Source: Pseudomonas sp. SCB32
GTDB taxonomy: Bacteria > Pseudomonadota > Gammaproteobacteria > Pseudomonadales > Pseudomonadaceae
Assembly (NCBI RefSeq): GCF_009189165.1
Contig: NZ_CP045118.1
Span: 2,666,001-2,730,000, forward strand
DNA length: 64,000 nt
Direction of reading: 5' to 3'
Under the pieces are notes generated by a model. The model was not told the DNA's origin and ran no database searches. It saw only the letters and a list, made by a program, of their open reading frames with translations. The position numbers and the translations under genes were made by a program. Shown piece by piece: positions 1 to 64,000 of this stretch (positions within the stretch are counted from its first letter, which is position 1; every line of letters starts with the position of its first letter).

Positions 1-161
1 CCGGCCTGGGGCTGCACATCTCGCACCAGATCGTGACCGAGGTGCTGGGAGGGCGGATGCAGGTGGAGAGCGTGTCGGCCAATGAGGCCGAGGGTGTCGG
101 CAGCGGCACCTGCTTTACGCTGCACCTGCCGTGCAGGGGGCCGGATGCGGGGCCGGGCTAG
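1..161 (+). CDS. Sensor histidine kinase, C-terminal end (partial)
   Basis: The open frame enters at base 3 and ends at a TAG at 159-161, giving 52 residues. It opens with GLGLHISHQIV, the G2-type glycine box of the HATPase_c ATP-binding domain of histidine kinases, and closes with SGTCFTLHLPC, the usual last beta strand of that fold. The kinase probably sits in the inner membrane and phosphorylates a partner response regulator, but sensor, H-box and partner lie outside the window. The tail after the fold is about ten residues, so there is no attached receiver domain. Confidence 0.8.
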   Translation, partial: GLGLHISHQIVTEVLGGRMQVESVSANEAEGVGSGTCFTLHLPCRGPDAGPG

Positions 162-182
162 CGAGCGGAGGAGGCCGACCGC

Positions 183-650
183 ATGACGTGGACCCTGGCC
201 CAGCCGCAGCACGCCAGTTGTGAATGCGGCGCTTGCCGGTTCGAGGTCGCGGCGGTACCGGCCGCCCGATTCGTTTGTCACTGCAGGCTATGCCAGGCCT
301 TCACCGGCAAGGCCTTTTCCGACGTCACCATCCTTCGTGCCAGCGGCGTGGAGGTGATCGGCGCGGAAAACATTGCATTCAGAAAGTATCGGCCGCCCCC
401 GAACATCAGCCGAGGACTCTGCAGGCATTGCGGCAAGCCGGCCATCGAGTTCGGCGGCTTCGGGCCGGTGAAGATCGCCTTCATTCCGAGTTCGAACTTC
501 AGTCGGAAGGATCTTCTGCCGCCCGTGGTAATGCATATCTTCTACCACCGGCGGACATCGGATGCGCTGGATGACCTGCCCAGGTACAGCGGTTATCTGC
601 GCAGTAATCTGGCTGTCGCCAGACTGGTTGTGGCGCTCTTTAAATCTTGA
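183..650 (+). CDS. GFA / CENP-V family zinc-binding protein
   Basis: 155 residues of the GFA (glutathione-dependent formaldehyde-activating enzyme-like) fold. Zinc-ligand cysteines are visible as CECGACRF near residue 13, CHCRLC near residue 32 and CRHCGKPA near residue 80. The family is small, cytosolic and mostly of unknown substrate; only true Gfa proteins are linked to formaldehyde and glutathione, and this one is shorter and diverged. It starts 21 bp after the kinase stop, with GGAGGAGG-like sequence before the ATG, so it may be co-transcribed with the kinase. It is one of three GFA-fold proteins in the window (see 36515-37093 and 60513-60905). Confidence 0.75.
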   Translation: MTWTLAQPQHASCECGACRFEVAAVPAARFVCHCRLCQAFTGKAFSDVTILRASGVEVIGAENIAFRKYRPPPNISRGLCRHCGKPAIEFGGFGPVKIAFIPSSNFSRKDLLPPVVMHIFYHRRTSDALDDLPRYSGYLRSNLAVARLVVALFKS

Positions 651-671
651 TCAGGCACGTCCTTCAAGACT

Positions 672-1274
672 TCAGGTCTGCCGGGCAAACGGGTCCTGGG
701 TCGAGTCGTCGTTCCATACATACTCGGTTTCATGGGCAATTTTCTCGGCAACCTGACGGTTGTAGAGTCTTTCCACGAGCCCAAGCGCCATATCGGTTCC
801 GGCGGAGACGCCCGATGATGTGACGTACTTGCCGTCGATGACCCAGCGTGCGTTGCGCTGCCAATGCACGCCACGGTCCTGGCTTGCGGCGAAGTCGAAG
901 GCCAGCTTGTTGGATGTCGCCCGGCGTCCCGTCAGAATGCCCGCCTTTGCCAGAAGGGCCGAGCCTGTACAGACAGAGGTGGTCCATTGCGTGCCCTTGT
1001 CCTGCTGGCGAAGAAACTCCAGCAGGGGAGGGTTGTTGACCTCGGTCCGCGTGCCCATGACGCCGGGAACCATGAGGATGTCGAATTGTGGTGCGGTAGC
1101 AAACGAATAGGCTGCATTCGTTTCGATGCCTTGCACCGATCTCACGGCTCCCCCGTGCTGGGAAACCATGAACACTTGATAGTCGGGGAGGTCGCCCCAC
1201 ATCTCCACCGGCCCGAAGACATCCAGTGTTTCGAATTCCGGGAACAGCAGTATCCCTATTTTTTTCTTGGCCAT
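672..1274 (-). CDS. DJ-1/PfpI family protein (isonitrile hydratase-like)
   Basis: 200 residues starting at MAKKKIGILLFPEFETLDVFG; an upstream in-frame ATG at 1343 would add 23 residues that do not look like the family. The nucleophile elbow is SVCTGSALLAKAGIL, with the cysteine expected to be catalytic, followed by GRRATSNKLAF, a pattern shared with isonitrile hydratases and the amidase-like domain of GlxA regulators. The acidic residue typical of DJ-1 proteins is in FPEFE. Likely cytosolic. Substrate unknown: isonitrile hydration, glyoxalase-III-like activity or a small-molecule amidase are all possible. It converges on the GFA gene, with only 21 bp between stops. Confidence 0.75.
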   Translation of the reverse strand: MAKKKIGILLFPEFETLDVFGPVEMWGDLPDYQVFMVSQHGGAVRSVQGIETNAAYSFATAPQFDILMVPGVMGTRTEVNNPPLLEFLRQQDKGTQWTTSVCTGSALLAKAGILTGRRATSNKLAFDFAASQDRGVHWQRNARWVIDGKYVTSSGVSAGTDMALGLVERLYNRQVAEKIAHETEYVWNDDSTQDPFARQT

Positions 1275-1367
1275 CGTTGTAATCCTTGATGTTCGTCGGT
1301 TGTCCGTGGGGCTTCCGGATGCCTTGTGGTTTTGCCCGGACACGGGGGACCTGGCGCCCGCTATCCA

Positions 1368-2333
1368 CTAGCGCATTTTGCCGCCGTGGGCTTGCTGGTC
1401 AGCGTGGTAGGACGAACGCACCAGCGGACCGGAGGCGACGTTCCTGAAGCCCATCCTCGCGCCTTCCTCGGCGAACCAGGCGAAGGTGTCCGGGTGGACG
1501 AAGCGCTGCACCGGCAGGTGGTTGCGCGAGGGCTGCAGGTACTGGCCGAGGGTGAGCATGTCGATGTCGTGCTCGCGCATGCGCTGCATGACTTCGATGA
1601 CTTCCTCGTCGGTCTCGCCCAGGCCGAGCATCAGGCCGGACTTGGTCGGTACGTGCGGAACCCTCTGCTTGAACTTCTGCAGCAGGTCCAACGACCACTC
1701 GAAGTCCGAGCCCGGACGCGACGACTTGTACAGGCGCGGCACGGTTTCCAGGTTGTGGTTGAACACATCCGGCGGCTCGGCGGCGGTGATGTCCAGGGCG
1801 ATGTCCATGCGGCCACGGTAGTCCGGGACCAGGGTTTCCAGCTGCACGCCGGAGGACAGCTGGCGGATCTCGCGCAGGCAGTCGGCGAAGTGCTGGGCGC
1901 CGCCGTCACGCAGGTCGTCGCGGTCCACCGAGGTGATCACCACGTACTTCAGGCGCAGGTCGGCGATGGCGATGGCGAGGTTCTTCGGCTCGTCGACGTC
2001 CAGCGGCTTCGGCCGGCCGTGGCCGACGTCGCAGAACGGGCAGCGACGGGTGCAGATGTCACCCATGATCATGAAGGTGGCGGTGCCGCCGGAGAAGCAT
2101 TCGCCCAGGTTCGGGCAGGAGGCTTCCTCGCAGACGCTGTGCAGCTTGTGCTTGCGCAGCAGTTGCTTGATGCGTGCGACCTCCGGGGATGCCGGGATGC
2201 GCACGCGAATCCAGTCGGGCTTCTTCGGCAGTTCCTCGGTGGGGATGATCTTCACCGGAATGCGCGCGACCTTCTCCGCGCCGCGCAGCTTTACGCCGAC
2301 TTCGACCTTGGCGGCCGATTTGATGGAATCCAT
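1368..2333 (-). CDS. lipA: Lipoyl synthase
   Basis: 321 residues, the normal LipA length. It inserts two sulfurs into an octanoyl group on lipoyl-dependent proteins. Both iron-sulfur clusters are visible: the auxiliary cluster ligands C68, C73 and C79 ([12 protein letters not shown]) and the radical-SAM ligands C94, C98 and C101 (CTRRCPFC). The C-terminal RSSYHAD supplies the conserved serine ligand of the auxiliary cluster. An AGAGGA ribosome site lies 7 bases before the ATG. It is the last gene of the glycine operon, which makes sense because GcvH needs lipoate. Pseudomonads normally have a housekeeping lipB-lipA elsewhere, so this may be a second, dedicated copy (inference). A REP pair separates it from gcvT. 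Confidence 0.95.
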
Positions 2334-2364
2334 GGTTTGTCCTCTTGTTGGCGTGGCTGTTTTT

Positions 2365-2439
2365 GGGTCCCCGCGTTCGCGGGGATGACGTGTACGGGGC
2401 AGGACGTAACACCGTCACTCCCGCGAACGCGGGAGCCCA
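2365..2439. repeat. Inverted REP pair between gcvT and lipA
   Basis: Two palindromic units face each other: CCCCGCG-TT-CGCGGGG followed by ATGACG (2365-2390), and CGTCACTCCCGCG-AA-CGCGGGAG (2413-2439). The shared GTCATYCCCGCG stem is typical of Pseudomonas REP elements arranged as an inverted doublet. A near copy of both units lies between sdaA and glyA. They sit inside a transcribed operon and could act as RNA hairpins that stabilise or partly terminate the message. Confidence 0.85.
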
Positions 2440-2462
2440 GAAGACAGTCGCCAGATGACGTC

Positions 2463-3584
2463 TCAGCCGCGGTAGTAGCGCTGCGGCACGAATGGGGTGC
2501 GCGCCACCCGCATGGGCACGCGCTTGCCACGCACCACCGCCCAGACTTCGGTGTCCACGGCGCTGTATTCGGTGGGCAGGTAGCCCAGGGCAACCGGCGC
2601 GCCCAGGCTGGGGCCGAAACCGCCGCTGCACACCTGGCCGATCACCTGGCCGTCGGCATCCACCAGTTCCGCGCCTTCGCGTACCGGCATGCGCTCCTGG
2701 GCGAGCAGGCCGACGCGCTTGCGCGCCACGCCTTCGGCCTGTTGCGCCAGCACCCGCTCGGCGCCGGGGAAGCCGCCGGCACGGGCGCCACCGGCGCGGC
2801 GGTCCTTGGAGATCGCCCAGGCCAGCGAGGCTTCGATGGGCGTGGTCTGGGTGTTCATGTCGTGGCCGTAGAGGCACAGGCCGGCTTCCAGGCGCAGCGA
2901 ATCGCGCGCGCCCAGGCCGATGGGCTGAACTTCCGGCTCGGCCAGCAGGGCGCGGGCCAGGGCCTCGGCTTTCTCGACGGGCACCGAAATCTCGAAGCCG
3001 TCTTCGCCGGTGTAGCCCGAGCGGCTGACGTAGCACTCCACCCCCAGCAGCGTCAGGTGGGTGAACTGCATGAAGGTCATCTGTGCCACCTGCGGCGCCA
3101 GGCGGGTCAGCACCGTCACCGCCGCCGGGCCTTGCAGGGCGAGCAGGGCGCGTTCCTCGAACAGCGGCTGGATCTCGCAGCGCTCGCCCAGGTGCTTGCG
3201 CAGGTGCGCCAGGTCCTGCTGCTTGCAGGCGGCGTTGACCACCAGGAACAGGTGGTCGCCGGCATTGGCGACCATCAGGTCGTCGAGGATGCCGCCTTCG
3301 GCATCGGTGAACAGCGCGTAGCGTTGCAGGCCCACGGGCAGGCCGACGATATCGACCGGCACCAGGCTCTCCAGGGCGAGGGCGGCGCCTTCGCCACGGA
3401 GGATGATCTGGCCCATGTGCGAGACGTCGAACAGGCCGGCCTGCTCACGGGTGTGCAGGTGCTCCTTGAGCACGCCGAGGGGGTACTGCACCGGCATGTC
3501 GTAGCCGGCGAAGGGCACCATGCGGGCGCCCAGTTCGAGGTGCAGGGCGTGCAGCGGGGTTTGCGCGAGGGTTTCAGTGGTCAT
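2463..3584 (-). CDS. gcvT: Glycine cleavage system T protein (aminomethyltransferase)
   Basis: 373 residues, the normal GcvT length. It releases ammonia from the aminomethyl-lipoyl arm of GcvH and passes the carbon to tetrahydrofolate. The start [20 protein letters not shown] is supported by AGGAG 8 bases upstream; the open frame extends further but the extra part is not GcvT-like. Family landmarks include [37 protein letters not shown] and [20 protein letters not shown], where the aspartate of [12 protein letters not shown] is the usual folate/catalytic residue. It follows sdaA by 50 bp. Likely the equivalent of P. aeruginosa gcvT2. Confidence 0.95.
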
Positions 3585-3634
3585 GCCGTGCTCCTGTGAA
3601 TGTCGGGTAGGGGCTATCAGGGCGTGGGGCCGGG

Positions 3635-5011
<1,377 letters not shown>

Positions 5012-5050
5012 GAGGAGGCTCCAGAAGTCTCGGATTGCGATGTTCTATCT

Positions 5051-5225
5051 GTAGGAGCAACTGTCTTTTGGGCTCCCGCGTTTGCGGGAGTGACGGGGTG
5101 CGATTCGCGTTCCTCTGCGTCATCCCCGCGAACGCGGGGACCTAGAAAACAATGTGCAAGCGGGCCGCGCCCGCGAATGACCGGCAACGCCGGACTACGG
5201 ATCGCGGGCATGGCCCGCTCCTACA
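5051..5225. repeat. Cluster of REP-type palindromes between sdaA and glyA
   Basis: The 219-bp gap holds an inverted pair much like the one at 2365-2439: GGCTCCCGCG-TT-TGCGGGAG at about 5070-5090 and GTCATCCCCGCG-AA-CGCGGGG at about 5119-5140. A second repeat type follows, a GCGGGC-rich hairpin flanked by GTAGGAGC (from 5051) and GCTCCTAC (to 5224). The segment 5202-5225 is the exact reverse complement of 59275-59298 near the ghrA-like gene, and both copies have AGAAAACAATGT nearby. These are dispersed repeats, not coding sequence. Confidence 0.85.
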
Positions 5226-5230
5226 AAATC

Positions 5231-6484
<1,254 letters not shown>

Positions 6485-6548
6485 GGATGAATCCTCACGA
6501 ATGTCGGGTGGGGCGCGGCCCGGCGTTGGCCGGACCGCGCCAGCGGCT

Positions 6549-9422
<2,874 letters not shown>

Positions 9423-9432
9423 GGTGGATTCC

Positions 9433-9804
9433 TCAGGCGCTGATCAGTTGCTGGTAGGCGGCTTCGTCGAGCAGCGCGGAGAACTGGTCGGCGTCGCTGG
9501 GGCGCATGCGGAAGAACCAGCCGCCGTTCTGCGCGTCCTCGTTGACCAACTCCGGAGAGCTTTCGAGGGTGGTGTTCACTTCGACCACTTCGCCGTCCAG
9601 CGGCATGAGGATGTTGCTGGCCGCCTTCACCGACTCCACGGTCGATACTTCGTGGCCGGCGCCGTAGGTGCCCGGCTCGGGCAGTTGCACGAAGACCACG
9701 TCGCCGAGGGCTTCCTGGGCATGGTGGGTGATGCCGACGGTGATCAGGCCATCGGCATCCAGACGCAGCCATTCGTGTTCGACGGTAAAGCGCACTTGGC
9801 TCAT
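9433..9804 (-). CDS. gcvH: Glycine cleavage system H protein
   Basis: 123 residues, slightly shorter than the usual 125-130. It is the lipoyl carrier that shuttles the aminomethyl group between P, T and L proteins. The lipoylation site is K60 in [10 protein letters not shown], followed by [14 protein letters not shown] and the GGWFFRM segment of the family. An AGGAG-type site precedes the ATG. It is the first gene of the operon, directly below a sigma-54 promoter at 9895-9910. No gcvL (dihydrolipoyl dehydrogenase) lies in the operon, so the L protein must be supplied from elsewhere, as is normal. Confidence 0.96.
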
Positions 9805-9894
9805 GGGAACTCCTCGGGGTCAGACTCGCCGCTTCTTCGGGCAGGCGATTGGGGTTGGCTCGTGTCGGGTTACGAGCGGTGTCGAGGAGGAGAG

Positions 9895-9910
9895 AGCAAG
9901 GTGGATGCCA
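9895..9910 (-). promoter_or_regulatory. Sigma-54 (-24/-12) promoter of the glycine operon
   Basis: On the minus strand the sequence reads TGGCATCCACCTTGCT. This matches the RpoN consensus TGGCAC-N5-TTGCW at all key bases, with GG and GC at the correct spacing. It predicts a transcription start near 9883 and a leader of about 80 nucleotides before gcvH at 9804. Sigma-54 promoters need an AAA+ activator, and one with a sigma-54 contact loop is encoded next door (10133-11650). Confidence 0.85.
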
Positions 9911-9929
9911 GTTTTATTTTTTACATATA

Positions 9930-9942
9930 AATCAATTGGTTA
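9930..9942 (+). promoter_or_regulatory. IHF-type binding site in the glycine operon promoter
   Basis: AATCAATTGGTTA fits the IHF consensus WATCAA-N4-TTR exactly. It sits in an A/T-rich island (about 9911-9965) that stands out against the GC-rich surroundings, between the sigma-54 promoter and the upstream palindromes. IHF bending there would bring an enhancer-bound activator to the promoter. Function is inferred from sequence and position. Confidence 0.65.
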
Positions 9943-9970
9943 TGATTTATATGGAAGATTTTTGGTGATG

Positions 9971-9996
9971 CATGTGTATTGAATTCAATACACATG
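9971..9996. promoter_or_regulatory. Operator 1: perfect 26-bp palindrome (GcsR-type site)
   Basis: Bases 9971-9996 form a perfect palindrome with half site CATGTGTATTGAA. The 18-bp core at 9975-9992 is TGTATTG-AATT-CAATACA, the TGTA-N10-TACA layout of TyrR-family operators. As I recall, the P. aeruginosa GcsR sites are also 18 bp with TGTAACG-N4-CGTTCCG, so the geometry matches although the bases between differ. Its centre is about 75-90 bp upstream of the sigma-54 promoter, a normal enhancer distance. Confidence 0.75.
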
Positions 9997-10056
9997 ACCC
10001 TGATCGGTCGGCAGCGGCCTGTGGTCAGGCCGCGCAGGGCTAGGCGGGGAGCTGTC

Positions 10057-10093
10057 TGTATTGAAATATGTACGATGTATTTAATTCAATACG
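10057..10093. promoter_or_regulatory. Operators 2 and 3: tandem TyrR/GcsR-type sites
   Basis: Site 2 (10057-10074) reads TGTATTG-AAAT-ATGTACG, with a perfect left arm and a weak right arm. Site 3 (10076-10093) reads TGTATTT-AATT-CAATACG, close to the palindrome at 9975-9992. They start 19 bp apart, so proteins bound there would lie nearly two helical turns apart on the same face. Together with operator 1 this gives three sites, the number I recall for GcsR in P. aeruginosa. They lie just after the regulator's stop codon. Confidence 0.65.
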
Positions 10094-10132
10094 ATTGTCT
10101 GGAAGGTCCGTCCTTGAGCGCTTCCGCTGCGG

Positions 10133-11650
10133 TCAGGCCTTGCCGGGAATGCCGTACTTGCGCAGGCGGGTGGCGATGGCGCTGTGCGAGGTGCTCAGGC
10201 GCACGGCCAGTTGCCGGGTGGAGGGGTAGCTGCCGTAGAGGCGGCTGAGCAGGTCCTTCTCGAAGCCTTCGACGGCTTCTTCCAGGCTGCCGATCTCGCC
10301 GCTGGCCAGGGGCGCCACGGCGGTGGCGATGTCCAGGTCGTGGATTTCCACCAGCGTGCCCTCGCACACGGCGGCGGCGCGGAAGATCACGTTCTGTAGC
10401 TGGCGCACGTTGCCCGGCCAGCGGTTGCCGAGCAGCGCGGGGAAGGCGCTGGCGGCCAGTCGGCAGGGCGGGCGCTGGATCTGCGTGCAGGCGTGCTGCA
10501 TGAAGTGCCGGGCCAGTTGCAGGATGTCCTGGCCGCGCTCGCGCAGCGGCGGCACTTCCAGGTTGAGCACGTTGAGGCGGTAGAACAGGTCTTCGCGGAA
10601 GCTGCCTTCGCCGACCATCTTCTCCAGGTCGCGGTGGGTGGCGCTGAGGATGCGCACGTCGACCTTCACCTCGCGGTCGCCGCCGATGCGGCGGAAGCAG
10701 CCGTCGCTGAGAAAACGCAGCAGCTTGGCCTGCAGGTAGGGCGACATCTCGCCGATCTCGTCGAGGAACACCGTGCCCTGGTGGGCCAGTTCCAGCAGGC
10801 CGGGCTTGCCGCCGCGCTGGGCGCCGGTGAAGGAGCCGGGGGCGTAGCCGAACAGTTCGCTCTCGGCGAGGCTTTCCGGCAGCGCGGCGCAGTTCAGCGC
10901 GAGGAAGGGCTGGGCGCTGCGCGCGCTGGCGGCGTGGCAGGCGCGGGCCACCAGTTCCTTGCCGGTGCCGGTCTCGCCGTGGATCAGCAGCGGCGCGTCC
11001 AGCGCGGCCACCCGCATGGCGCGGGCCTTGAGTGCGCGCACCGGCTGCGAGTCGCCGATCAGCGCGTCGAAGCCTTCGGCGTGGTCGTGGTGCAGTGCGG
11101 CCAGGCGGCCGCCGATGCGGTTCGGCGGATAGAGGGTGAGCAGGGCGCCGGTCAGGTTGTCGTTCTCGTGGATCGGCGTGGCATCGAGCAGCAGCGCCTG
11201 GCCGCGCAGGGTGACTTCGCCCAGCGGTACGCGGAATCCCTGTTCCACCAGGGTGGCGGCCAGCGCCGGGTCGTCGAACAGCTCGGACAGCAGGCGGCCC
11301 TCCGGCGGCTGCTCGCAGAACTGCAACAGCGCAGGGTTGGCCAGCAGCACGCGGCCTTCGGTGTCGACCGCCAGCACCGGGTCGCTCATCGCCGCCAGCA
11401 GGGCGTCCAGCTGCAGGCTGCGGCGTTGGCCGGGGAGGATGTCGACCACGGTCACCGCTTCCACGCCGCGCACCTGCAACAGTGCCCCGCGCAGTTCGTC
11501 GAGCACCGTGAAGCTCAGTGCCGGGGCGTCGATGTAGACGTTCGGCGGCACCATCTCGACGGCATCGAGGTTGAGGTTGCGGCCGACCAGCAGGGCCAGG
11601 ACTTCCTGGGTGATGCCGACGCGGTCGATGAAGCTGACGTGGATGCGCAT
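10133..11650 (-). CDS. gcsR: Sigma-54-dependent TyrR-family activator (GcsR-like)
   Basis: 505 residues. An N-terminal ACT domain (MRIHVSFIDRVGITQEVLAL) probably binds an amino acid, likely glycine. A PAS-like segment (PVLAVDTEGRVLLANPALLQ) follows at about 90-190. The AAA+ domain has Walker A GETGTGKE, the sigma-54 contact loop GSFTGA and Walker B GTVFLDEIGE. A Fis-like helix-turn-helix ends the protein (STRQLAVRLSTSHSAIATRL). It has the contact loop that E. coli TyrR lacks, so it should activate RpoN promoters such as 9895-9910. AGGA lies 7 bases before the ATG. Identification with P. aeruginosa GcsR rests on architecture and the adjacent gcv operon. A LysR gene precedes it by 36 bp on the same strand. 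Confidence 0.88.
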   Translation of the reverse strand: MRIHVSFIDRVGITQEVLALLVGRNLNLDAVEMVPPNVYIDAPALSFTVLDELRGALLQVRGVEAVTVVDILPGQRRSLQLDALLAAMSDPVLAVDTEGRVLLANPALLQFCEQPPEGRLLSELFDDPALAATLVEQGFRVPLGEVTLRGQALLLDATPIHENDNLTGALLTLYPPNRIGGRLAALHHDHAEGFDALIGDSQPVRALKARAMRVAALDAPLLIHGETGTGKELVARACHAASARSAQPFLALNCAALPESLAESELFGYAPGSFTGAQRGGKPGLLELAHQGTVFLDEIGEMSPYLQAKLLRFLSDGCFRRIGGDREVKVDVRILSATHRDLEKMVGEGSFREDLFYRLNVLNLEVPPLRERGQDILQLARHFMQHACTQIQRPPCRLAASAFPALLGNRWPGNVRQLQNVIFRAAAVCEGTLVEIHDLDIATAVAPLASGEIGSLEEAVEGFEKDLLSRLYGSYPSTRQLAVRLSTSHSAIATRLRKYGIPGKA

Positions 11651-11686
11651 GGAGGGTCCTGCGAAAAGGCTGAATCGGGTGTGGGG

Positions 11687-12601
11687 TCAGGCGTGGCCGG
11701 GCTGGCGCGAACAGGCCGCCAGGTCTTCGAGGAACGCCCGCAGGATCGGCGGCGGCGCCACGCCACGTCGGGTGATGGCGTCGAACGGCGACATCAGGTT
11801 CAGCGCGCTGGCGCCCAGGCGGCGCATCTCGCCGGTCTTCACCCACTGCTCGGCGAAGTGTGCCGGAAGGAAGCCGATGTAGGCACCCGAAATGATCAGG
11901 ATCGCCGCCGCCTCGATGTTCTCGACGGTGGCCGCCGCCTTGCTCACGCCCAGCTGTTCCAGATCGTACTGCTGCATGTAGCCGCGCGCGACGATGCGGC
12001 TGCTGCGGACTTCCTCGAGCAGGCGGCCGTTCTGCGCCTGGCTGGCGAACAGCGGATGGCGGCGGCCGCAGTACAGGCCCAGGGCCTCCTGGTAGAGCGG
12101 CAGGTAGGACAGCCCCGCGACACGCAGCGGGAAGTGCCCGATGGCCAGGTGCAGGCGACCGTCCAGCACGCGCTCTTCCAGCTCGGCCGGCGCACCGATG
12201 TAGACGTTCAGGTGAGCGTCGTGGCCGCGCGAGACGAAGCGCTGGGTGGTGCGCGGCAGGGGCGAGTCGGGGTCGGTCAGGGTGGAGTCGATGATGCCCA
12301 GGTTGAGCATGCCGCTGATGTGCTGCTTGAGCACGTCGGTGTCCATGCAGAAGCTTTCTACCGCGCCCAGCAGGCGCTGGGTGGCCTCGTGGATGGCGAC
12401 GCCCTGCTCGGTGAGGCGGAAGCCGCTGCGCCCGCGCTGGCAGAGCTTGACCCCCAGGCGCGTCTCCAGGTGCGTCATCTGTTCGCTGATGGTCGACTGG
12501 CCGGTGTTGAGCGCGGCCTGGGCGGCGGAGAAGCCGCCACAGCGGACGATGGTGGCGAATACCCTGAGGAGTTTCAGATCGACGTCGTGAAGCTGGATCA
12601 C
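11687..12601 (-). CDS. LysR-family transcriptional regulator
   Basis: 304 residues. The winged helix-turn-helix is at residues 8-67 (LKLLRVFATIVRCGGFSAAQ, then STISEQMTHLETRLGVKLCQRG), followed by a periplasmic-binding-like effector domain. It is divergent from the ureohydrolase operon that starts at 12973 and is the obvious candidate regulator for it. It also lies 36 bp upstream of the gcsR-like gene on the same strand, so read-through could link guanidine and glycine regulation. The inducer is unknown. Confidence 0.85.
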   Translation of the reverse strand: MIQLHDVDLKLLRVFATIVRCGGFSAAQAALNTGQSTISEQMTHLETRLGVKLCQRGRSGFRLTEQGVAIHEATQRLLGAVESFCMDTDVLKQHISGMLNLGIIDSTLTDPDSPLPRTTQRFVSRGHDAHLNVYIGAPAELEERVLDGRLHLAIGHFPLRVAGLSYLPLYQEALGLYCGRRHPLFASQAQNGRLLEEVRSSRIVARGYMQQYDLEQLGVSKAAATVENIEAAAILIISGAYIGFLPAHFAEQWVKTGEMRRLGASALNLMSPFDAITRRGVAPPPILRAFLEDLAACSRQPGHA

Positions 12602-12972
12602 CGGGGGTCTCCTGTCCGGCTGCTCACATCGCCTGGGCTGATATGAGCGCGGGATCGAATTGTTTTTTTCAAGTTAAACCGGCGGCGCCGCGAATCGCAA
12701 CGGATACGGTGCTGCAAGAACACTCGCTCGGACTGCGAAGAGCCGATGAGTCGTAGGGTTTGGTCTACCTGGGTGTGGCTGGAAATGGCCGTTCTAGACA
12801 CCTGCGCGGGCGCGCGAAAGCTAGAGAAGGGGAACGGCGGTTACTTCGGCAAGGCCGATGTGAGTATCTGAACTTGCGCATTTTTCTACAGGCCACCCGC
12901 GCCCATAGTCGGTCCAAGGGCGCTCCCCGCGCCCCACCTCCTCAACAGAACAAGAAATGGAGAAGCACGACC
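12602..12972. promoter_or_regulatory. Divergent promoter region, LysR / ureohydrolase operon
   Basis: 371 bp without a convincing gene. It should hold the LysR-type operators and both promoters. A T-rich stretch at about 12660-12675 (ATTGTTTTTTTCAAG) is the most A/T-rich part. I could not fix a T-N11-A box, and I saw neither a guanidine nor a glycine riboswitch pattern. GGAGA lies about 12 bases before the ATG at 12973. Confidence 0.4.
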
Positions 12973-13944
12973 ATGGCAAAGCACGGTTACGAGTCCGGCC
13001 GCCTGAACCTGCCCTTCGTCGGGCACTGCACCTTCGCCAAATCGCCGATCTGCACCGACTGGAACGCCATCGACGCCGACGTGGCCATCCTCGGCGCACC
13101 GAACGACATGGGCACCCAGTGGCGCTCCGGCGCCCGTTTCGGACCGCGCGGCATCCGCGAGGCATCCACGCTATTCTCCTTCGGCCATGCCGGCGCCTAT
13201 GACCACGAAGACGACGCCACCTACCTGACCGAAGACCAGGTGCGCATGGTGGATGTGGGCGATGCTGACATCGTGCACACCGACATGGAGACCAGTAACG
13301 CCAACATCGAATCCGCCGTGCGCCAGATCCTCGCGTCCGGCGCCATGCCGGTGGTGCTGGGCGGCGACCACTCGATCCACGCGCCGGTGATCAAGGCCTT
13401 CGAAGGGCGCGGGCCGATCCACATCGTGCACTTCGACGCGCACCTGGACTTCGTCGACGAGCGCCACGGCGTGCGCTACGGCCACGGTAACCCGCTGCGC
13501 CGCGCCTCGGAGATGGACCACATCGTCGGCATGACCCAGATGGGCATCCGCAACGTGTCCTCGTCCAACCGCGCCGACTACGACGCCGCCCGCGACTCCG
13601 GCTCGCAGATCCTCTCGGTGCGCGACGTACGTCGCCTGGGCTGCGAGGCGGTGGTCGACATGATCCCGCAGGACCGCAACTACTACATCACCATCGACAT
13701 CGACGGCTTCGACCCGTCCATCGCCCCCGGCACCGGCACCCCCAGCCACGGCGGCTTCCAGTACTACGAGGTGCTGGAAATCATCCAGGCGCTGGCCAAG
13801 CGCAGTCACGGCCGCATCATCGGCATGGACCTGGTGGAAGTCGCGCCGGCCTACGACCCCGCCGGCGTCACCTCGATCCTCGCCGCGCAGCTGCTGATGA
13901 ACAGCATCGGCTTCATCTTCCACGCCCGCGCTCGCGCCCGCTGA
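12973..13944 (+). CDS. Ureohydrolase (agmatinase/arginase family), guanidino-acid substrate likely
   Basis: 323 residues starting MAKHGYESGRLNLP. The di-manganese site is complete: H133 in GGDHS, D155, H157 and D159 in FDAHLDF, and D242 and D244 in IDIDGFDP. The enzyme should hydrolyse a guanidino compound to urea plus an amine. Automatic labels would say agmatinase, but the sequence HGVRYGHGNPLRRA near the metal site and the neighbours point elsewhere. Downstream genes are an aldehyde dehydrogenase, an NCS1 permease and a GMC alcohol oxidase, all on the same strand, so the substrate is probably a guanidino acid made from an alcohol via an aldehyde. Guanidinoacetate, 3-guanidinopropionate and 4-guanidinobutyrate are candidates. 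A direct guanidine or biguanide hydrolase is an alternative. Confidence 0.8.
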   Translation: MAKHGYESGRLNLPFVGHCTFAKSPICTDWNAIDADVAILGAPNDMGTQWRSGARFGPRGIREASTLFSFGHAGAYDHEDDATYLTEDQVRMVDVGDADIVHTDMETSNANIESAVRQILASGAMPVVLGGDHSIHAPVIKAFEGRGPIHIVHFDAHLDFVDERHGVRYGHGNPLRRASEMDHIVGMTQMGIRNVSSSNRADYDAARDSGSQILSVRDVRRLGCEAVVDMIPQDRNYYITIDIDGFDPSIAPGTGTPSHGGFQYYEVLEIIQALAKRSHGRIIGMDLVEVAPAYDPAGVTSILAAQLLMNSIGFIFHARARAR

Positions 13945-13999
13945 GCCCGGCAACCGTCATGCAAGCGGCGGGCGTCCCGGCCCGCCCCGTTACGAGGAC

Positions 14000-15514
14000 A
14001 TGAGAGTGGACACCAAGGTCAAAGAGTATCTGCAGCGCTTCGGCATTTCCGAAGCCACCCAACGCTTCCTGTCGAAGGCGCAGAAGATGTTCATCGGCGG
14101 CGCCTGGGTAGACGCCAGCGACGGCGCCACGGCGGAGGTCATCGAGCCCTCCACCGAGACCGCGCTGACCCGCATCCCCATGGGCACCGCGGCGGACCTG
14201 GACCGCGCCGTGCAGGCCGCCCGCGCGCAGTTCGACAGCGGCGCCTGGAGCCAGCTCAAGCCGCTGGAGCGCGAGCGCCTGCTGCATCGCCTGGCCGACC
14301 TGATCGAGGCCAACGGCGACGAGCTGGCCGAGATCGAATCGGTCGACATGGGCAAGTCCGTCGTCCAGGCCCGCGCGGTGGACATCCAGGGCACCATCGA
14401 TACCTTCCGCTACTTCGCCGGTTGGGCCAGCAAGATCCACGGCCGCACCGTCGAACCGTCGCTGCCGGGCAACTACCTGGCCTACACCCGCAAGGAGCCG
14501 GTGGGCGTGGTCGGCGTCATCGTGCCGTGGAACTTCCCGCTGCAGACCATGGCCTGGAAGCTCGGCGCGGCGCTGGCGGTGGGTTGTACCGTGGTGGTCA
14601 AGCCGGCCGAACTGACCTCGCTGTCGGCGCTGCGTTTCGCCGAGCTGGTGCAGGATGCCGGGATTCCCGATGGCGTGGTGAACATCGTCACCGGCCGCGG
14701 CAGCGTAGTCGGCGCGGCGATGGCTGAGCATCCGGGCATCGACAAACTGAGCTTCACCGGTTCCACCCCGGTAGGCTGCAACGTCGGCAAGTCGGCGATG
14801 GACCAGATGAAGCGCCTGACCCTGGAACTGGGCGGCAAGTCACCGGTGATCGTCTGCGCCGACGCCGACATCAAGGCCGCCGCCCAGGCGGTGGCCAACG
14901 GCGTGTTCTTCAACTCCGGGCAGGTCTGCGACGCCGGCACCCGAGCCTATGTGCACCGTAGCGTCTACGACGAGTTCCTGCGCGAGCTGGCCGACTACAC
15001 CGCGAGCCTGAAGCTGGCGCCGGGCCTGGACCCCGACTGCTTTATCAGCCCGATGGTCTCCCGGCAGCAGCAGGAGCGCGTGCTGGCGTACATCCAGGCC
15101 GGCAAGGAAGAGGGCGCCGAGGTCTACTTCGGCGGCGAGGTAGTCGAGGGTCCGGGCTTCTTCGTGCAGCCGACCATCTTCGCCAACTGCCGCAATGACA
15201 TGCGCGTGGTCCGCGAGGAAATCTTCGGCCCGGTGCTGGTCACCGCGTCCTTCGACGACGAGGAAGAGGCGCTGGCTCTGGCCAACGATTCCGACTTCGG
15301 CCTGGCGGCGGCCATCTACTCCAACGACCTGGGCAAGGTCCACACGCTGATCCCGCGTCTGCGTGCCGGCACCGTCTACGTCAACGCCCACAGCACCCTC
15401 GATCCCTCGATGCCCTTCGGCGGCTACAAGCAGTCCGGCTACGGCAAGGACATGGGATCGGAGCAGCTGGATTACCTGCTGGAAACCAAGGCGGTGTGGA
15501 TCACACTGCCCTGA
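14000..15514 (+). CDS. NAD(P)-dependent aldehyde dehydrogenase
   Basis: 504 residues, the normal class-1/2 ALDH length with a 30-residue N-terminal lead (MRVDTKVKEYLQRFGISEAT). Catalytic residues are C310 (NSGQVCDAGTR) and E276 (LELGGKS), with N178 in VPWNFP. It oxidises an aldehyde to a carboxylate. Overall it resembles betaine-aldehyde or amino-aldehyde dehydrogenases. It lies 55 bp after the ureohydrolase. In my reading it receives the aldehyde from the GMC oxidase (17189-18874) and hands the acid to the ureohydrolase. Confidence 0.9.
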   Translation: MRVDTKVKEYLQRFGISEATQRFLSKAQKMFIGGAWVDASDGATAEVIEPSTETALTRIPMGTAADLDRAVQAARAQFDSGAWSQLKPLERERLLHRLADLIEANGDELAEIESVDMGKSVVQARAVDIQGTIDTFRYFAGWASKIHGRTVEPSLPGNYLAYTRKEPVGVVGVIVPWNFPLQTMAWKLGAALAVGCTVVVKPAELTSLSALRFAELVQDAGIPDGVVNIVTGRGSVVGAAMAEHPGIDKLSFTGSTPVGCNVGKSAMDQMKRLTLELGGKSPVIVCADADIKAAAQAVANGVFFNSGQVCDAGTRAYVHRSVYDEFLRELADYTASLKLAPGLDPDCFISPMVSRQQQERVLAYIQAGKEEGAEVYFGGEVVEGPGFFVQPTIFANCRNDMRVVREEIFGPVLVTASFDDEEEALALANDSDFGLAAAIYSNDLGKVHTLIPRLRAGTVYVNAHSTLDPSMPFGGYKQSGYGKDMGSEQLDYLLETKAVWITLP

Positions 15515-15646
15515 TCGGGCGGTCTAGCAAAACGCCATACCGTTGATGCATGAGGCGCTGTACCTGGAGCCTGCGTCGTAACAGACTGGATTTCAGGTGC
15601 AGTGTCTGCTGGTGAGACTCCATACAAGAACAATCCGGAGAGAACC

Positions 15647-17152
15647 ATGAAAGCAGAATCGCAGTCCGCCCCCCTTTCCGAAGGCGCGCGCGGCTTGGAA
15701 ATTGAAGGGCACTCCATCGATTTCATCGAGGAGCACGAGCGTACCGACAAGCTGTCGACCCAGGGACCGTTCTGGTTCGTCGGCAACTTCACGTTCTTCA
15801 CCATGACCATCGGCTTCGTCGGCCCCAGCGTCGGCCTCAACGCGCTGTGGACCATGATCGCCGGCACCCTCGGCATCATGTTCGGCACCCTGTTCATGGC
15901 CTTCCACGGCTCCCAGGGTCCGCACCTGGGCCTGCCGCAGATGATCCAGTCGCGCGCGCAGTTCGGCTATCGCGGGGTCATCCTGGTGCTGTTCGCCACG
16001 CTGTTCGTCTTCGCTGGCTTCAACATCGTCAACCTGGTGCTGATGATGCAGGGGCTCAACACCCTGTTCCACTGGGGACCGATGCAGGTGGCCCTGGCGG
16101 TTACGGTGCCGGCGACCCTGCTGGCGATCCTCGGCCACGACTGGATGCACCGTACCTTCAAGTGGTCGCTGTTCCTCTCGCTGCCGCTCTACGGGTTGCT
16201 TTCGCTCGCCGTGCTGATGGGCTGGGTGCAGTCCGCGCCGACGCCGGCGGGTAGCACCGAGGCTGTCGCCCTGGGCTTCACCTGGGTCGGCTTCGTCGCC
16301 CAGTTCGCCGCCGGCGCCAGCTACAACATCGCCTACGCGCCCTATGTCTCGGACTACTCGCGCTACCTGCCGAAGAACACTTCCAGCGGCAAGCTGATCC
16401 TCGCCGTGTTCCTCGGTGCCTCGCTGTCCGGCGCATGGATGATCGCCGTCGGCGGCTGGCTGGCCGAGCACCTGCACACCACCGATGTGCTGGTCGCGCT
16501 GAATGCCGTGGGCGCCGGTTTCGCGCCGCAGCTGGGCACCCTGATGGTGGCGCTCACCATCCTGGCGTTCCTGCCGGTGATTGCGATGAACATCTACAGC
16601 GCCAAGCTCACCACCCTCACCGGCGTCGACTCGTTCAAGAAGATCAAGCCGACCCCCCGCGTGCGCATCTGGGCGATCCTCTTCGTGGTGCTGCTGCAAC
16701 TGGGCATGGCCGTCGCCATCAACGCCTCGGGCTCGGGCCTGTCGGTGCTCAACATGTACCTGGTGGTGATGCTGTACTTCCTGGTGCCCTGGACCGCCGT
16801 CAACCTCACCGACTACTTCTTCGTGCGCAAGGGCCGCTACGCCATCCCGCACTTCTTCCTGCCGCAGGACAACATCTACGGCCACTGGGGCAGCCGTGGC
16901 CTGATCGCCTACCTGATCGGCTTCGTGGTGATGATCCCGTTCTTCACCATCTACAACGGCACCGACGAGATCTTCGTCGGCCCCCTGGCGCGGATGATCG
17001 GTGGCGTCGACATGGCCTGGCTGGTCGGGCTGATCGTCTCCGGCATCGCCTACTACCTGCTGTGCCTGTCGCTGGACCTTGCGAAAGAGGAACAGCTGAT
17101 TCGCCAGATCGAAAGCACCACGCCGCATTTCTCCACCGGCAAGGCCTGGTAA
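15647..17152 (+). CDS. NCS1-family permease (cytosine/purine/allantoin type)
   Basis: 501 residues, twelve predicted membrane segments, starting MKAESQSAPLSEGARG with GGAGAG 6 bases before the ATG; an earlier in-frame GTG/ATG-type start lacks a ribosome site. NCS1 features are NFTFFTMTIGFVGPSVGLN in the first helix pair, GLPQMIQSRAQFGYRG, and the YNIAYAPYVSDYSRYLP segment. The family imports nucleobases, allantoin, hydantoins or vitamins with Na+ or H+. Here it sits between the ALDH and the GMC oxidase, so it probably imports the pathway substrate, which would be unusual for the family if that is a guanidino alcohol. Confidence 0.88.
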   Translation: MKAESQSAPLSEGARGLEIEGHSIDFIEEHERTDKLSTQGPFWFVGNFTFFTMTIGFVGPSVGLNALWTMIAGTLGIMFGTLFMAFHGSQGPHLGLPQMIQSRAQFGYRGVILVLFATLFVFAGFNIVNLVLMMQGLNTLFHWGPMQVALAVTVPATLLAILGHDWMHRTFKWSLFLSLPLYGLLSLAVLMGWVQSAPTPAGSTEAVALGFTWVGFVAQFAAGASYNIAYAPYVSDYSRYLPKNTSSGKLILAVFLGASLSGAWMIAVGGWLAEHLHTTDVLVALNAVGAGFAPQLGTLMVALTILAFLPVIAMNIYSAKLTTLTGVDSFKKIKPTPRVRIWAILFVVLLQLGMAVAINASGSGLSVLNMYLVVMLYFLVPWTAVNLTDYFFVRKGRYAIPHFFLPQDNIYGHWGSRGLIAYLIGFVVMIPFFTIYNGTDEIFVGPLARMIGGVDMAWLVGLIVSGIAYYLLCLSLDLAKEEQLIRQIESTTPHFSTGKAW

Positions 17153-17188
17153 CCGAACGGCGCGACCCCGCGCCCAGCGAGATCCGAA

Positions 17189-18874
17189 ATGACCAACAAA
17201 TACGACTACATCATCATTGGTGCGGGTTCGGCCGGCTGCGTCCTGGCCAATCGCCTGAGCGAAGACCCGCGTACCTCGGTCCTGGTCCTGGAATTCGGCG
17301 GCAGCGACCGCAGCGTGATCATCCAGATGCCCAGCGCCTTCTCCATCCCGATGAACACCAAGAAGTACAACTGGCGCTACGAAACCGCCGCCGAGAAGCA
17401 CCTCGACAACCGTCGCCTGCACTGCCCGCGCGGCAAGGTGCTGGGCGGTTCCTCGTCGATCAACGGGCTGGTCTACATCCGTGGCCACGCCTATGACTTC
17501 GACGAGTGGGAATCCCTTGGCGCCAAGGGCTGGGGCTATCGCAACTGCCTGCCGTACTTCAAGCGCGCCGAGGGCTACAAGTTCGGCGGCGACGACTACC
17601 GTGGCGCCGAAGGTCCGCTGTCCACCAACAACGGCAACAACATGCAGAACCCGCTGTATGGCGCCTGGGTCGAGGCGGGCGCCGAGGCCGGCTACATCAA
17701 GACCGATGACTGCAACGGCTACATGCAGGAAGGTTTCGGCGCCATGCACATGACGGTGAAGGACGGCGTGCGCTGGTCCACCGCCAACGCCTACCTGCGC
17801 CCGGCCATGGAGCGGCCGAACCTCACCGTGGTGACCCACGCCATGACCCGCCGCATCCTCCTCGAAGGCAAGCGCGCCATCGGCGTGGAGTACGACCAGG
17901 GCGGCAAGACCCACACTGTCTACTGCAATCGCGAAGTGCTGGTCAGCTCCGGCCCCATCGGCTCGCCGCACCTGCTGCAGCGCTCCGGCATCGGCCCGGC
18001 GGCGGTGCTGCGCAAGGCCGGCATCGAGGTGCAGCACGACCTGCCCGGCGTCGGCGAGAGCCTGCAGGACCACTCGGAAATCTACATCCAGTACGCCTGC
18101 AAGGAACCGGTCACCCTCAACGGCAAGATGAGCCTGCTGGGCAAGGCGCTGATCGGCCTGCGCTGGCTGCTGTTCAAGGACGGCCTGGGCGCGAGCAACC
18201 ACTTCGAGGCCGGCGGCTTCATCCGTTCCTCCAAAGGGCTGCGCTGGCCGGACATCCAGTTCCACTTCCTGCCCGCCGCCATGCGCTACGACGGTGACAA
18301 GCCGTTCAAGGGCCACGGCTTCATGATCCTCACCGGGCCGAACAAGCCCAAGAGCCGCGGCTACGTGCGCGCCGTCTCGGCCGACCCGTACCAGCACCCG
18401 GAAATCCGCTTCAACTACCTGGAGAGCGAGGAGGACCGCGAGGGCTTCCGCCGCTGCGTGCGCCTGACCCGCGAGATCATCGGCCAGCCGGCCATGGACC
18501 GCTTCCGTGGCGAGGAACTGGCGCCCGGCCCGCAGGTGCAGACCGACGAGGAGATCGACGCTTTCGTCCGCGCCAACATGGAGAGCACCATGCACCCTTG
18601 CGGCTCCTGCCGCATGGGCGAGGACGAGCTGGCGGTGGTCGATTCCGAACTGCGCGTGCGCGGCATCCAGGGCCTGCGGGTGATCGACTCGTCGGTGTTC
18701 CCCACCGAGCCCAACGGCAACCTCAACGCACCGACCATCATGCTCGCCGAGCGCGCCTCCGACCTGGTGCGCGGCCGCCAGATGCTGGCGCCGGCGAACG
18801 TGCCGGTGGGCGTGGTGGAAGACTGGGAGGAGCAGCAGCGCAGCCGTGCGCCGGTGCGTCAGGTCAGGGCCTGA
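17189..18874 (+). CDS. GMC oxidoreductase (choline dehydrogenase-like)
   Basis: 561 residues. The FAD dinucleotide motif is at the N-terminus ([20 protein letters not shown]), then GRGK-type signature [20 protein letters not shown], the second signature [18 protein letters not shown], and the active-site region HPCGSCRMG and [11 protein letters not shown] near the end. Family members oxidise primary alcohols, passing electrons to the respiratory chain or oxygen. BetA (choline) is the best-known relative, but the partners here (ureohydrolase, NCS1 permease) are not those of choline use. I infer a guanidino- or amino-alcohol. It starts 36 bp after the permease. Confidence 0.9.
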
Positions 18875-18934
18875 GCGTCATGACGTGCGACGCCAGCCGC
18901 CGAGGCTGGCGTCGAGCCCGGAGGAAGGCCGGCA

Positions 18935-20236
18935 TCAGCTCTCGTTCGTGGTTTCCCGTGCCAGCGTCAGGCGACGGGTGTGGAAGTCGTACTCATAGAG
19001 TTCGGCGTAACGGCCCCACTCGATGGCGACCTTGAGCACCCGTTCGGCTTCGTCGGCGTCCATGTACTCTTCCAGGCGATCGAGCACGACCTTCTCCTGC
19101 AGGCCGCCGGGCTCCAGGTGCAGGCTGTCGAGGAGGTAGCCGATCAGCGCCACGCGGTTGCGGCACTGGCGGGCGAACAGGTCCTGGCGTCGCGCCTGGC
19201 GGGCCGTGACGTAGTTGCGGCCCTGGCGGGTCAGGCGGATGTCACCCTCGATCACCTGGCTGAAGCCGAGCAGGCCGAGGGCCTCGTAGATCGGGAACAG
19301 GACCTCGTCGGGCAACTCGGTCTCCTCGGCCAGGTGCGGCAGGTCGGCCTGGCCGTTGAAGGGCTCGCCGGCGATCAGTTCGAGCACGCTTTCCAGTCGC
19401 GCGATGTCGGCATCGGGCAAGCGGTAGCCCAGTTCCACCGCCGGCGGTGCACCTTCGACAGCAGCGACTTCCGGACGTTGGGTCATGAGCGCGTAGACCT
19501 CGTCCACCAGCGCGCGGACCTCTGCCGAGTCGGCGTTGCGCGGGCGTGGCAGGTCGATGCACAGCTCCGAGCGCACCCGTCCCGGATCGCTGGAGAGGAT
19601 GAGGATACGGTCAGCCATCATCACCGTCTCCTCGATGTTGTGCGACACCACGAGGATGCAGCGGGTGGTGATGCGGTGTTCCTCCCAGAGTTCGAGCATG
19701 TCGTCGCGCAGGGTTTCGCCGGTGAGCACGTCGAGCGCCGAGAAGGCCTCATCCATCAGCAGCACCTCGGGGTTCATCACCAGGGCGCGGGCGATGCCCA
19801 CGCGCTGGCGCATGCCACCGGACAACTCGCGCGGCAGCGCGCCGCCGAAGCCGGCCAGGCCGATCAGCTCCAGCGCCGCGTTGGCCAGCCGGGCGCGCTC
19901 GGCGAGGCTCACACCCTGGGCCTCCAGGCCCAGCTCGACGTTCTGCTGCACGGTCAGCCAGGGGAACAGCGCGAAGGACTGGAAGACCATGGCCACGCCC
20001 GCCACCGGCCCATGGATCGGTTGGCCACGGTAGCTGACCGCGCCCTGGTCGGCGCCGACCAGGCCGGCGATGATCCGCAGCAGAGTCGACTTGCCCGAGC
20101 CGGAGCGGCCGAGCAGGGCGACGATCTCCCGCTCATCGAGGTGGAAGTCGACATTCTCCAGCACGGTGCGCGGCGTGCCGTCGGAAGCCTGGAAGGCCTT
20201 GTTGACGGCCTTGAGTTCGATCAGGGGTTGTTTCAT
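18935..20236 (-). CDS. ABC transporter ATP-binding protein with AAA-associated C-terminal domain
   Basis: 433 residues. The ATPase domain (1-240) shows Walker A LLGRSGSGKSTLLRI, signature LSGGMRQRVGIARAL and Walker B VLLMDEAFSALD, and is of the nitrate/sulfonate/taurine class. The C-terminal 150 residues (from about 275) form a winged-helix-like AAA-associated domain (LPDEVLFPIYEALGLLGFSQ ... NYVTARQARRQDLFARQC), known from a subset of these ATPases and possibly regulatory. It lies 9 bp after the permease gene. No substrate-binding protein is nearby. Substrate unknown. Confidence 0.87.
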   Translation of the reverse strand: MKQPLIELKAVNKAFQASDGTPRTVLENVDFHLDEREIVALLGRSGSGKSTLLRIIAGLVGADQGAVSYRGQPIHGPVAGVAMVFQSFALFPWLTVQQNVELGLEAQGVSLAERARLANAALELIGLAGFGGALPRELSGGMRQRVGIARALVMNPEVLLMDEAFSALDVLTGETLRDDMLELWEEHRITTRCILVVSHNIEETVMMADRILILSSDPGRVRSELCIDLPRPRNADSAEVRALVDEVYALMTQRPEVAAVEGAPPAVELGYRLPDADIARLESVLELIAGEPFNGQADLPHLAEETELPDEVLFPIYEALGLLGFSQVIEGDIRLTRQGRNYVTARQARRQDLFARQCRNRVALIGYLLDSLHLEPGGLQEKVVLDRLEEYMDADEAERVLKVAIEWGRYAELYEYDFHTRRLTLARETTNES

Positions 20237-20245
20237 CTCAGGTCC

Positions 20246-21967
20246 TTAACGACGGTTTTCGGCCATCACGTACAGGCGGCGCCAGAAGAAGCGGTTAAGC
20301 AGCATCACGTAGATGCACATTACGCCGATGCCCAGGGCGATGCGGTGGAAGTCGCCGGCGTCGGTCATCTGCTTGATGTAGCTGCCCAGGCCGTTGGCCA
20401 CCAGCGAGGTGTCGCCCCAGGTGACGTACTCGGCGACGATGCTGGCGTTCCACGAGCCGCCGCTGGCGGTGATGGCGCCGGTGACGAAGCTGGGGAAGAC
20501 CGCGGGCAGGTACACGCGCTTCCATTTCAGCCAGCCGCGCAGGCCGAGGTTGTCGGCGGCCAGGCGAAGTTCGTAGGGGATGGTGGCGGCGCCCGCGACC
20601 ACGTTGAAGAGGATGTACCACTGGGTGCCGAACACCATCAGCGGGCTCAGCCAGATATTCGGGTTGAGCTGGAAGTGCACCAGCGCCATGACCACCAGCG
20701 GGAACAGCAGGTTGACCGGGAAGGCGGCGAGGAACTGGGCGAGCGCCTGGACCTTCTGCGAGTAGCGCGGGCGCAGGCCGATCCAGATCGACAGTGGGAC
20801 CCATACCAGCGAGGCGAGGCCGATCAGCAGCATCACCCGGCACAGGGTGATCAGGCCGAGCCCGGCCACGTGCAGGGCCTCGCCCCAGCCCACGTCCTGA
20901 TGCACGAACAGGCCCAGGCGGAAGAAGGCGAAGGCGCAGACCAGCACCAGGAAGACGTCCCAGGCACGCGGCCACCAATCGGGCAGGCGCAACCAGGCGC
21001 GCCGCGGGCGGGTGCCGTCGTGGCGCTGGGCGAACCAGCCCATGGCGCGCTGGAAGGCGTCCGCCATGCGCTGTCCGAGCGCGCTCAGCCAGCGGGTGCG
21101 GCGGGCCCAGTCGAGCAGCCAGGAGCGCTGCGCGGTGTCGCCCTGGGATTCCTCGAAGCGGAAGCGGTCGGCCCAGGCCAGCAGCGGGCGGAAGAACAGC
21201 TGGTCGTAGAGCAGGATGCCGGCGAGCATGGCGCCGATGGCCCAGACGATGGCGCCGAGATCGCGCTGGTCGATGGCCACGGCGATGTAGGAACCGATGC
21301 CGGGCAGCTTGATGTCCTGGCCGGCTACCGAGATTGCTTCGGCGGCGACCAGGAAGAACCAGCCGCCGGACATCGACATCATCATGTTCCACAGCAGCCC
21401 GGGCATGGCGAAGGGCAACTCCAGGCGCCAGAAGCGCTGCCAGGCGGAGAGGCGGAAGATCCGCGCCGCCTCGTTCAGTTCCGGCGGCACGGTGCGGAAC
21501 GACTGGTACAGGCTCAGCGCCATGTTCCATGCCTGGGAGGTGAAAATGGCGAACACCGCCGCGCACTCCACGCCCAGCAGGTTACCGGGGAAGAGCGCGA
21601 TGAAGGGCGCGATGGCGATCGCCTGGAAGCCGAGGATCGGCACCGACTGCAGTACGTCGAGCAACGGGATCATCGCCTTCTCGGCGGCACGGTACTTGGC
21701 TGCCAGCGCGGCGAAGGCGAAGGCGAACAGCAGTGAGAAGCCCAGCGCGGTGAACATCCGCAGGATGGTGCGCAGCAGGTAGTAGGGCAGGTACAGCGGA
21801 TCGAGGCTGATCGGTAGCGTCTGACCGACCACGAATGGCCGGCTCATCTGCATGGCGCCATAGGCGGCGAGCACCAGCAGGGCCAGCACCAGCGGCAGGA
21901 GGATCCAGTCCCAGCGATTGGGCGCGGCATCACGCAGGCCTGGCGATGGGGTGAAGAGGAGGGCCAT
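20246..21967 (-). CDS. ABC transporter permease, two fused permease domains
   Basis: 573 residues starting MALLFTPSPGLRDAAPNRWD; a longer frame exists but the extra 18 residues look non-coding. Two BPD_transp_1 domains are joined in one chain: the first spans about residues 20-275 with the ATPase-contact loop EAARIFRLSAWQRFWRLELP, the second about 340-560 with YELRLAADNLGLRGWLKWKR. A long soluble linker (WLLDWARRTRWLSALGQRM region) connects them. A single chain can therefore form the whole pore. Expected in the inner membrane together with the ATPase encoded at 18935-20236. Confidence 0.87.
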   Translation of the reverse strand: MALLFTPSPGLRDAAPNRWDWILLPLVLALLVLAAYGAMQMSRPFVVGQTLPISLDPLYLPYYLLRTILRMFTALGFSLLFAFAFAALAAKYRAAEKAMIPLLDVLQSVPILGFQAIAIAPFIALFPGNLLGVECAAVFAIFTSQAWNMALSLYQSFRTVPPELNEAARIFRLSAWQRFWRLELPFAMPGLLWNMMMSMSGGWFFLVAAEAISVAGQDIKLPGIGSYIAVAIDQRDLGAIVWAIGAMLAGILLYDQLFFRPLLAWADRFRFEESQGDTAQRSWLLDWARRTRWLSALGQRMADAFQRAMGWFAQRHDGTRPRRAWLRLPDWWPRAWDVFLVLVCAFAFFRLGLFVHQDVGWGEALHVAGLGLITLCRVMLLIGLASLVWVPLSIWIGLRPRYSQKVQALAQFLAAFPVNLLFPLVVMALVHFQLNPNIWLSPLMVFGTQWYILFNVVAGAATIPYELRLAADNLGLRGWLKWKRVYLPAVFPSFVTGAITASGGSWNASIVAEYVTWGDTSLVANGLGSYIKQMTDAGDFHRIALGIGVMCIYVMLLNRFFWRRLYVMAENRR

Positions 21968-22021
21968 GATCAGGTCTCTAATCGTCAGGATGTGGAAAGG
22001 CGGGTGCCCGCAAAAGGGCAA

Positions 22022-22350
22022 GTATGGTTCAAGTGGCTGACAGGCTGATGACTCAGCCCGCCGGCGTCCTCTGACAAGAGCGCACCAGATGCCTGATGAG
22101 CATTAAGATTTCCTTAGCTGCAGGGCTGGCAGCGTGAAAAAAAGAGAGGGATCTGGATCTACTGAAGCATAAAGTCCGCCGGAGCACCCGAATCCCCTGG
22201 TCCGGTGAGCTCGGACGTGCCCGGTACCGGCGACGGGACTACCCGCCGATGGCGCACTCGCTCGCAGCGCAAGGGCCAGTTCCTGGCAGCCGTGGATTTG
22301 GTTGGTTAGCGGCAACAAAAAACCTCGTTTCGTCCGGCGCCGGCGTGCGA
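22022..22350. other. Intergenic region upstream of the ABC importer
   Basis: Non-coding as far as I can tell. It should contain the promoter of the minus-strand ABC operon. Short dyads are present (for example GTCCG...CGGAC at about 22200-22215), but I cannot match them to a known riboswitch. I compared it by eye with guanidine-I, -II and -III and glycine motifs and found no convincing match. Confidence 0.35.
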
Positions 22351-22362
22351 TTAAATACTCCT

Positions 22363-22460
22363 GCAACCAACTCTTACCGCCTCCCTGATGTGAAGTTGAC
22401 CTTTTCTGGCCTCACCGGCAGACAAGGTAATTTTGCTCGCCCGGGGAGGCGGTTTTTTTT
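22363..22460 (+). ncRNA. Candidate structured small RNA with intrinsic terminator
   Basis: A 9-bp closing stem, CCGCCTCCC (22377-22385) with GGGAGGCGG (22444-22452), is followed at once by eight T residues (22453-22460). Inside it are a second stem, ACCTT with AAGGT, and a third, TCT-GCC with GGC-AGA, giving one long nested rod. Possible -35/-10 elements are TTTCGT (22328-22333) and TTAAAT (22351-22356), 17 bp apart, which would start a transcript of about 98 nt near 22363. Neither flanking gene abuts it. It could be a trans-acting sRNA; the structure and poly-T are seen, the transcript is inferred. Confidence 0.5.
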
Positions 22461-23053
22461 ATTTGATGGGGCAGTGTTTGAATGGCTGAAGGTAATGCAG
22501 GCCTGGTGTTCATCTTCACGGAAGTTAGCCCTGGCAGCCGGCATGGTCGAACTCCTTCCGCTGTTCGCTGTTTCAGCGCCAGGCCGGATGTGATGCCGCC
22601 TGCAGCTGCCCAATATTATTTTCATGGGGCTCGAACATATTTTTAATATTTTTCCTATGCAGGAAGCTGGCGCACCATCCGCCCCCCATTCAAACAACAA
22701 CGCCCTTCGAGGCGGCTGAAGTAGGAGTGTCCTGGTGCACCCGTTCAATGATCGGCGGCAGTTCGTCGCCCGGCAGACCTTCATCGATTGCGCACGGATC
22801 GGCGGCTTCCCTGTCGCTGCGCAGGGTGACGCGTCCTTAGGGGCGCGCGGGGTGCCGCTCAGGAACCGTGAGCTGATGAGGGGGCGCCGCGAGGAATCGA
22901 CCTTGCTGGATACCCCGCGCAAGCCGGTGCTGGACGCCTGAATCATCGACGTGCCTGACGTCGCTCATGCGTTCGGCAGGTGCGCGGCAAGTTTCGACCA
23001 TCAAGCAACCCTCGCCATATGAGCGCCATGCGCTCAAATCCCACGAGTCCGCC
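22461..23053. other. Intergenic region before the PuuP-like permease, possible gene debris
   Basis: About 590 bp with no convincing intact gene. A/T-rich patches at 22612-22655 (AATATTATTTTC, ATATTTTTAATATTTTTCC) could hold promoters for the permease. A 68-codon plus-strand frame from a GTG at 22735 has a fair AGGAG but no recognisable product. On the minus strand about 22728-22830 encodes GRVTLRSDREAADPCAIDEG, which recalls the GRVTLRS-x-DP-x-x-P-x-I-D segment of GMC oxidoreductases, with a stop just before it. This may be a remnant. Confidence 0.3.
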
Positions 23054-24439
23054 ATGAAAAAAATAACAAGTGCAACTGATAGTTCCCTTGCAGCCCATCA
23101 ACCGCATATCGAATCCACCGCGCCGCGGTCATTCAGAAAATCATTGGGAGTTTCCGCGCTCGTACTCTTCGGACTGGCTTACATGGTGCCGCTGGCGGTA
23201 TTCACTACTTATGGCCTGGTCACTCGGATGACCATGGGTCATTTACCCAGTGCCTATGCCTTTACATTGGCCGCAATGTTGCTGACGGCATACAGTTATG
23301 GGCGCATGGTTCAAGCCCATCCCTATTCGGGTTCGGTCTACACCTATACACGCAAGACCTTTGGCGCCTATTTCGGCTTCATGGCCGGATGGACGCTATT
23401 GCTCGACTATATCTTCCTGCCGTTACTCAGTTACCTGTTGATCGGCATCTACATGTCCGAGTATTTCCCGACGGTCCCCGCGGCGGTGTGGATCCTGGGG
23501 TCCATCGTCCTGGTGACCTTCCTCAATCTCATCGGCATCGAGTCCATCACCCGCGTCAACTGGATTCTCATCGTTGCCCAGGTCGTCTTCATCGTGGTGT
23601 TCATTGCGCTCTCGGTGAGCCAACTGAACGGGCAGGCGGAGCCGGTTTCGCTGCTCCAGCCCATCTATGACGAGCATTTCAGCCTGTCGCTGGTCATGTC
23701 CGGCGCGGCGGTGCTGTGCCTGTCCTTCCTCGGCTTCGACGCCGTATCGACCATGGCGGAAGAGACGCCCAACCCCAAGCGCCAGATTCCGGCGGCGATC
23801 ATGCTGGTGACCTTGATCGGTGGTCTGCTGTTCATCGTCGCGGCCTATTTCGGCCAACTGGTATTCCCGGAATGGCAGGCACTGACGGACGCCGACTCCG
23901 CTGCGCTGGACGTCATGCGCCGCATCGGTGGCGAGGGGCTGGTGACCTTCTTCACCGCGACCTACGTAGCCGGCTGCTTCGCGTCGGCAATGGTTTCCCA
24001 GGCCAGCGTGTCGCGCGTGCTGTTCGCCATGGGGCGCGATGGGGCGCTGCCCCGGGCATTCGGCAAGCTGGTCTCGAAGAAGCGTGTTCCGGCCACCGCG
24101 ATCATGCTGATCAGCCTGCTCTCGCTGATTGCACTGTTCGTCACGCTGGATACCGTCGCCAACATGATCAGCTTCGGCGCGCTCTTCGCCTTCTCGGCCG
24201 TGAACCTGGCCGTGGTCAAGCATTACCTGGTCGATCAGAAGCTCGGTGGCCTGCGCAACTACCTGAGCTACGGCGTCCTGCCGGCCGTGGGCTTCCTCAG
24301 CACCATCTGGCTGTGGTCGAGCCTGTCGGGCCTGACCTTCATGATCGGCTTCGGCTGGATGTGCCTGGGGTTCATCTGCCTGCTCAGCGCCACGCGCGCG
24401 TTCCGCCAGCAGCTCCCGGACCTGCACATGGCTGAGTGA
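23054..24439 (+). CDS. APC-family permease, putrescine importer (PuuP)-like
   Basis: 461 residues and about twelve membrane segments, starting MKKITSATDSSLAAHQ. The core SALVLFGLAYMVPLAVFTTYG, AYSYGRMVQAHPYSGSVYTY and FGFMAGWTLLLDYIFLPLLS follow the pattern of E. coli PuuP. PuuP imports putrescine with protons. No polyamine genes are adjacent, but amine-oxidising genes lie further along (50494-57917). Other amines or amino acids are possible substrates. A hairpin terminator follows at 24497-24524. Confidence 0.8.
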   Translation: MKKITSATDSSLAAHQPHIESTAPRSFRKSLGVSALVLFGLAYMVPLAVFTTYGLVTRMTMGHLPSAYAFTLAAMLLTAYSYGRMVQAHPYSGSVYTYTRKTFGAYFGFMAGWTLLLDYIFLPLLSYLLIGIYMSEYFPTVPAAVWILGSIVLVTFLNLIGIESITRVNWILIVAQVVFIVVFIALSVSQLNGQAEPVSLLQPIYDEHFSLSLVMSGAAVLCLSFLGFDAVSTMAEETPNPKRQIPAAIMLVTLIGGLLFIVAAYFGQLVFPEWQALTDADSAALDVMRRIGGEGLVTFFTATYVAGCFASAMVSQASVSRVLFAMGRDGALPRAFGKLVSKKRVPATAIMLISLLSLIALFVTLDTVANMISFGALFAFSAVNLAVVKHYLVDQKLGGLRNYLSYGVLPAVGFLSTIWLWSSLSGLTFMIGFGWMCLGFICLLSATRAFRQQLPDLHMAE

Positions 24440-24496
24440 TCGCTTGCCGGGGCGGGACCTTGAAGTCCGACCCTGCCTCGGCACGATTCATCACAG

Positions 24497-24524
24497 AAGC
24501 GCCGCCGCATGGGCGGCGCTTTGC
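24497..24524. terminator. Bidirectional hairpin terminator
   Basis: AAGCGCCGCC-GCATG-GGCGGCGCTT makes a perfect 10-bp stem between the converging puuP-like and mgtA genes. T-rich sequence follows on the plus side, and A residues precede it, so it can serve both strands. Confidence 0.75.
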
Positions 24525-24526
24525 GT

Positions 24527-27244
24527 TTATTGCCAGCCGTAGCGGCGCACGAACCAGCCTTTCATGGCCTGCACCACGCCGACGTAGCCGATCAGGATCG
24601 CCAGCAGGAACGGGAAGTAGGTCCATGGCAGCGCTTGCAGCTTGAAGTAGCCGGCCAGCGGTGACATCGGCAGCAACAGGCCGATGCCCACTATCACCAG
24701 GGTCATGGCCAGCAGCGGCCAGGCGGCGCGGCTCTGCACGAAGGGCAGCCTGCGGGTACGAATCAGGTGCACCACCAGGGTCTGCGAGAGCAGGCCTTCG
24801 ACGAACCAGCCGGACTGGAACAGCGTCTGGTGTTCCGGCGAGTTGGCGGCGAAGACGAACCACATCAGCGCGTAGGTGAGGATGTCGAAGATCGAGCTCA
24901 GCGGGCCGAAGAACAGCATGAAGCGCCCGATGTCATCGGCTTTCCAGCGTTGCGGCTTGGTCAGCTGCTCGGGGTCGACGTTGTCGAAGGGGATGGCGGT
25001 CTGGGACACGTCGTACAGCAGGTTCTGCACCAGCAGGTGCAGCGGCAGCATCGGCAGGAAGGGCAGGAAGGCGCTGGCCACCAGTACGCTGAACACGTTG
25101 CCGAAGTTGGAGCTGGCGGTCATCTTGATGTACTTGAGCATGTTGGCGAAGGTCTTGCGGCCTTCCACCACGCCTTCCTCCAGCACCATCAGGCTCTTCT
25201 CCAGGAGGATGATGTCGGCCGCCTCCTTGGCGATGTCCACCGCCGAGTCCACCGAGATGCCGACGTCGGCGGCGCGCAGGGCCGGCGCATCGTTGATGCC
25301 GTCGCCCATGAAGCCGACCACATGGCCGCGCTGGCGCAGCAGGCGGACGATGCGTTCCTTGTGCGCCGGGGTGAGGCGGGCGAACAGGTTGCACTGCGCG
25401 GCACGCTCGCTCAGCTGGCGGTCGCCGAGGGCGTCGATGTCGCTGCCCAGCAGCATGCCCTCGATGGGCAGGCCGACTTCGCGGCAGACGCGGCGGGTGA
25501 CTCGCTCGTTGTCGCCGGTCAGCACTTTCACCGCTACACCTTGCCCGGCGAGGGCGCGCAGGGCGGCGGCGGTGGTTTCCTTGGGCGGGTCGAGGAAGGC
25601 GATGTAGCCGATCAGCAGCAGGTCGCTTTCATCGGCTACCCGGTACTGCTCGCGCCCGGCCGGCAGTTGCTTCACCGCCACGGCGACGACGCGCAGCCCC
25701 TCGTCATTGAGGCTGGCGGTGTGCGCGCGGATGCGCTTGAGCAGGCGGGCGTCCAGCGCCAGTTCCTGTTCGCCGAGGCGCACGCGGCTGCACACTGCGA
25801 GGATTTCCTCCAGCGCCCCTTTGCAGATCAGCCGGTGGCCGTCGCCGCGCTCGCCGACCACGACCGACATGCGCCGGCGCTGGAAGTCGAAGGGGATTTC
25901 ATCGACCTTGGTGAAGGTCGCACCCAGCTGCGCCTCGCGCTCGGCACCGGCGTGCTCCAGCACGGCCACGTCGAGCAGGTTCTTCAGTCCGGTCTGGTGG
26001 TGGCTGTTCAGCCAGGCGGCGTCGAGCACGCTCTCGCACGGTTGGCCGAGCACGTCGGTGTGGCGCTCCAGCACGATGCGGTCCTGGGTCAGGGTGCCGG
26101 TCTTGTCGGTGCACAGTACGTCCATGGCGCCAAAGTTCTGGATGGCGTCCAGACGCTTGACGATGACTTTCTTGCGCGACAGCACCACCGCACCCTTGGC
26201 GAGGGTGGACGTGACGATCATCGGGAGCATTTCCGGAGTCAGGCCGACGGCGATGGACAGCGCGAACAGCGAAGCCTCCAGCCAGTCGCCCTTGGTGAAG
26301 CCGTTGAGCAGCAGCACCAGCGGCGCCATCACCAGCATGAAGCGGATCAGCAGCCAGCTGACCTTGTTCACGCCCTGCTGGAAGGCGGTGGGTTCGCGGT
26401 CGCTGCTCAGTACCCGCTCGGCAAGGTTGCCGAAGTAGGTGCGCTGGCCGGTGCCGACCACCAGCGCGCGGGCACTGCCGCTGACCACGCTGGTGCCCAT
26501 GAAGCACAGGTTCTCGCGCTCCAGCGGGCTGCCGGCGGCGCCTCGGTGGGGCTCGGCGAATTTCTCCACCGGCAGCGACTCGCCGGTGATGGCCGCCTGG
26601 CTGACGAACAGGTCCTTGGCCGCCAGCACGCGCAGGTCGGCGGGGATCATATCGCCGGCGGCGAGGAGCACCACGTCGCCGGGCACCAGGTCGCGGAAGG
26701 GCACCTCGATGGCGCCGCGCCGGTCGGCTCCGGGCGAGCCAGGCCGCAGCACGCCGGCGGTGTTGCTCACCAATGCCTTGAGGCGCTCGGCGGCGCGATT
26801 GGAGCGCGACTCCTGGACGAAGCGCAGCAGCGTGGAAATCAGCACCATGCTGCCGATCACCGTGGCCGCCTTGACGTCATCGGTGAGCCAGGACACCAGT
26901 GCTAGCAGGCTCAACAGCAGGTTGAACGGGTTGCGGTAGCACCACCACAGGTGCAGCAGCGGCGAGACTGGTTTCTCCTGGTCCACCAGGTTGGCGCCGA
27001 CCCGCTCGCGCAGTGCCTCGACGCTGGCGGCGTCGAGACCTTCGGGGTGACTCTGGAAGTGCCGGTAGAGGCTCTCCGTGTCCAGTTCGGCGGCGCAAGC
27101 CAACTGGCGTACGAAGTCGGGTGGCAGGCTGCCGCGGGCGCTGCCGTTGCGCAGCAGTTCGAGTACCGCGTGGCGGCGGAAGTGACGGCTCAGGCCGTGG
27201 TCGAAAAGGGCCAGCAGGCGCCGGCTGAAGTGTTTGAACAGCAT
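24527..27244 (-). CDS. mgtA: Magnesium-transporting P-type ATPase
   Basis: 905 residues, the normal MgtA length; inner-membrane P3B ATPase importing Mg2+ at low external magnesium. Key sites are the dephosphorylation motif TGES (220-223), GLTPEMLP in helix M4 (334-341), the phosphorylated D380 in CTDKTGTLT, KVLTGDNE, and the hinge GDGINDAPALRAADVG. The N-terminal DHGLSRHFRR basic stretch is usual for MgtA. The 201-bp gap upstream, after mgtC, holds a proline-rich leader ORF and alternative hairpins (27306-27403) that look like an mgtL-type Mg2+/proline attenuator. Confidence 0.95.
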   Translation of the reverse strand: MLFKHFSRRLLALFDHGLSRHFRRHAVLELLRNGSARGSLPPDFVRQLACAAELDTESLYRHFQSHPEGLDAASVEALRERVGANLVDQEKPVSPLLHLWWCYRNPFNLLLSLLALVSWLTDDVKAATVIGSMVLISTLLRFVQESRSNRAAERLKALVSNTAGVLRPGSPGADRRGAIEVPFRDLVPGDVVLLAAGDMIPADLRVLAAKDLFVSQAAITGESLPVEKFAEPHRGAAGSPLERENLCFMGTSVVSGSARALVVGTGQRTYFGNLAERVLSSDREPTAFQQGVNKVSWLLIRFMLVMAPLVLLLNGFTKGDWLEASLFALSIAVGLTPEMLPMIVTSTLAKGAVVLSRKKVIVKRLDAIQNFGAMDVLCTDKTGTLTQDRIVLERHTDVLGQPCESVLDAAWLNSHHQTGLKNLLDVAVLEHAGAEREAQLGATFTKVDEIPFDFQRRRMSVVVGERGDGHRLICKGALEEILAVCSRVRLGEQELALDARLLKRIRAHTASLNDEGLRVVAVAVKQLPAGREQYRVADESDLLLIGYIAFLDPPKETTAAALRALAGQGVAVKVLTGDNERVTRRVCREVGLPIEGMLLGSDIDALGDRQLSERAAQCNLFARLTPAHKERIVRLLRQRGHVVGFMGDGINDAPALRAADVGISVDSAVDIAKEAADIILLEKSLMVLEEGVVEGRKTFANMLKYIKMTASSNFGNVFSVLVASAFLPFLPMLPLHLLVQNLLYDVSQTAIPFDNVDPEQLTKPQRWKADDIGRFMLFFGPLSSIFDILTYALMWFVFAANSPEHQTLFQSGWFVEGLLSQTLVVHLIRTRRLPFVQSRAAWPLLAMTLVIVGIGLLLPMSPLAGYFKLQALPWTYFPFLLAILIGYVGVVQAMKGWFVRRYGWQ

Positions 27245-27305
27245 GATGCACTCCTGGGCGGCCGCAGCAGGGCGGCCACCAGAGGGTTTGCGGAGCGCAG
27301 GGACT

Positions 27306-27366
27306 GCGCCGCCGCCGGTCAGGCCGGACGGCGGCGCGAAGAGATCTCGCTAGCTGCCGTCCGGCC
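27306..27366 (-). promoter_or_regulatory. Alternative RNA hairpins between mgtL-like ORF and mgtA
   Basis: Bases 27306-27318 and 27324-27337 can form a strong GC hairpin with a 5-base loop and one bulge. The segment 27322-27332 can instead pair perfectly over 11 bp with 27356-27366, which are codons 13-16 of the leader ORF. The two structures share 27322-27332 and exclude each other. There is no T run after the downstream hairpin, so termination would be Rho-dependent or the hairpin would affect translation. The layout is that of a translation-coupled attenuator. Confidence 0.7.
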
Positions 27367-27403
27367 CGGGTCTGGGTGATGCGGGACTGGGGTCGGGATT
27401 CAT
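27350..27403 (-). CDS. mgtL-like proline-rich leader peptide
   Basis: Seventeen codons: MNPDPSPASPRPGPDGS then TAG. GGAG lies 7 bases before the ATG, ideal spacing. Six of 17 residues are proline, five of them CCC codons. Salmonella mgtL begins MEPDPTP, so the start M-x-P-D-P-x-P is shared. In Salmonella low Mg2+ or low proline destabilises or slows the ribosome on such Asp-Pro runs, and that switches on mgtA. Here the end of the ORF overlaps one arm of the switchable hairpin described at 27306-27366. It lies 42 bp after mgtC and 105 bp before mgtA. Coding status is inferred from the ribosome site, composition and context. Confidence 0.75.
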   Translation of the reverse strand: MNPDPSPASPRPGPDGS

Positions 27404-27445
27404 GGCCGGGCTCCGGGATCTCCTGTTCGGGTTGCTTGGGGCGCG

Positions 27446-28150
27446 TCAGTCGGCGGCCAGGTCGGAGACCTGCCAGCGCACCGAGCTGACGCCTTTTTCC
27501 AGGCTGATGCGGCTGACCAGACGCTCAAGCTGGGAAGTGGCGCTGTGGTCGCCGAGCAGCTCGGCACGGACTTCCAGCTTGGCCGGGTTGGCCTGGTCCT
27601 CGCTGTGCAGCGACTGCAGGCGCAGGCTGGCGCCGTCGAGGCTGTGCAGCATCAGGCTGCGCACCTGGATCTCGTCCTCGGCGCGGCAGACGATCTCCAC
27701 GCCATAGCGCAGCTCGACCTCGCTGGCCGGCAGCACCTCCTGGTGATTCAGCCGTTGGGCGATGTCGCGCAGCAGGATGTTGGCGCAGAGCACGACAAGA
27801 CTGCCGAGGGCGGCCTCCAGCAGCAGGCCCATGCTGCACAGTACGCCGATGGCGGCGGTGCACCACAGCGTGGCCGCGGTGTTCAGGCCGCGTACGTTGA
27901 GGCCGTCGCGCATGATCACGCCGCCACCGAGGAAGCCGATGCCGGAGACCACGTAGGCGGCGATGCGCGAAGCATCGCTGGCGAGGCCGGGAACGCTCTG
28001 GGTCATCAGCACGAACAGGCAGGCGCCGGTGCTGACCAGGGCATTGGTGCGCAGCCCGGTGAGGCGCTGGCGCAGTTGGCGTTCGGCGCCGATCAGGGCG
28101 CCGAGAATGAGTGCTGCGGCAGCGCGCAGCAGGAAGATTTTCCAATCCAT
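27446..28150 (-). CDS. mgtC: MgtC/SapB family membrane protein
   Basis: 234 residues starting MDWKIFLLRAAAALILGALIGAERQLRQR, the typical first helix and ERQ motif of MgtC. Further marks are RTNALVSTGACLFVL and GIGFLGGGVIMRDGLNVRGLNTAATLW, giving four to five helices. The C-terminal 90 residues form the ACT-like soluble domain of MgtC. In Salmonella and P. aeruginosa MgtC is induced by low Mg2+ and dampens F-ATPase activity and acid or Mg2+ stress. The order mgtC, leader ORF, mgtA on one strand suggests shared low-Mg2+ control. Confidence 0.9.
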   Translation of the reverse strand: MDWKIFLLRAAAALILGALIGAERQLRQRLTGLRTNALVSTGACLFVLMTQSVPGLASDASRIAAYVVSGIGFLGGGVIMRDGLNVRGLNTAATLWCTAAIGVLCSMGLLLEAALGSLVVLCANILLRDIAQRLNHQEVLPASEVELRYGVEIVCRAEDEIQVRSLMLHSLDGASLRLQSLHSEDQANPAKLEVRAELLGDHSATSQLERLVSRISLEKGVSSVRWQVSDLAAD

Positions 28151-28690
28151 GATCCACCTCGTTTCCGGCCTGGGGCCGGCAGGGGCGCAGGACGAGGCCC
28201 GCGCGGAATTCGGGGGTGATGGATTGCGCAAGGTCGCACGGCTTCGCCGGCGGCGCTGAAGGTGTTCGCCGCTCGGTGAGGCGGGAGGGGAGAATGGGGA
28301 TGCGTCATCCCGGTCGGGATGCGGATCGCCACTGTCCGCTGTGATCAGCGAGACAGTGGCAGGGATGTACTGCCGGACGTGCTCGCTGTTCAGACCTGTC
28401 GCAATCGACTAGGGCAACTGTCCAAGGCAGGACTCCTGTGTGGGAAAGAAATTGCCGCGCACGGTATGCCGGCAGGTCCGCTTCGTCAAGCCATTTGGCG
28501 TGGCGCCGAATGGCCAAGGATTATCGATTCGCAAGATTAGCGAAGCCTTAAGGCGGGGCGATAAACGGCGCATTCGACCCTTCGTCGCCTTCCGGCTCGC
28601 CCGATGGCTCGCTGCCGCCGTGAACGCCAAAGCGGGGCTTCACTGAAGGAAACAGCCCCCGGGGTTTGATCGGACAGTGAGGAGACCACC
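28151..28690. other. Divergent intergenic region mgtC / cupin
   Basis: 540 bp. On the minus strand a frame from an ATG at 28308 to a stop at 28093 is proline-rich from its start (MTHPHSPLPPHR) and overlaps the mgtC start out of frame. It might be a leader for mgtC but lacks a clear ribosome site. I saw no clear PhoP box. The plus-strand end holds the cupin ribosome site (GTGAGGAGACC before 28691). Confidence 0.35.
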
Positions 28691-29035
28691 ATGAGCGACG
28701 AAGAGACGGCACCCGAGACCAGGGGAGTAACGGTGGAGTTGCTGGCGACGATGGACCTGGGGCTGGAGATCGAGGGCATGGCCGGGCGTCAGTTGCGCAT
28801 GCGCAGGGTAACCATCGAGCCGGGCGGTGTGTTCGGGCCGGTGCACAGCCACATCGACAGGCCCGGTACGGTCTTCATCCTGCAGGGCACCATCACCGAC
28901 CATCGCGATGGCGTGGCCACGGACTATGGGCCGGGCCTGGGCTGGCCGGAGGACCGGAACACCACGCACTGGCTGGAGAATCGGGGCACGGTCGCGGCGG
29001 TGGAGATTTCGGTCGATATCGTCCGGCAGAGGTGA
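28691..29035 (+). CDS. Cupin-domain protein
   Basis: 114 residues, a single beta-barrel cupin. Motif 1 is present as GPVHSHIDRPGTVFILQG, with the two histidines for metal binding; motif 2 is seen around THWLENRGTVAAVEISVD. GGAG precedes the ATG by 7 bases. Function unknown; such proteins can be small dioxygenases, isomerases or sensors. It converges on the isochorismatase-like gene 66 bp away, so they are not an operon. Confidence 0.75.
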   Translation: MSDEETAPETRGVTVELLATMDLGLEIEGMAGRQLRMRRVTIEPGGVFGPVHSHIDRPGTVFILQGTITDHRDGVATDYGPGLGWPEDRNTTHWLENRGTVAAVEISVDIVRQR

Positions 29036-29101
29036 GTCAGGCCCGGCGCTTGCTACGGTCGGGCCTGACGGGCGCTCGGGAGCGGCGGCGTGCCGAGCGC
29101 G

Positions 29102-29728
29102 CTACTGCCCGGAAAAATACTGGCTCAGGTTGAACACCAGGCCGGCGAAGGGCATGCCCAGTGCGGCGTAGACGGCGCTGGCTTCCGGGGCGGCGTTGTC
29201 GCCGAGGATTTCCACCGCGACGTTCGAGTAGCCCACCGGAATGACTCCGGCCTGAATCATGCGCATCACCCCGAGGTCGGCTTGTGCATGGGTGAAACTG
29301 CCGGAGGCGTCGATGACCGCGTAGGTGATGAATCCGTCGTCCAGTGCGGCCATGGCCGGAAAGGCCAGGCAGACGTCGGTCGAGATGCCGGTGACGATCA
29401 GGTTCCTGCGCCCGGTCTCCTTCACCGCCGCCACCACGCGCGGCTCGTCCCAGGCGTTGACCGTGGTCCGCTCGATGCGCGAGATGCCGGGTAGGGCTTC
29501 CTTGAGTTCGGGAATGGTCGGCCCCCACATCTTCTCCGTGGTGGTGGTCAGCACAATGGGAAGGTGCAGCGCGACAGCGGCGCGGGCGAGGCCGACGATG
29601 TTGTGCTTGAGCTCAAGGGTGTCGATATCGCGGACTCCGGTATAGAGCCCGACCTGGTGATCGACGATGAGCAGCACCGCGTTGTCGCGGGTCAGGCGTT
29701 GATAGTGCGGGGCGACGTTTGCGTTCAT
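29102..29728 (-). CDS. Isochorismatase-family cysteine hydrolase
   Basis: 208 residues starting MNANVAPHYQRLTRDN with GGGAGG 9 bases upstream; a longer frame exists but lacks this. The triad is visible: D in LLIVDHQVGLY, K in TTTTEKMWGP, and C in VTGISTDVCLAFPAMAALD. The family includes nicotinamidases, isochorismatases and YcaC-like proteins; the sequence DHQVGLYTGVRD and the strong similarity in layout to YcaC suggest the latter. Substrate unknown. A LysR gene lies upstream on the same strand and may control it. Confidence 0.82.
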   Translation of the reverse strand: MNANVAPHYQRLTRDNAVLLIVDHQVGLYTGVRDIDTLELKHNIVGLARAAVALHLPIVLTTTTEKMWGPTIPELKEALPGISRIERTTVNAWDEPRVVAAVKETGRRNLIVTGISTDVCLAFPAMAALDDGFITYAVIDASGSFTHAQADLGVMRMIQAGVIPVGYSNVAVEILGDNAAPEASAVYAALGMPFAGLVFNLSQYFSGQ

Positions 29729-29887
29729 CGAGCTGGCCTCCCGTTGTGTAAGCGTTTGCATGGACGGCGAACGAGGCGGGTGGCGGCTTGCTCCACACGT
29801 CATTTCAATAGGCTAGGCAGTAGGGTCGTTCCGGACAATCGTGGGGGTTGTGACGCTTCGTCCTGTTTTGCGGAACGATCGGGCCGG

Positions 29888-30835
29888 TCAGCGGTTCGGT
29901 GGGTGATCCAGGTGCTCGTTGGGGCGGAGCAGGGCCAGGAAACCCGAGCGCAGGTGGTCGGCCAGCATCCTGGCGGCCGGCGTCATGCCGCGCCGGGAGG
30001 GGAAGAGCAGCACCAGGCGCCCGAAACGCGGACGGTATCCCGGCAGCAGGTGCAGCAGGCTGCCGTCGGCGAGCTCATCGCGGCACGCATACAGGGGCAG
30101 CTCTCCGATGCCGCAGCCGGCGAGCGCCGCACTCTTGAGCACCGCCAGGCTGTCACCCTGCAGGCGCACCCGGGTGCGCTGGATCGTCTCGCTGTCGTCG
30201 CTGGCGTAAAGCGTCCAGCCGGGCTCCGAGCCATCCAGGGGCCGGTACAGGAGGGCGTCGGCGGCGGCCAGATCGGCAACCGCATGAATCGGGATCTTCG
30301 CCAGGTAGTCCGGGCTCGCCACCAGGCCCCAGCGAACGGTGCAGATCCGCGACTGGATCAGGTCCGAGGACTCCGGCGCTGCCTTCATGCCGCGCACCGC
30401 CAGGTCGAGACCCTCATCGATCAGGTCGGCCATGCGGTTGGTGGCCTGGAGTGCCACGTTCACCTGCGGGAACGCCGCGAGGAAGGGCGGCAGCACGTGG
30501 GTCAGCAGCAGGTCGGCGACCGCGACCGAAACGCTCAACCGCACCGTGCCGGCAACGGCGCCGCTGCGGTGCTGCATGGCGACGTGCGCGGCGCGCGCCT
30601 GTCCCAGCATGGCCACGCTGTAGCCATAGAATTCGCTGCCGGCTTCGGTGAGGGCGAGCTTGCGGGAGTTGCGTTGCAACAGGCGGGTGCCGAGCGCGGC
30701 CTCCAGTTCGGCCACGTAGCGGGAGATGCGGGATTTGGGCACGCCCAGCGCATTCGCCGCCGCGGTGAAGCCGTGGTGCTCCACCACCAGGACGAAGCCG
30801 CGCAGGTGGTTCAGGTCGAAGGGTAGGGGGTCCAT
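29888..30835 (-). CDS. LysR-family transcriptional regulator
   Basis: 315 residues starting MDPLPFDLNHLRGFVLVVEHHGF. The helix-turn-helix continues FTAAANALGVPKSRISRYVAELEAALGT; the effector domain begins near residue 90. The AAHVAMQHRSGAVAGTVRLS linker is typical of the DsdC/CrgA-like subset that regulates redox or aromatic genes. It is followed by the isochorismatase-like gene (160-bp gap, same strand), its likely target. Confidence 0.83.
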   Translation of the reverse strand: MDPLPFDLNHLRGFVLVVEHHGFTAAANALGVPKSRISRYVAELEAALGTRLLQRNSRKLALTEAGSEFYGYSVAMLGQARAAHVAMQHRSGAVAGTVRLSVSVAVADLLLTHVLPPFLAAFPQVNVALQATNRMADLIDEGLDLAVRGMKAAPESSDLIQSRICTVRWGLVASPDYLAKIPIHAVADLAAADALLYRPLDGSEPGWTLYASDDSETIQRTRVRLQGDSLAVLKSAALAGCGIGELPLYACRDELADGSLLHLLPGYRPRFGRLVLLFPSRRGMTPAARMLADHLRSGFLALLRPNEHLDHPPNR

Positions 30836-30983
30836 AACCGCATGCCTGCCCACCTGTGCAAGGGATCGCCAGTGGATGCGCGATGCGGGTTATTGGGAAT
30901 GGCCTGCGCCGCTCGTTGCGAAACAGGTTGGGCCGCGCCGGCTCCGGAACATCGGTTCCAGGGCGGCGGCGCGGCCCAGCGCG

Positions 30984-31205
30984 CTACGCGTTCGCGGTCG
31001 CCTCCGTCAACGCGGCCCGCACCAGCAGGTTCAGGTCGCCGTCCGGGTGTTGCTCATGCCAGGCCTTCAGGTCGCGGCGCATGGCCGGGGTCCAGAAGCT
31101 CTGCAGGTGCTGCTGCACGCCGCGCACGGCCTGCTGGCGGTCGGGCTCGCTGGCGAAGTACTGGCCGATCTGGTTGGCCATCTTGATCAGGTTGTCGGTG
31201 TTCAT
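30984..31205 (-). CDS. fdsD: Formate dehydrogenase delta subunit
   Basis: 73 residues of the FdsD family (MNTDNLIKMANQIGQYFAS ... FWTPAMRRDLKAWHEQHPDG). In Rhodobacter FdsD helps maturation or stability of the molybdenum formate dehydrogenase. It overlaps the end of fdsA by 4 bp, so translation is coupled. The fdsC/fdhD-like sulfurtransferase often found between fdsA and fdsD is absent here and must be encoded elsewhere. Confidence 0.88.
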   Translation of the reverse strand: MNTDNLIKMANQIGQYFASEPDRQQAVRGVQQHLQSFWTPAMRRDLKAWHEQHPDGDLNLLVRAALTEATANA

Positions 31206-34090
31206 CGGCGGGCCTCGGCTCTTTCCGCGTGGCGGCGTTCCTGCAGCAGGCGACGCTGTTCGTCACTGAAGTTCTGGTAGCGCTTCTGCCACTCGGAGGG
31301 TTCGTAGACACGCACCACTTCCACCGCCGTGACCTTGTACTCCGGGCAGTTGGTGGCCCAGTCGGAGTTGTCGGTGGTGATCACGTTGGCGCCCGATTCC
31401 GGGAAGTGGAAGGTCGTGTAGACCACCCCCGGCGCGACGCGCTCGCTGACCTTGGCGCGCAGCACCGTCTGCCCGGCGCGGCTGCCCACACCGACCCAAT
31501 CGCCTTCGTTGATGCCCCGGCTCTCGGCGTCGCTGGGGTGGATCTCCAGCCGGTCTTCCTCGTGCCAGGCAACGTTGTCGGTGCGCCGGGTCTGGGCGCC
31601 GACGTTGTACTGGCTGAGGATGCGCCCGGTGGTCAGCAGCAGCGGGTAGCGGGCGTTGACCTTCTCGTCGGTAGGCACGTAGCCGGTGAGCATGAAGCGT
31701 CCCTTGCCGCGCACGAACTCTTCGATGTGCATGGTCGGGGTGCCGTCGGGCGCCGCATCGTTGCACGGCCACTGCAGGCTGCCGTGGCGGTCCAGTTCGG
31801 CGTAGCTGACGCGGGTGAAGGTCGGCGTCAGGCGGGCGATCTCGTCCATGATCTGCGACGGGTGGGTGTAGTTCATCGGGTAGCCCAGGGCGTTGGCCAG
31901 GGCCACGGTGCCTTCCCAGTCGGCCTTGCCGCCCAGGGGTTCCATCACCTTGCGCACGCGGGAGATGCGGCGTTCGGCGTTGGTGAAGGTGCCGTCCTTT
32001 TCGAGGAAGGAGCTGCCCGGCAGGAACACGTGGGCGAACTTGGCCGTCTCGTTGAGGAAGATGTCCTGCACCACCACGCACTCCATGGCCGACAGCGCGG
32101 CGGTGACGTGCTGGGTGTTGGGGTCGCTCTGGGCGATGTCCTCGCCCTGGCAGTAGAGGGCCTTGAAGGTGCCACCCAGCGCCGCCTCGAACATGTTGGG
32201 GATGCGCAGGCCCGGATCGGGCTGCAGGGTCACGCCCCAGGCCTGCTCGAACTGCGCGCGCACGGCCTGGTTGGAGACGTGGCGGTAGCCCGGCAGTTCA
32301 TGGGGGAAGGAGCCCATGTCGCAGGAGCCCTGGACGTTGTTCTGGCCGCGCAGCGGGTTCACGCCGACACCTTCGCGGCCGACGTTGCCGGTGGCCATGG
32401 CGAGGTTGGCGATGCCCATCACTGCGGTGCTGCCCTGGCTGTGTTCGGTGACGCCCAGGCCGTAGTAGATGGCCGCGTTGCCGCCGGTGGCGTAGAGGCG
32501 GGCGGCGGCGCGGATTTCCTCGGCGGGTACGCCGCAGACCGGGCCGAGCACTTCCGGCGCGTTCTCAGGCAGGCTGACGAAATCACGCCAGCGGATGAAG
32601 TCGCTCGCCTCGCAGCGCGCATCGACGAAGTCCTGCTTGACCAGGCCTTCGCTGACGATGACGTGGGCCAGGGCGTTGAGCATGGCCACGTTGGTGCCGG
32701 GGCGCAGTTGCAGGTGCAGCTCGGCGCGCGCGTGGGGCGAGTCCACCAGGTCGATGCGGCGCGGGTCGATGACGATCAGTTGCGCGCCTTCACGCAGGCG
32801 GCGCTTGAGCTGGGAGCCGAACACCGGGTGGGCGTCGGTGGGGTTGGCGCCCATCACCAGCACCACGTCGGCCTGCATCACCGAGTCGAAGCTCTGGGTG
32901 CCGGCGGACTCGCCCAGGGTCTGCTTGAGGCCGTAGCCGGTGGGCGAGTGGCAGACGCGTGCGCAGGTGTCGACGTTGTTGTTGCCGAACGCCGCGCGCA
33001 CCAGCTTCTGCACCAGATAGGTCTCTTCGTTGGTGCAGCGGCTGGAGGTGATGCCGCCGATGGAATCGCGCCCGTATTTCATCTGGATGCGGCGGAATTC
33101 GCTGGCCGCGTAGGTGACCGCTTCGTCCCAGCTGACCTCCTGCCACGGGTCGCTGATGTGCTTGCGGATCATCGGCTTGGTGATGCGGTCCGGGTGGGTG
33201 GCGTAGCCCCAGGCGAAGCGGCCCTTGACGCAGGAATGGCCGTGGTTGGCCTGGCCGTTCTTGTCCGGGACCATGCGCACCAGCTGGTTGCCCTTCATCT
33301 CGGCGCGGAAGGAGCAGCCCACGCCGCAGTAAGCACAGGTGGTGATGACGCTGCGCTCCGGCTGGCCGATCTCGACCACGCTCTTTTCCATCAGTGTGGC
33401 GGTGGGGCAGGCCTGCACGCAGGCGCCGCAGGAGACGCACTCGGAGTCGAGGAAGTTCTCGCCGCCGGCGGCCGCCACGCGGGACTCGAAGCCGCGCCCC
33501 GCGATGGTCAGGGCGAAGGTGCCCTGGGTTTCCTCGCAGGCGCGCACGCAGCGGTTGCAGACGATGCACTTGCTCGGGTCGTAGTCGAAGTACGGGTTGG
33601 AGACGTCCTTCGCATCGCCCAGGTGGTTGGCGCCCTCGTAGCCATAGCGCACTTCGCGCAGGCCGACCTGGCCGGCCACCGTCTGCAGTTCGCAGTTGCC
33701 GTTGGCCGAACAGGTCAGGCAGTCCAGCGGGTGGTCGGAGATGTACAGCTCCATGACGTTGCGGCGCAGTCCCGCCAGTTTCGGCGTCTGGGTGCGCACC
33801 ACCATGCCTTCGGTCACCGGCGTGGTGCAGGAGGCCGGGTAGCCGCGCATGCCGTCGATTTCCACCAGGCACATGCGGCAGGAGCCGAAGGCTTCCAGGC
33901 TGTCGGTGGCGCAGAGCTTGGGAATGGTGGTGCCCAGCAGCGCCGCGGCGCGCATCACCGAGGTGCCGGCGGGCACGCTGATTTCGCGGCCATCGATGCT
34001 CAGGCTGACCTGTACGTCGCTCTCGCGGGCGGGGGTGCCGAGGTCGAGTTCGCTGGAGCTGGAATTGGCGGGATCGAAGTAGTTGATCAT
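31202..34090 (-). CDS. fdsA: NAD-dependent formate dehydrogenase alpha subunit
   Basis: 962 residues. It oxidises formate to CO2 at a molybdenum (or tungsten) bis-MGD centre. The N-terminus has a 2Fe-2S domain (C60, C71, C74 and C88) and a His-Cys cluster region (H120, C124, C127, C133). Then come two ferredoxin-like 4Fe-4S sets (CIVCNRCVRAC and CVSCGACVQACP) and CAYCGVGC at 252-259. The metal ligand is C380 followed by H381 in CARVCHSPTGYG. It overlaps fdsB by 4 bp. The enzyme is cytosolic and soluble. Confidence 0.95.
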   Translation of the reverse strand: MINYFDPANSSSSELDLGTPARESDVQVSLSIDGREISVPAGTSVMRAAALLGTTIPKLCATDSLEAFGSCRMCLVEIDGMRGYPASCTTPVTEGMVVRTQTPKLAGLRRNVMELYISDHPLDCLTCSANGNCELQTVAGQVGLREVRYGYEGANHLGDAKDVSNPYFDYDPSKCIVCNRCVRACEETQGTFALTIAGRGFESRVAAAGGENFLDSECVSCGACVQACPTATLMEKSVVEIGQPERSVITTCAYCGVGCSFRAEMKGNQLVRMVPDKNGQANHGHSCVKGRFAWGYATHPDRITKPMIRKHISDPWQEVSWDEAVTYAASEFRRIQMKYGRDSIGGITSSRCTNEETYLVQKLVRAAFGNNNVDTCARVCHSPTGYGLKQTLGESAGTQSFDSVMQADVVLVMGANPTDAHPVFGSQLKRRLREGAQLIVIDPRRIDLVDSPHARAELHLQLRPGTNVAMLNALAHVIVSEGLVKQDFVDARCEASDFIRWRDFVSLPENAPEVLGPVCGVPAEEIRAAARLYATGGNAAIYYGLGVTEHSQGSTAVMGIANLAMATGNVGREGVGVNPLRGQNNVQGSCDMGSFPHELPGYRHVSNQAVRAQFEQAWGVTLQPDPGLRIPNMFEAALGGTFKALYCQGEDIAQSDPNTQHVTAALSAMECVVVQDIFLNETAKFAHVFLPGSSFLEKDGTFTNAERRISRVRKVMEPLGGKADWEGTVALANALGYPMNYTHPSQIMDEIARLTPTFTRVSYAELDRHGSLQWPCNDAAPDGTPTMHIEEFVRGKGRFMLTGYVPTDEKVNARYPLLLTTGRILSQYNVGAQTRRTDNVAWHEEDRLEIHPSDAESRGINEGDWVGVGSRAGQTVLRAKVSERVAPGVVYTTFHFPESGANVITTDNSDWATNCPEYKVTAVEVVRVYEPSEWQKRYQNFSDEQRRLLQERRHAERAEARR

Positions 34091-35658
34091 TGGTCGGCCT
34101 CCTGGGGCGCCAGACCAAAGTCGGCGGGGAAGTGCTTGAGGGCGCTGGTCACGGGGAAGGCGGTCATGCCGCCAAGCGCGCAGAGCGAGCCGTAGGTCAG
34201 GGTGTCGCAGAGGTCCTTGAGCAGGATCACCTGCTCGTCCCGCGCTCCGGCGTCAGTCGCTGCCAGGATGCGGTCGACGACCTCCACGCCACGGGTGGAG
34301 CCGATGCGGCACGGTGTGCACTTGCCGCAGGATTCCTCGGCGCAGAATTGCAGGGCGAAGCGCGCCATGCGGGCCATGTCGAGGCTGTCGTCAGCCACTA
34401 CCACGCCGCCGTGGCCAAGCATCGCGCCCATGGCGGCGAAGGCCTCGTAGTCCAGCGGGGTGTCGAATTGCGACGGTGGTACCCAGGCGCCCAGCGGGCC
34501 GCCCACCTGTGCGGCCTTCAGTGGCCGGCCGGTGGCGGTGCCGCCGCCGTAGCCTTCTACCAGTTCGCGCAGGGTCAGACCGAAGGCGCGCTCGACCAGC
34601 CCGCCGTGGCGGATATTGCCGGCTAGCTGGAAGGGCATGGTGCCCAGCGAGCGGCCCATGCCGAAGTCGCGGTAGAACTGCGCGCCCTTGGCCATGATGA
34701 TTGGCACCGAGGTCAGGGTGAGCACGTTGTGCACCAGCGTCGGCAGTCCGAACAGGCCTTGCAGCGCCGGCAACGGCGGCTTGGCGCGGACCACGCCGCG
34801 CTTGCCTTCCAGGGAGTCCAGCAGGGCGGTTTCCTCGCCGCAGATATAGGCGCCGGCGCCCATCCGCACTTCCAGCTCGAAGGTGCGGCCGCTGCCGCAC
34901 ACGTCTTCACCCAGGAAGCTGGCATCGCGGGCGATCTGGATGGCCTGGTTGAGGGCGGTGATGGAATCCGGGTACTCGGAGCGCACATAGATGTAGCCCA
35001 TGGTCGCGCCGACGGCGAGGCCGGCGATGGCCATGCCTTCGATCAGCAGGAAGGGGTCGCCTTCCATCAGCATGCGGTCGGCGAAGGTGCCGGAGTCGCC
35101 TTCGTCGGCGTTGCACACCACGTATTTCTGCGCGGCCTTGGCGTCACGCACGGTGCGCCACTTGATGCCGGCGGGGAAGGCCGCGCCGCCACGGCCGCGC
35201 AGGCCGGAGTCGAGCACTGCGGCGACCACCTCGGCGCCGTCCATGCCGATGGCGCGGGTCAGGCCCTCGAAGCCGCCGTGGGCGCGGTAGTCGTCCAGCG
35301 ACAGCGGCCGGGTGATACCGGCACGGGCGAACAGCAGGCGCTGCTGGGTCTTCAGATAGGGAATCTCTTCCACCGGCCCGAGGGCCAGCGGATGGCTGGC
35401 GGAGTCGCCGGTCGAGTCGCAAGAGAGTGCATCGAGCAGGGCCGGGACCTGGCCCACTGTGAGCGGGCCGAAGCCCAGGCGGCCATTGGCGCCTTCCAGC
35501 TCGACCAGCGGCTCCAGCCAGTAAAGGCCACGGGAGCTGGTGCGTTGCACGTCCATCGGCATTTGGCGGCGCTCGGCCTCGGCGGCCAGCGCAGCGGCGA
35601 TTTCATCGGCACCCACCGAGCGGGCGACCGAATCGCAGGAAACGAACAGCTTCAGCAT
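34087..35658 (-). CDS. fdsB: Formate dehydrogenase beta subunit (NuoF-like, FMN/NADH site)
   Basis: 523 residues starting MLKLFVSCDSVARSVGADEI. The N-terminal 130 residues are a thioredoxin-like NuoE-type fold; the rest is NuoF-like. The NADH/FMN site is GLRGRGGAAFPAGIKW and VVCNADEGDSGTFADR; the 4Fe-4S site is ESCGKCTPCRIGSTRG with a downstream cysteine in GSLCALGGMT. It passes electrons from the alpha subunit to NAD+. It overlaps fdsG by 7 bp and fdsA by 4 bp, so the three are translated together. Confidence 0.94.
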   Translation of the reverse strand: MLKLFVSCDSVARSVGADEIAAALAAEAERRQMPMDVQRTSSRGLYWLEPLVELEGANGRLGFGPLTVGQVPALLDALSCDSTGDSASHPLALGPVEEIPYLKTQQRLLFARAGITRPLSLDDYRAHGGFEGLTRAIGMDGAEVVAAVLDSGLRGRGGAAFPAGIKWRTVRDAKAAQKYVVCNADEGDSGTFADRMLMEGDPFLLIEGMAIAGLAVGATMGYIYVRSEYPDSITALNQAIQIARDASFLGEDVCGSGRTFELEVRMGAGAYICGEETALLDSLEGKRGVVRAKPPLPALQGLFGLPTLVHNVLTLTSVPIIMAKGAQFYRDFGMGRSLGTMPFQLAGNIRHGGLVERAFGLTLRELVEGYGGGTATGRPLKAAQVGGPLGAWVPPSQFDTPLDYEAFAAMGAMLGHGGVVVADDSLDMARMARFALQFCAEESCGKCTPCRIGSTRGVEVVDRILAATDAGARDEQVILLKDLCDTLTYGSLCALGGMTAFPVTSALKHFPADFGLAPQEADQ

Positions 35659-36134
35659 GCTCCATCCTCCAGGCAGCCGTTCACCAGCTCGCGCAGGCGT
35701 TCGGGGGTGAGGCGCGCATGCACGCGGCCGTCCAGCTCCAGGGCCGGCGAGCAGGCGCAGGCGCCCAGGCAATAGACCGGGCGCAGGGCAATCTGGCCGT
35801 CGGCGCTGGTGCCGTGGTCATCCAGCGCAAGCTGTTCACGCAGCTGCGCGGCCAGGCCTTCGGCTCCCATGCTCTGGCACGACTCGGCCCGGCACAGGCG
35901 CAGGGTATGCCGCGCTGGCGCAGACGTACGGAAGTCGTGGTAGAAGCTGATCACCCCGCGTACCTCGGCGACGCTGAGGTTGAGGGCGTGAGCGATTTCG
36001 GGAACGGCGACATCGGGGATGTACCCGATGCCGTCCTGGATGGTGTGGAGGATTGGCAGCAAGGCGCCGGGAGTCGCCTTCTGGCGTTCCAGCACGTCGT
36101 GAATCAGGGGCAGGTGGAGCGAGTCATCAGACAT
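35652..36134 (-). CDS. fdsG: Formate dehydrogenase gamma subunit (NuoE-like)
   Basis: 160 residues. The four 2Fe-2S cysteines of the NuoE family are CRAESCQSMG (two) and CLGACACSPA (two). The helical N-terminus (PGALLPILHTIQDGIGYIPD) and VRGVISFYHDFRTSAP are standard. It is the first gene of fdsGBAD. The only upstream same-strand gene, gfa, is 380 bp away, so fds probably has its own promoter. Confidence 0.93.
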   Translation of the reverse strand: MSDDSLHLPLIHDVLERQKATPGALLPILHTIQDGIGYIPDVAVPEIAHALNLSVAEVRGVISFYHDFRTSAPARHTLRLCRAESCQSMGAEGLAAQLREQLALDDHGTSADGQIALRPVYCLGACACSPALELDGRVHARLTPERLRELVNGCLEDGAC

Positions 36135-36514
36135 TCAGCGAACCTCGACATCGCGAACGCATCTGCCGTCCCCCGGCAGCGGTTCGGAACTCTTCGGCTG
36201 CGGCGTGCCGGCCACGTCACGGGAGCGTGGCTCTTCGGAGCGCCATTCTTGTTATCCGGCCAGGCATCTGGGCGCACCTGGTCCTTAACAGTATGGAAGC
36301 TTGCCATTGCGCCCACTTCAGAATTGCACTCGAGCGACGCTTCACGTCCTGAAACCGACAGAGGGGCGTGCGGGCGGGTGAGATGGGCTCGCCGCTTGGC
36401 GCGTTGATCGTCCATTACGAGGGGAGAGGGTGTGATGTCCTGCCAACCGCCGGAGCGGGCGTGATGCTTCACGCGCTCCTGGAGGCACTCCTGCTTCCGC
36501 GGTTGGCGGGCCGG
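36135..36514. other. Intergenic region upstream of the fds operon
   Basis: 380 bp between gfa and fdsG, both minus strand. No supported gene. It should hold the fds promoter; I found no clear sigma-54 or sigma-70 element. A few GC-rich inverted repeats (CCGCGG-type around 36495-36515) lie just after the gfa stop and may end gfa transcripts. Confidence 0.35.
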
Positions 36515-37093
36515 TCAGGCGTCGCGGTAGGTGCCTTTCTGCTTGGCCGCGTGGCTGGCCAGCGCATCCATCAGGGGCGGCGACAGGCAGTCATAGGGCT
36601 CCAGATGCAGCTCACGCAGGCGCTTGCGGATCGCCTGCATCTGCGAGGGTGGGGTGCCGCTCTCGATCAGCGAGGAGACGAAGGCGGCGAAGCCCGGCGC
36701 CGACCAGCCCTCCTGCGGGGAGAGTTCGGTATGCACGAAGTCCAAACCGTAGAAGGCATGCCCCTTGTTCTCGATGCGGCCGAACAGGTGCACGCCACAC
36801 TGGCGGCAGGCGTGCCGCTGGATGACGGCGTTCTCGTCGACGATCTGCAGCTTCTCGGGGTGCGCCACCACGCTGACCTTGTCTCGCGGCACCACGGCTA
36901 TCACGGCGAAGGTCGCCCCGGCGGGCTTCCAGCACTTGGTGCAGCCACAGGCATGGTTGTGCAGCGTCTGGGCGCCGACCGCGACTTCCACCTTGTCGGT
37001 TGCGCATAGACATTGCAGCGTGCCGCCGGCAAAGCCGGGCTTCTCCGGGCGGATGCCGTTGTCCACCGATGGATGAATGTGAATCGCGCTCAT
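36515..37093 (-). CDS. gfa: S-(hydroxymethyl)glutathione synthase
   Basis: 192 residues, the normal length of true Gfa. It was described as speeding formation of S-hydroxymethylglutathione from formaldehyde and glutathione. Zinc-ligand cysteines: [26 protein letters not shown] and [14 protein letters not shown]. The tail [19 protein letters not shown] is typical of the family. The usual partner frmA/adhC lies upstream in most genomes; here only its last 26 codons remain (37167-37244). Downstream fdsGBAD would oxidise the formate product, so the region is a formaldehyde detoxification module. Confidence 0.93.
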
Positions 37094-37166
37094 GTGATTG
37101 ATCCTCCTCGCGTTCGGTCCGACAGGGAGGACGCAGCGCCATGCCGCGTCGGGAACCCTGTCCGTC

Positions 37167-37244
37167 GAAATGGATGACGGCGCGACTGAATGGGTCGATG
37201 TGCATCAGCTCGAAGGCCTTGTCGATGCCTTCGAGGCGCAGGTG
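37167..37244 (-). pseudogene. C-terminal remnant of S-(hydroxymethyl)glutathione dehydrogenase (frmA/adhC)
   Basis: Minus-strand translation gives [15 protein letters not shown] then [11 protein letters not shown], which follows the last 26 residues of FrmA/AdhC (pattern T-H-x-L-x-L-x-x-I-N-x-A-F-x-L-M-H, ending S-V-I-x-F). No other part of the ~370-residue enzyme is present: upstream sequence is unrelated. The remnant keeps its place just before gfa, where intact frmA normally lies, so the gene was deleted with its 3' end left behind. After VIHF the frame runs on without the expected stop. Confidence 0.7.
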
Positions 37245-37466
37245 GGGGAGAGGCGAGAGCGATCCTGTCGTTCTTCGTGTCGTCCACCGTGCCGGGAAGC
37301 TGGGTGCGCCGCCGACGGCCGAACCCTTCCCCCTACGGCCGTGGACTCATGGGAAGGGACGAGGGCGATCTTCGTACCGGTGTCGACGATAACGATCGAC
37401 CGCCCTCAATCACGATAGGCGAGTTTTAAGCTGATGATGCCCCGCTTCCTGAGGCATCTGCGGCAC

Positions 37467-37922
37467 TCAGCCCTGCGGCACCACGCGCGCGTCACTGCCG
37501 GTGCCTTCGATGTAGACCAGCATGCCCTGGTTCAGGCTTGCATTGACTGGTTGGGTCACGGACACCAGCACGCCGCTCTTCATGCGGACGATGATCTGCT
37601 GGGCTTCCTTGGGCTGGTCGTAGCGTTTCTTCTCCGCATAGTTGCCGGCCAGGGCTCCGCCCAGGACGCCTGCAACCATGGCGACGTCGCGCCCGGTGCC
37701 TTGGCCGATCAGGCTTCCCAGCGCAGCACCGCCCACCCCGCCAAGGACCGCGCCGATGCCGCTGTCATGGTTGGTCTGCATCTGCGTCATGGTGATCTGT
37801 TCGATGCGTCCTGTTCGAATTTCCATTTCGCCGGGCCCTCCATTGCCCGGGCCGACAGTTGCGCAAGCGGTCAGGGAGGCTGCGACGAAGAGAGCGGTGA
37901 TCCACGAAGTTACGGCTTTCAT
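37467..37922 (-). CDS. Outer-membrane lipoprotein with glycine-zipper 2TM domain (SlyB/Pcp-like)
   Basis: 151 residues starting MKAVTSWITALFVAASLTAC, a lipoprotein signal with lipobox LTAC. The centre has the glycine zipper IGAVLGGVGGAALGSLIGQGTGRDVAMVAGVLGGALAG, the 2TM_2 repeat of SlyB, Pcp and YmgG-like proteins. The C-terminal 50 residues (QQIIVRMKSGVLVSVTQPVN) form a small beta domain. SlyB-type lipoproteins support outer-membrane integrity under Mg2+ or envelope stress. A start 30 bases upstream is possible but gives a worse signal peptide. Confidence 0.82.
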   Translation of the reverse strand: MKAVTSWITALFVAASLTACATVGPGNGGPGEMEIRTGRIEQITMTQMQTNHDSGIGAVLGGVGGAALGSLIGQGTGRDVAMVAGVLGGALAGNYAEKKRYDQPKEAQQIIVRMKSGVLVSVTQPVNASLNQGMLVYIEGTGSDARVVPQG

Positions 37923-38469
37923 CAATAGGTTCCTCAACAAGGGCTGTTGCACGGGCGATCACTCTTTGCAGAGTGTCGTGTGCGGGTTCCATGCCATCCG
38001 GATGCTTTTTCCTTGCAGATCCGGATACCTGCTCCGCGATAGTCCGGGCAGGTCGTTGGGGCGTAGCGATGCAAAGTTTGCATGACTAGTCCAATAGAGT
38101 GACGCGCGCTCTATTTCTTGCCGGAACATTCGAAAGCCGCGTTATCGGGATTCGGTTCATGGCGGGAAAGGGCGGGTTCGTTATTTCGCGCAACTTCGGA
38201 TGATCGGATTCAGGACTCTCATGCGGACCTCAAGGTGCTCGATGGGGATTCACCAAATGCTCTGCGGTAGTCCATCGAGAAGTTGCCGAGGCAGATGGTT
38301 GAAGTCGCCCGGGTCATTAGCCATGAGCCGCTGCATCTGTCATCACTCCTCATCGATTCGTAGGCCGAACGATCTTGGTGCGGATGCCAAAGCGTCGAAT
38401 CATCCGACACGGGGCCCTACCACCAGCAGCCCCGTGCTCCCTGCTGATTCAGGGACGCGCGCTTGGTGC
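37923..38469. other. Intergenic region between lipoprotein and SDR genes
   Basis: 547 bp with no convincing gene. The minus strand has a 28-codon frame (about 38246-38329) reading MQRLMANDPGDFNHLPRQLL and ending DGLPQSIW; it has a distant GGAG and I do not recognise it. Near 38070-38110 A/T-richer sequence (GCAAAGTTTGCATGACTAGT) includes the short palindrome GCAAAGTTTGC. Nothing else stands out. Confidence 0.3.
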
Positions 38470-39261
38470 TCAGCCCGTATAACGGGTCGCTGGCACACTC
38501 GACGACAGGTTCGGCAGCAGCTTCTGCCGTGCGGCTTCATAGGCATCCAGATCGGCGATGTCCGGCAGGGCCGGGATGGTGACGAACTCGCCCAGGTCGA
38601 GCCCGGCGAGGGCCGCATCCACCATGTCTTCAGCGTTCATGACGATCGCACTGGGCAACTGCTCGACAGGTTTGCCTGAGGCTGCCCAGAAATCGGTGGC
38701 CGTAGCGCCGGGAAGAACCACCTGGACCCGCACGTTGTGGTCCTTGAGTTCGCTGTGCAGCGACTGGCTGAAGGCGAGTACGAAGGCTTTCGAGGCGCCG
38801 TAGACGCCGTTCAGCACTTCCGGGGCGATGGCCACGATCGAGGCGATATTGATCAGCGCACCGCCGCCGCGTGCGACGAAGCCCGGAATGGCCGCGTAGG
38901 TCAGGCGGGTCACGGCGTTCACGTTGAGCGCGATCAGGTCGTCCAGTTTGTCGATGTTCGATTCGAGCAGGGGGCGGGTGGCGCCGATGCCGGCGTTGTT
39001 GACCAGCAACGTGATGCTGGCATCAGTCCGCAGGATGTCCTCGACGCGCGCCAGGTCGGCCTTGGCGCCCAGGTCGGCGACCACGACCTCGATGGACCGT
39101 CCCGTTTCGTCGGTCAGGCGCTTCGCCAGGGCATTGAGCAGCGCCTCGTTGCGAGCGACCAGGATCAGGTCGTAACCGCGTCGGCTGAGCCTGTCGGCAT
39201 AGATCGCGCCGATGCCGGAAGATGCGCCGGTAATGAGTGCAGTACCAAGTTTCGTCGTCAT
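38470..39261 (-). CDS. SDR-family NAD(P)-dependent oxidoreductase
   Basis: 263 residues starting MTTKLGTALITGASSGIGAI; GGAG lies upstream. The cofactor motif is TGASSGIG at about 10-17 and NNAGIG near 90; the active site is S in NIASIVA, Y and K in GVYGASKAF. It resembles the YqjQ/DltE-like SDR group. It is divergent from a GlxA-type regulator whose start lies 112 bp away, with an inverted repeat between them, so that regulator probably controls it. Substrate unknown; carbonyl reduction is likely. Confidence 0.85.
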   Translation of the reverse strand: MTTKLGTALITGASSGIGAIYADRLSRRGYDLILVARNEALLNALAKRLTDETGRSIEVVVADLGAKADLARVEDILRTDASITLLVNNAGIGATRPLLESNIDKLDDLIALNVNAVTRLTYAAIPGFVARGGGALINIASIVAIAPEVLNGVYGASKAFVLAFSQSLHSELKDHNVRVQVVLPGATATDFWAASGKPVEQLPSAIVMNAEDMVDAALAGLDLGEFVTIPALPDIADLDAYEAARQKLLPNLSSSVPATRYTG

Positions 39262-39324
39262 GGCTGTCTCCAGAGGGAGGGGTGGTTGTGCTCCCTGTCT
39301 GGAAAACATCCTATTGCTTGTTGG

Positions 39325-39351
39325 GGTGTCTCAAATGACATATAAGACACC
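39325..39351. promoter_or_regulatory. Inverted repeat in SDR/GlxA divergent promoter
   Basis: GGTGTC (39325-39330) and GACACC (39346-39351) form an inverted repeat with 15 bp between. GACA repeats also occur at 39337-39340, 39346-39349 and 39358-39361 with near-helical spacing. Position between the divergent SDR and AraC-type regulator genes suggests an operator. Confidence 0.5.
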
Positions 39352-39373
39352 TTTTAGGACATGGTGAATCCCC

Positions 39374-40315
39374 ATGCATAGCATCGGCTTCGTCATCTTT
39401 CCCGGCTTCCAGATCATGGGGCTCACGGCCATCACCGCGTTCGAGCTCGCCAACCTGACCCTCGGCAAGCCTGTCTATGAAGTCACGCTGCTGTCGGAAG
39501 AGGGCGGGCTGGTGCCTTCGTCGGCGGGCTTCCGTATTGAAACCCAGGCCTTCGGCAAACGGACCTTCGATACCGTGATGTTCGGCTCCGGCACCGCCAT
39601 CGCGCCGGTCACTGCCGGGCTTGCCAACTTCGTGCGGCAATCGATGGAGTCCGCGCGAAGAGTCGCCGCGCCTTGCGTCGGAGCCTTCGTGCTGGCCGAA
39701 AGCGGGGTGCTCGATGGCCGGCGGGCAACGACGCACTGGCTATTCGCGAAGGAACTGCAGGACCGATTCCCCGGCGTGAAAGTCGAGGCCGACAGGATCT
39801 ACATCATCGACGGCCCGGTGTGGACCTCGGCGGGTATGACCGCCAGCATCGATCTGGCGCTGGCGATGATCGAGAAGGACCACGGTCTCGAGACGGCTCG
39901 CACCGTCGCCCGCAAACTGGTGGTGTACCACCGTCGCGCGGGCGGTCAGTCGCAGTTCTCGGTACTGCTGGACCTCGAGCCGAAATCCGATCGCATCCAG
40001 CAGGCACTGGACTACGCCCGGCGCAACCTGAGGAATACCCTGAGCGTGGAAGAGCTGGCAGAAGTCTCCCACCTGAGCCCCCGCCAATTCAGCCGCGCAT
40101 TCAGTGCGGAAACCGGCCAGTCGCCGGCCAAGGCGGTAGAGCACCTGCGGGTCGAAGCGGCACGCATGCTGCTTGAGGGCAGCGGACACCCAATCGAAGT
40201 CATTGCCAGAGAGACGGGGTTCGTTGATCGCGAACGGATGAGGCGTGCGTTCCTGCGCACCATTGGGCAGACGCCTCAAGCGGTTCGGCGAAGTGGGACG
40301 CCAAGCGCCCAGTGA
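39374..40315 (+). CDS. GlxA-type transcriptional regulator (DJ-1/PfpI + AraC domains)
   Basis: 313 residues. Residues 1-190 are a DJ-1/PfpI-like sensor domain (MHSIGFVIFPGFQIMGLTAI; nucleophile elbow PCVGAFVLAESGVLDGRRAT, with C at the elbow). Residues 215-310 are an AraC-type double helix-turn-helix (LSVEELAEVSHLSPRQFSRAF and ESGHPIEVIARETGFVDRE-like). Such regulators sense small amides, carbonyls or quaternary amines. It is divergent from the SDR gene and probably controls it. Confidence 0.88.
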   Translation: MHSIGFVIFPGFQIMGLTAITAFELANLTLGKPVYEVTLLSEEGGLVPSSAGFRIETQAFGKRTFDTVMFGSGTAIAPVTAGLANFVRQSMESARRVAAPCVGAFVLAESGVLDGRRATTHWLFAKELQDRFPGVKVEADRIYIIDGPVWTSAGMTASIDLALAMIEKDHGLETARTVARKLVVYHRRAGGQSQFSVLLDLEPKSDRIQQALDYARRNLRNTLSVEELAEVSHLSPRQFSRAFSAETGQSPAKAVEHLRVEAARMLLEGSGHPIEVIARETGFVDRERMRRAFLRTIGQTPQAVRRSGTPSAQ

Positions 40316-40393
40316 GAGCCTGGCAATGGTTTTCGCCTGGTTCGCTTCGGGTCGCAATCGACGCCGAAGCGTAGGGGTGAGAACCGCGGAGCC

Positions 40394-40831
40394 TTAGCCG
40401 CCCAGCTGGCCCGTCATTTCCACAAGGCGCTGGAGGAATCGCGGAAGGTCTATGATCGCCCGCCGGTGGGTGCCTGCGCCGATAACGCCCTTTTCATCCT
40501 GGCACTCCACCTGGAACACCAGCGACCTGCCCTCCAGGGCGGTGAGCTTGACTGTTGCCACTACCCTCATTCCAACCGGTGTAGCGGCAACGTGGCTCAC
40601 ATCCTCGTGGGTGCCTACCGTGCGTTGTTCGGGCGACAGGTAGGACCGAAGCCCCTCGATGCAGGTCTGCTCGATGAATCCGATCATCATCGCGGTGGCA
40701 AGGACGGGCGGCATGTCGCTGAAGCCTGGCCAATCGGGCTCCACTTGCGGAACCGTGTGGCGGTCAGCCACGACCAGCGTTTCGTTATGGATCAACCCGA
40801 TGGCAAGCGGTAAAGGCTGGAGAGGGTTCAT
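40394..40831 (-). CDS. Hotdog-fold thioesterase, FlK-like
   Basis: 145 residues starting MNPLQPLPLAIGLIHNETLV. The pattern PVLATAMMIGFIEQTCIEGLRS then TVGTHEDVSHVAATPVGMRV matches fluoroacetyl-CoA thioesterase-type hotdog proteins: the E of FIEQ, the T of TVGT and the H of DVSHVAATP correspond to the catalytic set. It overlaps the methyltransferase gene by 4 bp, so it is the third gene of a MarR-methyltransferase-thioesterase operon. Probable role: removing a toxic or dead-end acyl-CoA. Confidence 0.72.
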   Translation of the reverse strand: MNPLQPLPLAIGLIHNETLVVADRHTVPQVEPDWPGFSDMPPVLATAMMIGFIEQTCIEGLRSYLSPEQRTVGTHEDVSHVAATPVGMRVVATVKLTALEGRSLVFQVECQDEKGVIGAGTHRRAIIDLPRFLQRLVEMTGQLGG

Positions 40832-41586
40832 AGACGTCCGACTCTCATGTTGATGGGCCAGCTGACCGGGTGCCGCGTGGCGGGGTCTCCCCAGCATTTG
40901 GCCATGTCGGCGGCGAACTGGTGCAGCAGGTCTTCGCGGCCGGCCTCCCTGGCGCTGCGCACTGCCGACCAGGTCGAAACGTAGCCGAGGAACTCCTCGA
41001 GATTCCATTCCAGCTGAATGGAGATCTCCGGGGCTTGCAGCTCGGGAAAGGGGAGGTCTATGGTCGCGTAGCCGCTGTCCACCAGCTTGCGTTCAGCGGG
41101 CCAGTAGGGGCCGATCTCCTGCCCGTAGAACTGCTCGAAGCGAGCGCCCAGCATGCCTTCCAGGTGCAGCACGCCGTAACTGATCAACGCAAGAATCGCA
41201 TTGGGTTCCGCCACCCGCCGCACTTCGGTGTAGAACCGGGGCAGATCGAACCAATGCGCGGCCTGGGCGGCGGTGATCAGGCTGGCGCTGCGGCCGAGCA
41301 GGGGAAGGTCCTCCGCCTGGGCACAGCCGTAGTTGATGTTCTCCTGCGGCACCGTGTGGGCGATCTGATCCATGCTGGGATCGAACCCGACTACCGCATC
41401 GAAGTGTTCGGCCAGCTGCCGGGTCAGTTGGCCGCTGCCGCAGCCGACGTCGACCGCGAGCAGCCGGTCGGGAGCGATCGAGGCCAGGTAGGCGGTGAGT
41501 TCCGCCGGGTATTCCGGGCGGAAGCGCGCATAGGCCAGACCGCCCTGGTCGAACCAGTTTCTCAGTTCGAGGTGTGGGCTATTCAT
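40828..41586 (-). CDS. Class I SAM-dependent methyltransferase
   Basis: 252 residues. SAM-binding motif I is VDVGCGSGQLTRQLAEHF at about 44-61, motif II VGFDPSMDQIAHT, and motif with LITAAQAAHWFDLPRFYTEV. It resembles the UbiE/trans-aconitate-methyltransferase-like group (N-terminal AYARFRPEYPAELTAYL). It overlaps the MarR gene by 8 bp and the thioesterase by 4 bp. The substrate is unknown. Confidence 0.85.
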   Translation of the reverse strand: MNSPHLELRNWFDQGGLAYARFRPEYPAELTAYLASIAPDRLLAVDVGCGSGQLTRQLAEHFDAVVGFDPSMDQIAHTVPQENINYGCAQAEDLPLLGRSASLITAAQAAHWFDLPRFYTEVRRVAEPNAILALISYGVLHLEGMLGARFEQFYGQEIGPYWPAERKLVDSGYATIDLPFPELQAPEISIQLEWNLEEFLGYVSTWSAVRSAREAGREDLLHQFAADMAKCWGDPATRHPVSWPINMRVGRL

Positions 41587-42070
41587 GACATGAGCCTCCC
41601 GTTTCCAGACGTTGCTTGACGCTGTTCAGACGCTCCGAGAAGTCCTGTTTTTCGAGTGCTCTCGCGGTGTCTTCCAGAACGCGGCGCAACGGGTAGCCGA
41701 TCTCGCTTTCCAGGTGCTCGATGGCTTCGAAGGTCGCAGCCCAGTGGGCATTGAGTTTGTTCACCAGCTTCTTTCCGGCCGGTGTCAGCTGAAGAACGCT
41801 CTTGCGGCCATCGTCGGCGCGCTGCCTGGAAATCACCCCGTCAGACTCCATGTGGCCGACGGTCTGGCTGATGGCGCCCTGGGTCAGATGGGTGCGCGCC
41901 GTGATTTCGGTGACCGTCTGCGCACCCGAGCGGATGGCGCGCAGCACCGGCGTATAGCGCGCACGGACGTTCAGCCCCGTCTGCTGGTAATGCTCTTCGG
42001 CACCAAGCTCCACCAGCTCTGACACGTAACGCAGCAGCTCGCCCAGTCCAGGCTCGTTCTTTCTGTTCAT
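41579..42070 (-). CDS. MarR-family transcriptional regulator
   Basis: 163 residues starting MNRKNEPGLGELLRYVSELV. The winged helix shows ITARTHLTQGAISQTVGHME and the wing RQRADDGRKSVLQLTPAG. It is the first gene of a three-gene operon with a methyltransferase and a thioesterase. A perfect 26-bp palindrome lies 26 bp before its start (42096-42121), so it very likely represses its own operon until a ligand is bound. Confidence 0.88.
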   Translation of the reverse strand: MNRKNEPGLGELLRYVSELVELGAEEHYQQTGLNVRARYTPVLRAIRSGAQTVTEITARTHLTQGAISQTVGHMESDGVISRQRADDGRKSVLQLTPAGKKLVNKLNAHWAATFEAIEHLESEIGYPLRRVLEDTARALEKQDFSERLNSVKQRLETGGSCHE

Positions 42071-42095
42071 GGCAGCCCTCTCCAGCAATGGCTCG

Positions 42096-42121
42096 AAATT
42101 ACATTAGCGCTAATGTAATTT
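42096..42121. promoter_or_regulatory. Perfect 26-bp palindrome, operator of the MarR operon
   Basis: The half site is AAATTACATTAGC and the second half its exact complement. Length, A/T content and position just upstream of the marR start fit a MarR dimer operator. It probably overlaps the core promoter. Confidence 0.85.
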
Positions 42122-42442
42122 GCAAGCCGGATCTCCTGGGCAATGGGGTGCCGCTGAGGGGAGGGTGGCAAGCCAGCGAATGGCTGGCTAATCCGGTTAG
42201 CTACTCGGGCCAGACAGCAGACAAATACGGGATTGAGCGCCTGTTTCTGGCCGGAAGCTGCCCTCGGTGAGCGGCTGCTTACTCCTGTGGATTCAACCCG
42301 AAGCGGCCTCTCGCGAATGCCACGGATCTGCCCTTCGACGCGGGGATGCGCTCGTCCGCAAGGGCCTGATCGCTCAGCTCTGCTGATGCCTGCAGAACCA
42401 CCACATAGTCACAACGGCCGAATCCAGCTCGAACACGCTCCA
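42122..42442. other. Intergenic region before the MarR operon
   Basis: 321 bp. Contains the distal promoter area of the MarR operon. A minus-strand frame ending at 42279 overlaps the end of the small membrane protein gene and I do not recognise its product. No repeat or RNA seen. Confidence 0.3.
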
Positions 42443-42796
42443 TTATCGACGGGGAGCAGCGCCTTTTGCCCTCAGCAGAGTAACGGCGGCAAGCACCCAA
42501 CTCAGCACAACATGAGGGGCGATCATGAATACTCGAGAAGGGTCATGGTCGGTCGCAAAGAGACGGGTAAACAGGAGCCCGGAAAAAATACTCAATATCG
42601 AACAGGTCCAGATAAGCGAGCTGCGCCTTGTCGCTCTACTCACTGAGATATACATCAGCGCCGCTGGGCCCAGCACCACAATAACAAGCCCGAACACAAA
42701 ACCACTGCTGGGGCCCGAGTGCATATCTACGTAGATGAATGAAGCCAAATTCACCAAGACGCAAGCTGCCGCAACAATGGCATTAGAACGCTCCAT
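42443..42796 (-). CDS. Small four-helix membrane protein, unknown function
   Basis: 117 residues starting MERSNAIVAAACVLVNLASF, with GGGGAGAAT right before the ATG. Four hydrophobic helices: 5-22, 32-55 (SSGFVFGLVIVVLGPAALMY), 61-80 (SLIWTCSILSIFSGLLFTRL) and 88-108. The tail is short and basic (RAKGAAPRR). I do not recognise the family. Surrounding sequence is slightly lower in GC than the core genes, so it could be acquired. Confidence 0.6.
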   Translation of the reverse strand: MERSNAIVAAACVLVNLASFIYVDMHSGPSSGFVFGLVIVVLGPAALMYISVSRATRRSSLIWTCSILSIFSGLLFTRLFATDHDPSRVFMIAPHVVLSWVLAAVTLLRAKGAAPRR

Positions 42797-43328
42797 ATTC
42801 TCCCCGCTTTTGGCCGAGACTCCGTTTCTCAAATAGCTAAGTTCCAAAGACGGCAAACGCAAGCGGCACCTCTGCGATCTGGCTCGTAGCCCCCTGAACC
42901 AAACCTGCCGATACCCCATCACCACGCCATCAGCTACGGCTCTGTCTGCACCGCATCAAGGTTGCAAGCGTGGTCTGCCCCCTGACCTGACGCTGAATAC
43001 CGCGGGCAGCCCGAGCTACCGGATGCACGAGTGCGAACGCACCAGCAGCGAGTGTCGGTAGAGTCTGCACTGCTCAAGCCAACTCACTACGACCTGCCTT
43101 CGCTGGTGGAGCACCAGCCGGCAGGGCGCCTTCACCATGGTTGTCGAGCGTGCCGCTCAGGGTGAGGTCGAGTGCACCCTCTTTGCTGGAGCAGGCAAAA
43201 AGGGGCAAATAGGTGACAGATTCATTTTCCGTACTATAAGCGTCTGCTTCAGCCAATAGCTGCCATTGCATTCCTGTCCGCCGCCTACGTCTTGCCACGC
43301 AATGCGCCCGTATCGAACGCAATGCCAG
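42797..43328. other. Intergenic region with possible transposon remnant
   Basis: 532 bp, no supported gene. At about 43195-43230 the plus strand reads AAAAAGGGGCAAATAGGTGA then CAGATTCATTTTCC. The G-G-T-G-A-C-A-G-A-T-T-x-A-T-T-T-T-C string is common at the edge of degenerate transposase genes in gammaproteobacteria, which I recall from many genomes. No transposase frame remains here. Confidence 0.35.
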
Positions 43329-43739
43329 TCAGGTCACGGTCTTCGCCTGGAGAGACAGCACGACGACTACCCATATGCCGAGCGTGGCGAGGAAGTTGAT
43401 CGTGAATACCAGTCCGCGCAATCGCACATTCGTGGTGAGTATCTGCACGCCGCTGTGGGCCAAGCGTCCGAGAATGAAAATCCAGGCAAGCCAGACGGCG
43501 GCGTTGGCTGCGAGTTGGCTCTGGATCAGTAACAGGCAGGCGGCATAGAAGAATAGCGGCCACTCGAACTGATTGGAGAGATTGGCACTGATGCGCGGTT
43601 CTACGGCCGCCCATGGATTGCTGCCATCCGGACGTTTGCCGATCCCCCAGACTTTCGGCGCGCGCGCGACGGTCAGCAGTACGTAGAGAAAGGCGGTCAG
43701 CGCAATATGCGCTGACATGGGAGCTATGAGCGGGTGCAC
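43329..43739 (-). CDS. MAPEG-family membrane protein
   Basis: 136 residues with four helices; GTG start at 43739 preceded by GAGGG 9 bases away, or ATG at 43718 without a clear ribosome site. Sequence NLSNQFEWPLFFYAACLL and AAVWLAWIFILGRLAHSGVQ is typical of bacterial MAPEG proteins (the eicosanoid/glutathione metabolism superfamily). The E of the FEWP region and R of GRLAHS are the conserved polar pair. Inner membrane. Function in bacteria is mostly unknown. Confidence 0.78.
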   Translation of the reverse strand: MHPLIAPMSAHIALTAFLYVLLTVARAPKVWGIGKRPDGSNPWAAVEPRISANLSNQFEWPLFFYAACLLLIQSQLAANAAVWLAWIFILGRLAHSGVQILTTNVRLRGLVFTINFLATLGIWVVVVLSLQAKTVT

Positions 43740-43937
43740 GTCAGGTTGCCCTCATTTCGCGATGCTGTTGATCGGCAGGTCGCCCAGGGCCCTGAATGAG
43801 GGTTTTGCAAGTGAGTTCCGGATTGCGACACACCATCCCTGCAGTTCCCTTGGCGCGTGGTGTTCAGGCTGGGTTGAGGCTAGCGCCGCCGCAGGCTGGT
43901 AGCAATCCCGGCCGTAGCTCCAGACGTGGGCGAGCGC

Positions 43938-44651
43938 TCAGGAGGCTTGCCGGGACCGATCCCGGACGCAGAGCAATGCCGCGACCTGCACGGCGGTCGC
44001 TTTGGCCGATTGCGGGTTCTGCCCGGTGACCAGGCGGCCATCGACCACCACCTTGGGAACGAAGGGCAGCAGGGCCTTCTCGTAGCGCGCGCAACGCCGA
44101 TTCATTTCCTCTTCGGCGTTGTAGGGCATCTTGCCCGATACGCCGGCCAGCACTTCTTCCCGCCATGAGAAGCCGGTCACCCGGCGTCCTTTCACCAGCA
44201 GCGTTCCGTCGCTCAATCGGGTGTTCAGCAGGCCGCAATAGCCGTGGCAGACCGAGGCGACGATGCCGCCGCGCTCGTAGATCGCGCGGGTGATGCGCTG
44301 CAGGGGCTCGCAATCCGGGAAGTCCCACATGACCGCGTGGCCGCCGGTGAAATAGATCGCTGCAAAATCGGCAGGATCGATGTCAGCGGGGCTGGCCGTG
44401 TTCGCAAGCAGCGCCATCCGGCTCGGATCGGCCAGCCAGGCCTTGGCGGTGGCATCCGCATTCGGCCATTTGAGCGAGCGCGGTTCGAGCGGAGAGGCCC
44501 CGCCCAGCGGACTCACGATGTGCTGCTCGAAGCCGTTCTCGGCGAAGACCTGATAGGCATGGGTCAGCTCCGACAGCCACAGGCCGGTGGGCTGCGATGG
44601 ATCGGTGTAGTGGGCGACATTGCTGACGACGTGGAGGATTCGTGTGCTCAT
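43938..44651 (-). CDS. Type 1 glutamine amidotransferase-like / Hsp31-like DJ-1 protein
   Basis: 237 residues starting MSTRILHVVSNVAHY. The nucleophile is C in IVASVCHGYCGLLNT, with the acidic residue in the DFAAIYFTGGHAVMWDF segment. The large form and the SWREE-VL region place it with Hsp31/YhbO-like or ThiJ proteins rather than the small PfpI type. Possible glyoxalase III, deglycase or chaperone activity; unproven. It follows the acetoacetate decarboxylase-like gene by 47 bp and is probably in its operon. Confidence 0.78.
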   Translation of the reverse strand: MSTRILHVVSNVAHYTDPSQPTGLWLSELTHAYQVFAENGFEQHIVSPLGGASPLEPRSLKWPNADATAKAWLADPSRMALLANTASPADIDPADFAAIYFTGGHAVMWDFPDCEPLQRITRAIYERGGIVASVCHGYCGLLNTRLSDGTLLVKGRRVTGFSWREEVLAGVSGKMPYNAEEEMNRRCARYEKALLPFVPKVVVDGRLVTGQNPQSAKATAVQVAALLCVRDRSRQAS

Positions 44652-44698
44652 GGGGCGCTCGTCTTTCCGGTGCCGGAGTGCTTCAGGTAGCGCGCCGA

Positions 44699-45598
44699 TC
44701 ACGGGTTGGTTTCCAGAAGCGTAGGAAGATGCAGCACGATCTGCGCGTCCTTGACGACGTCCAGGCGAACCATCGTCGAGGCTCCCAGCCCGTCCAGCAG
44801 CTGGCTCAAGGGCCCGCCATTGCGCGTGAGCCTTGCCTCGCGGGGGAAGAGCCGCTGCGCGAACTCCAGTGTATTGCTCTGCACCTGTGTCTGGTGCCAG
44901 CGGCCATCGACCTGGTGGACCATGGTTGTGCTGCCCAGGCGCGATTGCGGCGGGACTGTGTTCAGTTCTGGCAGCGGAGCCTGGAGGACCAGGTCGGCAG
45001 TGCCATCCGGCGCAGCGATGCTGGCGTATACATCGCTACCGATGGCCAGCGTGATGCCGGCACGCCATTTGGGCAGCTGGTAGCCATGCACGCCGCGCAC
45101 CCGGGCGATTTCGGTGGAGACCGGCAGGGCCAGCACATGGGCGACGAAACTGCGCCGGCGCATTGCGTCGAGCAGCTCCAGCGCATGGCTGCCACGGGCG
45201 CCTGGACGGCGGATGACCACAGCGACCGAGACTTCGTCGTAAGGGTCGTTGTCGCACACCGAGTACGAGAAGAAGGTGAGGGCGACCAGCCCATGGCCGG
45301 GGAGCGCGCGCAGCGGCTCCAGCGGGGAGGGTAGCGCCGCGCGCAAGCGGTCGATGGGCGCCAGGAAAAGGAGCTGGATGCTGCTGGTGCGGTAGTAGAA
45401 GTTGGGCGCCCAGGTCGGCCCGACCCGCGATGCGATCAACTGCTTGGGAATGCGCCGGAAGTAGTCGATGTTCCCGGCGGACGGGTCTTTGGCCACTTCG
45501 TCCAGGTCCGGGTTCATCCGATAGCGGTCGTAGTAGCCGTCCTCGATCACTTCAACGGTGTGCGTGCCGAACTCGATTTCCTTGAACCGTACTGTCAT
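44699..45598 (-). CDS. Acetoacetate decarboxylase-family protein
   Basis: 299 residues. The ADC-like fold shows in LPGHGLVALTFFSYSVCDND-PYDEVSVAVVI and RVRGVHGYQLPKWRAGI. True acetoacetate decarboxylases use a Schiff-base lysine next to another lysine; the matching place here (RRPGARGSHALELL) has none, so it may not be a decarboxylase. It lies under a MerR-type promoter (45665-45695) and precedes a DJ-1-like gene. Confidence 0.7.
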   Translation of the reverse strand: MTVRFKEIEFGTHTVEVIEDGYYDRYRMNPDLDEVAKDPSAGNIDYFRRIPKQLIASRVGPTWAPNFYYRTSSIQLLFLAPIDRLRAALPSPLEPLRALPGHGLVALTFFSYSVCDNDPYDEVSVAVVIRRPGARGSHALELLDAMRRRSFVAHVLALPVSTEIARVRGVHGYQLPKWRAGITLAIGSDVYASIAAPDGTADLVLQAPLPELNTVPPQSRLGSTTMVHQVDGRWHQTQVQSNTLEFAQRLFPREARLTRNGGPLSQLLDGLGASTMVRLDVVKDAQIVLHLPTLLETNP

Positions 45599-45664
45599 CT
45601 GCTTGCCCTTTTCAGTGCGCTCTGGGAAGTCGCCCGACGTACCGGTCGTGCGACTGACAGTAGA

Positions 45665-45695
45665 ACCCTAAGGTTAAAGTTAACTTTAATGTCAA
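45665..45695 (-). promoter_or_regulatory. MerR-type promoter with overlapping palindrome
   Basis: On the minus strand TTGACA (45695-45690) and TAGGGT (45670-45665) are separated by 19 bp instead of the normal 17. The spacer carries the perfect palindrome TTAAAGTTAACTTTAA (45674-45689). Overlong spacers with a central dyad are the hallmark of MerR-family activators, and the GTTAAC centre recalls SoxR/NmlR-like sites. Transcription would start near 45658, 60 bases before the ADC-like gene. No merR gene lies within several kb. Confidence 0.72.
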
Positions 45696-45908
45696 GGTCT
45701 TTCGCGAAGCGATCAGGCCCAGGCTGATCTCACGGGCGAGACGAATGGCCAGGAAGGGGCGATTGGCGCGGAGGGGGGCGGCGTCACGGAACAGGCCGGT
45801 GGGGAGGTGTTGTGACGGGCGTCGGGCCCATGAAGTGGGGCCCGCGCTCGATGGCAGATAGTGATCTGCTGGGTGCACCGGCTGCCGGGAAGGCGCCGGT
45901 GCCGTGGC

Positions 45909-46511
45909 TTACTGCGGCTCGACGCTGACGGCGACGGCGGACGTGATGCGCAGCACCACCTGATGGCCCACGTACTCGGGCTTCATTTCCACGTCAGGGC
46001 GCACCTTGACGGTGTCCTGGTTACCGTCGGCGAATTGCAGGGTCGCGGTGCGCTTGGCGGTATCGATGGACTTGATCACGGTGGTGACCTCGACGGTATC
46101 GGCCGAGACCATGGCCGGCTTGTCGCCGAGGCGCGAGGTGGCCAGCAGGCTGGCGGCACCGTCCACGGCCGCTTCGCCGGGCTTGCGCAGGTAGACGATG
46201 CGCTCCAGGACGACGACGGCCTTGACCCGATCCCCGACCTTGAGCTGGTTGAAGTTACGCATCTCCGGCGGTGCCTGGATGGTGCGGCTGTTGCCCTGTT
46301 CGTCCTTGAGCGTGAAGGTGCGCTTGGCCGTGTCAATGGCCGAGACCGTGGCCCGCAGCTCCTCCGTCTCGGTAACCGCATTGCCCGGCACGCCTTTGGC
46401 GACGGTCTCGGTGCGGTCGTACTCGGTGTTCAGCGGCTGGTCGGCCTGGCTCTGGCAGCCGACCAGCAGGGCTGCGGCCAGTGGCAGGAAAACAAAACGG
46501 GATGCACTCAC
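45909..46511 (-). CDS. Lipoprotein with two internal repeats
   Basis: 200 residues, signal MSASRFVFLPLAAALLVGC with lipobox LVGC. Two related blocks follow: ATVSAIDTAKRTFTLKDEQG (about 54-73) and TVIKSIDTAKRTATLQFADG (about 143-162), each continuing as a beta-rich stretch with KVGDRV- or VGHQVV-type ends. SIDTAKRT is shared almost exactly, so the gene arose by internal duplication. Probably periplasm-facing; function unknown. It is followed upstream by another lipoprotein gene on the same strand (13-bp gap). Confidence 0.7.
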   Translation of the reverse strand: MSASRFVFLPLAAALLVGCQSQADQPLNTEYDRTETVAKGVPGNAVTETEELRATVSAIDTAKRTFTLKDEQGNSRTIQAPPEMRNFNQLKVGDRVKAVVVLERIVYLRKPGEAAVDGAASLLATSRLGDKPAMVSADTVEVTTVIKSIDTAKRTATLQFADGNQDTVKVRPDVEMKPEYVGHQVVLRITSAVAVSVEPQ

Positions 46512-46524
46512 GGCGGGTCCTTGC

Positions 46525-47004
46525 TTATGGTGTTTGAGGTTCGGTTTCGCGAATTTCGTAGACGGCGTTGTCCGGGCGCATGGGCGTCACGCGGATCAGG
46601 TAGCTGGGGCCGGGCTGGAGGAGCATCATTTCATTCAGGTTGAAGCGCACGTCGAGCTTCAGGTACTTGATCTCGCCTGGCGCGATGGAGAAAGTCTGCT
46701 TGATGTCGCGCGGTTCCCAGCTCGCCTTGCGGGTCAGGCCGGTCACGCGGAGGCTGTGATTGCCTGGCGCAAGCTCGACGCGGCGATAGGAATTGAACTC
46801 CAGCGTACCGACGCTCTGCTCGTCGATCAGGATGTCCGGGTAGGAGAAGCGCAGGGGTTGCCGGCCCGGATTGTCGGCCTTGGGGCGGTACAGGTAGAGG
46901 GTCGCCTGCTTCGGACTGCTGGGGGGGATGGGTTCGAAATAACCGGGGCCGCTGCAGCCCGTGAGCAGGAGAAGGAAAGCGAGGAAAATAGGGAGCCGGC
47001 GCAT
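46525..47004 (-). CDS. DUF2846-type lipoprotein
   Basis: 159 residues, signal MRRLPIFLAFLLLLTGC with lipobox LTGC. The region QATLYLYRPKADNPGRQPLR and VELAPGNHSLRV matches the DUF2846 pattern (a small beta-sandwich found in bacterial lipoproteins). Function unknown. It is 13 bp upstream of the repeat lipoprotein gene, so the two are likely co-transcribed and may form one envelope complex. Confidence 0.75.
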   Translation of the reverse strand: MRRLPIFLAFLLLLTGCSGPGYFEPIPPSSPKQATLYLYRPKADNPGRQPLRFSYPDILIDEQSVGTLEFNSYRRVELAPGNHSLRVTGLTRKASWEPRDIKQTFSIAPGEIKYLKLDVRFNLNEMMLLQPGPSYLIRVTPMRPDNAVYEIRETEPQTP

Positions 47005-47177
47005 GACGGTCTTTCGTGGCGGCCTGGAGCGGCTCAGCGTACCAGAGCCCCTGAGCGTCGTTCAATGCGCACTTGTACGATTATTGCGCCCGCCGCTGGC
47101 GGAGTGCGGCCCGTCACATTCGTCCAGGGCCGCTGTGCTCCAACAACTTCACCTGCGGCCCGGTTCGCGCTGACTGC

Positions 47178-47432
47178 TCAGTACTTGATGTCCCGAGCCC
47201 GCTCACGTCCTTGTTGCTTGGTCTGCCGTTTGTCCTGCCGGCATTCGTAGTTGTTTTTCTGATCCGCGGCGCGGCAGTTCTGCTTGGTCTGGCGGGCATC
47301 CTGGCGGGTTTCCTGGCGGACGTCGCGCGCCTCTCGACGTTGTTGAGCCTGCTGCGTCGCCCCCCAGGATGTGCCGACCGAAGCCACGAGGAGGGTCGCA
47401 GTCAACAACGCGGTAAATAGAGATCTTGCCAT
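47178..47432 (-). CDS. Small secreted charged protein, unknown
   Basis: 84 residues. Cleavable signal MARSLFTALLTATLLVASVG with a likely cut after SWGA. The mature part is almost all charged or polar (QQRREARDVRQETRQDARQT), rich in R, Q, D and K, with two cysteines. Probably periplasmic and helical or disordered. I do not recognise a family; similar short Arg/Gln-rich exported proteins occur in pseudomonads. Confidence 0.65.
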   Translation of the reverse strand: MARSLFTALLTATLLVASVGTSWGATQQAQQRREARDVRQETRQDARQTKQNCRAADQKNNYECRQDKRQTKQQGRERARDIKY

Positions 47433-47801
47433 GGCATCGTGCCTCCAACTGAGGTGTCGGGAATGTCAGTACAGTCGATTTCTCCGGCGCTTGCCGGGTG
47501 ATGTCGCTGGGTCGACGAAAGGTGTGAGCGGGCTGCCGCCATCAGCCATGTTGCTGGACTTTCAAGGTCGCCCGGCGCCAGTCTTGTCGTTGGCCCGTTC
47601 GTCGACTTGAACGGGCAGCGCCAGCCCGTGATTCTGCCCTGAAGGTGCTGGATAGAGCAGCAGCAAGCAGGGCAGCCAGGGGATTGTAAGTGGTATGAGC
47701 CTGGCGATTGAGGGATCTAGTCCATTTGGACGAGGCAATACGCCGCAGCATTTTCATAGTCTCGAACCACCCCTGGTTCTCCCTCAAGGGCGGTGAAGGC
47801 A
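47433..47801. other. Intergenic region
   Basis: 369 bp between a minus-strand and a plus-strand small gene. I saw no certain feature. A minus-strand frame (about 47542-47757) is rich in A, R and S but has no known match, so I do not call it. Confidence 0.3.
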
Positions 47802-47972
47802 ATGAAAACAAAAAAAATCTGCCTGGCTGCGGTTCTCTGCGCTCTCTCTGCAGCCTATGTCCTGCTATTGGTCCAGCCCAAACCGGCTGCTGTGGCCAGT
47901 GCCGTCTATTGCAACGCCAATTACCCCAGCTGCTACGCGCCCGCTCCGTCGATCAGCCGGCTGCTGCCCTGA
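47802..47972 (+). CDS. Small exported peptide, unknown
   Basis: 56 codons: MKTKKICLAAVLCALSAAYV, a clear signal-type helix, then a short mature part ending YPSCYAPAPSISRLLP with cysteines in YCNANYPSC. AAGG lies 4 bases before the ATG. The signal and the two spaced cysteines argue for a real small exported protein; there is no known family I can name. Confidence 0.5.
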   Translation: MKTKKICLAAVLCALSAAYVLLLVQPKPAAVASAVYCNANYPSCYAPAPSISRLLP

Positions 47973-48044
47973 TCGCCGACGCCAGGCACGTAACAGCCTG
48001 CGCGGGCCGTGCCCTGCGCAGGGCAGGACGCTGCTGCGCCTGAC

Positions 48045-48656
48045 CTAGGGCATACAAGGCGGGTAGGCCCGCGACTCCGGCAGGCGCAGGTAGAGCCGCG
48101 CCGCCACCAGGAGCGGCGCCCAGCCGCCGATATGGAACACCAGTTGCCAGTGCTCGGCGCCGGCCGACATGCCGGCCAGCGACGCCAGCGCGCCGCCCAG
48201 TGGCACACCGCAGTACATCAGGCTGACCGCCGTGGCGCGGCGGGCGCTGCCGGCGGCCTCGGAGGTCAGGGCGATCAGGTTGGGCAGCGCGGCGCCGAGG
48301 CCCAGGCCGGTCATGAAGCGCGCCGCCAGCAGGCTGTCGAGGCTCCAGCTCTGGGCAGTGAGCAGGGAGAACAGACCGAACAGCGCCACCGCGGCGGTCA
48401 GCACGCGCTTGCGTCCGATGCGGTCCGCCAGCAGGCCGCCGAGGAGCGCACCGGGCAACAGGCCGAGAATGCTCGCGCTGAAGACCCAACCGAGCTGGAT
48501 CTTGTCCAGGCCGAAGTGCGCGGCGATCCCTGGCCCGGCAATGCCCGAGGACTGGATGTCGACGCCTTCGAGCAGGGCAACGAGGAAGCACAGCAGGATG
48601 GTGAGGCGAGTGGCAGCGGTTCGCCGCGCCGCCGGAGCAGGGGTAGTGTCGTTCAT
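48045..48656 (-). pseudogene. MFS transporter, truncated after six helices (AAHS type)
   Basis: 203 residues against about 400-450 for a full MFS carrier. The N-half is well kept: LEGVDIQSSGIAGPGIAAHF in helix 1 and the loop motif GGLLADRIGRKRVLTAA, both typical of the aromatic-acid:H+ symporters (MhpT/PcaK-like). After helix 6 (LRLPESRAY) the frame ends with PPCMP and a stop. No second half follows, so transport is probably lost. It lies next to a MarR gene with a shared operator. Confidence 0.75.
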
Positions 48657-48693
48657 GCCAATAGCGCTCTTGTAGTTTTTGTAGTTCGCAAAT

Positions 48694-48712
48694 TAGTTAA
48701 TTAAATTAACTA
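48694..48712. promoter_or_regulatory. 19-bp palindrome, MarR operator
   Basis: TAGTTAATT-A-AATTAACTA is a perfect dyad. It lies 38 bp before the start of the truncated MFS gene and downstream of the marR gene, both on the minus strand. The pattern (GTTAATT arms) fits MarR/HpaR-type operators. The regulator at 48823-49302 is the likely binder. Confidence 0.72.
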
Positions 48713-48822
48713 GTTTGTCGATGCCAGGAGGCTTGAACGGATTCGTCAACGGCACGGCCGTCCACCGCCGCGGGGCGGTGGACGGGGGCGATCAGGAAAC
48801 TGGAGGGGAGCGGGGCGGGGAA

Positions 48823-49302
48823 TTACGCGGGGGTATGGATCTTCTGCAGCAGGCCGAGCAGTTGTTCGCGTTCTGCGTCGTTGAGGCCGGCGGTGGCGTC
48901 GAGGTCGCTCTGCAAGGCGACGTCCTTGAGCTGCTTGAGCAGGGTTTCGCCTGCCTTGCTGAGGAAGATGCCGTAGGAGCGCTTGTCCGGCTTGCAGCGT
49001 ACCCGCACCGCCAGTGCCCGGGTTTCCAGCTTGTTCAGCAGCGGCACCAGTTGCGGCGGCTCGACGCTCAGGGCGCGGGCGAGGTCAGCCTGCATCAATC
49101 CGGGATTGCTCTCGATGATCGCCAGGGCGGTGAACTGCGCCGGGCGCAGATCGAACTTGGCCAGCTCGTTCACCAGGTGCTGGAACACCGACAGCTGGGC
49201 GCGGCGCAGGGCGTAGCCGACGTAGCTGTCCAGGGGCGAACTCAGGTCCGGGCTGGCGGCCTCCTGGACCTCGTCATCGGGAGCAGCGCTTTTCTTGGCC
49301 AT
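48823..49302 (-). CDS. MarR-family transcriptional regulator
   Basis: 159 residues starting MAKKSAAPDDEVQEAASPDL. The winged helix spans ADLARALSVEPPQLVPLLNK and VRCKPDKRSYGIFLSKAG. Similar regulators control hydroxycinnamate, aromatic-acid or drug transport genes, which fits the adjacent AAHS-type MFS. As that carrier is truncated, the regulator may now be an orphan or act elsewhere. Confidence 0.82.
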   Translation of the reverse strand: MAKKSAAPDDEVQEAASPDLSSPLDSYVGYALRRAQLSVFQHLVNELAKFDLRPAQFTALAIIESNPGLMQADLARALSVEPPQLVPLLNKLETRALAVRVRCKPDKRSYGIFLSKAGETLLKQLKDVALQSDLDATAGLNDAEREQLLGLLQKIHTPA

Positions 49303-49400
49303 ACGGTTACTCGTGTTAACGATTTTGGGCGATCTTCGCACTTTTTCGGGTGGGCTGGCCAGACGGTACGGATTTTCCACGCGCGCCGATGCGCTTGAAC

Positions 49401-50306
49401 TCAGGAACGGGGCGGCTCGTCCTTGAACACCTGGCGCATCAGCTCAAGGTAGCGCCGGGCACCCAGGCCGAGCGGGCGGGACTTTATCCAGATGACGTCG
49501 ACCCAGAGCCGCAGGCGGCTGGCCATGTTGTCGAAGCGGACTTCCGTGACCGCGCCCGAGGCAATCAGCGGTTGCACCAGGGGTTGCGGCAGGTAGGCCC
49601 AGCCAAGGCCGGACTGGATGAACTCCAGGGTGGCCAGGTAGCTGTCGGTCAGCCAGATGCGCCGCGACAGCACCATGCGCGGGTCGGACCCGGTGGACTT
49701 GCCCGAGGCGACGATGATCTGCCTCTGCTCCGCGAGCTGCTCCTCGCGCAGCGGCACGTCCTTATGCCGGGCGACGGGATGCTGCGGCGAGGCCACCGCG
49801 ACGAGCAACTGGCTGCCCGCTTCGAGGAAGGACTCGCGCTCGTCGATGCCGGGGCGCTCGAACACCAGGGCCAGTTGCACGGCGCCTTCGTGGAGCATGC
49901 GTACCGCTTCCGCCTGCGTGGCCGAGCGGACCTCGATCTCCAGGCCGGGGAACTCCTCGGCCAACTGCACCAGGGGTTGGCCCCAGCGGCCGGTTTGCAG
50001 CTCCGGCGCAATCGCGATGCTCAACCGCTGTTCGAGCCCCTTGTGCAACTGCAACGCCTGGGCGTCGAGCAGGTTCAGCTGGCAGATCACCTGCCGGGCC
50101 TGGGGCTCCAGGGCCAGTGCGGCCTCGGTGGGCAGGGCCTTGCGGGTGCTACGGTCGAACAGGATGAGATCCAGCTCCGCTTCCAGTTGTGCCACCGCCA
50201 TGCTGACGGCGGATGGCACGCGGCCGAGCTTGCGCGCGGCGGCGGAGAAGGAGCCGCTGTCCAGCACGGCGAGGAAGATCGAAAGCGAGTCGCTGGAGAA
50301 TGCCAT
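49401..50306 (-). CDS. LysR-family transcriptional regulator
   Basis: 301 residues starting MAFSSDSLSIFLAVLDSGSF. Helix-turn-helix: SAAARKLGRVPSAVSMAVAQ. The effector domain follows from about residue 88. It is divergent from the SDR-SDR-amine oxidase operon that starts at 50494 (187-bp gap) and is its likely regulator. An upstream in-frame start exists, but the chosen ATG is the one that begins right at the LysR helix. Confidence 0.85.
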   Translation of the reverse strand: MAFSSDSLSIFLAVLDSGSFSAAARKLGRVPSAVSMAVAQLEAELDLILFDRSTRKALPTEAALALEPQARQVICQLNLLDAQALQLHKGLEQRLSIAIAPELQTGRWGQPLVQLAEEFPGLEIEVRSATQAEAVRMLHEGAVQLALVFERPGIDERESFLEAGSQLLVAVASPQHPVARHKDVPLREEQLAEQRQIIVASGKSTGSDPRMVLSRRIWLTDSYLATLEFIQSGLGWAYLPQPLVQPLIASGAVTEVRFDNMASRLRLWVDVIWIKSRPLGLGARRYLELMRQVFKDEPPRS

Positions 50307-50493
50307 GGTTTTCAAGAATCCTGATGACGATCTTCGCCGGGTCCGGAGTTGCTGGCCTGAGTCCATTGAAACTCGAGAGTTGGCCTGTCTGGTTGTCAGA
50401 TTAGCTGATGACAATCGTCTTTTTCGATCTTCCGGATGAGCTTACTTTGGTTCGCAATATTCGAACGAATGCATGCAGCCCAAGGAGGCAGTT

Positions 50494-51273
50494 ATGCCGA
50501 ATGCACAATGGCACGGCCAGGTCGCGTTGATCAGCGGCGCCGGCAGCGAGCAGGGGATTGGAATGGCGATTGCGCGGCGGCTCGGCCAGTGCGGCGTGAA
50601 GCTTATCGTCACCGCCAGCAGCCCGCGTCTGTTCGACCGCGTGGAACAACTGCGCGCCGAGGGATTCGACGCCGAAGGACGGCTGGCGGACCTCTCTGAC
50701 GAGGCCCAGGTGGGCGCCCTGGTGGAATGGGCCGAAGCGCTCTGGGGCCGCATCGATATCCTGGTCAATAACGCCGGCATGGCCATGCAGGGCAGCCCGG
50801 AGCCCTTCGCCGACGTGGTCGACACCGATCTGGCGGCATGGAACCTGGCGCTGTCGCGCAACCTGACCACGGCCTTCCTGCTCACCCGCGGGGTGCTGCG
50901 CGGCATGAAAGCGCGTGGCTATGGGCGGGTGGTGCAGGTCAGTTCCACCACCGGCACTCGCGGCAGCAACCCCGGCGAGGCGGCCTACAGCGCGGCCAAG
51001 GCGGGGATGGTGGGCATGAACATGGGACTGGCGCTGGAAGTCGCCCGCCATGGCATCACCGTGAACAGCGTGGCGCCAGGCTGGATCGCCACCGGCTCCT
51101 CCACCGAAGAAGAAGCCATCGCCGCGCGCCATACGCCCGTCGGCCGGGCAGGGCGACCCGAGGAAGTTGCCGCCGCCGTGGCCTTCCTGGCGTCGCCGGA
51201 AGCGAGCTATGTGACCGGTGAGATGCTGGTCATCGACGGCGGCAACTGCCTGGTCGAAAACAAGGCGCCCTGA
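50494..51273 (+). CDS. SDR-family oxidoreductase (FabG-like)
   Basis: 259 residues starting MPNAQWHGQVALISGAGSEQ, with AAGGAGG 6-7 bases before the ATG. NAD(P) motif SGAGSEQGIGMA; NNAGMA near 95; active site S in VQVSSTTG and YSAAK. C-terminal GEMLVIDGG is standard. First gene of a three-gene operon with a second SDR (20-bp gap) and an amine oxidase. Substrate unknown. Confidence 0.87.
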   Translation: MPNAQWHGQVALISGAGSEQGIGMAIARRLGQCGVKLIVTASSPRLFDRVEQLRAEGFDAEGRLADLSDEAQVGALVEWAEALWGRIDILVNNAGMAMQGSPEPFADVVDTDLAAWNLALSRNLTTAFLLTRGVLRGMKARGYGRVVQVSSTTGTRGSNPGEAAYSAAKAGMVGMNMGLALEVARHGITVNSVAPGWIATGSSTEEEAIAARHTPVGRAGRPEEVAAAVAFLASPEASYVTGEMLVIDGGNCLVENKAP

Positions 51274-51293
51274 GTCCACGAAGGAATACAGCG

Positions 51294-52052
51294 ATGAGCA
51301 ATCCAGTGGTTCTGATAACCGGTGCGTGCGGTGGGCTGGGGCAGGCGTTGGTGCAGCGATTCGCCACCTCGGGTTGGTGGGTGTTCGCCACCGATCTGGA
51401 CGGCGAGGCGTTGCGGCGCCTGGCGGAGGCGGAGGGCCTGGCTGGCAGCAGCGCGGGTGACATCCGCCAGCCTGCCGAATGTCGGCGGATAGTGGCCGAT
51501 GCGGTAGCGGTGGCCGGGCGCATCGATGCGCTGGTCAATGCCGCCGGCGTCTGGCGCGAGGGGCCGGTCGATGAATGCAGTGAGGAGGACTTCGACATCG
51601 TGCTGGACGTCAACCTCAAGGGGACCTTCTTCATGTGCTCGGCGGCGATTCCGCATCTCAAGGACACCGAGGGGGCAATCGTCAACATCTCCAGCGATGC
51701 CGGCCGCCAGGGCAACCGCAATGCCGCCGCGTACTGTGCGAGCAAGGGCGGAGTGACGCTGCTGAGCAAGACCCTGGCGCTGGACCTGGCGCCCTTCGGC
51801 GTGCGCTGCAATACCGTGTCGCCGGGCGACATCGAGACACCCATGCTGCGCTTCCAGGCCGAGCGTTACGGCGGCGGCGATCCCCAGGGCTACTACCGCG
51901 AGCTGCTCGACAAGTATCCCCAGGGTGACAGGGCAGCGTTCATCCAGCCCGCCGAAGTCGCGGAGCTGGTGCATTTCCTCTGCCAGTCATCCGCTCGCTC
52001 GATCACGGGCGCGGACCTGGCGATCGATCGTGGCGTCTCCGCGGGCAACTGA
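51294..52052 (+). CDS. SDR-family oxidoreductase (FabG-like)
   Basis: 252 residues. Cofactor motif TGACGGLGQALVQRF, NAAGVW near 82, active-site S in NISSDAG and YCASK. End ITGADLAIDRGVSAGN replaces the usual V-D-G-G. It differs clearly from the SDR just upstream, so it is not a tandem copy. Two SDRs next to an amine oxidase suggest stepwise oxidation of an amino alcohol or reduction of the aldehyde or ketone made from the amine. Confidence 0.86.
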   Translation: MSNPVVLITGACGGLGQALVQRFATSGWWVFATDLDGEALRRLAEAEGLAGSSAGDIRQPAECRRIVADAVAVAGRIDALVNAAGVWREGPVDECSEEDFDIVLDVNLKGTFFMCSAAIPHLKDTEGAIVNISSDAGRQGNRNAAAYCASKGGVTLLSKTLALDLAPFGVRCNTVSPGDIETPMLRFQAERYGGGDPQGYYRELLDKYPQGDRAAFIQPAEVAELVHFLCQSSARSITGADLAIDRGVSAGN

Positions 52053-52100
52053 GCGTCCCGATCCACCGTAGTCATGAGAACCACAAGGAAGGTCTCGCCC

Positions 52101-53357
52101 ATGAACAACCTGCACCCGGAAAAGGATTCGCTCGTGCATCGTCCCATCGCCTGGCACGTCACCCACTGGAGCCAGGACATCTATTGCCAGGGCGCGTACA
52201 GCACGCTTCTGCCCGGTGGCACGCCGGCACATCGCGCGGCCCTGGGCGAATGCCTGGGCGGCCGTCTGGTCATTGCGGGTGAGGCCTGCAACCCCAAAGC
52301 GCCGGCCATGGTTCACGGCGCCTGGGACGACGGTATCCGGGCGGCGAATCTGGCCGTTCGCGCCGGCGCTCGTCGGGTCATCGTGATCGGCGCGGGATGC
52401 GCGGGCCTGGGCGCCTCCCGTCACTTGCGCGCACAGGGCATCGACTGCGTCGTGCTTGAAGCCCGGGAGCGCATTGGTGGCCGCACCCACAGCCTGCAAC
52501 TGGGGCCGGTGACCGTGGATGTGGGCGCCGCCTGGCTGCAGCAGTTCGCCGACAATGCCTTGGCTCGCGAGGCGGAACGTCTGGGTTTGCGCCTGGTGGG
52601 GACTGATTTCAGCCAGCCTCTGGCTGCCGCCAGCGACGGACCTGTCGATGGCGTCGATGCCGCCTGGGAAGCGCTGCGCCGGGGAATCGATCGACGGCTG
52701 CCTCTGGCCGAGGGTGTGGAGCGCTACCTGGCAGCCCTGGAGCCGGCCGAGGCGCGCGCAACACGCTATGCCATCGACGGCAACCTGATCATCGAGGCCT
52801 GCCTGCCGCTGGTGGAGCTGTCGGTGGAGTCGCTGGACGAGGACGGTGTCGGCAACAACGACCATTTCCTGCCCGGCGGCTACAGCCAGGTCGTCGACCA
52901 CCTGGCAACCGGGCTCGACATTCGGCTGGGGCAGCCGGCCACGCGGATCGACTGGCAGGGCGGCGAAGTCCGGGTGAACGACGAGCGCGGCGACTTCTGC
53001 ATCTGCACCGTGCCGCTGGGGGTGCTCAAGACGCTGCAGTTCGTCCCGGAGCTGCCGCAGCCCCAGCAGGACGCCATGGCCCACCTGGGCATGGGAACGC
53101 TGGAGAAGGTGGTGCTGCAGTTCGAAGAGCGTTGGTGGCCGCGTTCGCCGACAGGCTATCTGCGTTGGTACGACACGCCGGCCAGTTGGGTCGAATGGCT
53201 GGACCTGACCGATGCGGTCGGCAAACCCACCGTGGCCGGGCTTATTGCGGCGGACGCCGTGGAGCGGCAGTTCAGCGGCCGCAATGACGAGGAAATCGCC
53301 CTGGCTGCCCGCGATGCCCTGCAAGCCTGGGCCTGTGCGGTCGAGGCGACGCTCTGA
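52101..53357 (+). CDS. Flavin amine oxidase with circularly permuted sequence order
   Basis: 418 residues starting MNNLHPEKDSLVHRP with AAGGAAGG 8 bases before the ATG. In normal flavin monoamine/polyamine oxidases the FAD motif is at the N-terminus and the segment W-x-x-D-x-x-x-x-G-x-Y-S then G-R-L-x-x-A-G-E-A-x-x-x-x-x-x-x-x-V-H-G-A at the C-terminus. Here that last segment comes first (THWSQDIYCQGAYSTLLPGG, GGRLVIAGEACNPKAPAMVH, residues about 30-85), and the Rossmann motif VIVIGAGCAGLGASRHL starts near residue 97. The protein ends ALQAWACAVEATL, where the missing segment would normally begin. A terminator follows at 53370. Confidence 0.8.
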   Translation: MNNLHPEKDSLVHRPIAWHVTHWSQDIYCQGAYSTLLPGGTPAHRAALGECLGGRLVIAGEACNPKAPAMVHGAWDDGIRAANLAVRAGARRVIVIGAGCAGLGASRHLRAQGIDCVVLEARERIGGRTHSLQLGPVTVDVGAAWLQQFADNALAREAERLGLRLVGTDFSQPLAAASDGPVDGVDAAWEALRRGIDRRLPLAEGVERYLAALEPAEARATRYAIDGNLIIEACLPLVELSVESLDEDGVGNNDHFLPGGYSQVVDHLATGLDIRLGQPATRIDWQGGEVRVNDERGDFCICTVPLGVLKTLQFVPELPQPQQDAMAHLGMGTLEKVVLQFEERWWPRSPTGYLRWYDTPASWVEWLDLTDAVGKPTVAGLIAADAVERQFSGRNDEEIALAARDALQAWACAVEATL

Positions 53358-53369
53358 GATTCGTGGATG

Positions 53370-53394
53370 AAGGCCCGCCATCGGCGGGCCTTTT
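53370..53394. terminator. Bidirectional hairpin terminator
   Basis: GGCCCGCC-ATC-GGCGGGCC, then TTTT, with AA before it. It lies between the converging amine oxidase and binding-protein genes and can serve both. Confidence 0.85.
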
Positions 53395-53411
53395 CATGGG
53401 GCGCCTCGGAC

Positions 53412-54461
53412 TCAGCGCGCTGCCCAGGCATTGAAGCGCTGCTGCAGCTGCTCGCCGTGGTCGGCCCAGAAGCTGGCGTTCATCGCCAGTTGCTTGTCCA
53501 GGTTCTCCGGCGCGCTGGGCAGATCGCGGGCCTGGGCGGGGGCGATCTCGGCGGCGGCGGCGAGGTTCACCGGGCCATAGGCAATGTGGTCGGAGTAGGC
53601 CTTCTGCTGCTGGGTCTGCAGGGCGAACTCGATGAACTTGCGGCCCTCCGCGGCGTTCTTCGCGCCCTTGGGAATGGCGTAGGTCTCGATGTCGTAGATA
53701 CCGCCGTTCCAGACGACCTTCAGGTTGCTTTCGTTCTGCACCGCGGCGATGCGGCCGTTGTACACCGCGCTCATCACCACATCGCCGGACATCAGGTACT
53801 GCGGCGGTTGCGCGCCGGCTTCCCACCACTGGATGTACGGCTTGATCTCGTCGAGCTTGCGGAAGGCGCGGTCCTGGCCTTCCTGGGTGGCGAGCAGGTC
53901 GTAGATGTCCTTGTAGGGCACGCCGTCGGCCATCAGCGCGTACTCCAGGGTGTACATCGGGCTCTTGCGCAGCCCGCGCTTGCCCGGGTACTTCTTCACG
54001 TCCCAGAAGTCGGCCCAGCCGGTGGGTGCGACCTTCAGCTTGTCGGCGTTGTAGGCCAGCACCGTGGACCAGACGAAAATACCGGCGCCGCAGGGCTGGA
54101 CGGCGCCCTTGACCAGCTTGGGCGTCATGGCGGCGATGGCCGGGTCGCTGCCCAGTTCCTCCAGCAGGCCTTCGTCGCAGGCACGGGCCAGTTCGGGCAT
54201 TTCCAGTTCCACTACGTCCCAGGTGACGCTGCCGGTGTCGACCTGGATCTTGACCTTGGCCATCTCGCCGTTGAACTCGTCGGCAATGATCTTGCTGCCG
54301 GTCTGGGCGCTGTAGGGCTCGTAATAGGCTTTCTGTTGCGCGGCCTTGTTGGCGCCACCCTGGGAGGCGACGGTGATGTCGGCCAGGGCGTGGGTTGAAA
54401 GGCTGGCGATGGAAAGGCAGGCAATGGAAAGTGCGATGGCGCTGCTCAGAGACTTTGGCAT
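53412..54461 (-). CDS. PotF/PotD-like polyamine-type ABC binding protein, orphan
   Basis: 349 residues. Signal peptide MPKSLSSAIALSIACLSIAS with a cut near THALA. The mature protein follows the family-1 solute-binding pattern: ITVASQGGANKAAQQKAYYE, WDVVELEMPELARACDEGLL and WWEAGAQPPQYLMSGDVVMS. The W-D-V-V-x-x-E and W-W region recalls spermidine/putrescine or opine binders. It is periplasmic. No matching ATPase or permease gene is near; the ABC importer without a binding protein at 18935-21967 is a different type, so another system is expected elsewhere. Confidence 0.83.
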   Translation of the reverse strand: MPKSLSSAIALSIACLSIASLSTHALADITVASQGGANKAAQQKAYYEPYSAQTGSKIIADEFNGEMAKVKIQVDTGSVTWDVVELEMPELARACDEGLLEELGSDPAIAAMTPKLVKGAVQPCGAGIFVWSTVLAYNADKLKVAPTGWADFWDVKKYPGKRGLRKSPMYTLEYALMADGVPYKDIYDLLATQEGQDRAFRKLDEIKPYIQWWEAGAQPPQYLMSGDVVMSAVYNGRIAAVQNESNLKVVWNGGIYDIETYAIPKGAKNAAEGRKFIEFALQTQQQKAYSDHIAYGPVNLAAAAEIAPAQARDLPSAPENLDKQLAMNASFWADHGEQLQQRFNAWAAR

Positions 54462-54691
54462 TGTTATGGGCTCCGATGGGTCGTTGGGTGCTGCCGGTGG
54501 CAGTGGGCCGGACGGTGAGGTGGGTGCGGCTTGCGCACCAGTTTCGCCACGGGACGGGCGTCGCGATATCAGACGGATTTACAAATCGGCATGACCTGGT
54601 TCATATCTTTGTATGGAGTTCATGGCGCTGGGCCGATGGGATCCTCTGCCGTTGAAAACCGCGGGTGAAACCCCCGCCTGCCGGAGATGCC

Positions 54692-56179
54692 ATGTCGATT
54701 TCGATTCAGGACCTGCTCGCTGCCCCCGCGCTCTCCACGCGCCTGGTCAGCGGCGCCAGCCAGGCCGGGCGGCGCCTGCGCTGGGCGCATGTGTGCGAAC
54801 TGCCCGACCCGTCGCAGTGGCTGGGTGAAGGCGAGCTGCTGATGACCACTGGAATCGGCATCCCGGCCGGTGCCGGCCCGCAGCGGGAATACATCGAGCG
54901 CCTGGCGGCGGCCCACGTCGCCGGGCTGATGATCGGTGAGAACATGCAGGCGCCCGAGGAGCTCGGCTCGCTTTACGACACGGCGCTGCGCCTGGACTTT
55001 CCCGTGCTGCTGATCCATCACTCGGTGCCGTTCTCGGCCGTCGCCCGGGCCATCATCGACGCCAGTCGGCAGGAGGAGCAGGAGCGCCGCAACGCGGTGA
55101 CGCGCATCTACGAAAGCGCCCGTATGGGGCTGCGCAACCTCGGCCTGGAGTTCCTGCTGCAACGCCTGACAGCGGACCTGCACGCGCAGCTCTACCTGTT
55201 CGACGTCGCGACGCTGGAGCCCTGGCATGCCGGGCTCAGGCCGCTGCCGGCGCATTGGCGCGAGGCTCTGGGGAAGCGCTCGCCTACTGCGACCACGGTG
55301 ACCCGCCTGGCGTCGGAGGAGGGCGATGGCCTGACCATGGCGCTGCCGTCGGTGCCGGCCTGCAAGATTCTCGCGTGCGGCGGTGGCCTTCTCGACTACG
55401 GCCTGCTGCACCATGTGACGGCGGTGTTGGGGATCGAGCTGGAGCGGCAGCAGGTCGAGCATGAGCGGGTGCTGCGCCAGGGCGGGGAGCTGCTGGACGA
55501 TCTCCTGCAACAGCGGCTCAATGAACGACCCGCCCATGAACGACTCGCCGCCATGGGCTGTCAGGTGGGCGACGCGGTGTTCGCCGTGGCTCGCTGCCAG
55601 GCGGAGCTGCCCGAGCGCTGGTCGCAGCGCCTGCATCTGCAAGGTGTGACGCTGCTGGCGCGGGTGCAGGGCGAGGAGCTGATCCTGCTGCTGGCCTCGC
55701 TCGAGGCCGCCGAGCAGGTCCAGCAGGTGCTCGGTTATCCGCTGGGCCTGTCCAATCCCCTGGGGCATGCCGGCCGCACCGGCGAAGCGCTGCGCGAGGC
55801 GCGCCTGGCCCTGGCCCATGCGTCGGCCAATCGTCTGGTCGCCCATTACGGCCGCGCCGCCGGGGAACTGCTGTGGCTGCCGTCGAGCCTGGAAGAGGCA
55901 CTGTTGGTCTACCGCCGCGCGCTGGGCGCCCTGGCGGATTACGACGCGAAGCAGGGCGCCCAGTTGCAGCACACGCTGCAGGTCTTCCTCGAACAGAACC
56001 GCTCCTGGCAGAAGACCGCCGAACGGCTCAACGTGCACCGCCAGACGCTGGTCTACCGCATCCGCCGCATCGAGGAGATCACCGGCCTGTCGCTGGATTC
56101 CACCGAGGATGTGGCGGTGCTCTGGATCGCCCTGCGCGCCGGGCAGATATCCGGCATCGGCGCCGGCCTCAGGGAATGA
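54692..56179 (+). CDS. PucR-family transcriptional regulator
   Basis: 495 residues starting MSISIQDLLAAPALSTRLVSG with CCGGAGA 6 bases before the ATG. The N-terminal PucR domain (residues 1-125) has ELPDPSQWLGEGELLMTTGI; a middle GGDEF-like/PucR_2 region spans about 170-400; the C-terminal helix-turn-helix is ENRSWQKTAERLNVHRQTLV-YRIRRIEEITGLSL. PucR regulators control purine, amine or amino acid breakdown. It converges with the minus-strand cupin and DAO genes, the likely targets. Confidence 0.85.
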   Translation: MSISIQDLLAAPALSTRLVSGASQAGRRLRWAHVCELPDPSQWLGEGELLMTTGIGIPAGAGPQREYIERLAAAHVAGLMIGENMQAPEELGSLYDTALRLDFPVLLIHHSVPFSAVARAIIDASRQEEQERRNAVTRIYESARMGLRNLGLEFLLQRLTADLHAQLYLFDVATLEPWHAGLRPLPAHWREALGKRSPTATTVTRLASEEGDGLTMALPSVPACKILACGGGLLDYGLLHHVTAVLGIELERQQVEHERVLRQGGELLDDLLQQRLNERPAHERLAAMGCQVGDAVFAVARCQAELPERWSQRLHLQGVTLLARVQGEELILLLASLEAAEQVQQVLGYPLGLSNPLGHAGRTGEALREARLALAHASANRLVAHYGRAAGELLWLPSSLEEALLVYRRALGALADYDAKQGAQLQHTLQVFLEQNRSWQKTAERLNVHRQTLVYRIRRIEEITGLSLDSTEDVAVLWIALRAGQISGIGAGLRE

Positions 56180-56513
56180 TCACGAAGCTCTTGCGCAGGG
56201 TTTCGCGGATGTCCCAGGTGCCGTGGCAGTTCGCCGGGAAGAGGATGGCGTCACCCGCGCGCAGCTCGATCGGCTCACCCTCGTCGGGGATGAAGAAGCC
56301 GTGGCCGCTGATGAAGTGGCTGAACTCGCGCTCCATGACCTGACGGCGGAAGCGCCCCGGCGTGCATTCCCAGACGCCGGTGTTGAGGCCGCCCTGGCCC
56401 GCGGCGGCGTGGGTGGCGGCCGCGGCCACCGGCGTGCCGATGGGTTCCTTGGCGGCAACGGCGGCGGGTAGGGCGAAGCCAGCGGTATCGGGCAGATGGA
56501 TCAGGGGATTCAT
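56169..56513 (-). CDS. Cupin_3 domain protein
   Basis: 114 residues of the DUF861/ureidoglycine-aminohydrolase type cupin: TGVWECTPGRFRRQVMEREF-SHFISGHGFFIPDEGEPIEL and AGDAILFPANCHGTWDIRET. Such stand-alone cupins often sit next to polyamine-oxidase genes. It overlaps the 3' end of pucR by 11 bp (opposite strands) and follows the DAO gene by 18 bp, so it is likely its operon partner. Confidence 0.8.
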   Translation of the reverse strand: MNPLIHLPDTAGFALPAAVAAKEPIGTPVAAAATHAAAGQGGLNTGVWECTPGRFRRQVMEREFSHFISGHGFFIPDEGEPIELRAGDAILFPANCHGTWDIRETLRKSFVIIP

Positions 56514-56531
56514 GGGGGTCTCCTTGCGTGC

Positions 56532-57917
56532 TCAGACGCTCTTGTCTTCCAGGCCCGCCGGGGCGAATTTGCTCAGTTGCAGGTCGATCCAGGACGGCTT
56601 GCGGTTCTTCGATTCCTGCGCCTCCTTGCGCTGCACCGCGCCGCGCACCAGCAGGCCACCAAAGTAGCGGACGGGTTCCGGGGGGAAGCGCTTGGGACGA
56701 CGCCCCACCAGGCCGCAGCGGCTCCACTCGTCATTGCGCCCCAGCACCAGGCTGGCGAGGATGCGCCCGCCCAGGCGAGTCGGGCCGACGCCGTTACCGC
56801 TCCAACCGATGCCGTAAAAGATGTGCGGCGCGCCTTCCAGATGACCGAACACCGGCATGCTGTCGTAGGTGCGGTCGATGGGGCCGCACCAGGTGTGGCT
56901 GATCGGCTCGTCGGCGAGTTGCGGGTAGGTACGGCGGAAGTCCTGTTCGGTCTCCTCGGCCAGCCGTGGGTTGTCGTCGAAGCTTTCGTCGATCTGGCTG
57001 GCGTAATTGATCATCCCGGTGCCCTTGCCGAAGGCGATGCGGCCGTCCTGGGTAGTGCGGTAGAAGTCGACCATCAGCTGCGAATCGGTGATCGACTCGC
57101 CGCCGGTCCAGCCGATCTGCTCCAGGCGCTTCGGGATCGGATTGGTGGCGACGATGGTGCTGGTGACCGGCAGGATCACCCGGCTCAGCTCCGGAATCTG
57201 CGCGGCCCAGGCGTTGGTGGCGAGCACCACGCGGCGCGCGGTGACCGAGCCGCTCGGCGTGCGCAGCACGGCGGGTTGGCTGCGCTGGATGTCTTCGACG
57301 GGCGTGTTCTCGAAGATGCGTACGCCTTTCTCCAGCGCCACCCGGCGCAGGCCACGGGCGAGGCGGGCGGGCTGGACCGTCGCGTTGCTGTCCTCGATGA
57401 CGCCCTCCAGGTGCTGGCGGGAGCCGGCGCGGCGCTCCACCTCGTTGTCGGGGAGCGAGCGGAAGACCCTGGCGCCGAGGTTCTCGCAGGTGCGCTGCAC
57501 GCCTTTCCAGGCGCCGCGCTGAGCGTCGCTGGTGGCGGTCCACAGCCAGCCGCCCCGGCGGAAGTGCGCGTCGATGCCGTGCTCCTCGCAGAACTTGCCG
57601 ATCTCCGCGATGTTCGCCTCGGAGGCGCGGGCCAGGCGCAGGGCCTCTTCCTGGCCACACTGCGCCACCAGCGAACTGATCTTCGGCCACCAGGACATGA
57701 CGAAGCCGCCGTTGCGCCCCGAGGCGCCGCCGCCGCAGATATCGCGTTCGAGAATCACGATCCGGCACTTGGGATCGAGTTCCAGCAGGCGCAGCGAGGT
57801 CCACAGCCCGACGAACCCGCCGCCGATGATGGCGACATCGACGTCGAGGTCCTCCTGCAAGGAGGCGGTCGGAGCAAGTTCGTCGGCGATTTCCTGGAGC
57901 CAGAGGGAGCGTTTCAT
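56532..57917 (-). CDS. DAO-type FAD oxidoreductase (PuuB-like)
   Basis: 461 residues. The FAD motif is DVDVAIIGGGFVGLWTSLRL (about 26-45), with ICGGGASGRNGGFV following, typical of gamma-glutamylputrescine oxidase and related amine oxidases. The C-terminal half contains HTWCGPIDRTYDSMPVFGHL and GIGWSGNGVGPTRLGG, the second FAD-contact region. It oxidises an amine or N-acylamine to an aldehyde. Partners are the cupin and, opposite, the PucR regulator. Confidence 0.85.
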   Translation of the reverse strand: MKRSLWLQEIADELAPTASLQEDLDVDVAIIGGGFVGLWTSLRLLELDPKCRIVILERDICGGGASGRNGGFVMSWWPKISSLVAQCGQEEALRLARASEANIAEIGKFCEEHGIDAHFRRGGWLWTATSDAQRGAWKGVQRTCENLGARVFRSLPDNEVERRAGSRQHLEGVIEDSNATVQPARLARGLRRVALEKGVRIFENTPVEDIQRSQPAVLRTPSGSVTARRVVLATNAWAAQIPELSRVILPVTSTIVATNPIPKRLEQIGWTGGESITDSQLMVDFYRTTQDGRIAFGKGTGMINYASQIDESFDDNPRLAEETEQDFRRTYPQLADEPISHTWCGPIDRTYDSMPVFGHLEGAPHIFYGIGWSGNGVGPTRLGGRILASLVLGRNDEWSRCGLVGRRPKRFPPEPVRYFGGLLVRGAVQRKEAQESKNRKPSWIDLQLSKFAPAGLEDKSV

Positions 57918-58039
57918 GGCGAGGGTCCATGGGTTGTTGTTTCCCCATAATCTCGCCGCACTGGCCTGCCGCTACCTATTGTGCATTCCTAAGGTTCGAG
58001 TGGCAGTTGTTCATACAAATGCATGAATGAAGACGCAGC

Positions 58040-58531
58040 CTACAGCGTCATCACCATCTCGTGCCACGCCATGCCGCCGTGGTCCGATGCGGACGGGCGC
58101 ACGTACTGGTAGCCGTAGCGGCGGTAGAGATCGACGTGGCGCTCCTTGCACATCAGGTGAATGGTCTGCTTGCCCATGTCCTTCATGCGCTCGATGAAGG
58201 TGCGCATCATCAGCGAGGCATAGCCCTTACCCTGGTGGGCGGGGTCGATGACCACCGACATGATCAAGACGTTGGGCGCATCGGCGTCATGGCCAATCAG
58301 CTCTTTGAATTCCTCGTCGGACATCACCACGTCATGGGCGCAGCCGCTGTTGATGAAGCCGATCACCTCGCCGTCCAGCTCCATGGTCAGGAAGCCTTGC
58401 GGATACTGGGCGATGCGCGTGGCGATCTTTGCCTCGGTCGCCGCTTCATCGCCCTCATAGGCGGAAATCTCGATCTGGTAGCAGCGCGCGACATCGGCCG
58501 GGGTGGCCATGCGGAAGGTGGGCGTAGTCAT
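58040..58531 (-). CDS. GNAT-family N-acetyltransferase
   Basis: 163 residues starting MTTPTFRMATPADVARCYQI. The acetyl-CoA motif is LIMSVVIDPAHQGKGYASLM (V-V-x-P-x-x-Q-G-K-G). The tail GMAWHEMVMTL and YRRYGYQYVRPSAS resemble arylalkylamine-type (AANAT-like) acetyltransferases. Such enzymes acetylate primary amines and could remove excess amine substrate of the neighbouring oxidases. Confidence 0.82.
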   Translation of the reverse strand: MTTPTFRMATPADVARCYQIEISAYEGDEAATEAKIATRIAQYPQGFLTMELDGEVIGFINSGCAHDVVMSDEEFKELIGHDADAPNVLIMSVVIDPAHQGKGYASLMMRTFIERMKDMGKQTIHLMCKERHVDLYRRYGYQYVRPSASDHGGMAWHEMVMTL

Positions 58532-58634
58532 GATGGGTATCGATTTCCTGCCCAATGAACGGGCTCCGGGTGAATGCACCTGGCTATGGTAAACATTCAA
58601 CGAAATGCATGAAGTGCATTTGATTCGGCGAAGG

Positions 58635-59082
58635 ATGAAAACCATGCACGCCAATCTGTCCCGCCTCGACCTTATGGAGGGCAGGGCGCATTTCGCGCTC
58701 GGGGTTGTCCCATGACTTGGCGGGTCAGGGCAACAGCATTACGGCAGTGGACTGCTTTGCTGATGACGACGTGGTGGTTGCCAGTGCGCCCCATCCGAGG
58801 ATTTTCGACTCGCTGAGCCTTGCGCAGCATCTCGCCGAGCGGCATGTGGCGGTGCAATTGCCCAGCCTGATGGCCGCGCCGGGAGTCATTTCCCGCTCGG
58901 ACTACGTGCTCACCCTGCCGCGTCAGGCGGCACGGCATTTCGTCGAAGGCGCGTCCCTGAATCCGTTTGCCGCGCCGTTCCAGGGGCCTCGCTACAGCCT
59001 CCAGTTGCTCTACCTCATCCGCAACGTCAGTACGGCTGGCCATCGGTGGTTGCGGGAGCAGACTGTCGATTGCGCTGCATGA
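58635..59082 (+). pseudogene. LysR-family regulator pseudogene (deletion and frameshift)
   Basis: It opens with a good LysR start (MKTMHANLSRLDL), then jumps straight to MEGRAHFALGVVP, which belongs to the middle of a LysR effector domain. A TGA follows, but in the next frame the effector domain goes on: HDLAGQGNS, HPRIFDSLSLAQHLAERHVA, SDYVLTLPRQAARHFVEGA and PRYSLQLLYLIRNVSTAGHR, to a normal-looking end. So most of the DNA-binding domain and first half were deleted and a frameshift lies near 58700. It lies between the GNAT and ghrA-like genes. Confidence 0.78.
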
Positions 59083-59517
59083 CATGCCGATGGGCCTGAG
59101 GATGGGGCTGGGAGCGTTAGCTTCGGACCCAAAGCGGCCTGTCGAATCGTACGATGCGAAGCGCGCCTGGTGACCGGCAGCGGCGAGGAGGCCGTGCTGC
59201 TGGTGAACGACTTTGGCGTTTTCCATGTGTTGCAGCGCTTGCGCTGGCCCGAAGGGGTATCACCCAGAAAACAATGTAGGAGCGGGCCATGCCCGCGAAA
59301 TCAGGCGCGCCCGCCGCTATCACAGGTAGCACGGTTCGCCATTGCGCAGGTGGGGAAATCCAGTGGCGCGGGACCCGCTGCTGGAGGAGAAGGAACCGCT
59401 ACGCGAAGCCGACGAGTACCCTGGCTGCGTTTGGCCGTTGGGCGTGACGAAGGCGGTACGCAGGGCTCGTGCGCTCCGGGCTTGGAAAAAACTCATGAAC
59501 AAGGTGAGGAACAGGAC
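59083..59517. other. Gene debris and REP unit upstream of ghrA-like gene
   Basis: 435 bp. Bases about 59086-59250 keep an open plus-strand frame with good codon bias (RLVTGSGEEAVLLVNDFGVF) that I cannot identify; it may be the end of a lost gene. It stops being protein-like at the REP unit (59264-59298). After that a minus-strand-type GC-rich stretch leads to the ribosome site GAGGA before 59518. Confidence 0.4.
59264..59298. repeat. REP unit (copy of 5202-5225)
   Basis: AGAAAACAATGT is followed by a 24-bp element TGTAGGAGCGGGCCATGCCC plus GCGA, identical in reverse complement to 5202-5225. The hairpin is GCGGGC-CAT-GCCCGC. It lies 54 kb from its twin, marking a dispersed family. Confidence 0.85.
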
Positions 59518-60441
59518 GTGATCTTTCTCTACAACGCGGAGCCGGAAAATGCAGAGCAATGGAGCAGCCTGCTGGCAGCCCGACTGCCGGACCTGGAGTT
59601 CGTCGAAGGCTTCGATGCTGTCGATCCGGCGCGCGTGCACTACCTGCTGACCTGGGAGCCGGTTACCGATATCGGGCGCTATACCAACCTGCGCATCCTC
59701 TTCGCGGCGGGTGCCGGGGTGGACCAGTTCGACCTCTCGGCGATCCCGGATTCGGTTGCGCTGGCGCGCATGGTCGATGAATCGCTGGCAGACATCATGG
59801 CGGAGTTCGTGGTGCTCTCCGCGCTGGCGATACACCGCGAGATGCCCGCCTATCGTGTGGCCCAGGCCGCTCAGGTGTGGGAGACGCGGAGCATCCTCCC
59901 GGCCTCTGCCAGCCGCGTCGGCGTCATGGGCCTCGGCCAGCTGGGCATGGCCTGCCTGGCGCAGTTGCGCCACCTGCGTTTCCAGCTGCTGGGCTGGAAC
60001 CGTTCGGCGCGCCAGCTCGACGGGGTGAAGACCTACACGGGCCGGGAGGAGCTGGAAACCTTCCTATCCCAGTGCGACATCCTGGTCAACCTGCTGCCGC
60101 TGACCGACAGCACCCGCGCTATCCTCGACCGCGAGACGCTCGCCTGCCTGCCGCAGGGCGCCGGGCTGATCAACGTCGGCCGTGGCGAGCATGTGGTCGA
60201 GGCCGACCTGCTGGCGGCGCTGGATTCAGAGCAGGTCGGCGCGGCGATTCTCGATGTCTTTGAACGCGAGCCGCTGGCGGCGGGTCATCCGTTATGGTCG
60301 CATCCGCGCGTCTGGGTCACCCCGCACATCGCCAGCACCATGCAGGTGGAAGGCGGCGCGGCGGTGGTGGCGGAAAACATCCTTCGGGACCTTGAAGGCC
60401 GGGAACTGCTCTACACCGTGGACCGGGCAGCCGGTTACTGA
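59518..60441 (+). CDS. ghrA: 2-hydroxyacid dehydrogenase, GhrA-like (glyoxylate/hydroxypyruvate reductase)
   Basis: 307 residues from a GTG start (VIFLYNAEPENAEQW) with GAGGA upstream, near the 310 residues of GhrA. NAD(P) motif VGVMGLGQLGMACLAQL at about 133-150; catalytic R in NVGRGEHVVEADLL, E in DVFEREPL and H in TPHIAST. The family reduces glyoxylate and hydroxypyruvate to glycolate and glycerate. An in-frame extension to 59170 exists but contains a REP unit and is not part of the protein. Symbol by similarity of pattern only. Confidence 0.82.
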   Translation: MIFLYNAEPENAEQWSSLLAARLPDLEFVEGFDAVDPARVHYLLTWEPVTDIGRYTNLRILFAAGAGVDQFDLSAIPDSVALARMVDESLADIMAEFVVLSALAIHREMPAYRVAQAAQVWETRSILPASASRVGVMGLGQLGMACLAQLRHLRFQLLGWNRSARQLDGVKTYTGREELETFLSQCDILVNLLPLTDSTRAILDRETLACLPQGAGLINVGRGEHVVEADLLAALDSEQVGAAILDVFEREPLAAGHPLWSHPRVWVTPHIASTMQVEGGAAVVAENILRDLEGRELLYTVDRAAGY

Positions 60442-60452
60442 CGGCCGGCGAG

Positions 60453-60470
60453 GCCCGCTCGGCGGGCTTT
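60453..60470 (+). terminator. Hairpin terminator after ghrA-like gene
   Basis: GCCCGC-TCG-GCGGGC followed by TTT, 11 bases after the stop codon. Short and with a weak T run, so it may only be partial. Confidence 0.6.
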
Positions 60471-60512
60471 GCGGTAAAGCACGCAAGGGCTCGATGGCAG
60501 AGGAGGTGCAGC

Positions 60513-60905
60513 ATGGAACGATTCACCGGTGGTTGCCTGTGCGGCAACGTCCGTCTCGTGGCGTCAGGGCGGCCCTATCGGGTCGGCCTGTGTCATTGCC
60601 TGGATTGCCGCAAGCATCACGGTGCGCTGTTCCATGCGTCGGCGATATTCCCCCAGGAGGCGGTGGCGATCGAAGGCGAAACCCGTGACTACGCCGGGCG
60701 GCATTTCTGTCCGCGTTGCGGATCGTCGGTGTTCGGGCGCAGCGGCGATGAGGTCGAGGTGAACCTGGGTTCACTGGACGCTCCTGACCAGCTCAGGCCG
60801 ACCTATGAGCTCTGGACGATTCGCCGTGAGAGCTGGCTGCCGCCGTTTCCGCTGTCGCGGCATTACGAGCGGGATCGTAATGCCACGGGGCGTTCCGAGG
60901 AATAG
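60513..60905 (+). CDS. GFA / CENP-V family zinc-binding protein
   Basis: 130 residues. Zinc cysteines GGCLCGNVRLVA, LCHCLDCRKHHGALFHAS and FCPRCGSSVFGR. The family's typical DxxxLRPTYELWTIRRESW ending is present (QLRPTYELWTIRRESWLPP). Glutathione- or formaldehyde-linked chemistry is possible but unproven; most such small GFA proteins have no assigned substrate. Third GFA-fold protein in the window. Confidence 0.8.
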   Translation: MERFTGGCLCGNVRLVASGRPYRVGLCHCLDCRKHHGALFHASAIFPQEAVAIEGETRDYAGRHFCPRCGSSVFGRSGDEVEVNLGSLDAPDQLRPTYELWTIRRESWLPPFPLSRHYERDRNATGRSEE

Positions 60906-60919
60906 GCAGATACCGGGGC

Positions 60920-61888
60920 TCAGAATCGTGCAAAGCGCTGTCGATACTGCGCCGGCGTGAAGTCGGTCAGTTCCTTGAACATCCGCCGCAGGTTGGAGTC
61001 GCTGCTGAAGCCGAGTTCCTCGCTTATCGCACTGATGGACGCCGAGGTCAGTGTGAGGCGTTCACCGACCTGGCTGAGCTTGATGCGCCGGGCGTAGGCG
61101 GCCACGGCGGTCCCGGTTTCGCTGCGCACCCGACGCGCCAGGGTGCGCTCCGTGAGGCCGAGTCCATCTGCCAGTTTCTGCACCGTGATCTGTTCCGCCG
61201 GCAGGCTTTCCACCAGCAGGTGGAGTCGCTGAAGCAGGCCGCTGGGCTGCCCGATCAGGCTGATGGTCTGGAAAACGTCATGGGACTGCGCAGGGCGTGG
61301 GAGCACCATCAGTTTGACGAGGTCGCGCAACACCTCGGCGCTGACGTGCCGCTCGATCAGCGACTGGGCGATCGGCAGGTAGCCGTTGACCCCACTGGCG
61401 GTGGCGTTGTGCGCGTTGAGGATGCAGTTCTTTTCGCTTTGCCAGCGTATCCGGGGGTAGCGCCTGTGCAGGGTCTCGGCCAGCCACCAGGTCACAGTCG
61501 CGGGCTGGCCGTCCAGCCTGCCACTGGCGGCGGCCAGGCAAACGCCTACGCAATAGCTCCACACCTGGCAGCGCTTGCTGAGTCGAGCCAGGGCCCTCAG
61601 CAAGTCGCTGTTGCCTGCCAGGGTGGCGTCGACCTGCTGCGGGGACTCCGCCCAGAATCCGGGGATCAGCAGGGCGTCGAGCGCGAGCTCGGCGATGCCG
61701 TGGTTCGCCGGCAGGACCAGCCCGTGGGCGCACTCGACCGGCCCGCTGCGCACGCCGACGTACTGGGTTGAAAAGAGCTCGACACCGGTTCTGCGATTGG
61801 CTGCGTGCAGCAGGTCGGCGAAGGCAAGCAGGCCCGCCGGCATGCAGCCGGGGAACAGCAGGAGGCCGATCTGAAGTGTTCTGGGCAT
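60920..61888 (-). CDS. GlxA-type transcriptional regulator (DJ-1/PfpI + AraC domains)
   Basis: 322 residues starting MPRTLQIGLLLFPGCMPAGL. The sensor domain (1-190) has the nucleophile elbow SYCVGVCLAAASGRLDGQPA, with C at the elbow. The AraC domain (about 225-320) has ITVQKLADGLGLTERTLARR and ISAISEELGFSSDSNLRRMF. It is divergent from the MBL-fold gene at 61980 with only 91 bp between, so it probably regulates it. Inducer unknown. Confidence 0.87.
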   Translation of the reverse strand: MPRTLQIGLLLFPGCMPAGLLAFADLLHAANRRTGVELFSTQYVGVRSGPVECAHGLVLPANHGIAELALDALLIPGFWAESPQQVDATLAGNSDLLRALARLSKRCQVWSYCVGVCLAAASGRLDGQPATVTWWLAETLHRRYPRIRWQSEKNCILNAHNATASGVNGYLPIAQSLIERHVSAEVLRDLVKLMVLPRPAQSHDVFQTISLIGQPSGLLQRLHLLVESLPAEQITVQKLADGLGLTERTLARRVRSETGTAVAAYARRIKLSQVGERLTLTSASISAISEELGFSSDSNLRRMFKELTDFTPAQYRQRFARF

Positions 61889-61979
61889 GGCGAGAAATGA
61901 ATTGATTGTGGCAGATGCTGCCATTATGGCGGCTGTTGCGGATCGGCACCATGGAGCCACACCTTAGGAGGGCTCCACG

Positions 61980-62753
61980 ATGAAGATTCAACAGATCCGC
62001 AACGCGACTATCGTCCTCGAGCTGGCTGGGCATCGCATCCTGGTCGACCCGATGCTGGCGCCCAAGGGCGCGCTGCCGCCGCTGCGGGTATTGGCCGCGC
62101 GGCAGAGAAACCCGCTGGTCGAGCTGCCGGAGGAGGCCGAGCAGGCCCTTGAGGCGGTGACCCACTGCCTGATCACCCACTGCCAGAAGGGGCACTTCGA
62201 TCACCTGGACCGGGCAGGCGTGCGCTGGCTGAGGGAGCGGGGGATTCCCGTGATCTGCACGCCTCGCGACGCGCCGTACCTGGCCCAGCGCGGGCTGAAC
62301 GTCCAGCCGTTGCCGGATGATCACGAGCAGCCGTGCTCATTTCTCGGTGGTTGGATTCGCACAGTCCGCTGTACCCATGGCGAGGGCTTCGTCGGCAGGC
62401 TGATGGACCACGGCGTCGGCTACCTGATAGAGATGCCCGGCGAACCCAGCCTGTACCTGGCGGGAGACACGTTGCTGAGCTCTACCGTCCGCGACTTCGT
62501 GGTGCGGCACCAGCCAGGGGTCTGCGTCATCCCGGCCGGCGGTGCCCGCTTCGACATCGGCGCCGACATCATCATGGGCGTGGATGAGGTACTGGAGTTC
62601 ATGCACCTCAGTCAGGGGACGGTGATTGCGAACCACCTGGAAGCCATCAGCCATTGCCCCGTTACCCGCGATGAACTGGCGACTGCCGCGATGCAGGCCG
62701 GTTTTGCCTCACGCTTGCTGGTTCCCGGCGACGGGCAGACGCTGAGTCTGTAG
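61980..62753 (+). CDS. MBL-fold metallo-hydrolase
   Basis: 257 residues, with AGGAGG before the ATG. The N-terminal MKIQQIRNATIVLELAGHRI and ILVDPML are typical of the UlaG/RomA-like branch. Metal motif THCQKGHFDHLD (the H-x-x-x-x-H-x-D-H form), then CTHGEG, and GDTLLSS with the bridging D; last H in ANHLEAISHCP. Cytosolic; substrate unknown. Divergent GlxA-type regulator upstream. Confidence 0.85.
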   Translation: MKIQQIRNATIVLELAGHRILVDPMLAPKGALPPLRVLAARQRNPLVELPEEAEQALEAVTHCLITHCQKGHFDHLDRAGVRWLRERGIPVICTPRDAPYLAQRGLNVQPLPDDHEQPCSFLGGWIRTVRCTHGEGFVGRLMDHGVGYLIEMPGEPSLYLAGDTLLSSTVRDFVVRHQPGVCVIPAGGARFDIGADIIMGVDEVLEFMHLSQGTVIANHLEAISHCPVTRDELATAAMQAGFASRLLVPGDGQTLSL

Positions 62754-62760
62754 CCGGGCG

Positions 62761-63393
62761 TCAGCAGCCTGAGTCGTCTTCCGCCTGTTTCTTCAGGTGG
62801 AAGCGGCAGACCTGTCCGCCACGGTGCATGCATTCCAGGTGTTCCACCGGGTGCCCGCCGAGGGTGCCGATCAGCGCCAGGTCGAGTTCGCAGACTTCGG
62901 GGTAGAGGTCGGCCAGGTGATGGAACACGCAGTTGTGCGCGACGATCTCCAGCTCGCCGGAGCTGCGGGCGATGATCTGCGCTTCGTAGCCCGTGGCATT
63001 CAGGTGCTCGCTGATACGCGCCTCCGGCACCGGTTCGGACTCCAGTTCGGCCGCCAGGCGGGTGCCGAGCTTGCGCATCATCTGCAGCAGGGCGTCATGC
63101 CCGATGAGCTGGGCGATCTCGCCGATCAGCAGGTCGCCGAGCAGTTGGTACTGGCGAGGGAACAGCTCCCGGCCTTGGGCCGTCAGCAGATACAGCTGCT
63201 CAGGACGGCGCCCGGTCGGACGGGTGGGGCCGCGCACCACCAGGGCGTCGCGCTCCAGCGCCGCCAGGTGCTGGCGCACGGCGGTGCGGGTGACCGCCAG
63301 CTGTTCGGCCAACTCGTCGATGCTCATGCCGCCCGCCTGGTAGAGCAGGGCGGCGAGCAGGTCTTGCTGGGTGCGGCCCATTCCTTGAAGCAT
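62761..63393 (-). CDS. SufR/ArsR-like regulator with cysteine cluster
   Basis: 210 residues starting MLQGMGRTQQDLLAALLY with GAGG 7 bases before the ATG. The winged helix shows SIDELAEQLAVTRTAVRQHL. The C-terminal half has cysteines HNCVFHHLADLYPEVCELDL and ECMHRGGQVCRF. The C-x13-C-x13-14-C layout recalls SufR-type [4Fe-4S] or [2Fe-2S] sensors. It may sense iron-sulfur status or redox. The gene downstream of it on the map (63407 on) is transcribed first, on the same strand, ending 13 bp before. Confidence 0.78.
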   Translation of the reverse strand: MLQGMGRTQQDLLAALLYQAGGMSIDELAEQLAVTRTAVRQHLAALERDALVVRGPTRPTGRRPEQLYLLTAQGRELFPRQYQLLGDLLIGEIAQLIGHDALLQMMRKLGTRLAAELESEPVPEARISEHLNATGYEAQIIARSSGELEIVAHNCVFHHLADLYPEVCELDLALIGTLGGHPVEHLECMHRGGQVCRFHLKKQAEDDSGC

Positions 63394-63406
63394 TCGCGTA
63401 CCTCAC

Positions 63407-64000
63407 TCAGAACTTGTCCGGGAACTGCTTGACCAGGGCGCCGTTCAACGCGTCGGCGAGCATCAGGATGTGATGCCGCATGGCTTCCCAGGTCTTGGCT
63501 TCGCCAACGTAGTCGTGGGCGCCGAGCTGGTCGATCTGCGCGATGTGCTGGGCGCCATGGGTGCTGAGCATGGCCACCAGGTCCTTCTCGGGCAAGTTGG
63601 GGTTGGCCGAGGCAAGGAACTTGGCGATGGCGCCGGCATTGCTGGTGAGGTCTGCAATGGCGGCTTTGCGCCCGGCGGCGTCCTTGGCGACGCTGGCGTC
63701 ACTGTAGTGCTTCACGGCCATCCAGTGACCGGCCAGCAGCTTGAGCAACTGGTCGGCAGCGGGTTGGCCGTAGAGCGGCGCGATGGCGTTGGCAATGCTC
63801 GTGGCGTTGGCCACCACCTGGTCGGCGGCCACCTTGGCCTGGGCCTTGTCGCCGTTCTGGTTGGCCTGCACATAGTCGCGAATCCAGAAGATATGTTCCT
63901 GCCACAGGTCGCGCAGGGCCAGGCGGTTGTCCAGGGCGGCGGCGGAGGCTGTTGGGGCGCTGGTGCTGGCGTAGCTGGCGGCGAAGGTCGGGGCGCAGAG
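63407..64000 (-). CDS. Secreted protein of unknown function (partial, 5' end outside)
   Basis: An open minus-strand frame of 197 residues runs off the end at 64000. The visible start part (LCAPTFAASYASTSAPTASA) looks like the end of a signal peptide and a low-complexity linker, followed by ALDNRLALRDLWQEHIFWIR. The rest is helical with repeated histidines (LAGHWMAVKHYSDA, LSTHGAQHIAQID, WEAMRHHILMLADALNGAL), hinting at metal binding. No family name I can give. It may share an operon with the SufR-like gene. Confidence 0.55.
   Translation of the reverse strand, partial: LCAPTFAASYASTSAPTASAAALDNRLALRDLWQEHIFWIRDYVQANQNGDKAQAKVAADQVVANATSIANAIAPLYGQPAADQLLKLLAGHWMAVKHYSDASVAKDAAGRKAAIADLTSNAGAIAKFLASANPNLPEKDLVAMLSTHGAQHIAQIDQLGAHDYVGEAKTWEAMRHHILMLADALNGALVKQFPDKF

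Follow-up and report, generated by a model that had tools for sequence, protein, structure and literature searches.

The window analysed here, a stretch of 64,000 nucleotides from Pseudomonas sp. SCB32, carries on its minus strand mgtC and, behind it, mgtA, which encodes a Mg2+-importing P-type ATPase. The two genes are separated by a gap of 201 nt, and inside this gap lies a short open reading frame (ORF) preceded by a ribosome site:

27446..28150, minus strand: mgtC (Pfam MgtC and MgtC_SapB_C)
27404..27417, minus strand: ribosome-binding region of the leader ORF, CCCGGAGCCCGGCC, with GGAG 7 nt 5' of the ATG
27350..27403, minus strand: leader ORF MNPDPSPASPRPGPDGS, 17 codons and TAG, ATG start
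24527..27244, minus strand: mgtA, Mg2+-importing P-type ATPase (TIGR01524, 1358 bits)

A first-pass annotation had reported a 17-codon ORF with a ribosome site between mgtC and mgtA; its coordinates and letters proved right, and all features lie on the minus strand. The start of the peptide had further been likened to that of Salmonella MgtL. Enteric MgtL (Salmonella, E. coli) is likewise encoded by a short leader ORF, and the mgtA behind it belongs to the same protein family. This likeness holds for the short ORF with a ribosome site in the mgtA leader and for Pro3-Asp4-Pro5 near the N-terminus, which is present in the window and in a relative, G086 (see below), as in the enteric controls (MDPDP or MEPDP). 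It does not extend to residue 2, which is Asn in both the window and G086 instead of the acidic residue of E/D-P-D-P, nor to the later codons, which are unlike those of the enteric ORFs compared. In E. coli MgtL, altering Glu2 and Asp4 together is reported to abolish the effect, and EPDP is named as the destabilising motif (PMC11282234).

Rarity and conservation of the Pro-Asp-Pro start

Among the 663 ATG ORFs of 6–40 residues on both strands of the window, P[DE]P within the first 8 residues occurs once, in the leader ORF itself. The same test finds 16 of 9514 ORFs in 81 background loci, two of them with a ribosome site, and just two ORFs pass when P[DE]PxP is required, neither with a ribosome site; these loci are DNA around mgtA genes, mostly coding, and are an imperfect control for an intergenic gap.

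At the DNA level, 298 genomes of the family hold 10 instances of ATGRAYCCNGAYCCNNNNCC, a pattern for M-[DN]-P-D-P-x-P; two of them lie directly 5' of mgtA, namely in the window and in G086. Seven of the other eight loci are free of MgtA and MgtC to a distance of 1500 nt, and the remaining one, in G020, lies by its coordinates far from the mgtA and mgtC of that genome. A looser pattern has matches in 26 of 369 genomes of the class. Across 38 pattern loci examined from the family and class scans, MgtA or MgtC was found only at the window's own locus and that of G086; the downstream frames of six other pattern loci, inspected by eye, hold nothing recognisably related to Mg2+.

When 129 distinct sequences upstream of mgtA were scanned, an ATG ORF with P[DE]P near its start and a ribosome site was found in seven, of which five are enteric and the others are those of the window and G086. 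A further three carry such an ATG ORF without a ribosome site (one enteric, two betaproteobacteria), four further candidates have a TTG start, and upstream of most other mgtA genes examined the D-P ORF is absent. As a positive control, the scan recovers D-P leaders in six of nine enteric loci (three Serratia, two Rahnella and one Rouxiella); no ATG D-P motif was recovered from the three Yersinia mgtA loci. The betaproteobacterial D-P ORFs 5' of mgtA (MPDPEHPPPA in Pigmentiphaga, MPTDPDPHQPPPE in Propionivibrio) were rejected for want of a ribosome site.

Orthologues were sought in the genus (25 genomes), the family sample (298), the genera of G086 and G072 (13 and 18 genomes), the class sample (369), the best 80 of 581 relatives among named genome contigs, and plasmids (40 listed of 100 records). 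Clade membership was taken from a tree of 36 chosen rows, in which six members of the window's clade were recognised. In this tree the window mgtA is grouped, at 100/100 support, with that of G072 and those of four genomes from g6, another genus of the family; the enteric mgtA genes form a separate clade. The mgtA of G002, cut by the start of its contig, was considered as a further member and rejected because it falls with the ordinary genus copy. The window genome itself has two mgtA copies, the second of which (L002) is of the kind usual in the genus and has no D-P ORF upstream. In two genomes of the genus, the regions upstream of mgtA are identical to named loci of Pseudomonas pseudonitroreducens and P. 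delhiensis, which suggests that the genus is Pseudomonas in the strict sense.

The most informative relative is G086, of genus g6, where MNPDPSPLLSAR lies 127 nt upstream of mgtA with a ribosome site. The MgtA proteins of the window and G086 are only 72–73% identical. The first 21 nt of the leader ORF agree at 18 of 21 positions, and all three changes are synonymous; the flanks agree at chance level (12/40 before, 5/21 and 10/38 after). Because the changes are synonymous only and the flanks are unrelated, selection has preserved the first seven codons, that is the start of the peptide, and little else between the two genomes. This conservation also makes a chance origin very improbable: the region is GC-rich, and the window holds five ORFs of 10–30 codons with at least 35% Pro, MNPDPSPASPRPGPDGS (6/17) among them, but the motif is rare and its conservation with G086 is selective.

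The composition of the peptide raises another reading, that the leader is a proline-rich attenuator and responds to the supply of proline or the activity of EF-P instead of Mg2+. Six of the 17 codons encode proline (positions 3, 5, 7, 10, 12 and 14), and factors of the EF-P family are reported to help translation of XPX in MgtL (PMC11611912). G086, however, keeps N-P-D-P-S-P only and not the later prolines, and the target gene encodes a Mg2+ pump, which leaves proline sensing rather unlikely.

Beyond G086 the leader is poorly kept. MNPDPSP is present in two of the six clade members, the window and G086. G029 and G079 have diverged ORFs without the D-P motif (MRLAPCPSSTAR and MRPDSSSSSIAR, respectively), the leader of G068 has lost its start codon, and G072, with the same gene order and 78% (mgtA) and 86% (mgtC) identity, has a gap of 70 nt without a leader ORF. 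The comparison of the gap across relatives that the first-pass annotation had proposed as a check is thus divided: the D-P codons are retained in G086, but the ORF is diverged, startless or absent in the other four clade members.

The leader accompanies mgtA and not the pairing of mgtC and mgtA, since G086 has leader and mgtA with no mgtC match at the examined locus, and G023, which has the closest mgtC found (97%), has no mgtA behind it. The leader would thus move with mgtA and, in the window, would have come to sit behind mgtC, probably on one transcript. An earlier suggestion that the internal leader could uncouple mgtC from mgtA is weakened, as the leader of G086 stands without an mgtC match and mgtC has a leader of its own (see below); uncoupling may be a consequence of where the leader is placed.

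Two separate observations were made by eye on mgtA upstream regions. About 80–95 nt 5' of the G086 leader ORF, at L112, stands TTAAGCCAGTCTTAA, which might be a regulated promoter. L034 (about 3793–3876) and L113 have leader-like ORFs 5' of mgtA, MRFINASQRSRRLFLLRPPAIPALTPL and MRTIAIPLRRQRHRPALPASPRSFH, which look alike.

Predicted RNA structures and proposed control of mgtA

The end of the leader ORF and the DNA behind it can form competing stems:

27356..27366, minus strand: arm 1, GGCCGGACGGC, codons 13–16 of the leader ORF
27322..27332, minus strand: arm 2, GCCGTCCGGCC, partner of arm 1 or of arm 3
27306..27337, minus strand: competing hairpin, formed by arm 3 and arm 2; 13 bp and a single bulge, -28.0 kcal/mol, not followed by a T run
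27257..27280, minus strand: third hairpin, ending directly 5' of the mgtA ribosome site CAGGAG

Arm 1 (27366-27356) and arm 2 (27332-27322) are perfect complements over 11 bp, as had been claimed for codons 13–16, and the rival hairpin said to use arm 2 was also found (27337-27306). With the leader pairing, the stretch 27368-27320 is predicted at -36.6 kcal/mol, against -28.0 for the hairpin. Perfect stems of 11 or more bp arose in 37 of 3000 dinucleotide shuffles, and in none of the 3000 could the 3' arm of such a stem also form a rival hairpin with at least 90% of its strength; the 90% criterion was chosen after the structure had been seen, and a stricter definition of a switch (contiguous shared arm, no bulge) missed even the real sequence.

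When the window RNA is folded with a ribosome at codons 3–5, the leader-arm pairing is predicted, and with a ribosome at the leader stop, the downstream hairpin. The proposed translation-dependent choice between hairpins is consequently reproduced by folding in the window, but its proposed output, that the hairpin turns mgtA off, found less backing. A scan of 27150-28700 detected no terminator-like or sigma-70-like site, and intrinsic termination was rejected as the OFF step for lack of a terminator-like site.

Masking of the mgtA ribosome site, by which the leader would govern translation of mgtA and not its transcription, did not take its place. The site is predicted to pair with 27299-27292 in the window, and with other letters in G029 and G079; against this, its predicted pairing in the window is nearly independent of ribosome position (0.76 without a ribosome, 0.81 with one at the stop, 0.76 at codons 3–5). 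Masking is therefore not supported as the output of the switch, and we regard control at this step as improbable.

How far do the relatives share the predicted switch? Of five sequences folded, only the window and G079 switch between a ribosome at codons 3–5 and one at the stop. In G029 the leader-arm pairing is predicted for ribosome-free RNA only, and the RNAs of G086 and G068 favour the downstream hairpin in every ribosome state. Motif and switch are not conserved jointly, G086 having the motif without the switch and G079 the switch without the motif; the window alone combines the two.

Such a pattern invites a reading in which the conserved entity is a structured leader RNA, with hairpins for processing, stability or pausing, and the ORF is incidental or decaying. 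In its favour, the downstream hairpin and a hairpin 5' of the mgtA ribosome site, at the position of the third hairpin, are present in all four g6 clade genomes, three of these four have lost the D-P ORF, and the fold of the 201-nt gap is more stable than those of shuffled sequences (z -2.85). What speaks against it is the comparison of the window with G086, in which conservation is confined, within the stretches compared, to the first seven codons and the changes are synonymous only. We consider this reading less likely than a regulatory ORF, though the most serious of its competitors.

The reading that we prefer, with a probability of about 55%, is that MNPDPSPASPRPGPDGS regulates mgtA as an MgtL-like leader peptide, with a hairpin switch set by the ribosome. 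In ample Mg2+, ribosomes would complete the leader ORF and cover arm 1, the hairpin 27337-27306 would form, and transcription would end before mgtA. Rho is the most likely agent of this step because no intrinsic terminator was found; the stretch 5' of the stems, 27445-27369, is C-rich (36 C, 17 G), which we suggest would suit Rho. In low Mg2+, or with little charged proline tRNA, ribosomes would pause or fall off at Pro-Asp-Pro, leaving arm 1 free to pair with arm 2, and mgtA would be transcribed.

This scheme resembles the enteric one in that alternative RNA structures are tied to translation, by prediction in the case of the window. Two studies of the enteric system describe a Rho site that stays open when mgtL is translated in full and is closed when ribosomes are lost at EPDP in low Mg2+ (PMC11282234, PMC11552253). 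Rho is thus reported for enteric MgtL, as the window is without a detected intrinsic terminator. The last step differs between enteric species, since Rho-dependent termination of E. coli mgtA is reported as undetected in PMC11552253. The same source describes CorL, a leader ORF in a switchable RNA of a Rho-controlled Mg2+ transporter (PMC11552253); CorL belongs to another gene, enteric corA.

Further differences concern the scaffold and its setting. The window leader stands behind mgtC, and enteric mgtA falls in a separate clade. The leader RNA of enteric mgtA is the Rfam family named Mg_sensor; no Rfam family matches the window at gathering, and at E up to 10 the search returns two microRNA rows far below gathering scores. 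We would not file the window leader under MgtL, since it departs from MgtL in residue 2 and in its RNA family and may not share its descent. Judged from its sequence, it is better called an MgtL-like, translated-looking regulatory leader peptide of mgtA, on its own RNA scaffold and outside the enterics, and it is probably functional and a real switch.

If this is true, Mg2+ sensing by ribosome failure at Pro-Asp-Pro is not confined to enterics but recurs in pseudomonads on another RNA scaffold, and the sensing element (seven codons) is separable from the readout, which could be any switchable RNA. Among the titles listed in literature searches on mgtA, mgtC and mgtL leaders, none describes the window leader, which does not establish its absence from print.

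A second leader before mgtC

A second leader, whose ORF is unrelated to that of mgtA, precedes mgtC:

28440-28328, minus strand: mgtC leader, whole
28390..28425, minus strand: second leader ORF, M-DSCPSRLRQV-TGA, TTG start
28328..28388, minus strand: two mutually exclusive covarying hairpins, 28388-28382 with 28352-28346 and 28360-28346 with 28341-28328

A comparable ORF is readable in 29 of 30 mgtC loci examined, with a TTG start and once a GTG start, and its peptide reads mostly M-D-S/T-C/S-P-S/G-R-L-R-Q. Salmonella mgtCBR also has leader ORFs, MgtM and MgtP, which likewise stand 5' of mgtC; the peptide in the window is different, and the likeness noted here is one of position.

Across 29 aligned sequences, the share of cells with a standard pair is 97.1% for the first hairpin and 91.6% for the second. 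Both sides have changed in 15 and 12 cells, against shuffle means of 4.5 and 4.8, and none of 500 shuffles reached either value. The excess is weaker for pairs changed on both sides (value reached in 24 and 141 of 500 shuffles) and weak or absent for further pair types (143 and 487 of 500). Because the window sequence was the source of the structure, the sliding control is biased in favour of that structure.

No Rfam match was found for the mgtC leader in the window and six related loci. A covariance model gives the window leader 159.9 bits, the window sequence having been part of the model. In a search of 23 chosen sources, the model also matches 5' of mgtA in two Chitinibacteraceae (L022:3604-3763 and L074:3698-3856; E 2.7e-5 and 6e-5), and a Sulfuriferula MAG has a weak match there (E 0.007). 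Among seven mgtA loci of other pseudomonads, four reach E 0.08–0.53; the other three and the divergent mgtC locus L173 are not among the matches listed in the same search. The mgtC leader emerges as a broader and better conserved element than the mgtA leader, and one without an Rfam match.

In the operon as a whole, two leader switches of unrelated kinds are probably present. A fuller picture, which we put forward tentatively and at somewhat less than even odds, is of one Mg2+ operon with two ribosome-read leaders in series: the Cys/Arg leader (MDSCPSRLRQV) 5' of mgtC would come from an undescribed family also found 5' of mgtA in certain betaproteobacteria and, perhaps, in other pseudomonads, and the MgtL-like D-P leader 5' of mgtA would have arisen or persisted outside the enterics, so that each gene would have its own translation-based Mg2+ sensor. 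For the P. aeruginosa orthologue of mgtC, PA4635, induction by low Mg2+ is reported (PMC4469704).

The window genome also holds a degenerate second mgtC leader, L217 (G000:C1:3845897-3846027; 47.5 bits), with no readable start codon. Its flanks match those of mgtC in two genomes of the genus, at L147 (84% over 1240 bases before, 86% over 1163 after) and likewise at L151, and the DNA after it is matched by nine loci in all. Because both flanks match mgtC flanks elsewhere in the genus, mgtC was probably lost at this relic site, with the window's mgtC-mgtA unit standing at another.

Some minor observations touch the mgtC leader. At 28552-28518 on the minus strand, 5' of it, CTTAAGGCTTCGCTAATC is followed by GATAAT, where the sigma-70 scan found nothing; we take the two to be a possible PhoP/PmrA-type box and promoter. 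In other pseudomonads, a GTG ORF beginning VGTCSSD lies about 300–420 nt 5' of the MgtA match in 41 loci (for example L024:3650-3819), out of 43 found with a loose search pattern. The start of the peptide suggests that the VGTCSSD ORFs may belong to the same family as the mgtC leader. A similar ORF with an ATG start, MDTCSSN..., is present in the Nitrosomonadales MAG L040.
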